Shown here piece after piece: positions 1 through 26,651 of a DNA stretch of 26,651 bases. How positions within the stretch are numbered: position 1 is the first letter of the stretch; each line of letters begins with the position of its first letter. Below the pieces are notes generated by a model. It worked only from the letters and a program-made list of their open reading frames with translations, did not search any database and was not told the origin of the DNA. The DNA is from a virus. Location: IMG/VR virus record IMGVR_UViG_3300007519_000069, positions 1 to 26,651 of that record, one strand, 5' to 3'. Both the position numbers and the translations under genes were made by a program.

Positions 1-50
1 GTTTGCGCCAAAGTCACGCTCAATTCCCGTTTATAATATTCATTTGACGC

Positions 51-161
51 ACCCCCAAAATGGGGGTGGTTAAAAATTGTTACGCACCCCCAATTTGGGG
101 GTGGTTAAAAATTGTTACGCACCCCCAAATTGGGGATTTGACGCACCCCCAAAATGGGGGT
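51..161. repeat. Four tandem 17-bp C5/G5 palindromes (iteron or operator array)
   Basis: Four copies of a dyad of the form ACCCCCA-AAW-TGGGGGT lie at 51-67, 86-102, 121-137 and 145-161, each preceded by ACGC. Copy 2 is a near-perfect palindrome with 8-bp arms. Copy 3 has a degenerate right arm. Centre-to-centre distances are 35, 35 and 24 bp. The last spacing is shorter by 11 bp, about one helical turn, so the sites would stay on the same face of the helix. The first three units share the spacer motif GGTTAAAAATTGTT in whole or part. Copies 1 and 4 are both preceded by TTTGACGC, which could contain a -35 box, but no good -10 follows. Tandem phased dyads next to a replication gene are typical of initiator iterons or repressor operators; the sequence alone does not decide which. 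Confidence 0.85.
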
Positions 162-188
162 ACGGATAGACTATAACTACGGATAGAC
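161..188. repeat. Two direct repeats TACGGATAGAC
   Basis: An 11-bp motif, TACGGATAGAC, occurs at 161-171 and again at 178-188, 17 bp apart. It starts on the last base of the fourth palindrome, so it may be part of the same protein-binding region. Nothing else shows its role. Confidence 0.7.
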
Positions 189-297
189 AATAGGCCACTA
201 TTAACTGCCTTGTGTGTAATTTTATTTCCTCTACCGCGCTTCGCTTGCTTCCTCGCCTTCACTTCGTTGCGGCCGAGGCTTAATTGGCAAATCAAAA

Positions 298-362
298 GAC
301 CTAAGCTAATGCTTTTCTTAGTGTCAACTTCGGTTGGCATTGGCTCAAGGATTAGGCTGGTC
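298..362. other. Nested hairpin with UUCG-type tetraloop (possible structured RNA)
   Basis: Read as plus-strand RNA, AGCTAATGC (304-312) pairs over 9 bp, with one G-U pair, with GCATTGGCT (337-345). Inside is a short stem CAAC-TTCG-GTTG (325-336) with a UUCG tetraloop. CCTA near 300-303 can pair with TAGG at 353-356 as an outer clamp, or GACC (298-301) with GGTC (359-362). The minus strand folds similarly. A separate leader RNA, an antisense regulator and an mRNA 5' structure are all possible. No named RNA family was recognised. Confidence 0.4.
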
Positions 363-467
363 AAAGTTTATGGATATGGTTAACGCAACAAACCCCGTTC
401 AAGAGATTCCAGAAGAAGCAAAAGAGGTTGAGGTATCTTGATCTGATTTACAGCTTAAAGTAGGATT

Positions 468-513
468 GAGCCGGTTGGTATTTTCAGTACCAACTAGCTC
501 ATGGGCGTAGCCC
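468..513. other. Two stacked hairpins in the leader
   Basis: GAGC-C-GGTTGGTA (468-480) pairs with TACCAACT-A-GCTC (488-500) around the 7-nt loop TTTTCAG. That gives a 12-bp stem with one internal mismatch and one wobble. It is followed two bases later by GGGC-GTA-GCCC (503-513). There is no T-tract afterwards, so this is not an intrinsic terminator. A structured 5' leader or antisense target upstream of the replication genes is possible. Confidence 0.45.
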
Positions 514-540
514 TAAGGATATATTTACACGCATAACCAG

Positions 541-587
541 TGCGCTAAATATTTTGATACTCAACACACTAGAGTTGCGTTAAATAT
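541..587. repeat. Direct repeat TGCGYTAAATAT
   Basis: TGCGCTAAATAT (541-552) and TGCGTTAAATAT (576-587) differ at one base and are 35 bp apart, the same spacing as two of the palindromes further left. They could be binding sites, but two copies are weak evidence. Confidence 0.4.
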
Positions 588-733
588 GAACATAGTTTAC
601 CAAGACACTAAGCACCATGCAAGAGCTTTACTAAAATAATGCGATATATTCCGTAGAAATTTCTGTATCTTGAATTTAGCAGTTACTAATTCACACCCCA
701 AGGAAAGGGGGAACTAACAAGAGGACACATGTG

Positions 734-871
734 ATGATAGTTTTACAGCCAAACGTATTTAAAAGCCTTCACAAAGTGATGAAAGAGTTAGACCAAACAG
801 CAATGACGACCCCTGAAAAGTTTGCCCACGTGCAAGGGTTGCTCAAATTAATCTCAAGGAGAGATGCGTAA
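734..871 (+). CDS. Small protein preceding the replication initiator (45 aa)
   Basis: A 45-codon ORF begins at ATG 734 (or GTG 731) after GAGG at 721-724. It ends in TAA at 869-871, whose last A is the first base of the initiator's ATG (TAATG overlap). That overlap suggests translational coupling and argues that the ORF is real. The product (begins MIVLQPNVFKSLHK) is predicted to be largely helical, with a central TTPEKFAHVQGLL segment and a basic C-terminus (SRRDA). No family was recognised. Its place makes a replication accessory or purely coupling leader peptide plausible; both are inference. Confidence 0.55.
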   Translation: MIVLQPNVFKSLHKVMKELDQTAMTTPEKFAHVQGLLKLISRRDA

Positions 872-1671
872 TGAGTATTGATATGAAAACTAATTCATTT
901 TGCATAAAGAGAGTAGACCCTCGTTATGTCACATTAAACGAGGACATCTTCATGTCATTGCCTGGCGACTGCCTGAAAGTTTACCTAGCGTTACGCTTTG
1001 AAGCGGATTATGAGATGGAATACTCATCTGTGAAGAGGAATGTGCAGTTTTTAGCGAATAAATCATTAATTAGCGTCCGGCAAGTAAAGTACTGCTTAAA
1101 AAAACTAGAGGAGCAAGGGTTAATTATGAGGGAAAAAAACCCAGGCTACCAAACAACTTACTGGGTTGCTAAAAACTTAAACCATTTTGTCAAAGTTTCA
1201 GTAGTGCAGGAGGTGCACGGGGTAGTGCAGGAGGTGCACGGGGTAGTGCAGGAGGTGCACGACATAAACAATAACTCTTTCATTAATCATTCCAATAAAG
1301 ATATATGCACCTCCGTTCCGGAGATGCAGCCAGCTGCCCCTAAAGAAGAAAAACCCAAGCCCACAGTAACCAAGGAGGTAGCCCAGTATGTAACCGCATG
1401 GAACCAGTTAGCGAGCAAATACAACCTAAACACCATGGGCTCAAACCAGAGAGAATTAAAAGCAATCGAGGCTAACTTAAGAAAGCTAAAGCCTATTTGG
1501 GACTGTGTGTTAACTCCCGAATCGTTCGTTTGCTTAATGGAACAGGCTGCAATACTGAAGCACGACTACTTAATTCAGATGAATTTTGAGCTTGAATGGA
1601 TTTTAAGAGAGAAAAACTTTATGAAAATTTACAAAGACGTAGAGAGGGCGGGAAATGAAAGACCACGATAA
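871..1671 (+). CDS. Phage replication initiator, winged-helix (lambda O-like layout)
   Basis: This 266-aa protein probably binds the phage origin and recruits the helicase encoded next. Residues about 20-105 look like a winged-helix domain of the phage replication-protein type (LPGDCLKVYLALRF, then FLANKSLISVRQVKYCLKKLEEQGLI). Residues 111-131 are three copies of VVQEVHG/D, encoded by 21-bp DNA repeats. A low-complexity, Pro/Lys-rich linker (about 132-160) leads to a C-terminal domain with TAWNQLASKYNL and many aromatics. In lambda O, an N-terminal DNA-binding domain, origin repeats inside the gene and a C-terminal helicase-loading domain come in the same order. Start ATG 871 has AAGGAGAG upstream. 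The 3' end overlaps the helicase gene by 17 bp. Function is inferred from fold pattern and context, not from a database match. Confidence 0.8.
   Translation: MSIDMKTNSFCIKRVDPRYVTLNEDIFMSLPGDCLKVYLALRFEADYEMEYSSVKRNVQFLANKSLISVRQVKYCLKKLEEQGLIMREKNPGYQTTYWVAKNLNHFVKVSVVQEVHGVVQEVHGVVQEVHDINNNSFINHSNKDICTSVPEMQPAAPKEEKPKPTVTKEVAQYVTAWNQLASKYNLNTMGSNQRELKAIEANLRKLKPIWDCVLTPESFVCLMEQAAILKHDYLIQMNFELEWILREKNFMKIYKDVERAGNERPR
1201..1263. repeat. Three 21-bp tandem repeats with dyad (origin iterons)
   Basis: Three in-frame copies lie at 1201-1221, 1222-1242 and 1243-1263; the first two are identical and the third differs at two bases at its end. Each contains the dyad GTGCA-GGAGG-TGCAC. The 21-bp period is two helical turns, so the sites are in phase. 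In the protein they give VVQEVHG twice and VVQEVHD once, in the linker between the two domains. They are the best candidate for initiator-binding iterons. Confidence 0.8.
1264..1328. other. AT-rich DNA-unwinding candidate and flanking inverted half-iteron
   Basis: Directly after the tandem repeats, 1264-1305 has only 8 G/C in 42 bases. It is followed at 1306-1314 by TGCACCTCC, the exact reverse complement of the iteron half GGAGGTGCA. GGAGATGCA at 1320-1328 matches that half in the original orientation at 8 of 9 positions, so 1306-1328 is an imperfect dyad around GTTCC. Iterons plus an adjacent AT-rich strand-opening region are the hallmark of lambda-type origins. That this one melts first is inference. 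Confidence 0.6.
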
Positions 1672-2986
1672 AAATACAGAACTACGCGTAATTGGAGCAC
1701 TAATTATCTGTGGTAGCATGAAAGATGAGGGCGCGGTCAGTATCTTTTCCCAGGTGACAGAAGATTTTTTTATGTCGAAAGACGTGAAGGAATTATTTGG
1801 CGCAATTAAATCTCAAGTTTTAAAAGACCTGCCATTTGATGCAATAAGTTTATCACCTATTATTTCCGAAGTTGCATACCAGCTGCTATTACCGATACTT
1901 GACGGTGACTACCATTCATTTTCAACAATCAGCAATGATATTGAAGTTTTAAAGAAAATGCATCGTTTGCGGCCTAAGCTTGAATTAATAAAAGGAGCCA
2001 ACAGAGCTTTGTTAGCAGAGATAAACCAAGATGTAGCTCTTGAGTTAATACAGGAGTTAGGGTCAAAGCTAATAACAGATAGACCTCTAGCAAAAGAGTA
2101 TGCACAGGAATGCGAAGAGCTTATTGAAGAAATACTTACCTCCGATGAAAACCCCACAGAGATTAAAACTAACCTAAGGGATTGGCCTCCGTTTCCAGCA
2201 ACGGGGATGATTGTAGTTGCAGGGCGAGCGGGTATAGGTAAAACCATGATGGGCTTGCATTTATTGGAGAAGATACTTGAGGCTAAACCAGGAACCAAAG
2301 CCATTTACTTCAATCTAGAGATGAGCAAAAGAGTTATGGTTAATCGGTATTTAAATATGATTTATCCGTTTACTGGCTCGCTTAAATCCGCTTTAAACAT
2401 GGGTGGTGCAACAGAGTTGCTTAAGCGTAACCTTCTGTTAATTACAAAGCCGAACGTGACAATAAGCGAGATTGAATTAATCTCCACATGCCAATCATTG
2501 GAGCATGATATTTCCGTTATTGTTGTGGATTACGTTGGGCGCGTCAAAGGCTTAGGAAGCAATAGACATGAGCAATTGGAGGAGATAGCTCAAGACCTCG
2601 CAGGGTTAGCTATTAAGCTAGATTGTGTTGTGCTCGCCATACAGCAAGTGAGCAAGGAAAAAGTGGAGAAAGTAAAAGTAGACAGAGTCCCAGAAATACA
2701 CGAAGGAGCTGGCTCCATGGGCTTTGAAAGAGCGGCTGAATGGTGGTTAGGGATTGACCAGCCCCAGGTAGCAGAGCCTGAAAACCCCTCGGTTAAAGAT
2801 TTGTTTATCGTAAAAAATCGCAAGTCGCGCGGGGACTCGGGTTACTTTACTGCCTATCTAACATTCAAAGGCGGTAGGTTTTATGAAGTAGACCAAAGAG
2901 AATGCGAGATAAAAATGAATAACCAGGGCTTTAACCTAACCCCTCTATCTAAATTTAAAAAGGAAAAAAACTATTGCAAGGAATGA
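1655..2986 (+). CDS. DnaB-like replicative helicase
   Basis: The 443-aa product should unwind the template 5'-3' as a hexamer. Residues 1-110 resemble the small helical DnaB N-terminal domain. The RecA-like ATPase domain has Walker A GRAGIGKT (190-197), a following FNLEMSK motif (219-225), Walker B ISVIVVDY (286-293, D292), and a VVLAIQQVSK block (325-334) typical of DnaB/Gp4 helicases. GAGSMGFERAAEWW (351-364) fits the DnaB nucleotide-sensing region. Length fits phage DnaB homologues. There is no zinc-finger primase domain, so primase would come from the host or from another gene. Start ATG 1655 follows GAGAGGG and lies inside the initiator's 3' end, indicating coupled expression. Initiator followed directly by a DnaB-type helicase is the P22-style arrangement, in which the phage brings its own helicase. 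Confidence 0.9.
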   Translation: MKDHDKNTELRVIGALIICGSMKDEGAVSIFSQVTEDFFMSKDVKELFGAIKSQVLKDLPFDAISLSPIISEVAYQLLLPILDGDYHSFSTISNDIEVLKKMHRLRPKLELIKGANRALLAEINQDVALELIQELGSKLITDRPLAKEYAQECEELIEEILTSDENPTEIKTNLRDWPPFPATGMIVVAGRAGIGKTMMGLHLLEKILEAKPGTKAIYFNLEMSKRVMVNRYLNMIYPFTGSLKSALNMGGATELLKRNLLLITKPNVTISEIELISTCQSLEHDISVIVVDYVGRVKGLGSNRHEQLEEIAQDLAGLAIKLDCVVLAIQQVSKEKVEKVKVDRVPEIHEGAGSMGFERAAEWWLGIDQPQVAEPENPSVKDLFIVKNRKSRGDSGYFTAYLTFKGGRFYEVDQRECEIKMNNQGFNLTPLSKFKKEKNYCKE

Positions 2987-3048
2987 GGCGTTTTAGTTTG
3001 TGATAAAGTCGCCTAGGTGCTAGCATAACTAAAAATATTAGGGGTTAA

Positions 3049-3288
3049 ATGATGGCTAAGTCAGAAATTAAAGCAGAACAACGCGCACCAGTAGTCACAG
3101 AACGCACACGCAAGCCCCGTGAAGGCTTTAAAAACCCAAACCGAGGCATCCCAGTGGCCGAAGGGTTAACGCTTCAGGACGTGCCTCGTGAGATGATTCA
3201 AGCGCATCTTCGAGCTAGTGAGCAGGTAGCAAAACAGCGCTTCAAAGAAAAATATAATGCTGGATTTGGTGGAAACGAATCTTTTTGA
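3049..3288 (+). CDS. Hypothetical basic protein (79 aa)
   Basis: A short gene follows the helicase after 62 bp, with a Shine-Dalgarno-like AGGGGT at 3040-3045. Two adjacent ATG codons (3049, 3052) can serve as start. The N-terminal half is rich in Arg/Lys/Pro (TERTRKPREGFKNPNRG) and probably disordered. The C-terminal half (VPREMIQAHLRASEQVAKQRFKEKY) is predicted to be helical. It ends 8 bp before the endolysin start and is surely co-transcribed with it. I do not recognise the family; a nucleic-acid-binding accessory protein is a guess from charge only. Confidence 0.65.
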   Translation: MMAKSEIKAEQRAPVVTERTRKPREGFKNPNRGIPVAEGLTLQDVPREMIQAHLRASEQVAKQRFKEKYNAGFGGNESF

Positions 3289-3296
3289 GGTGAGTC

Positions 3297-3842
3297 ATGG
3301 CTGATTTCAATGCGTGTGTAGATCACGTTTTAGCTAACGAAGGCGGTTATTCAGACAATCAGAAAGACAAAGGGGGAGCCACTAATTTTGGTATCTCACT
3401 TAGATTTCTGAAGGAAGTTAACCCGAAAACATTAGTACGCAATGGAATCACCGGCGAAGTTACCAAGCAAACGATTAAAGATTTGACAAGAGAGCAGGCG
3501 GTTAGCTTTTATTATTCTGAGTTCTGGAATACGGCTAGATTTGACAAAATCATGAATGGGATTATCGCTAAATACGTTTTTGATAGCGCGGTTAATCATG
3601 GGTTGCACCAGGCCACGTTAAACGTTCAGCGCGCTTGTTGTTCAGCACAAAAAAAGGTTGATTTTATTATGTGTGATGGCTTGCTAGGCCACAAGACATT
3701 GGGAGCTATCAACCAAATTTCTTTTTCACTCATACCGCCTATGATTAGTGAAAGGGCTGGCTTCATGCGTAGGATAGTGGCTAGAGACCCTACGCAATCG
3801 GTGTTTTTAGATGGTTGGTTAAAACGGGCGTATGATATTTAA
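3297..3842 (+). CDS. Endolysin, glycoside hydrolase 108 type (N-acetylmuramidase)
   Basis: This 181-aa enzyme should cleave the glycan strands of peptidoglycan at lysis. The N-terminus has the GH108 signature NEGGYSDN with the expected catalytic glutamate at E15, then KGGATNFGIS (25-34). The C-terminal half (AVNHGLHQATLNVQRAC and DGLLGHKTLGAIN) matches the small peptidoglycan-binding domain that usually follows GH108. Length is normal for the family. There is no signal peptide or N-terminal membrane anchor, so release should need a holin, and none is recognisable next door. Start ATG 3297 has GAGGTGAG upstream. The TAA stop overlaps the stop of the convergent minus-strand gene. Confidence 0.92.
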   Translation: MADFNACVDHVLANEGGYSDNQKDKGGATNFGISLRFLKEVNPKTLVRNGITGEVTKQTIKDLTREQAVSFYYSEFWNTARFDKIMNGIIAKYVFDSAVNHGLHQATLNVQRACCSAQKKVDFIMCDGLLGHKTLGAINQISFSLIPPMISERAGFMRRIVARDPTQSVFLDGWLKRAYDI

Positions 3843-3970
3843 TCGCCTCGCGACTCCTTCCATTCTTCGGTTGCTTGTTCTTCCCTTGCATTGTTTTTGA
3901 GTTGTTCGGAAATTCCGTAAGACTGGTTTAATTCGTCCTCGTCACCGTGGCATTCATTGGTTTCATTCAT
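3839..3970 (-). CDS. Hypothetical acidic protein (43 aa), last gene of minus operon
   Basis: ATG at 3970 has a strong ribosome-binding site, GGGAGGAAAG, six bases upstream, which decides this start over longer in-frame choices. The product (MNETNECHGDEDELNQ...) is acidic in the first half and rich in Glu/Gln/Lys, soluble and probably helical. It overlaps the end of the membrane-protein gene by 8 bp, and its stop codon overlaps the endolysin stop on the other strand. Unknown family. A soluble partner of the 40-aa membrane protein is possible only from context. Confidence 0.55.
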   Translation of the reverse strand: MNETNECHGDEDELNQSYGISEQLKNNAREEQATEEWKESRGD

Positions 3971-4085
3971 TTTTAACTTTCCTCCCACGTCTAGAATTCC
4001 CGACCTGGCCAGCAATAAACAGCCAAAAAGCCAAGGAAGCAAAACCAAACACCACCTTGCCTAGCTCGTAAAAAAATCCATCCAT
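3963..4085 (-). CDS. Small single-pass membrane protein (40 aa)
   Basis: ATG 4085 starts one base after the stop of the upstream 76-aa gene, and the ORF ends at TGA 3963-3965. The product MDGFFYELGK is followed by about 19 hydrophobic residues (VVFGFASLAFWLFIAGQV, roughly 11-28), then a basic tail (SRRGRKVK) that should stay in the cytoplasm. Coding is supported by tight packing between two genes on the same strand. It lies close to the endolysin, though on the opposite strand, so a holin or lysis regulator is conceivable; a host-membrane effector fits equally well. No family recognised. Confidence 0.55.
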   Translation of the reverse strand: MDGFFYELGKVVFGFASLAFWLFIAGQVGNSRRGRKVKNE

Positions 4086-4086
4086 C

Positions 4087-4317
4087 TTAAAAGCCCTCTA
4101 TTGGTAGCCCGAGCTCTAATGCGCGAATTAATTCTTTAGCACCTTCTATCATGTTTTCTGCTTCGCTTCGACTGATATAATCCCCGATTGAAGCCAGGTT
4201 ATCGGAATCGTTGAGGTAATATTTTAAGCGTAAATAATAACAATCTTGATATTCTACCGCGTCACCCTCGAATGATAAGTCGGCGTGAAAGCTGTTTTTT
4301 AAGTCGAATATTTGCAT
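4087..4317 (-). CDS. Hypothetical protein (76 aa)
   Basis: This gene sits two bases after the stop of the J-domain gene, with no good ribosome-binding site of its own, so its translation is probably coupled. The product starts with a likely beta-rich part (QIFDLKNSFHADLSFEGDAVEYQDCYYLRLKYYL would form alternating strands) and ends in a helix (RSEAENMIEGAKELIRALEL). It is acidic overall. The family is not recognised. Co-expression with a J-domain protein suggests a shared role, but none can be named. Confidence 0.7.
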   Translation of the reverse strand: MQIFDLKNSFHADLSFEGDAVEYQDCYYLRLKYYLNDSDNLASIGDYISRSEAENMIEGAKELIRALELGLPIEGF

Positions 4318-4319
4318 AA

Positions 4320-4796
4320 TTAAGCCGCCTTCAGTTTGTTTTGTTTCACGCCTGCTCTATCGCTACCGTATACCGCGCGGATATCATCCATGGTTTTGCT
4401 GCCACGGCTGAATGACTTGTAATCGCTTGGACGGTAGAACCACATTTTTTTCTTGATTGCCCACTTGTAACCGGCTGTTTTCAAGACTTCACGGTGAGGT
4501 TTGGTATCACCTGAAACCCACACCCACGCGCCACAGACTTCGATATCGAGGTTTAAACCCATGATTGCGGTTAGTGCCTCGAAAAGCTCATGGCCGTATT
4601 CTATGCCCGTTTGTTCTGTGCCCGTGTGGTCTTTAAGTACTGCATAAGCTTCATTAACTGCTTTCATCATCTCAAGCCCTGCCGGATTGCGGTCAGGGTG
4701 ATACAGTGAGCAAGCTTTTCGGTAAGCTTTTTTTGTTAGTTCCGGCGTTATGTCACCGGTGAGCCCTAGAATTTGGCAAGCGTCTGTTATTTTCAT
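4320..4796 (-). CDS. J-domain (DnaJ-like) protein with phage/plasmid-type C-terminal domain
   Basis: Residues 1-55 form a J domain with YRKACSLYHPDRNP; the HPD motif at 33-35 is needed to stimulate Hsp70/DnaK ATPase. The rest lacks the Gly/Phe, zinc-finger and client-binding regions of DnaJ. It has instead a compact module with VWVSGDTKPHREVLK, AGYKWAIKKKMWFYRP (about 92-123), which I know from J-domain proteins of mobile elements. At 158 aa it is a J-domain adapter rather than a full chaperone. It is the second gene of the minus operon. Likely role: redirecting host DnaK to a phage process such as replisome remodelling, virion assembly or host takeover. Which one is not shown. Confidence 0.85.
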   Translation of the reverse strand: MKITDACQILGLTGDITPELTKKAYRKACSLYHPDRNPAGLEMMKAVNEAYAVLKDHTGTEQTGIEYGHELFEALTAIMGLNLDIEVCGAWVWVSGDTKPHREVLKTAGYKWAIKKKMWFYRPSDYKSFSRGSKTMDDIRAVYGSDRAGVKQNKLKAA

Positions 4797-4828
4797 GGCA
4801 TGTTTTCCGTTATGTTATGTAATTAATA

Positions 4829-5068
4829 TCAATCGATACGGTATAAAACGCTTCTAATCTCGTATATTTCAGAGTCTAAATCACGGGTGTGAAGCAGTTC
4901 GCTTATTATTTCTTTAACTATCCCAATGGCTTTTACAGTAAATGAGGTAGCTTCAAGTGCATCATCTTTTGCTTGAAGGATGGCTAGCTTTTTTTCAGCG
5001 ATAGCGATAGTGTCGAGTCTGTTTTGTTCATTTGTAACCGCCGCCAATCTTTCTAATATATCTTTCAT
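4829..5068 (-). CDS. Hypothetical helical protein, first gene of minus operon (79 aa)
   Basis: ATG 5068 is preceded by AGGGGC six bases upstream and lies about 40-50 bp downstream of a near-consensus promoter. The protein is predicted to be almost entirely helical (ILERLAAVTNEQNRLDTIAI, then EKKLAILQAKDDALEAT), with heptad-like leucines that suggest a coiled coil. It ends DSEIYEIRSVLYRID. No domain is recognised. As the promoter-proximal gene of a divergently transcribed cluster it could be regulatory or a host-interaction factor; there is no sequence evidence for either. Confidence 0.7.
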   Translation of the reverse strand: MKDILERLAAVTNEQNRLDTIAIAEKKLAILQAKDDALEATSFTVKAIGIVKEIISELLHTRDLDSEIYEIRSVLYRID

Positions 5069-5115
5069 TTTGTGCCCCTGGTTTGTTTAGTTCGCTTAAT
5101 CGCTAACTTGGATAC

Positions 5116-5144
5116 ATGATAGCATTGTGTTATGTTCTTGTCAA
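5116..5144 (-). promoter_or_regulatory. Sigma-70 promoter of the minus-strand operon
   Basis: Read on the minus strand: -35 TTGACA (5144-5139, 6/6), a 17-bp spacer, and -10 TATCAT (5121-5116, 5/6). It points at the ATG at 5068. Spacing and sequence are near ideal, so it should be strong and usable by host RNA polymerase. Confidence 0.85.
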
Positions 5145-5147
5145 CAC
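5127..5147. promoter_or_regulatory. Inverted repeat over the -35 box (possible operator)
   Basis: GTGTT (5127-5131) and AACAC (5143-5147) form a 5-bp inverted repeat with an 11-bp spacer, a spacing seen for dimeric repressors. It covers the -35 box of the minus promoter. Arms this short could occur by chance. Confidence 0.3.
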
Positions 5148-5266
5148 TTTGTAAACAAATAATTAACTATAACGTGGGAAAGTGCTATTACTAAGTAGAT
5201 CCACTCGCTTTTTATGCGGTAAACTCAGGCAATGAATGACGTTTTTTATTTAACAGAGGGAATATT

Positions 5267-5695
5267 ATGGAAAATAAAGAGCCAGGCTTACCAGGTAGGC
5301 CTACAACGTTAACAGAGGCAATATCAGCAGCTATTATCAAAGACGTGTCCGAAACTTTATCGATTAATTTTGCGGCTGAAGCACAGGGAATTCCACGCTC
5401 TACAGTTACAACATGGATAACGCGAGGCTTTAACGATATGCAAGCAGGTGAAGCTAGTATATTCGCTTTGTTCTCGAAAGGCGTAAAACGGGCACGCGCT
5501 GGATATGTACACGATGCGGTAAAAGATATCCGACACGGCGGTAGTGGCTGGCAAGGAACGGCGTGGCTTATGGAGCGTTGTTGTGCCGAAGATTTTGGAA
5601 AAGATTCTGAACTTTACAAGCAATTATTGCAAGATTATAAAATGATGATGCAGACCATGCTTGACCAAAAAGGAAATAGTAGTGCAGGACGATAA
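5267..5695 (+). CDS. terS: Probable terminase small subunit
   Basis: This 142-aa protein should bind packaging sites and regulate the large terminase. After a disordered start (KEPGLPGRPTTLTEA) it has a helix-turn-helix-like stretch (INFAAEAQGIPRSTVTTWITRG, about 33-54) and then KRARAGYVHDAVKDIRHGGSGWQGTAWLMER. That pattern is usual in phage small terminases and related packaging HTH proteins. Residues 115-135 (YKQLLQDYKMMMQTMLDQK) are predicted to be helical, for oligomerisation. Start ATG 5267 has AGAGGG upstream. It is the first plus-strand gene after the minus operon, with no convincing promoter of its own (TATAAC at 5168-5173 lacks a -35). The large subunit lies about 19 kb away, which is unusual. 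Confidence 0.7.
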   Translation: MENKEPGLPGRPTTLTEAISAAIIKDVSETLSINFAAEAQGIPRSTVTTWITRGFNDMQAGEASIFALFSKGVKRARAGYVHDAVKDIRHGGSGWQGTAWLMERCCAEDFGKDSELYKQLLQDYKMMMQTMLDQKGNSSAGR

Positions 5696-5831
5696 GCCTA
5701 AAAAAAAAACATGGATGCCTTGGACAGAAGAAAGAAAGCAGGCTAGAAAAGATAAATATAGAAAAATGATACTTGATGCAGCCGAACATGTGCGCCTGAA
5801 TCGTTTAGAGCAAAAAAAAGATAATGGGTAA
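5682..5831 (+). CDS. Very basic small protein (49 aa)
   Basis: GTG 5682 lies inside the 3' end of the small terminase gene, seven bases after AAGGAA, and the ORF runs to TAA 5829-5831. The product (QDDKPKKKTWMPWTEERKQ..., ending RLEQKKDNG) is rich in Lys/Arg and predicted helical. A run of ten A at 5700-5709 encodes the lysines and is a site where polymerase slippage or a sequencing error could change the frame. It ends 3 bp before the next gene. Unknown family; nucleic-acid binding is a guess from charge. Confidence 0.5.
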   Translation: MQDDKPKKKTWMPWTEERKQARKDKYRKMILDAAEHVRLNRLEQKKDNG

Positions 5832-5834
5832 ACT

Positions 5835-6074
5835 ATGACGTTTGAGCTAAACTACATTGAGTGGGAGCAAGCTTGCCAGGCGGCTGGATGGGTTAAACTT
5901 GAGTCAGTAACAGATTGTAACCGACTGGTTAAATCCATTGGCTACGTCATCAAGGAAACGTTATCTAGCGTTACTATTGCAGCCAGCGTGTCCGGTGATT
6001 ACTATTGTCACCCACTAACCATCCCTAAAACATCTATTAAAAAACGTTCTATCACACGGGATTCTATACCATGA
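5835..6074 (+). CDS. Hypothetical phage protein (79 aa)
   Basis: MTFELNYIEWEQACQAAGWV is followed by a segment SIGYVIKETLSSVTIAASVS and YYCHPLTIPKTSIKK. The alternating pattern suggests a small beta-rich fold. Similar short proteins, with GYVI..E....ITIA and a PL.IPK end, occur in other phages, but I know no function. Its TGA stop overlaps the ATG of the next gene (ATGA at 6071-6074). Only GGGTA, six bases upstream, could serve as ribosome-binding site. Confidence 0.7.
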   Translation: MTFELNYIEWEQACQAAGWVKLESVTDCNRLVKSIGYVIKETLSSVTIAASVSGDYYCHPLTIPKTSIKKRSITRDSIP

Positions 6075-6172
6075 AAATGAACAAAAATAATGAATACGCA
6101 ATGACTGAGAAAAAGAAACCAGTTGTTAAAAAGGCAATGGCAAAAAAGAAAGCCGTTAAAAAATCAAAGTAA
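6071..6172 (+). CDS. Lysine-rich peptide (33 aa), histone-tail-like
   Basis: The ATG overlaps the previous stop (ATGA), and the ORF ends at TAA 6170-6172. Thirteen of 33 residues are Lys, with none Arg, in an AKKK-type pattern (VVKKAMAKKKAVKKSK) like the tails of histone H1 or bacterial KA-rich proteins. It is too short for a fold and most likely binds DNA or RNA by charge. A start at ATG 6101 is possible. Whether it is translated rests on the overlap and its place in a dense gene string. Confidence 0.5.
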   Translation: MKMNKNNEYAMTEKKKPVVKKAMAKKKAVKKSK

Positions 6173-6188
6173 ACTAGGGGATTACAAC

Positions 6189-6416
6189 GTGGACGATAAC
6201 GCTAAAAGATTTATGCTCGATACTTTAAGAGCAGACTATATTGAATTCATGACTAAATGCGCAAAGATTCCAGGCGCAATGATTCAGAAACAACAAGCGT
6301 TTATGCGCTTTGATGAAGGCCATATGTGGTTACAAAACGCTATTGCTTCGTATGTCGAAGAAGCGCCAGCCGAACAACCAGAATTAGTAGAACCAGAACA
6401 AGGCTCAGCAGAATAA
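6189..6416 (+). CDS. Hypothetical phage protein (75 aa)
   Basis: GTG 6189 is preferred over upstream in-frame codons because AGGGGA stands at 6176-6181, eight bases before it, and because longer versions would run into the lysine-rich gene. The product has two predicted helices, MLDTLRADYIEFMTKCAKIP and QKQQAFMRFDEGHMWLQNAI, and an acidic tail (EEAPAEQPELVEPEQ). The RFDEGHMWLQNAI part looks like a conserved motif of short phage proteins encoded near the portal, but no function is known to me. Confidence 0.7.
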   Translation: MDDNAKRFMLDTLRADYIEFMTKCAKIPGAMIQKQQAFMRFDEGHMWLQNAIASYVEEAPAEQPELVEPEQGSAE

Positions 6417-6419
6417 ACT

Positions 6420-6563
6420 ATGTCAAATAAAAAACCAGTTGAAAAGTTTTCAGCTATGAGGGAGGCTTTAAAGCTTGCCCTCAAAAAGCATAATGAAACG
6501 CATGGGTATAAAATGCTCAATAAAAAAGATTCAAAAGATAACAAAGAGGTTGTAAATGACTGA
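6420..6563 (+). CDS. Basic small protein (47 aa)
   Basis: ATG 6420 lies 3 bp after the previous stop. The ORF ends at TGA 6561-6563, overlapping the start of the next gene by 8 bp. The product (MSNKKPVEKFSAMREALKLA..., then a Lys/Asp-rich tail) is predicted to be one amphipathic helix with charged ends. The ribosome-binding site is weak, so coupling is likely. Unknown family. Confidence 0.5.
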   Translation: MSNKKPVEKFSAMREALKLALKKHNETHGYKMLNKKDSKDNKEVVND

Positions 6564-6798
6564 GAAAGTGAAGCGTGTGTTTGAAATGTCTGAGTTAGAA
6601 CGCGCGGTTATGCTGATGCTTTGGGGTGATATCCAGAAACTTCCTGAGTACGATTGTTTTAGAAAGTATGAGCGAGGTTTTAAGTTCGAAGAAAAAGACT
6701 ATGTTTATAAATGCCAATACCGCATTGACGATGGGCACTTGAGGCTTAAAGATGCAGCTATCGAACACGCTCAGGAAACTATTAACATAATGCACTAG
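6556..6798 (+). CDS. Hypothetical protein (80 aa)
   Basis: ATG 6556 follows GAGG by seven bases. The product starts with a helical stretch (SELERAVMLMLWGDIQKLPE), then an aromatic and charged middle (FRKYERGFKFEEKDYVYKCQY), and ends in a helix with His residues (KDAAIEHAQETINIMH). Predicted soluble. Not recognised. Confidence 0.65.
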   Translation: MTEKVKRVFEMSELERAVMLMLWGDIQKLPEYDCFRKYERGFKFEEKDYVYKCQYRIDDGHLRLKDAAIEHAQETINIMH

Positions 6799-6805
6799 GA
6801 TAATC

Positions 6806-6943
6806 ATGAAAACCAAAGTTAAAAAAACATTAATATTCTCGCTACGTTTAATCAATGCAGCTATCAAGCCACTTGTGTTCCTGTTCTTAATACAGATCAA
6901 TATATTCATGCTAAAACCAGCAATCATATTTCTTGTACAGTGA
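6806..6943 (+). CDS. Small hydrophobic membrane protein (45 aa), holin candidate
   Basis: ATG 6806 has AGGA at 6797-6800, and the ORF ends in TGA 6941-6943, overlapping the GTG start of the next gene. A basic N-terminus (KTKVKK) precedes two hydrophobic stretches, about residues 8-20 and 22-44 (PLVFLFLIQINIFML, then PAIIFLV). One or two membrane passes are possible. The genome needs a holin for its signal-less endolysin, and this is one of two short membrane proteins in the window. The distance from the endolysin (3 kb) weakens that idea. No holin family match can be claimed. Confidence 0.5.
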   Translation: MKTKVKKTLIFSLRLINAAIKPLVFLFLIQINIFMLKPAIIFLVQ

Positions 6944-7362
6944 TACACTTTGTTTGTTTCTATAATATCTCAACAGGAATCCAGGCTAAGCTAGCGTTCA
7001 GCCAGGAGTTCAGACATTGCAACGTTATCACCTACGATGGTGAAAGCTGGTTAGTAACTGAATTCGATGCGTTTGGATATCAAATTCAAATGGTGGATGT
7101 TAGAAGTGGAGCTTCCTTAATACGTGGCATGAAGCATGTGCCAAGTTTAACCGCTTTGATTGTGATAGATGTTGAAAAGAAAACGCGTGTCTGCTGGAAA
7201 CCGTGCATGGGTAGAAGCTGCAATGAGCTAGCGCGGTATGTAACGGGTGCTAACATTGGATTTACATTTAACCCTAAACATCTTTACAATAAGCTAATAA
7301 AATACAATTGTAGAAACTACGATATTCTGCACGCTTGGAGGCGACAAGATGGGGTTATTTGA
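6940..7362 (+). CDS. Hypothetical phage protein (140 aa)
   Basis: GTG 6940 overlaps the previous stop (GTGA) and lacks its own ribosome-binding site. The product has a beta-rich N-terminal part (IHFVCFYN, SWLVTEFDAFGYQIQMVDV), then CWKPCMGRSCNELARYVTGANIG and FNPKHLYNKLIKYNCR. The order Cys-helix-Gly, then a TP/NP..LY..L motif, recalls a family of small phage proteins with a conserved cysteine near the portal gene. I know no activity for it, and a papain-like fold is only a guess. The 3' end overlaps the next gene by 14 bp. Confidence 0.7.
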   Translation: MIHFVCFYNISTGIQAKLAFSQEFRHCNVITYDGESWLVTEFDAFGYQIQMVDVRSGASLIRGMKHVPSLTALIVIDVEKKTRVCWKPCMGRSCNELARYVTGANIGFTFNPKHLYNKLIKYNCRNYDILHAWRRQDGVI

Positions 7363-7603
7363 TGATGATGGTTCAGACGACATAATCAAGCAACAGCGTG
7401 ATATGCAGATTGACCAACAATTTAGAGAGAATCAAGCAGAGCTAAAAGGCAAGAAAGATTCCCTATACGCTCAGCGCTTAGATATCATTAAATCTTCAGG
7501 CGGTCAAAACTGGAATAACACCATTCCAACAGCATCAAGCGCTTCTCCTGGTTTCTTAGGTGGCACTAAACGCCGCAATAATGTCGGTAGGGATATTCTA
7601 TGA
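7349..7603 (+). CDS. Hypothetical protein preceding the portal (84 aa)
   Basis: ATG 7349 has GGAGG at 7338-7342. The product begins MGLFDDDGSDD, continues with a helical, Gln-rich middle (IIKQQRDMQIDQQFRENQAE) and ends in a flexible Gly/Ser/Pro stretch (ASSASPGFLGGTKRRNN). Short proteins starting MG.F just before the portal gene are common in podoviruses of this type, and some are minor virion components; a virion role is inference. It overlaps the portal start by 4 bp. Confidence 0.7.
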   Translation: MGLFDDDGSDDIIKQQRDMQIDQQFRENQAELKGKKDSLYAQRLDIIKSSGGQNWNNTIPTASSASPGFLGGTKRRNNVGRDIL

Positions 7604-9186
7604 CTTCGCCACCAGAAAATTTTCACAAACTAAACGACCGCTACCAAGAGGCAAGAGCCTACAAGGACAGGTGGTTAGCACTATATAAAGATTTGTATTT
7701 CTACGTTATCCCAGACCGTGACGCGTTTAATATTAAGTTCAATTATACTGATATTGGTAAACCAGTTACCCAACAAATTTGGGACAATACAGCTATGCTT
7801 GCGGCGTATCAACGCGCTAATGATTTACATGGTTTATTGATGCCGAAAGATCGCGTTTGGGGGCAATACAAACTAGACCCACACATGTATGACGATATTG
7901 ACATTCAAAAAGGCAAGGAAATACTGGATAAAGTAAATGAACGCATCATGTTTTATCTTAATGAATCTAATCTTGCCCGCGTGGTGGGTTCTTCTAACCT
8001 GGATTTGGTTGGGGGTACGGGGGTTATTTGGATTGAATCCCCTAGCGATGATGTACCTTTATATTTTCGCTCTATTCCTGCCATTGCTTTATACGCTGAG
8101 TATTCTAATGACGACATTATCAAAAACTGTTGGTATGTAGCTAAAATGACAGGTCGGGCGGTACTCCAAAACTTCCCAGACTACTCAGGCACACACCGCG
8201 AGCACTTGCTTCAAAATCCAAACGAAACTTATTCGGTAAACTATGGACAGATTGAAGTAGGACGTGAAGAGTATTATATTTACGCCGTACTCGATGATGA
8301 CCCTTTCCATGTTTTGTGGGATAGGTACAGCGACTATAGACAGATTATTGTCTACCGTGACCGTGTGCGCCCTGGTGAAGTCGAAGGACGTGGTATTGGC
8401 TTGGATATGATGCCAACGATTAAAGATTTGAACCGCATCGTTGAGTACTCACGTAAGAACATGGCGTTTAAAGCTAACCCACCCATGTTCTATGATGCTG
8501 GAAGTTATTTTAATCCGTACTCAATACGCCAATGGTCGGGAGCTATGATTGCTCGCCAACCTAACGGACGCAATCCGCTCGAAGCTTTACAGATGCCAGA
8601 ATACCCCGATGTATTCCAGCAAATTGTTCACATGCAAGAAACAATCCAAAAGGGATTTATGGTCGATCCACTTGGTGAGATACAAACACCCGTAAGATCT
8701 GCTACTGAAGTTTCATTGCGTGAGAATAGAGCTCAAAGAACAGCAAGCACAGACATAAGCCGTTTAATAAATGAGCTGCCGAAGCAAATTTTTGAAACCT
8801 GCTCGAAAATCTTAAATGGTCGCGGCTTACTGCTAAAACCGACAGAAGTAATACCAAAATTTGACCCAGCAAAAATGAGGTTTGCGTTCCAATCACCATT
8901 GTTTGACCTGCAAAATCAATCAGACCTTAACAACCTTGTAACATCAATGCAGATTAAACAGCAATTCTTTGGACAAAGTGCGCCAATGGTTAGTACGGAT
9001 ATTTTCGAGGTTAACCGGTTTATCATGGACAAGTTAAACTTGCCTTCTAAACTATCTGTAAGCGATGACAAGTTAAAACAAACACTGGCCGAAGCAGCAC
9101 AACAAGAACAACCGCCACAAGGTTCACCGCCTTCAACAACGGCTGCAAATGTAGAATTTCCTTTGAATCCAGGGGTGGCAATATGA
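7600..9186 (+). CDS. Portal (head-to-tail connector) protein
   Basis: The 528-aa protein forms the dodecameric ring at the capsid vertex through which DNA is packaged and ejected. Recognisable features of the T7 gp8-like connector family are the start (YQEARAYKDRWLALYKDLYFYVIPDR), the QIWDNTAMLAAYQRANDLHGLLMP segment, GRGIGLDMMPTIKDLN, and the late region with PVRSATEVSLRENR. Length fits the family (about 500-540). The last 40 residues are Gln/Pro-rich and probably disordered. ATG 7600 overlaps the previous gene, and the TGA stop overlaps the next ATG (ATGA). It stands directly upstream of scaffold and capsid, as in T7. Confidence 0.93.
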   Translation: MTSPPENFHKLNDRYQEARAYKDRWLALYKDLYFYVIPDRDAFNIKFNYTDIGKPVTQQIWDNTAMLAAYQRANDLHGLLMPKDRVWGQYKLDPHMYDDIDIQKGKEILDKVNERIMFYLNESNLARVVGSSNLDLVGGTGVIWIESPSDDVPLYFRSIPAIALYAEYSNDDIIKNCWYVAKMTGRAVLQNFPDYSGTHREHLLQNPNETYSVNYGQIEVGREEYYIYAVLDDDPFHVLWDRYSDYRQIIVYRDRVRPGEVEGRGIGLDMMPTIKDLNRIVEYSRKNMAFKANPPMFYDAGSYFNPYSIRQWSGAMIARQPNGRNPLEALQMPEYPDVFQQIVHMQETIQKGFMVDPLGEIQTPVRSATEVSLRENRAQRTASTDISRLINELPKQIFETCSKILNGRGLLLKPTEVIPKFDPAKMRFAFQSPLFDLQNQSDLNNLVTSMQIKQQFFGQSAPMVSTDIFEVNRFIMDKLNLPSKLSVSDDKLKQTLAEAAQQEQPPQGSPPSTTAANVEFPLNPGVAI

Positions 9187-9407
9187 CGGTAGTTAAATTT
9201 CCAGAAAAAGAAATGTCACTTGATGATATTCATGAATGCTCACTTGATATTGCTAGCAGTCTTGATAGGGCATTAGAACTTGCTATTATGCTCGAAGGCC
9301 ACTACATAAATGACGGCCTTGTAAGTTTTCAATTCAATCGGTTGATAAACGTTATTCAAGAATCATTCTATCAAGTTGAGGACATGCTAGGGGTAACACA
9401 TGATTGA
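9183..9407 (+). CDS. Hypothetical protein between portal and scaffold (74 aa)
   Basis: ATG 9183 is coupled to the portal stop and preceded by AGGGG. The acidic product is predicted to be mainly helical (SLDIASSLDRALELAIMLEG, FNRLINVIQESFYQVEDMLG). It overlaps the next gene by 8 bp. Position suggests a head-assembly or minor structural role; nothing in the sequence shows it. Confidence 0.65.
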   Translation: MTVVKFPEKEMSLDDIHECSLDIASSLDRALELAIMLEGHYINDGLVSFQFNRLINVIQESFYQVEDMLGVTHD

Positions 9408-9669
9408 AGATTTATTAGACTCTAAGAAAATAAGCCCTAAAGAATTTAAGCTGTACAAGTTATTTACAAGCGAACTTGGAAGTGAGTGCTTGAAGGACAT
9501 GATTGAAGAACTTTTTTGGGAAGAACCGGACGAAACTTTAATGACTGCCGGTGTTCTTGGACTGTATGAGGGCAGGCGTTCGTATGCTCGAAGCATGAAA
9601 TACACCGTTGAAAAGGTTCAAGCTGAAATTAATAAACAACTAACACCAGGGGCAAGCAATGACGGATGA
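9400..9669 (+). CDS. Small phage protein, possibly Bbp19-like (89 aa)
   Basis: ATG 9400 follows AGGGG by seven bases. The product is helical, with EEPDETLMTAGVLGLYEGRR in the middle and RSMKYTVEKVQAEINKQL at the end. A block with Ala-Gly...Glu-Gly-Arg-Arg followed by an amphipathic helix is the pattern I associate with the Bbp19-like domain of small phage structural-region proteins. This is a weak match by eye. Function of that family is unknown to me. It overlaps the scaffold start by 11 bp. Confidence 0.65.
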   Translation: MIEDLLDSKKISPKEFKLYKLFTSELGSECLKDMIEELFWEEPDETLMTAGVLGLYEGRRSYARSMKYTVEKVQAEINKQLTPGASNDG

Positions 9670-10291
9670 TAACAACGATGATGTAAAGCTATACGCTGGC
9701 AAGTTTAAAACAATTGAAGAACTTGAGTCAGGCTATAACAACTCAGCCAAAGTGTTTCAAGAAAACGAAGATTTAAAACGTAAGTTTGAGGATATCGCAA
9801 GGGTTCCTGATGATTACGCTACACCTGGCGGCATTGAACTACATGATAGCGACTTGGCAGATATCAAACGCACGGCTAAAGATAGTGGGTTGACTCAAGT
9901 TCAATTTGATAAACTTGTTCATGCACAAAATCAAACCGTTAAAACAAAATACGAAAGCTTTGAAGCAGCTAAAAAAGATATTGGAGCAGACAGCTTAAAC
10001 ATGCTTCAAGACTTTATCGGAAAATCTTACCCTGAAAAAGCAGGCCAAGCGTTACTCAAGGAAGCGATTAAAAACAAAGAGGTTAGAGATGCTATTCTTG
10101 AACAGCGCACCAAGTCGTTGAACTCGACCATTCCAGGAAGCAGCACGGTAAACGTATCTAATTACAGCGCCGTAAATCATGAGGATGTTCGTAAAGCACG
10201 TGAAGTTATGATGGGTGCAAGAGGAAAGGCACGCGTTGAAGCTCAAGCACGTTATGTTTCTTTGAGCTCTCAGCTAGCCCACAGGGGTTAA
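9659..10291 (+). CDS. Scaffolding protein
   Basis: This 210-aa protein should guide procapsid assembly and leave before DNA entry. The acidic N-terminus with YAGKFKTIEELESGYNN (12-28) is the typical opening of scaffolds in T7-like and related podoviruses. It is followed by a charged, largely helical, coiled-coil-prone body (KVFQENEDLKRKFEDIARVP) and a C-terminal basic helix (VRKAREVMMGARGKARVEAQ) that in such proteins contacts the capsid. Start ATG 9659 has AGGGG upstream. It lies between portal and capsid, as expected. Confidence 0.85.
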   Translation: MTDDNNDDVKLYAGKFKTIEELESGYNNSAKVFQENEDLKRKFEDIARVPDDYATPGGIELHDSDLADIKRTAKDSGLTQVQFDKLVHAQNQTVKTKYESFEAAKKDIGADSLNMLQDFIGKSYPEKAGQALLKEAIKNKEVRDAILEQRTKSLNSTIPGSSTVNVSNYSAVNHEDVRKAREVMMGARGKARVEAQARYVSLSSQLAHRG

Positions 10292-10298
10292 TGATGGA

Positions 10299-10327
10299 TT
10301 GACAAAAAAATAGCTTCAACGCATAAT
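10299..10327 (+). promoter_or_regulatory. Sigma-70 promoter between scaffold and the 60-aa gene
   Basis: -35 TTGACA (10299-10304, 6/6), a 17-bp spacer, and -10 CATAAT (10322-10327, 5/6). It begins eight bases after the scaffold stop and drives the 60-aa gene, and through it the capsid. Confidence 0.82.
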
Positions 10328-10356
10328 GTAACCGTCTTCATTAAGTTGGAGCTATC

Positions 10357-10539
10357 ATGGAAAGCAACAATAACCATCATCACGACAAAACAAAAACAAC
10401 CTTCCGTATTCGTGCAAATCATCCTTTGTTCAGTTGTGGAATATTTTGCAAACGAATAACAGATAAAGATGTTGTAGACCCGAAAGACACAAAACCACAG
10501 TCAGATGAGGGTTTGACAATCAAACATATTAGGCTCTAA
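10357..10539 (+). CDS. Hypothetical protein (60 aa) inserted before the capsid gene
   Basis: ATG 10357 has TGGAGC nine bases upstream and its own sigma-70 promoter. The product begins MESNNNHHHDKTKTT, has a short central part with SCGIFCKR (a C-x3-C pair) and a charged, disordered tail (KDVVDPKDTKPQSDEG). It looks unlike a virion protein. A separately promoted small gene inside the structural operon suggests a regulatory, early or moron-type gene; this is inference. Its 3' end carries the -35 box of a second promoter. Confidence 0.65.
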   Translation: MESNNNHHHDKTKTTFRIRANHPLFSCGIFCKRITDKDVVDPKDTKPQSDEGLTIKHIRL

Positions 10540-10542
10540 AAT
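10513..10542 (+). promoter_or_regulatory. Second sigma-70 promoter, reading into the capsid gene
   Basis: -35 TTGACA (10513-10518, 6/6), an 18-bp spacer, and -10 TAAAAT (10537-10542, 5/6). The -35 lies in the last codons of the 60-aa gene. The predicted transcript has a leader of about 145 nt before the capsid ATG. Confidence 0.65.
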
Positions 10543-10581
10543 ACATTATCTAATAAAAAAAGCCCCTCGGGAAACCTTTGG

Positions 10582-10679
10582 ATATTAGGTCGAACATAAT
10601 ATTGGCCGGATTAGCCGTAACCCAATAGTTATTAATAAGCTCAGTGTTTCAACAGAAACATTGTATTTGTTTTTACTAT
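10582..10679 (+). other. Structured capsid leader (three hairpins, last one with T-rich tail)
   Basis: Within the leader, ATATTA/TAATAT (10582-10602) can form a stem. TATTGG (10600-10605) can pair with CCAATA (10622-10627), with CGG/CCG inside. CAGTGTTTC-AACA-GAAACATTG (10642-10663) is a 9-bp stem with a tetraloop and one wobble, followed by TATTTGTTTTT. The first two overlap and may be alternatives. The last resembles a weak intrinsic terminator/attenuator, or a processing/stability hairpin 30 bases before the capsid start. Confidence 0.5.
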
Positions 10680-10693
10680 TAGGAGCCGCAATC

Positions 10694-11578
10694 ATGGCAG
10701 ACCAAATTGACTTAGCAACAGCGTCACAACTGTTTGACACCGAAGTAACCATTCGTTACCAGAATAAACAATACTTAGCAGATACGATTGAAGAACGCCA
10801 TGGAACAACTGGTGAAGCTACCAACGTTCCTGTTTCTGATATTATCGAAATGCAAAACCAAACATATGCACCAACCGATATCCCAGTAACCCCAGTAGAC
10901 GCAACAAATGTTATGGTTGTTCCATACAACTACGCATTAAAAACTGTTATTGGTGGTGGTGAAAAAACATTATTTGCCTATGACAAGATTGTTGACCATG
11001 CAAAACTTCATGCATTGGCATCAGCTCGAATGGCCGATTACATTAAAATTAACGCCCTTGTAACCTCATCAGGTTTTGGAACAATCTTCACCGTTGATAA
11101 AGCAGTTGGTGTAAACACGGGTATGAATGAAGGCAAGATAGCACAAGCTTTGTCTTACCTTGAAAACCAAGGTGTTGACGTAATGGACCATGCTTGTTCG
11201 TTGTGGCTCCCCGCAATTACCAAGCAATCCATGCTCAACGATGACCGTGTGGTTAACTTGTTTTATAACGACAAGCGCCCATTAGTAGACAATCAATTGA
11301 ACTCATACCTGGGTGTCGACATTCGTACCTTGGGTGCTAATGGTATCAACACGATTCCATACACAACTTCAGGAAGTGATGACACATATTTGGTTCCGTT
11401 AGTTCAAGAGGATTCCATGGTTCAAATTTTTAACCGTGATGTGACAACCAGCATTACATGGGTTCCACAGAACGACCGTTGGGAATTGCTAACCGTGTTG
11501 ACTTCAGGCGCAAACGTTATTCAGTATAACGGTATTGCATTGATTGAAACGGTTAACCCATACGCGGCTAATCCATAA
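10694..11578 (+). CDS. Major capsid protein
   Basis: The 294-aa product should form the icosahedral shell. The start at ATG 10694 (MADQIDLATASQLF) is chosen because AGGAG stands at 10681-10685; longer in-frame starts lie inside the leader hairpin. Mixed alpha/beta composition, an N-terminal arm (EVTIRYQNKQYLADTIEERH), a central part with KIVDHAKLHALASARMADYI, and a C-terminal DRWELLTVLTSGANVIQYNG are consistent with an HK97-fold capsid of podoviruses with T7-type gene order. Position after portal and scaffold is the strongest argument. Two promoters ahead of it fit the high expression a shell protein needs. No internal frameshift site for a longer form was noticed. Confidence 0.85.
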   Translation: MADQIDLATASQLFDTEVTIRYQNKQYLADTIEERHGTTGEATNVPVSDIIEMQNQTYAPTDIPVTPVDATNVMVVPYNYALKTVIGGGEKTLFAYDKIVDHAKLHALASARMADYIKINALVTSSGFGTIFTVDKAVGVNTGMNEGKIAQALSYLENQGVDVMDHACSLWLPAITKQSMLNDDRVVNLFYNDKRPLVDNQLNSYLGVDIRTLGANGINTIPYTTSGSDDTYLVPLVQEDSMVQIFNRDVTTSITWVPQNDRWELLTVLTSGANVIQYNGIALIETVNPYAANP

Positions 11579-11589
11579 GGGGAAATTTT

Positions 11590-12270
11590 ATGTCTAATTT
11601 TCAAACTTTCGCATTAATTACTGAAGGCAATATTTCCACTGCTCCAAGTAAATTTATTGCTAGTACTGTTGATAGCTTGGCTACTGTTTTGGTTGCTGGT
11701 TACATGACAGATTTGCAGGCTCAGGTTAAAGCTAACGATGTTATATCAATCAACTACGCTGATTTGTCAACTTTCCCATTAAATACTGGTGAAAGTGCAA
11801 GCTACGGTCAGTTTGTTGTAGGGTATGCAAACTCCGTATGGTCGCTAACACAGGTTCCTAGCTCAGCACTTAAGTCGGCTAGTGTTGCTATTACAGCAGC
11901 AGAGTTTCTCGGCATGTACGCAGCGCCTAAACTTTTAGTTGCGGCACCTGGTGCAGGCTACCAAATTGTGTTGGATAATGTATCACTGGTTGAAACCTAC
12001 GTCGCAGCAGCTTTTGCCGCAGGTGGAGTTACAGCGGTTCAATGGGACAGCACGGCCAATGGCGCGGGAATTATTGCATCAAGCACATTAGCGGCTGCAT
12101 CATTCCAAGTAACAGCAAGCAGTGTATTCGCATTCAATAGTGGCGTGGTTACCGCTCCATTTGCAACAACCTCGAACAAAGGGTTGTACTTGAGTAATGT
12201 GACCCAAGCATTTACAACGGGTGACAGTACATTTGTAGCGCATGTAAATTACCACGTTATTGCGGTATAA
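11590..12270 (+). CDS. Probable capsid decoration or minor head protein
   Basis: ATG 11590 follows AAGGGG directly after the capsid gene. The 226-aa product is rich in Ala/Ser/Thr/Val, with few charges and almost all beta-strand (SLATVLVAGYMTDLQAQVKA, TAAEFLGMYAAPKLLVAAPG). The AAPKLLVAAPGAGYQIVLDN and WDSTANGAGI regions resemble small virion-surface beta-barrels found next to capsid genes. A head decoration or cement protein is the best guess. Tail-associated protein is the alternative. Confidence 0.6.
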   Translation: MSNFQTFALITEGNISTAPSKFIASTVDSLATVLVAGYMTDLQAQVKANDVISINYADLSTFPLNTGESASYGQFVVGYANSVWSLTQVPSSALKSASVAITAAEFLGMYAAPKLLVAAPGAGYQIVLDNVSLVETYVAAAFAAGGVTAVQWDSTANGAGIIASSTLAAASFQVTASSVFAFNSGVVTAPFATTSNKGLYLSNVTQAFTTGDSTFVAHVNYHVIAV

Positions 12271-12273
12271 CAG

Positions 12274-12843
12274 ATGCCTACGCATTTACAACTTGTAAAT
12301 CGTACTCTTTCTGAATTGGGGCGGCTTTCGGTCGCCTCAGTTGAGGAAAGCCCCGACGCGCAAGCAGCAAGTGCTAAGATTTACGAATTAGAGCCCGAGC
12401 TTTACCTAGATTACAACTGGACGTTTTTAGTCGTGTACCGATACGATGACACACCATTAACCACAAATTTTTCACCTGATTACAGTTACACATACCAGTT
12501 ACCTGGAAACTTTGGTAAGTTTTTTAAATGGCAAGCAACAGGCTCACAATGGCCTATCTATGAATTTGCAGATGGTTTATTGTTGGCTCAAGTTAAGCCG
12601 GTTGGTTATTACTACATTGTAAATCAAGCTGACCCTTCCGTTTACCCTCCTTTATTTGCTCGCGCTCTTGTCTTGTATGCAGCGTGTAAGCTTGCTCCTA
12701 CGCTAACGAACAACGTACAGCTCACCCAATACCTTGAGAAAGAATATCAAAAAATGATTGCCAAGGCGATTGTTCAGGATGACATGGAAAGGCCGGTTCT
12801 AAGTACACCATATAATGACTTTTCGCGCATTACGTTCGTTTAA
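12274..12843 (+). CDS. Tail tubular protein A (T7 gp11-like)
   Basis: This 189-aa protein should form the gatekeeper ring between portal and nozzle. The start (THLQLVNRTLSELGRLSVAS, then DAQAASAKIYELEPELYLDYNWTF) is characteristic of tail tubular protein A, which begins with a helical bundle around N..L..LG....S and a W..A-type motif. PVGYYYIVNQADPSVYPPLFARALVLYAACKLAP in the second half is also typical. Length is close to T7 gp11 (196). It starts 4 bp after the previous stop without a clear ribosome-binding site, and stands just before tubular protein B. Confidence 0.9.
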   Translation: MPTHLQLVNRTLSELGRLSVASVEESPDAQAASAKIYELEPELYLDYNWTFLVVYRYDDTPLTTNFSPDYSYTYQLPGNFGKFFKWQATGSQWPIYEFADGLLLAQVKPVGYYYIVNQADPSVYPPLFARALVLYAACKLAPTLTNNVQLTQYLEKEYQKMIAKAIVQDDMERPVLSTPYNDFSRITFV

Positions 12844-12916
12844 TATACACCATCGTTTAAACTTAATATGTGATAATATAACCTTAATAAATTACCAATG
12901 AATGGTGGTATGTTGC

Positions 12917-15052
12917 ATGGCAAATAAGATGATACGCCAAAGTTCGTTCAACGCCGGTGAAGCTGACCAAGTAACGTGGAAGCGAACAGACATAGAATCC
13001 TATTTGACGGCTGCACAAAAGCTTTTAAATTGCGAAGTTGGCACAACTGGCTTGGTTAAAAAGCGCAAGGGAACAGTTTTTGAATTAAACGCCACAAATT
13101 ATGCTTCTCAAGAATCAACCATGTATGAGTTCGTTGACAAGAACGGCGAGTACTATTTAATACTTGGCGCACAGGGTGCATTCTACGTTTTTGGTGTTCC
13201 TGAGTCTGAATCTTTTGTTGCAACATCGAGTGGTTTGTTAGTTGAAACCTATACCGGCTCACTTGTTACCATCGACGACCCAACATTATCGTTTGTTCAA
13301 ACTATACCTACTGATTACAATGCTTCAGATTTAGCCGGTCTTGATTATACCCAAGATAATGACTCACTTATTTTAACATCCCCACTATACCAACCTGGCC
13401 GAATCTTCATATCAAGTTACGCACCATTAACTTTTGCGCATGAATATTTAAATATCTACCCATTACCGGCCTATGATTTTAACAAAGTAAATTATAATGC
13501 AACAACGGTTACCATTGGAGGTTCACGCGTAAGCGGTGGAACAATGACAATTGCATTCTCCACTTTACCAGCTACAGCGGTTTATAATAATGCATGGGTA
13601 GGCGGACAAATAGTGGGGGGAGGCGTAAGCGCAACCTCACCTATTGGCTATGGTATAATTACAATAGTAAGCCAGGTTGGGACGACTGTTACATTTACAA
13701 TTCTAGTTCAAGTGGCTTTTGATTCAGGGGTATATTCAACCGTAGGTTCTCAGTATTCAATCCGTCAACCTGCATGGGTGGGCGAGCCTAATAACCCGTA
13801 TGGCCTTGGTTATCCAGCAAAAGTATTATATTTTCAAAACAGGTTATGGTTTGGTAACACACTGCTTTTACCGAATACCGTGTTTGGCTCTAAGATTAAC
13901 CAGCCAATATCTTTCGACGTGGGAACAGGAAGGGAAACGGATGCTATTGTTTATACACTTGGACAAACGTATGCCGGTGAAATTCTATGGTTAAACGGCG
14001 GCAAGCAATTGGAAGTGTACACAACAAACTATGAGTTTGTAGCACCTCAAAATGATGACATTGGATTAACACCAGGTTCGTTTTCTATTCGGCAGCAATC
14101 ATCGCACGGCTCATCAAATTTGCTCAAGCCTCAAACGTATTTTAACGATTCTTATTTTGTTCAAAAAACAGGAAAAGCTTTAATTAATTATCACTTTGAC
14201 GGGGTAGGCTTGGCGTATAAGTCGACCAATATTGCGCAGCAAAGCCAGCACTTAGTTAAAAACCCTGAAAGCCGAGCACTGTTACGTGGTACAGATACAT
14301 CACAAGATAATTTTATTTACTTCCTGAACCAGGCAGATAATACCATCACAGCTTTCCAATTCTCAAACGAAGTGGGATTGGCAGCGTTAACACCCATGCA
14401 GTTTAAAACGCTTGTAACGGTAGATGGTGTTCAATCGGTTGAAGATATAGACTTGGTGGATATTGTCACGGTTGAAAATCATGTATACATTTTAAAATAT
14501 TACACCAACACCCAAACGTATACGATTGAAAGGCTTCAAAGTGAAACCTATATTGATAACTCTCAAAGCAAACAGATGACCACCACCGGTTTAATTAACG
14601 GCTTGTCTATACTTGAAGGTTATGAAGTTCAAGTTGTGTATCAAAACCAAGATTTTGGAAAATATACCGTATCAGGTGGTGTTGTAACGGCTGACAATCC
14701 ACTGGGTGACTCAGGGACTGTGCAAGTTGGTCTATTGTATGATGTTGAAATAAAACCTATGTATCCGTTTTATAGTGCTACTTCAGCAGCGTTTCAAAAA
14801 CAATTAAATCGCGTTTACGTTGATTACTACGAGTCTTTAAACTTTTTCATTAATGGTAAACTGGTTCAATACCAAGATTTTGCAGAAATACAAGCAGGAT
14901 TACCGCTTGTGCCTAAAACTGACACCGCGATATTTTCGCCATTTGCTGGGTACTCAAGGTTCGATCCATCTGCAATTGTTATCACGCAATCGTCACCATT
15001 CGATTTACAAATATTATCTATTGGCTATGAAATTGATATGGCCGTAATTTAA
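12917..15052 (+). CDS. Tail tubular protein B (T7 gp12-like nozzle)
   Basis: This large beta-rich protein forms the tail nozzle and fibre platform. ATG 12917 gives the family-typical start MANKMIRQSSFNAGEADQ; an upstream in-frame ATG (12902) would add five residues. With this start the length is 711 aa, near T7 gp12 (794). Typical motifs are NAGE at the N-terminus, LLNCEVGTTGLVKKRKGTVF (early), NPYGLGYPAKVLYFQNRLWF (about 295-315) and QNDDIGLTPGSFSIRQQSSHG (about 375). The 58-bp gap before the first ATG (12844-12901) is very AT-rich and may hold a weak promoter, but no good -35/-10 pair is visible. Confidence 0.92.
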   Translation: MANKMIRQSSFNAGEADQVTWKRTDIESYLTAAQKLLNCEVGTTGLVKKRKGTVFELNATNYASQESTMYEFVDKNGEYYLILGAQGAFYVFGVPESESFVATSSGLLVETYTGSLVTIDDPTLSFVQTIPTDYNASDLAGLDYTQDNDSLILTSPLYQPGRIFISSYAPLTFAHEYLNIYPLPAYDFNKVNYNATTVTIGGSRVSGGTMTIAFSTLPATAVYNNAWVGGQIVGGGVSATSPIGYGIITIVSQVGTTVTFTILVQVAFDSGVYSTVGSQYSIRQPAWVGEPNNPYGLGYPAKVLYFQNRLWFGNTLLLPNTVFGSKINQPISFDVGTGRETDAIVYTLGQTYAGEILWLNGGKQLEVYTTNYEFVAPQNDDIGLTPGSFSIRQQSSHGSSNLLKPQTYFNDSYFVQKTGKALINYHFDGVGLAYKSTNIAQQSQHLVKNPESRALLRGTDTSQDNFIYFLNQADNTITAFQFSNEVGLAALTPMQFKTLVTVDGVQSVEDIDLVDIVTVENHVYILKYYTNTQTYTIERLQSETYIDNSQSKQMTTTGLINGLSILEGYEVQVVYQNQDFGKYTVSGGVVTADNPLGDSGTVQVGLLYDVEIKPMYPFYSATSAAFQKQLNRVYVDYYESLNFFINGKLVQYQDFAEIQAGLPLVPKTDTAIFSPFAGYSRFDPSAIVITQSSPFDLQILSIGYEIDMAVI

Positions 15053-15066
15053 GCATAGGGGCTATC

Positions 15067-15513
15067 ATGGGCGTAGAAGTTAGTATTGCATTGGCTGCAA
15101 TCTCAGCAGGGGCAACAGTTGCAAAAATGAGTGCTGAAAAAGAAGCAGCGCAAGCCGATTTATCAGCAATTAATCAGCAATCAAGGTTGCAGTCGATTCA
15201 ATATCAACAAAAACAACTTCAAAACCTTGATTTAACCGAGAAGATGATAAGCAAGCAAACGGCACAGATGACTACGAGAGGCGTTGCTTTTGATTCCCCA
15301 AGCTTTAATGCCGTGCAGCGTGACACAATAAACACAGGCTCAAAGCAAGCACGAAACGACAAACTTACGGATTCTATTGCGCAAGATGCTTTGAATGATG
15401 AGCGTAGAAATGTTAAGCGCACATTGCACGCCAAGCTGTTTGGTGACGTTGCAGAGTTCTCATTTAATGCGGCAAACGTAGTCAGTAAGTTGCCTAAGGC
15501 GGAGGATTTATAA
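15067..15513 (+). CDS. Internal virion protein (T7 gp14-like)
   Basis: This 148-aa protein is probably ejected into the outer membrane at infection. The start (VSIALAAISAGATVAKMSAE) is a hydrophobic helix followed by a long helical, Gln-rich stretch (QQSRLQSIQYQQKQLQN) and a TTRGVAFDSPSFNAVQRDT motif. The same plan, with a membrane-prone N-terminus, helices and a conserved R-G-V...S.S...v motif, is seen in T7 gp14-like proteins. ATG 15067 follows AGGGG. It is shorter than T7 gp14 (196 aa) but in the right position. The stop overlaps the next start (TAATG). Confidence 0.8.
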   Translation: MGVEVSIALAAISAGATVAKMSAEKEAAQADLSAINQQSRLQSIQYQQKQLQNLDLTEKMISKQTAQMTTRGVAFDSPSFNAVQRDTINTGSKQARNDKLTDSIAQDALNDERRNVKRTLHAKLFGDVAEFSFNAANVVSKLPKAEDL

Positions 15514-18500
15514 TGGTTCAGGAATTTGTTAGAAGCAACGAATCTAACCCGATTATAAACCCACCTAACCCAGGTTCCCAAGCACGTGGCCTTGATAACT
15601 TAGCGCAGGTTTTTGGCAAAATCGCCGGTAGAACAATGGAAAAATCCGTTGACTTTGCCTCAGCAGCATCAAAATCTAACTTGCTGCAAACGCATAGTAT
15701 GATTCAGGATGTTGAAGCAAACAGCCAGCTTGAAATGTTTAAAAGCCCTGCCCATGCTGAGTACATTGCCAATAATGCTCAAACATCCATTGATAAAATA
15801 AAACAAAATTCCAAGCTTAATGGTGAGGATAGAGCACAATTAAATGCTTCAGCTAATACAATGTCTCGAAGCCTTGGATTAAAAGCCGGTGAAACGTCAG
15901 CAAAACTTAGCATGATGCAAGCAAAGTACGCGTCACTTTCAGCGTTTGGTGATACTTCATCAACGATTATTGAAAAGATGTTCCAAGACCCCGAGGGCGC
16001 AGACCAATTTATTGAAGACCAATACGAAGCTTTAAAAGGTCAAGTTGCGTCAGGCGTATTGACACCAACAGAAGCCAATAATTTACATAAACAATTAGAA
16101 ATAAAAGTAGAAAACGCTCAAGAGTTAGCAAAAGGAATGATAGAAGGAACACTTAATGCATCAGAATTAAGTGCTTATCATGCGTCGGAAACACAAAAAA
16201 TTCCTATGTTAAATGCTGGTTTACCCATCAACCACGCAACAGCAATGACATCAAATCATCACATGGCGCAGATTTCAGTTTCAGATGCTAAATCTAAATA
16301 TGCCAATGGAAATAATCCATCGGTTATGGAGTTAACCGCGTTAGGTTCTAAAGAAGTCAAAGGTTTGTTAAGATATGGGCGCGGCTCACATCGAGCGGAT
16401 GGTGATATAAACTCTGGTGCAAGCTGGGAGTTATTACAACAACGTCAAAAGTTCCTGAAGAGCAAGAATCAAAAAACCTTGGAAGAAGAAGGTTATCACC
16501 ATCGGCTTAATAACTTTTTTAATGATATTGAGCAACCAGGCGGCTATCAAGCGTTTGTTTCTGCAACACCTGAGGGTGCTCGAATCTATCAAGATTTTGC
16601 GAATGAAAACGCGTCCATTAATCAATCCGTTGATTTTGGTACGCCAGCACAAATAAACCAACAAAAAGATTTAAGACGAGTTGATAGTTTAAATAAAATG
16701 ATTAGCAAAACAAATGCCCTAGGTATTGGAGCTAATTACCCTGACGACATACGACAGCCTATACCGCAGCAATACCTGCAACCCATTATTGACGGGTTCA
16801 ATCAGGGTGGCGATGTCACGGCCATGATTAGCAGTCTTGGAATTCTAAGTAATGAAAACCGTGCATACGCTACGAATGCGTTTAAAGACGACCCACGTAA
16901 AGCTGGCGTGGTTTATACAGTGGGTAATTTATTAAAAACAGGTGACACCCAGTTTTTAAACAACTTTTTAAAATCTCAGCAAAATAACGCGCTATCGGGT
17001 GGAGACAAAGCAATATCTGCGGCTGATAAATACGAACAATTAGACTCAAGTGGCGAAGGTTACTCAAATAGCAAACTTCAGCAAAAAATATTGCCGTATT
17101 TATCAGAAATAAGCCCGTGGTTACGCTCTCAGGCCAACGGTGGCCAGGCAGAAGAATCCCAACTTGATGCGGCTATGCGTTACGTAAAATTTATGGGTGC
17201 TCTCAATGGGGATTATAAATTAACAAATGTTGATAGCTACCTAAAAGATTATCAAAAAAATATGAATGAATCATACAAGGTGGAACAAGGCCTTAATTAT
17301 GTACTAGACCACAATAATGTTCCCCTTGATAAAAATGAAATGGGTATCTTAGCGTCACATGCTCAAAATGTAGCTAGGAACAAACTCCTTGAATTCCGCA
17401 GTGAAGCAGATGTAGAAAAAATATTTGCCAACAACCCACCAAGATTAGTTAGCTCACCTGGTGGACGGATAACAGCAGTGGATAATTCCGGTGATTTTAT
17501 TCGGGATAAAACTGGAAAGCCAGCTTACAGTGAATTGTATAATGAAAGCGTTTGGCGTGCGGCTGAGATGGACAAAGACTCAAGGTTTACAAAAGCCGAT
17601 TACTTGGACATGCCACGCACACGATTTAGCCGAATAGAAATGCCTCAGTTGTGGAGGTCTGGCAGAATTGCCACCCCAGAAGTACAAGGGAATATAGACC
17701 TAGACCAGCGCGAAAAAGTATGGGGTGTAGGTGCTGATTACGCGACCGTTCGCACGATGACCATGGAAGAAGATGGAAAGACGATCTTATTACCTACCAT
17801 TGTTGATGGCAAACAAGTATCAGAAGGCGAGGCAATCACTCAGTATCACAAAACAGGCGAGCATCTAGGTGTATTTAACACGCAAAAACAAGCGGATAAA
17901 TACGACCAGGCCATGCATAAACGTATGAACTGGATGGGTGACACTGGCGAACAGGGAAAAGCGACACAACAAGAAGGAAAACCGGTACAGGAAAAAGTAA
18001 ACCCTAATTCAGAAACAGCCGTTAAAGATGATGTTAACGCATTAACAAATACATTTATGAAGACTAAAGAATTTAAAGATTCTGGGTTAGATGAAGTTGA
18101 GTTCAAAGAAAAAGTATCATCATTAGTTAAATCAGGTGACACCAAAAAAGAGGTTAAATCGAAAGAATTCAAAGCGTCTGGCATGGGAAATATTACTAGC
18201 AATCAATATTTAAGAAAAATAGCAAAAATTGAATCACCTAATGAAGGCATGAAAGCGGTAAGTTCAACCGGAGCAATTGGTAAATTTCAATTCTTACCAA
18301 ATGTATGGAATGATTTAGTTAAAACGTATGGCAAAGAATTTGGATTAACAAAAGATGGCATTAATAAGGAAAGGCAACAAGACAAAGCCATTGTTCTATT
18401 AACCAAAAGAAATGCCATTACAATGATAAAAAGTTTAAAAAGAGAACCCAAAGAATTTGAATTGTACATGGCACATAATATTGGCGGTGCCGGTGCTTCA

Positions 18501-18665
18501 AGATTAATTAAAGCGGCAGAAAAAACCCCTAACTCCCCAGTAAGTAAAGCAATGATGGGAAGTGAACCTTCACACAATCCATTGTTTTTTATAAAAAAGG
18601 ATGGCGGGATAGTTACAGCAAAAGAAGCGGTGGCTCGATACAAAAAAACATACGATAATGCTTAA
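15513..18665 (+). CDS. Large internal virion protein with C-terminal lytic transglycosylase domain
   Basis: A 1050-aa ejection protein in the place of T7 gp15. Residues 1-700 are helical and Gln/Asn-rich without recognised domain. Residues about 723-808 (VQGNIDLDQREKV, then ATVRTMTMEEDGKTILLPTI, TGEHLGVFNTQKQADKY) match a module known to me from large phage virion proteins, whose function is unclear. The C-terminus (about 900-1010) is an SLT/lysozyme-like fold: KIESPNEGMK with E907 as likely catalytic acid, SSTGAIGKFQFLP, then YMAHNIGGAGASRLIK. It would open peptidoglycan for DNA entry. In T7 this activity lies at the N-terminus of gp16, so here it sits on a different protein and end. Start ATG 15513 has CGGAGG upstream. 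Confidence 0.85.
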   Translation: MVQEFVRSNESNPIINPPNPGSQARGLDNLAQVFGKIAGRTMEKSVDFASAASKSNLLQTHSMIQDVEANSQLEMFKSPAHAEYIANNAQTSIDKIKQNSKLNGEDRAQLNASANTMSRSLGLKAGETSAKLSMMQAKYASLSAFGDTSSTIIEKMFQDPEGADQFIEDQYEALKGQVASGVLTPTEANNLHKQLEIKVENAQELAKGMIEGTLNASELSAYHASETQKIPMLNAGLPINHATAMTSNHHMAQISVSDAKSKYANGNNPSVMELTALGSKEVKGLLRYGRGSHRADGDINSGASWELLQQRQKFLKSKNQKTLEEEGYHHRLNNFFNDIEQPGGYQAFVSATPEGARIYQDFANENASINQSVDFGTPAQINQQKDLRRVDSLNKMISKTNALGIGANYPDDIRQPIPQQYLQPIIDGFNQGGDVTAMISSLGILSNENRAYATNAFKDDPRKAGVVYTVGNLLKTGDTQFLNNFLKSQQNNALSGGDKAISAADKYEQLDSSGEGYSNSKLQQKILPYLSEISPWLRSQANGGQAEESQLDAAMRYVKFMGALNGDYKLTNVDSYLKDYQKNMNESYKVEQGLNYVLDHNNVPLDKNEMGILASHAQNVARNKLLEFRSEADVEKIFANNPPRLVSSPGGRITAVDNSGDFIRDKTGKPAYSELYNESVWRAAEMDKDSRFTKADYLDMPRTRFSRIEMPQLWRSGRIATPEVQGNIDLDQREKVWGVGADYATVRTMTMEEDGKTILLPTIVDGKQVSEGEAITQYHKTGEHLGVFNTQKQADKYDQAMHKRMNWMGDTGEQGKATQQEGKPVQEKVNPNSETAVKDDVNALTNTFMKTKEFKDSGLDEVEFKEKVSSLVKSGDTKKEVKSKEFKASGMGNITSNQYLRKIAKIESPNEGMKAVSSTGAIGKFQFLPNVWNDLVKTYGKEFGLTKDGINKERQQDKAIVLLTKRNAITMIKSLKREPKEFELYMAHNIGGAGASRLIKAAEKTPNSPVSKAMMGSEPSHNPLFFIKKDGGIVTAKEAVARYKKTYDNA

Positions 18666-18693
18666 ATTTAAATAATTGCAGGAGCAAATAATA

Positions 18694-20802
18694 ATGTTTG
18701 GTGGAAAAAGACAGGGACAGACCAACACTAATTTTGTGCCTGCTCCTACATTAGGGCAGACGTTCACCGCTTCATTGGAAAAACCAGTCGAGCAGACAGG
18801 GCAGTTTTTTGAATATCTTTTTCCTGGTAAATCAACCAAGCAAACCATGGAAGAAAGCAGTAATAGAATTGCAGTTATGGACGAGATGCTTGCAGACCAT
18901 CGCCAAGGCATTGGCCAAAAATCATTAAACGCTGTTGGCTCTTTGATTGGCTCAATGGTTCCAGGGCTAGCATTAGCTACCATTGGTGGCGCAATTGGTT
19001 CAGGCGTTGCGGGTGCAATAGGTTTTGGAGCAAGGGCATTGGCTAGTGCTGCAATTGCAGGTGAAGCAAGCGAAGGTGTTGCAACCGCGTACCTGGCTTC
19101 TCAAATTCCATTAGCTACAATGGCTGAAGGTGCATTGGGGCACTTTTTACCTAAAGCAAGTGCGGCGGCAATTGCTGGCGGCACGCTTGAGGCTTTTGCT
19201 GGTTACAAAGCTTTTACAATGCCCGAGCATTTTTCAGAAAATTACAACTCAGTTAATCAAGCGTTTGACGCAAGCCATGCTATTGAAGATTGGGGCGCGG
19301 ATAACTATGGGTTTTTATTAGCTGGTGCGCCACTGGCAGCTGGTTACATTGCTGTTAAGGGTATTAAAGGTGTCATTGCCATGCGTTCGGCTGGCAAGTC
19401 GGCAGCAGCCATGGAGCTTGAAGCAGCACGGCTTTATAAAGACCACAAAGCGGTGTTAGAGAATAATAGAATTGTTGAAGGCGAGAAACAAGCAAAAGAA
19501 GCTAAAGTATCGGAGCTACAAAACCACCTTCAGCAGGCGGTAGATGATGGTTTAATCTCTCAATCCATGCATGATTGGTATCTTGATTACCTGGAAAATC
19601 CTAACCATCCTGATATTCATAAATCAGGATTAGAGGTTTTAAAAGAATTACAGATACCGTATGACCGAATGACAGGGCGTGTTTGGAATGAAGTGATGAC
19701 GCGCAAAGGCTCGAAGGATTTCAAAGGTGCATTGTATGGCCAGGCAGTAACCGAGTTATCCGAGCAAGATAAAAACCTATTATCAAGTTACGTTATCAAT
19801 AATCAATTGGATGGCATGTTAGCTAATATGCGTGATAACCCTAATCTGTTGATGGCAATGGATGGAATGACAAAAGATATTACGTCAAAAATTGAAGCAC
19901 ACGCACGAGAAGTTAAAAATTTAGATTATGCTTTTAGTAACGCATTACCTAAAAATGTTCGTCAATTAAATATATTTTCTCAAAAAAGCATTTATGACCA
20001 TCTTAAGAAAATTGGTGTACGTGATGCTTCAGAAGTTCCGTACACGATGCCTGAGGGTATGGCTTATAAGCTGAAGCTTCTAAACAAGATGGAGCGACGT
20101 ACATCATCCATGAACGCGGCTCAAAGAAGATTATTTAAAGCTCAAGTATTAGATCCACTTAAAGAAGAATTAAAGTCAATTAAGCTTCTCACTCCCAAAG
20201 AAGAATTAGAAAAAATTAGAGGCACTATCATTAAAGACAAGGACGGTAAGCTATCTTTAGTGCCAGGGTTTAAAAACAAAAAGGCATACCATCGCCTGGA
20301 GGATTTATCTCAAGTCCAACCTGAGGCTAAAGTATTATTAGATATGATCCAAATGCTTGATATGAATGCCAAGCAATCCGGAATGAATAACGCATTAGCA
20401 CGCTTTATTGAGATGGCAGATGAAGGTGTTTCTAACAGGGCTGACCCTAAAAAGCTTAAAAAATACCTTGAAACTCAGATGGAAAATGCTGTTCCTCGCG
20501 CAGCCGAACTCAAGGATTTTAGATTTACAGCAAAAGATATTGATAGAATGGCGGTTGAAACTGCCGAATCAATGAAGGGTGAAGCTAAAGTAATGACTGA
20601 AGGTGAGGTCAAAGCAGGCGATGAACCTAGAAACGAAGAATCAGGTGGTGTTACTGTAAACCAAGAAGCAAAAGATGCTATTAATAACTCAAGATTAGAG
20701 TTTGTAAAAGATGGATTTAAAGATACTGAGTTGCGTATCAGTCAATTTAGTCGAAACGAAAAGGCGTTGGCTGACCTTATAACCTGTGCATTGGGTGTGT
20801 AA
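18694..20802 (+). CDS. Internal virion protein with Gly/Ala-rich membrane segments
   Basis: The start ATG 18694 (MFGGKRQGQTNTN) is chosen because CAGGAG lies ten bases upstream. The 702-aa product has a hydrophilic N-terminus, then several hydrophobic Gly/Ala-rich stretches at about 81-120, 131-170 and 206-230 (SLIGSMVPGLALATIGGAIG is typical). A long helical, charged remainder follows (EKQAKEAKVSELQNHLQQAV). Such a pattern suits a protein that enters the host inner membrane during DNA ejection. By position it is part of the T7 gp15/gp16-type core. No enzyme motif was seen. Its TAA overlaps the next ATG. Confidence 0.75.
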   Translation: MFGGKRQGQTNTNFVPAPTLGQTFTASLEKPVEQTGQFFEYLFPGKSTKQTMEESSNRIAVMDEMLADHRQGIGQKSLNAVGSLIGSMVPGLALATIGGAIGSGVAGAIGFGARALASAAIAGEASEGVATAYLASQIPLATMAEGALGHFLPKASAAAIAGGTLEAFAGYKAFTMPEHFSENYNSVNQAFDASHAIEDWGADNYGFLLAGAPLAAGYIAVKGIKGVIAMRSAGKSAAAMELEAARLYKDHKAVLENNRIVEGEKQAKEAKVSELQNHLQQAVDDGLISQSMHDWYLDYLENPNHPDIHKSGLEVLKELQIPYDRMTGRVWNEVMTRKGSKDFKGALYGQAVTELSEQDKNLLSSYVINNQLDGMLANMRDNPNLLMAMDGMTKDITSKIEAHAREVKNLDYAFSNALPKNVRQLNIFSQKSIYDHLKKIGVRDASEVPYTMPEGMAYKLKLLNKMERRTSSMNAAQRRLFKAQVLDPLKEELKSIKLLTPKEELEKIRGTIIKDKDGKLSLVPGFKNKKAYHRLEDLSQVQPEAKVLLDMIQMLDMNAKQSGMNNALARFIEMADEGVSNRADPKKLKKYLETQMENAVPRAAELKDFRFTAKDIDRMAVETAESMKGEAKVMTEGEVKAGDEPRNEESGGVTVNQEAKDAINNSRLEFVKDGFKDTELRISQFSRNEKALADLITCALGV

Positions 20803-23153
20803 TGACTAAAATAAATGATTGTATTGCTGAAACAATGGCAACAGACGCGCTCAGTAGATTCACATCTGATGAGTTAGATAGCTACATTAAAGAAGTAGCT
20901 GATAGAACCAGGGAGCTCAAAGATGAGGGTATTCCATTTGCTCGCAAAAGAGCCGAGGAAGAAATTAACAAGGAAATGCTCAACTCATTATTAACAGATG
21001 CTGCAATTAGCGTAAACGACGTTGCTAAATTTGATGTTATGAATAAAAAAATGGATGCCGGTGTTATTCAGCGTTCATTATTAGAGAAGACAGCCAAGAA
21101 TACAGATTTTAATATTGAAACGGCTCAACGAGCGGACATTAACAAATTAAGCGACGGCTCATTTAATACGTTGAGCAAAGAGCACATGGAAATTCTTTAC
21201 GAAAACAAGAGAAATGAAGAGATTTATGCATACGTCGATGGTGTAAAAACCGATAATCCCATGATTAAAGACATTGGCGACCGGCTCAAAGATTATTGGG
21301 ACAACCGTAATGGAATGATGATTCGCTCAAATGCCATTCATCCAAGTGGTATTCGTGATGATAGGTTTTTTAAAGCAGGTTACAACCAATCAAAAATTGG
21401 CAAAATGGAGAAGAATCAATTTATTGAATCCATGCGAGGGTTTATTGATGTTGAAGAAACCTTTAAGCATACAAAAGCGGTTGATGCTGATGGTAAAGTC
21501 AATTTAACAATGGTTGATGAAATGATTGGGAATACGTACACCAATATAATGCAGGGTAACGGGCCATTATTTACCAGTCCATCGATTGCAAAAGATTTAG
21601 GAAAGATTAAAAAGAAGCGTGAGATGTTCTACATTTACAAAGACATGCGCTCATGGGGTGAAAGCAACAAGATTTTTGGTAATGATTCACTGATTCAAGC
21701 ATGGAATTCAGACATTTATTCGTCTGGAAGTAAATCAGGTATGGCCAAAATCATGGGAAGCCAACCGCAATACATGTACAACGAGATTAGAAAAATATCC
21801 TTGGAAGGTAAAGCTAACACAGTTACAGAATCCGTTAAAAACCAAGCTAATGATGCGTTATTCAATCAATTGCTTGGTGGAAACCAAGGGGTATACAACC
21901 CAACGGTTGCTAATTCTTTCGCAGGTGTTAGAACGTTAAGCAGCATGGCTAAAATGGCAGGTTTAGTGTTACGAAGTTTAAGTGACCATGCCCAAGTTGC
22001 AGGTATATCTTACAGGCTTACCGGAGACTATTGGGCGCCGTATTTTAATTCTATTAGAAATATGTTTAACCTCATGCCAAGCGAAGGAAGGCAGGAATTA
22101 GCTAAAATAATGCGCGGTGTCATTGACACGCACAATGGCGCAGCAGCGCGTCATGTAGACATGAGTGATACAGGAAGCGTTGTTAACCGTATGTCCAATA
22201 AATTCTTTTGGGCTAATGGTTCTCAGGCTTTCGATTACGCAAATAAAATTAGCTCGATGGAGCCTGTAATGAATGCGTTTGGCAAGGAATCTAATTTAGG
22301 ATTTAACGAGCTAAACAAAGCCAAGCAGAACACCTTGAATCGGTTTAACATCAGTGAAGTTGAATGGGACGGATTACGGGCTAAAACACAAAATGAAAGA
22401 TTTACCGTTGATAACGTCAATAATTTGACTGATACTGAATTGAAATCATTGTGGGATAAAACAGATAAATCCAGCTCATTAACACATTATCGAGATGATT
22501 TATACCGTAAGGTATTTGGTATATTTGACACGGCACATGAGTTTGGGACATTAAACCCTGATGCATTTATTAAAATGTTAAGTAGTGGGAACACCAAGGG
22601 TGGAACACTACCGGCTGAAATTTGGCGTTCTGTCATGCAGTTTAAATCATACCCACTTCAGTATTTCAGGCGAGTAATTTATGGCGGAATGCAGGACATG
22701 GATAGTGCGGGTGCTAAACTCATGTACGGCCTTCACATGGCACTGGGGACGATCATGTTAGAGCAGTTATCACAAGTATTGGTTGATATCAGTAATGGCG
22801 TAAGTCCAGCTGACCTCTCGAAGATGAGTAACTTTGAGCGAACTAAACATGGATTGAAGATGTTAGCCGGTGGCGCAGGTGTTTTTAACCGAGTAATGGA
22901 TCCACGTTCGCAAAACAAAGACATGTTTATTTCGTTATTTAACACACCAGCATTAAGGTTAGCTGAAGAACCTTTTGTGGCAGCATTTTCGTTACTCAGT
23001 GCAAACCCTAAAGGCGCAAAAAAAGCAGCTAAAGACTTTGTGAATGTTGCTAACCCAATTGGCTCAGTACCGGTTATTTCACCGTTCATTAACTCACTTT
23101 TGGGTAGTAAGCCATACATGGACAAAGGCCAACACCGAATCTTTGGAGAATAA
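20802..23153 (+). CDS. Large internal virion protein, T7 gp16-like position
   Basis: This 783-aa protein is mainly helical and charged. Notable stretches are FARKRAEEEINKEMLNSLLT near the start, GIRDDRFFKAGYNQSKIGKM in the first third, and a C-terminal part with GNTKGGTLPAEIWRSVMQFK and MYGLHMALGTIMLEQLSQVLVD. The last is a possible membrane segment. Similar RSVMQFKSFP..Y-type ends occur in the largest ejection proteins of podoviruses. It has no lysozyme domain, which in this genome is on the gene two places upstream. Start overlaps the previous stop (TAATG). Role by position: DNA-ejection channel. Confidence 0.75.
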   Translation: MTKINDCIAETMATDALSRFTSDELDSYIKEVADRTRELKDEGIPFARKRAEEEINKEMLNSLLTDAAISVNDVAKFDVMNKKMDAGVIQRSLLEKTAKNTDFNIETAQRADINKLSDGSFNTLSKEHMEILYENKRNEEIYAYVDGVKTDNPMIKDIGDRLKDYWDNRNGMMIRSNAIHPSGIRDDRFFKAGYNQSKIGKMEKNQFIESMRGFIDVEETFKHTKAVDADGKVNLTMVDEMIGNTYTNIMQGNGPLFTSPSIAKDLGKIKKKREMFYIYKDMRSWGESNKIFGNDSLIQAWNSDIYSSGSKSGMAKIMGSQPQYMYNEIRKISLEGKANTVTESVKNQANDALFNQLLGGNQGVYNPTVANSFAGVRTLSSMAKMAGLVLRSLSDHAQVAGISYRLTGDYWAPYFNSIRNMFNLMPSEGRQELAKIMRGVIDTHNGAAARHVDMSDTGSVVNRMSNKFFWANGSQAFDYANKISSMEPVMNAFGKESNLGFNELNKAKQNTLNRFNISEVEWDGLRAKTQNERFTVDNVNNLTDTELKSLWDKTDKSSSLTHYRDDLYRKVFGIFDTAHEFGTLNPDAFIKMLSSGNTKGGTLPAEIWRSVMQFKSYPLQYFRRVIYGGMQDMDSAGAKLMYGLHMALGTIMLEQLSQVLVDISNGVSPADLSKMSNFERTKHGLKMLAGGAGVFNRVMDPRSQNKDMFISLFNTPALRLAEEPFVAAFSLLSANPKGAKKAAKDFVNVANPIGSVPVISPFINSLLGSKPYMDKGQHRIFGE

Positions 23154-23155
23154 AA

Positions 23156-24343
23156 ATGTCTAATTTACCACAACAAAACACCATTGCTCAATTCTTGGCT
23201 AACGGCACAACAACCGACTACGATATTGTATTTTATGTTCCCATTGAACCCAGTGGAACGCCTGATATTAATGTATACACCCAGTTATCTACTGCCGACC
23301 CTGTGCCGGAAAGTGACCTTAAAATATGGAACACAGACTATACATACACACCTTTAGCTAATCCATATGACGGCGGCACTGTTACATTTCTTTCTGGAAA
23401 AATTCCACCTAATGGTTATGTTGTTACAGTTGAACGTAATATTGCAGCATCATTAAACGTTGAATTCGCTAATGCAACTACGTTTTCAGGAATAACACTT
23501 GATGCCGCACTGGATAAATTACTTTTAATTACGCAGCAAAATAAATCGTACACGTTGGGACGCAATCTTTCATACATTATTAACTCATATTTACCAAGCA
23601 CAACAATTGCAGCCAACGTGCAAATACCGGTGTTAGGTTCGGGAGAAGTATGGTTTGGTTCTTCGAATGGCGTAATAGCTGCAACGCTTGAACAACCAGC
23701 GGACGTATCAACATTACGTTCTGAGTTAGCAAGCGAATCCCCAGTTACCAATGGAGCCGCGTTAGTAGGTTATTATGATGACGTTAACTCGAATCCAACA
23801 ACCGTAGAAGCTCAATTAACTTTGTTAACTAATGCGGTGGTTGCTCCATTCCCAACGGGTACAATCATTGATTTTGGTGGAACAGTTGCACCTGCTGGGT
23901 TTTTAGTCTGTGATGGCTCAACACAAGACACGACACTTCAGTCTGCTTTATTTGCGGTTATTCAATATACCTGGGGTGGTAGTGGCACAAGCTTTACACT
24001 TCCTGATTTAAATGGTCGAGTAACCATGGGCTCGGCAGGCTCAACAACAAACCCAATTATTGGTAACGCAGTAGGTAATGTTGGCGGTGAGTCGCTGCAT
24101 GAATTATTACCTGATGAGCTAGCAACACATAATCATACCAACACCGCTACGTTAAACTCATCGTTCCCAAATACTCCGAGCACAGGAGGGGCACAAACAG
24201 CGGTAGTGATGGGAGTAACCATTGGCTCAATAAACACAACATCATTAGGCTCGGTAAGTATGACGAATGCCACCCAAGGAAGCTCAACACCATTTAACAT
24301 CGTCCAGCCATCTGCCGTGGTACTTAAATGCATTAAAACATAA
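23156..24343 (+). CDS. Tail fibre with T7-type N-terminus and collar domain
   Basis: The 395-aa protein has an N-terminal attachment domain of the T7 gp17 kind (QNTIAQFLANGTTTDYDIVF, ...GTVTFLSGKIPPNGYVVTVE) that docks to the tail. A phage tail-collar domain follows at about 233-290 (FPTGTIIDFGGTVAPAGFLV, CDGS, then SFTLPDLNGRV). The C-terminus has a HNHT stretch and Thr/Ser/Asn-rich repeats, likely exposed. It is much shorter than T7 gp17 (553). ATG 23156 follows TGGAGAA. It sits just before the large terminase, as in T7. Confidence 0.88.
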   Translation: MSNLPQQNTIAQFLANGTTTDYDIVFYVPIEPSGTPDINVYTQLSTADPVPESDLKIWNTDYTYTPLANPYDGGTVTFLSGKIPPNGYVVTVERNIAASLNVEFANATTFSGITLDAALDKLLLITQQNKSYTLGRNLSYIINSYLPSTTIAANVQIPVLGSGEVWFGSSNGVIAATLEQPADVSTLRSELASESPVTNGAALVGYYDDVNSNPTTVEAQLTLLTNAVVAPFPTGTIIDFGGTVAPAGFLVCDGSTQDTTLQSALFAVIQYTWGGSGTSFTLPDLNGRVTMGSAGSTTNPIIGNAVGNVGGESLHELLPDELATHNHTNTATLNSSFPNTPSTGGAQTAVVMGVTIGSINTTSLGSVSMTNATQGSSTPFNIVQPSAVVLKCIKT

Positions 24344-25824
24344 TGGGTGTATTGCAAGAAATTAAAGCGTTGCGTGACAAAGCATTAGCGAGCCATGAAA
24401 AAACATCTTCAGGCAAGTATGAGTTGTCACGTGATGAAAAAAACAATCTTCATGTTAAATGGGATGATGGATATAGTATCCGCGTCCCTGTTATTGACTT
24501 TAGACCCTACCAACTCGAAGCACGTGACAAGCTAATCAGCGGCGATAGCAAGCGCCTCATGGTTCAATGGCCAAGACGAAGCGGCAAAGAGGTAACTACA
24601 TGGAATATCATTCTTGATTTTGCTATCAGTGACCCTGGCTTGTACATTATGGCCTACCCCACCAGTGTTCGAGCCCGCAAAATTTTGTGGGAGGGCGCTA
24701 TGCTCAACAAGGACACGGGGAAAAGTATCAAGTTTATTGACATGCTCCACAAGCGTTTGCTTTCGCGCAGCCCGAACAACATGGATATGTCACTCCATTT
24801 AACCAACGGTAGTTTAATTTGGGTGGTTGGTTGTGATATTGACCCTGACAAACTGAGGGGTACTAACCCACGTGGTATCGTATTTTCTGAGTTTGCGTTT
24901 TCAGACCCAAGCGTTCTATACAACATGATGCCAGTGTTACGTCAAAACGGTGGATGGCTCTTTGGTCAATCAACCTACGATGGCATGAACCATTTTTATT
25001 GGATGATTAAAAAGAATCAAGACGATCCACTTTGGTTTTGTCGAGAAGAAAGTATCACCACTTTGGTGGATAAAGATGGAGAGCCGTACATTACGGACGA
25101 AGACGTGGACGAAGATAGACGGGCTGGGATGCCTGAGTACCTCATTCAACAAGAGTATTACGGTAATGTACAAATTAATGAAGAAACAAAATACTTCGCA
25201 ATTGCCCTTAATGAAGTCCATAAAAGCGAACGAATTATCAAAGGTCATTATGTACCTAATAAAAATGTTTATGCTTTTTACGATATCGGCGTATCTGATT
25301 GCACTGCTGTTACATTAGCCCAATTTGAAAGCAGGGCTGGTAAATTGTGGCCTAGCATTATTGGGTATATCGAGAACAACAATCGTGCCTTGTCATTCTA
25401 TGTAGATGAAATTAGGCGTTTCTGTAACGCAAGAAATCTTACATTTAAGATGCACTTTATTCCGCATGATGGAGCAAATAGAAGTTTTGGAGATAATCTA
25501 AAAACAACACAAGATTATTTAACTGAGATGGGAGAGATGAGCAACATTGTCAGGAGACCAACGACACATAAAACAGCAATTGAGGCAATACGCCAAAAGT
25601 TATTTATGACAACGTTTAACGAAGAAAATACCCAGCGATTAATTGATTGTCTTTCTAACTATGAAAAAGAATATGATGTTAAAATGGGTAAATTTAAAGA
25701 CCATCCGAAACACGATTGGTCTTCGCACGGAGTTAAATCCTATCAGACTTTGGTTCTTGCGTTGGAAAGTGAATTAATTGCCGAAGTATCGTATGATGTT
25801 ATTTATTACGACCAATCACAGTAA
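24343..25824 (+). CDS. terL: Terminase large subunit
   Basis: This 493-aa motor packages DNA into the procapsid and cuts it. The ATPase domain has Walker A WPRRSGKE (76-83, K82), Walker B GIVFSE (177-182, E182 catalytic) and coupling motif GQST (207-210). The RNase H-like nuclease follows with YDIGVSD (D313 as first acid), SIIGYIENNN in the second strand, and the third-acid region HDWSSHGVKSYQTL near the C-terminus. Length is within the usual range for large terminases. The ATG at 24343 overlaps the fibre stop (TAATG) without its own ribosome-binding site. Placement at the end of the virion genes is T7-like, but the small subunit is not adjacent. Confidence 0.95.
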   Translation: MGVLQEIKALRDKALASHEKTSSGKYELSRDEKNNLHVKWDDGYSIRVPVIDFRPYQLEARDKLISGDSKRLMVQWPRRSGKEVTTWNIILDFAISDPGLYIMAYPTSVRARKILWEGAMLNKDTGKSIKFIDMLHKRLLSRSPNNMDMSLHLTNGSLIWVVGCDIDPDKLRGTNPRGIVFSEFAFSDPSVLYNMMPVLRQNGGWLFGQSTYDGMNHFYWMIKKNQDDPLWFCREESITTLVDKDGEPYITDEDVDEDRRAGMPEYLIQQEYYGNVQINEETKYFAIALNEVHKSERIIKGHYVPNKNVYAFYDIGVSDCTAVTLAQFESRAGKLWPSIIGYIENNNRALSFYVDEIRRFCNARNLTFKMHFIPHDGANRSFGDNLKTTQDYLTEMGEMSNIVRRPTTHKTAIEAIRQKLFMTTFNEENTQRLIDCLSNYEKEYDVKMGKFKDHPKHDWSSHGVKSYQTLVLALESELIAEVSYDVIYYDQSQ

Positions 25825-25835
25825 AAAGGATTATC

Positions 25836-26108
25836 ATGATTAGTTTTGGCTTTGCATTTGGCTACTCAGATTACGTCACAATTGACACCAATTTCCCCAA
25901 GCCTTCAGTATATATTTATGTATCAGGCGTTGGTGGTAATATTGTTTACGAAAACACAGCAGGTCAAGCGCAATGGTTGCCTGGTGCGATTGAAGCAGGT
26001 ATTTATCCAATAGCAGCGCGTCGAATTTTAACAAGCGGAACAGTTAATGGTGTGTCGCGAACAACGACCGCCGGTGACTTAGTTTACTGCTCTACAAGCA
26101 TTCCGTAA
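25836..26108 (+). CDS. Probable spike-base or minor tail protein (90 aa)
   Basis: ATG 25836 follows AAAGGA. The product is beta-rich, with SVYIYVSGVGGNIVYENTAG, QAQWLPGAIEAGIYPIAARR and TSGTVNGVSRTTTAGD. The order VSG.GGNI...G....PGA.aG...PI..RR...SGT resembles small spike-base proteins of phage tails. This is a pattern match by eye only. Co-expressed with two further fibre-region genes. Confidence 0.65.
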   Translation: MISFGFAFGYSDYVTIDTNFPKPSVYIYVSGVGGNIVYENTAGQAQWLPGAIEAGIYPIAARRILTSGTVNGVSRTTTAGDLVYCSTSIP

Positions 26109-26117
26109 GGAGTTGTT

Positions 26118-26267
26118 ATGTTAGGTTATTCGGGATGGTTAATCAGAAACCCACCAATGCTATTGTATGGTTTAACGGCCATTCATCCTCCTGGTGGCGG
26201 TTACTTGTTATTAACCACTAATAAGCCGCTGTTGCTCACTAATTTTCAGATTTTTGCGCTGACTTAA
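26118..26267 (+). CDS. Small hydrophobic protein (49 aa) in fibre region
   Basis: ATG 26118 has AAGGAG at 26107-26112, a strong ribosome-binding site, and the ORF ends at TAA 26265-26267, 9 bp before the next start. The product (MLGYSGWLIRNPPMLLYGLT...) is rich in Leu/Pro/Gly/Thr with hardly any charge and contains PPGGGYLLLTTNKPLLLTN. A small tail or spike component is likely; a short membrane protein is the alternative. Not recognised. Confidence 0.6.
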   Translation: MLGYSGWLIRNPPMLLYGLTAIHPPGGGYLLLTTNKPLLLTNFQIFALT

Positions 26268-26276
26268 GGATTAATA

Positions 26277-26651
26277 ATGTCTCAAACACTACAACAAATT
26301 TTTGTCGCCAACCCGATAACTACCAACACATCGACTGATTTAATTTATTTTTCACAGTCACCTTACACGGCTGGTAATGACGCAGCAATGACCTACGCTA
26401 ATTTTGAGGCTCAATTTGCGCCAGCCGGTTCGGTAGCTTCAGGAACGATAAACCAACTTGCTTGGTATTCAGCAACGGGAGCGGTTGTTTCAGGTTTAGC
26501 TACCGCAAACAATGGCACACTTATCACGTCTGCCGCAGGTGTCCCAAGTATTAGCTCTACATTGCCAATTGCAGTGCAGGATAATATTACGGCGTTGGGA
26601 ACGATTGGTGAGTCGGTTTTAGTTACGCTTAGCGCTGATGCGACAACAAGA
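26277..26651 (+). CDS. Tail fibre or spike, 5' part (runs off the window)
   Basis: ATG 26277 follows AAGGA, and 125 codons are open to the right edge. The product begins MSQTLQQIFVANPITTNTST, then NQLAWYSATGAVVSGLATAN and GTLITSAAGVPSISSTLPIA. Ser/Thr/Ala-rich, low-charge sequence of this kind is typical of long phage fibres and spikes, which often repeat the TSAAGVPSISSTLP block. This is likely the main receptor-binding protein, but the part that would show an enzymatic or binding domain is missing. Confidence 0.75.
   Translation, partial: MSQTLQQIFVANPITTNTSTDLIYFSQSPYTAGNDAAMTYANFEAQFAPAGSVASGTINQLAWYSATGAVVSGLATANNGTLITSAAGVPSISSTLPIAVQDNITALGTIGESVLVTLSADATTR

Follow-up and report, generated by a model that had tools for sequence, protein, structure and literature searches.

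Intragenic replication origins in described systems

Origins within initiator genes have been known since phage lambda, in which the N-terminal domain of the O protein binds the iterons and its C-terminal domain recruits the helicase side. In the lambda ori/O region and in the origins of Stx phages, the initiator gene has dyad iterons at its centre, and an AT-rich tract follows them (PMC7466680). The pSK41 Rep protein, a RepA_N initiator, has a winged-helix N-terminal domain that binds Rep boxes located centrally in rep, a linker encoded by ori, and a separate C-terminal domain that contacts DnaG (PMC5703833). The pPR9 and pUSA03 initiators are hybrids in which a phage HTH_36-type (PF13730) N-terminal domain and its own intragenic origin are placed on another C-terminal domain, and autonomous replication has been shown for the pPR9 rep region (PMC5703833).

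Here we describe a locus in an IMG/VR virus record of 26,651 bp (the window, i.e. the whole stretch of DNA analysed), the head, portal and packaging genes of which are podovirus-like. As in lambda ori, there are tandem dyad iterons between the N- and C-terminal domains of the initiator and an AT-rich stretch directly after them. However, the lambda iterons are of the type ATCCCTCAAAACGAGGGA and are unrelated in sequence to the GTGCA dyads of the window, as the initial annotation had recognized (CCCTC half-sites are absent); the next gene codes for a DnaB-type helicase rather than for a loader such as P; and the window protein has no Pfam match at E 0.01 to the lambda O-type family Phage_rep_O (PF04492). 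With pSK41 Rep it shares the winged-helix N-terminal domain, the central position of the origin in the gene, the origin-encoded linker, and the separate C-terminal domain, but pSK41 Rep belongs to another sequence family (the window protein has no Pfam sequence match to RepA_N, and the resemblance is in fold only), uses another binding site, and has a C-terminal domain contacting DnaG. The pPR9 rep gene was checked for GTGCA-N5-TGCAC and has no such array; other repeats are present.

The replication region of the window

The replication initiator gene (positions 871–1671, plus strand) codes for a 266 aa protein laid out as an N-terminal winged helix, an origin-encoded linker, and a helical C-terminal domain. 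The assignment draws on matches to O-like replication-initiator PHROGs that are weak but consistent (phrog_345, 1.8e-6; phrog_270, 2.6e-5), on an AlphaFold2 model, and on the N-terminus seeding a profile that retrieves array-bearing initiators; the Pfam winged-helix matches all lie below the curated cut-off. The model (47 sequences) has a confident winged helix at residues ~24–105 (codons 940–1185, plus strand; pLDDT of the block mostly 89–97), a disordered segment at residues 112–147, and a helical C-terminal domain. Its PDB matches are winged helices including CRP and the N-terminal domains of RepA_N initiators, with a VIA-align Z of ~9 for both, and the initiator entries 4pql, 4pt7 and 5kbj are among them. 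The recognition helix (residues 69–81; 1075–1113, plus strand) contains R70 (codon 1078–1080), the proposed reader of half-site base 3 (see below). The C-terminal domain (1325–1671, plus strand) is replaced together with the helicase in the nearest relative, L006, and is the proposed helicase-recruiting part. The DnaB-type replicative helicase gene (1655–2986, plus strand; PF03796, E=2.8e-23; phrog_19, 1e-47) overlaps the 3′ end of the initiator gene.

The initial annotation had described three 21-bp dyad repeats between the DNA-binding and C-terminal domains, a 42-bp stretch with only 8 G/C directly after them, and a DnaB-like helicase as the next gene; all of these are present, with two changed bases in the third repeat. 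The iterons are at 1201–1221, 1222–1242 and 1243–1263 (these and the DNA features described next are assigned to neither strand), and have the repeat unit GTAGTGCAGGAGGTGCACGGG, with iterons 1 and 2 identical and iteron 3 differing at the final two bases. Each contains the dyad GTGCAGGAGGTGCAC (at 1204–1218, 1225–1239 and 1246–1260), which is of the form GTGCA-GGAGG-TGCAC, or more generally GTGCA-N5-TGCAC. These three are the only exact copies within the 26,651-bp record, and the number of dyad matches was reached by 0 of 100 dinucleotide shuffles. The iterons encode residues 111–131, which fall in the linker predicted by AlphaFold2, so the putative origin is written into the linker; because this segment is floppy, the iteron DNA could be selected for binding without harm to the protein. 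The AT-rich stretch, a proposed DNA unwinding element, occupies 1264–1305, and its composition is rare but not unique, with 58 of 26,610 42-bp windows in the record being as poor in G/C.

Just past the AT-rich stretch there is an imperfect inverted repeat, TGCACCTCC-GTTCC-GGAGATGCA (1306–1328), in which the iteron half-site is reused and which recalls the palindrome that follows the AT tract of lambda; its role is doubtful because the right arm is lost in L006. At the left end of the window (47–165) are ~35-bp repeats that contain the palindrome CCCCCAAATTGGGGG (ACGCACCCCCAAATTGGGGGTGGTTAAAAATTGTT), which are missing from L006 although it is otherwise similar, and these could possibly be an operator, or a second replication or packaging signal. 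A switch in cumulative GC skew, which the initial annotation had proposed to look for at the origin, is not clear over the record, a result that is uninformative since the record is short and may be a fragment. We also note a minus-strand gene of the phage genome at 4320–4796 with an N-terminal DnaJ domain (PF00226, 1.8e-11).

A candidate origin and its exchange between genomes

The segment 1201–1305 is very likely a phage replication origin situated inside the initiator gene and organized on the lambda plan, with the initiator binding the iterons and the helicase recruited by its C-terminal domain. In the mechanism that we infer from the sequence, the winged-helix N-terminal domain would bind the three GTGCA-N5-TGCAC dyads, presumably with one dimer on each, and the bound dimers, spaced by two helical turns, would stack along the same face of the double helix. 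The stacked complex would strain the AT-rich stretch open, the C-terminal domain would bring in or load the DnaB-type helicase, the product of the gene that follows, and replication would start at the array.

L006 departs from the window in an informative way. The two are 92% identical over 414–1324 and 93% identical over 2991–3974, and are divergent between these segments. Identity is 92–98% across the DNA-binding domain, iterons and AT-rich stretch, and the first 150 residues of the initiators are 98.7% identical compared with 36.5% for the remainder (boundary 1324); the helicases share 43.8% identity. Because the break is just past the AT-rich stretch, the region divides into one unit of DNA-binding domain plus origin and a second of C-terminal domain plus helicase, and between the two genomes the origin module and the helicase-loading module have been recombined in nature. 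The functions of lambda O and of the pSK41/pPR9 initiators are known to be divided in this way, and the module logic is the same as in the pPR9 and pUSA03 hybrids.

The exchange is also pertinent to whether the array could instead be an operator, at which the initiator or some other winged-helix regulator controls transcription of the replication operon, with no replication start site. Dyad repeats bound by winged-helix proteins are usually operators and initiators often autoregulate, but this array is mid-gene and away from the position of a promoter, with an AT-rich stretch behind it, and L006 still has it joined to the DNA-binding domain even though the helicase-interacting part downstream has been exchanged. 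We therefore regard an operator alone as improbable, and note that an array acting as an origin may have an additional regulatory role.

Spread of the dyad class

When the window protein was used as a single query, one search gave no relatives and another gave one, and a DNA pattern was therefore used for recruiting. IMG/VR was scanned for two GTGCA-N5-TGCAC dyads close together, and the viral counts given here are among the matches listed. A stricter three-dyad pattern was found at 34 places in bacterial assemblies (one genome per species), the record titles of which name Bacillota, Pseudomonadota, Actinomycetota, Deltaproteobacteria, Planctomycetota, Chloroflexota, Rhodothermota (Longimonas), Spirochaetota, Bacteroidota (Apibacter), and Ca. 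Nealsonbacteria; Deinococcota are added through Thermus phages. In six whole bacterial genomes the array is at a single place each, with 0 in the reversed control.

Because unmasked profiles could be driven by iteron-encoded peptides, we used a profile in which every iteron-touched residue was masked and the seed was only the window residues preceding the array. Arrays of at least three sites lie inside ORFs matching this profile in 71 of 84 viral instances (among the matches listed) and 26 of 34 in bacterial genomes; the other 13 viral arrays (among the matches listed) and eight genomic ones lie outside such ORFs, in some cases because the ORF is cut or frameshifted. Sixty of the profile-matched winged-helix domains are mutually <60% identical, and among 124 candidate array-bearing ORFs, 77 match phrog_270 and 69 match PF13730. 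The next genes at 78 loci include DnaB_C (16), IstB/DnaC-like (12) and lambda P (2) types. The masked profile did not place the Bacteroidota and Spirochaetota arrays within an initiator ORF and MAG titles are fallible, so we keep the count at nine or more bacterial groups. The GTGCA dyad array is thus situated in the middle of winged-helix initiator genes in many phages and prophages that are unrelated to one another, from at least nine bacterial groups by record title. The iteron, which the initial annotation had thought to be new, is thus not private to this phage but a widely used class, and the search for same-place repeats in related phages that it had suggested found the opposite of repeats that are absent or unconserved, with the dyad mid-gene and conserved as DNA.

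Initiators were also recruited by protein sequence, and 41 of 80 non-redundant ones have an intragenic dyad array that is significant relative to codon shuffles; since about half have none, the plan is frequent among these proteins without being general. Named members of the class include the replication proteins of SfV, ST64B, mEp460 and the cdtI phage, together with those of Thermus phages Lalka8, Lalka27a and Lalka27b. Lalka27a has strict GTGCA arrays adjoining a DnaB-type helicase gene, and in SfV and ST64B the half-sites are a mixture of GTGCA and GTGAA. Members are annotated as replication proteins only, with no origin annotated in the two enterobacterial records checked. Relatives of the SfV gene are present in 2,692 of 5,426 complete E. 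coli genomes.

GTGCA/GTGAA-type initiators are also present in two plasmid records, Enterobacter p1BP16m1_VIM (L252) and a 43.5-kb Microbulbifer plasmid (L255), where they adjoin replication protein P or a replicative helicase; we read these as plasmid-borne prophages or phage-plasmids. Pattern matches in Borrelia lp157 and Deinococcus pDFI3 were rejected as origins, being repetitive or unrelated coding sequence.

The iterons are conserved as DNA

All three reading frames are used by the iterons of the family (120/254/32), and in 67 of 110 genes the iterons are in more than one frame (e.g. VVQEVHQGGGAGGAP in L007). In the viral pair scan, the spacings between neighbouring dyads are evenly distributed modulo 3 (70/65/69, among the matches listed), compared with 87/6/3 for a scrambled control dyad, a distribution that is the mark of peptide repeats. 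The spacings cluster at 21–24, 31–35 and 42–45 bp, with a minor class at 17, and the Rayleigh R is 0.65 at a period of 11 bp and 0.09 at 3 bp. The iterons are therefore conserved as DNA and not as peptide. Since their base sequence is maintained whichever frame is used, every gene of this kind offers a clear natural example of two overlapping codes. Over the 50 bp that follow the last iteron the AT fraction is 0.59, compared with 0.51 over the 100 bp preceding the first, with the rise at 86 of 109 loci (p=2e-10). This combination of frame, spacing and AT pattern is that expected from a protein stacked on duplex DNA beside an unwinding element. The lambda-like plan put forward in the initial annotation gains support from the same dyad occurring mid-gene in unrelated winged-helix initiators, in three frames and with helical spacing.

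The same data bear on two further explanations. One is that the repeats act as peptide, with VVQEVHG serving for binding or as a flexible segment, and the DNA likeness secondary to the protein, as might be suspected from the window, where the repeats are all in one frame and give VVQEVHG three times. This is already contradicted by the relatives, in which the same DNA yields VQEVH, SAGDAP-like or QCTTCT-like peptides, often more than one of them in a single gene, by spacings that are not multiples of 3, and by the predicted disorder of the iteron-encoded segment, and we give it almost no weight. Equally hard to credit is an RNA element in which GTGCA/TGCAC hairpins with a Shine-Dalgarno-like GGAGG loop govern translation or an internal start, since, even with GGAGG as the core in the window phage and a dyad capable of pairing in RNA, family members differ widely in this 5-nt core (GGAGC, AATGC, GAATC, GGAAA, CGTGG, and others) and the 11-bp spacing suits duplex DNA rather than RNA. 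The operator, peptide and RNA explanations all fit worse than a replication origin.

There are two variations in iteron spacing. In L219, L221 and L241 it alternates between 22 and 23 bp (45 per pair), and in L016, L046, L085 and L218 there are runs of 17-bp spacing beside 22/23-bp runs and off-phase with the 11-bp series. The 17-bp runs perhaps reflect a second binding mode.

A recognition-helix residue and the half-site base

A control dyad, GTCGA-N5-TCGAC, matched mostly peptide repeats, in which the spacing is a multiple of 3. Six homologous winged-helix initiators (L203, L140, L187, L189, L181 and L213) nevertheless contain true arrays of it. These appear to be a second iteron specificity, surfaced by the control scan, and it was their presence that led us to test the recognition helix. 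Position 3 of this helix is Asp in all six GTCGA initiators and Arg in 108 of 115 members of the GTGCA class.

The rule was tested on initiators recruited by protein sequence and not by iteron, although one of the two peptide patterns touches the iteron-encoded stretch, and it had been noticed first on pattern-selected loci and on some recruited loci that were later part of the tested set. With these qualifications, half-site base 3 is G in 27 of 27 initiators with Arg at helix position 3, and in three of 11 with other residues (p=3e-6). This position is the best of 108 alignment columns, with the next best at p 0.016. After thinning to 60, 50 and 45% identity the association has p values of 2e-4, 0.005 and 0.007, by which relatedness is only partly controlled; it weakens to p=0.005–0.007 when only very divergent proteins are compared. 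Helix residue 3 (R70 in the window) thus appears to decide which half-site base 3 is read, and in the wider family it would set this base, with Arg reading G.

R70 aligns without gaps to Glu181 of E. coli CRP (SVRQVKYCLKKLEEQGLI with SRETVGRILKMLEDQNLI), the alignment being based on what we take to be the CRP recognition-helix letters (SRETVGRILKMLEDQNLI), and CRP is among the best structural matches. A contact of Glu181 to a half-site base pair has been reported (PMC11253593).

On balance, we lean slightly towards there being a large cross-phylum class of initiators with one origin architecture and one code (Arg with GTG..., Asp, Ala or Ser with GTC..., and Leu with GTA...), in which the origin and DNA-binding domain are traded as a unit against the C-terminal domain and helicase. 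An origin within the initiator gene has a precedent in lambda, and one within a winged-helix initiator gene of a plasmid has a precedent in pSK41; for the GTGCA class, its cross-phylum spread and the residue-base rule we found no description in the literature searched, chiefly that on GTGCA-type or intragenic phage origins, with much subscription literature outside the search and an earlier mention possible.

Phages with mapped replication origins are few, and a single DNA signal marks a likely origin in phages and prophages recorded under Bacillota, Pseudomonadota, Actinomycetota, Planctomycetota, Chloroflexota, Rhodothermota, Deinococcota and further groups. The residue-base rule lends itself to testing by single substitutions, and would explain how the matching of initiator and origin is kept while the helicase-loading parts swap. 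If both the recognition code and the modular trade are true, many phage and prophage origins could be read from sequence and replication compatibility could be predicted.

Four loci recruited by protein sequence (L344, L347, L353 and L370) have CGGCA or CGGAA half-sites with Arg still at helix position 3, and the first two half-site bases therefore vary too.
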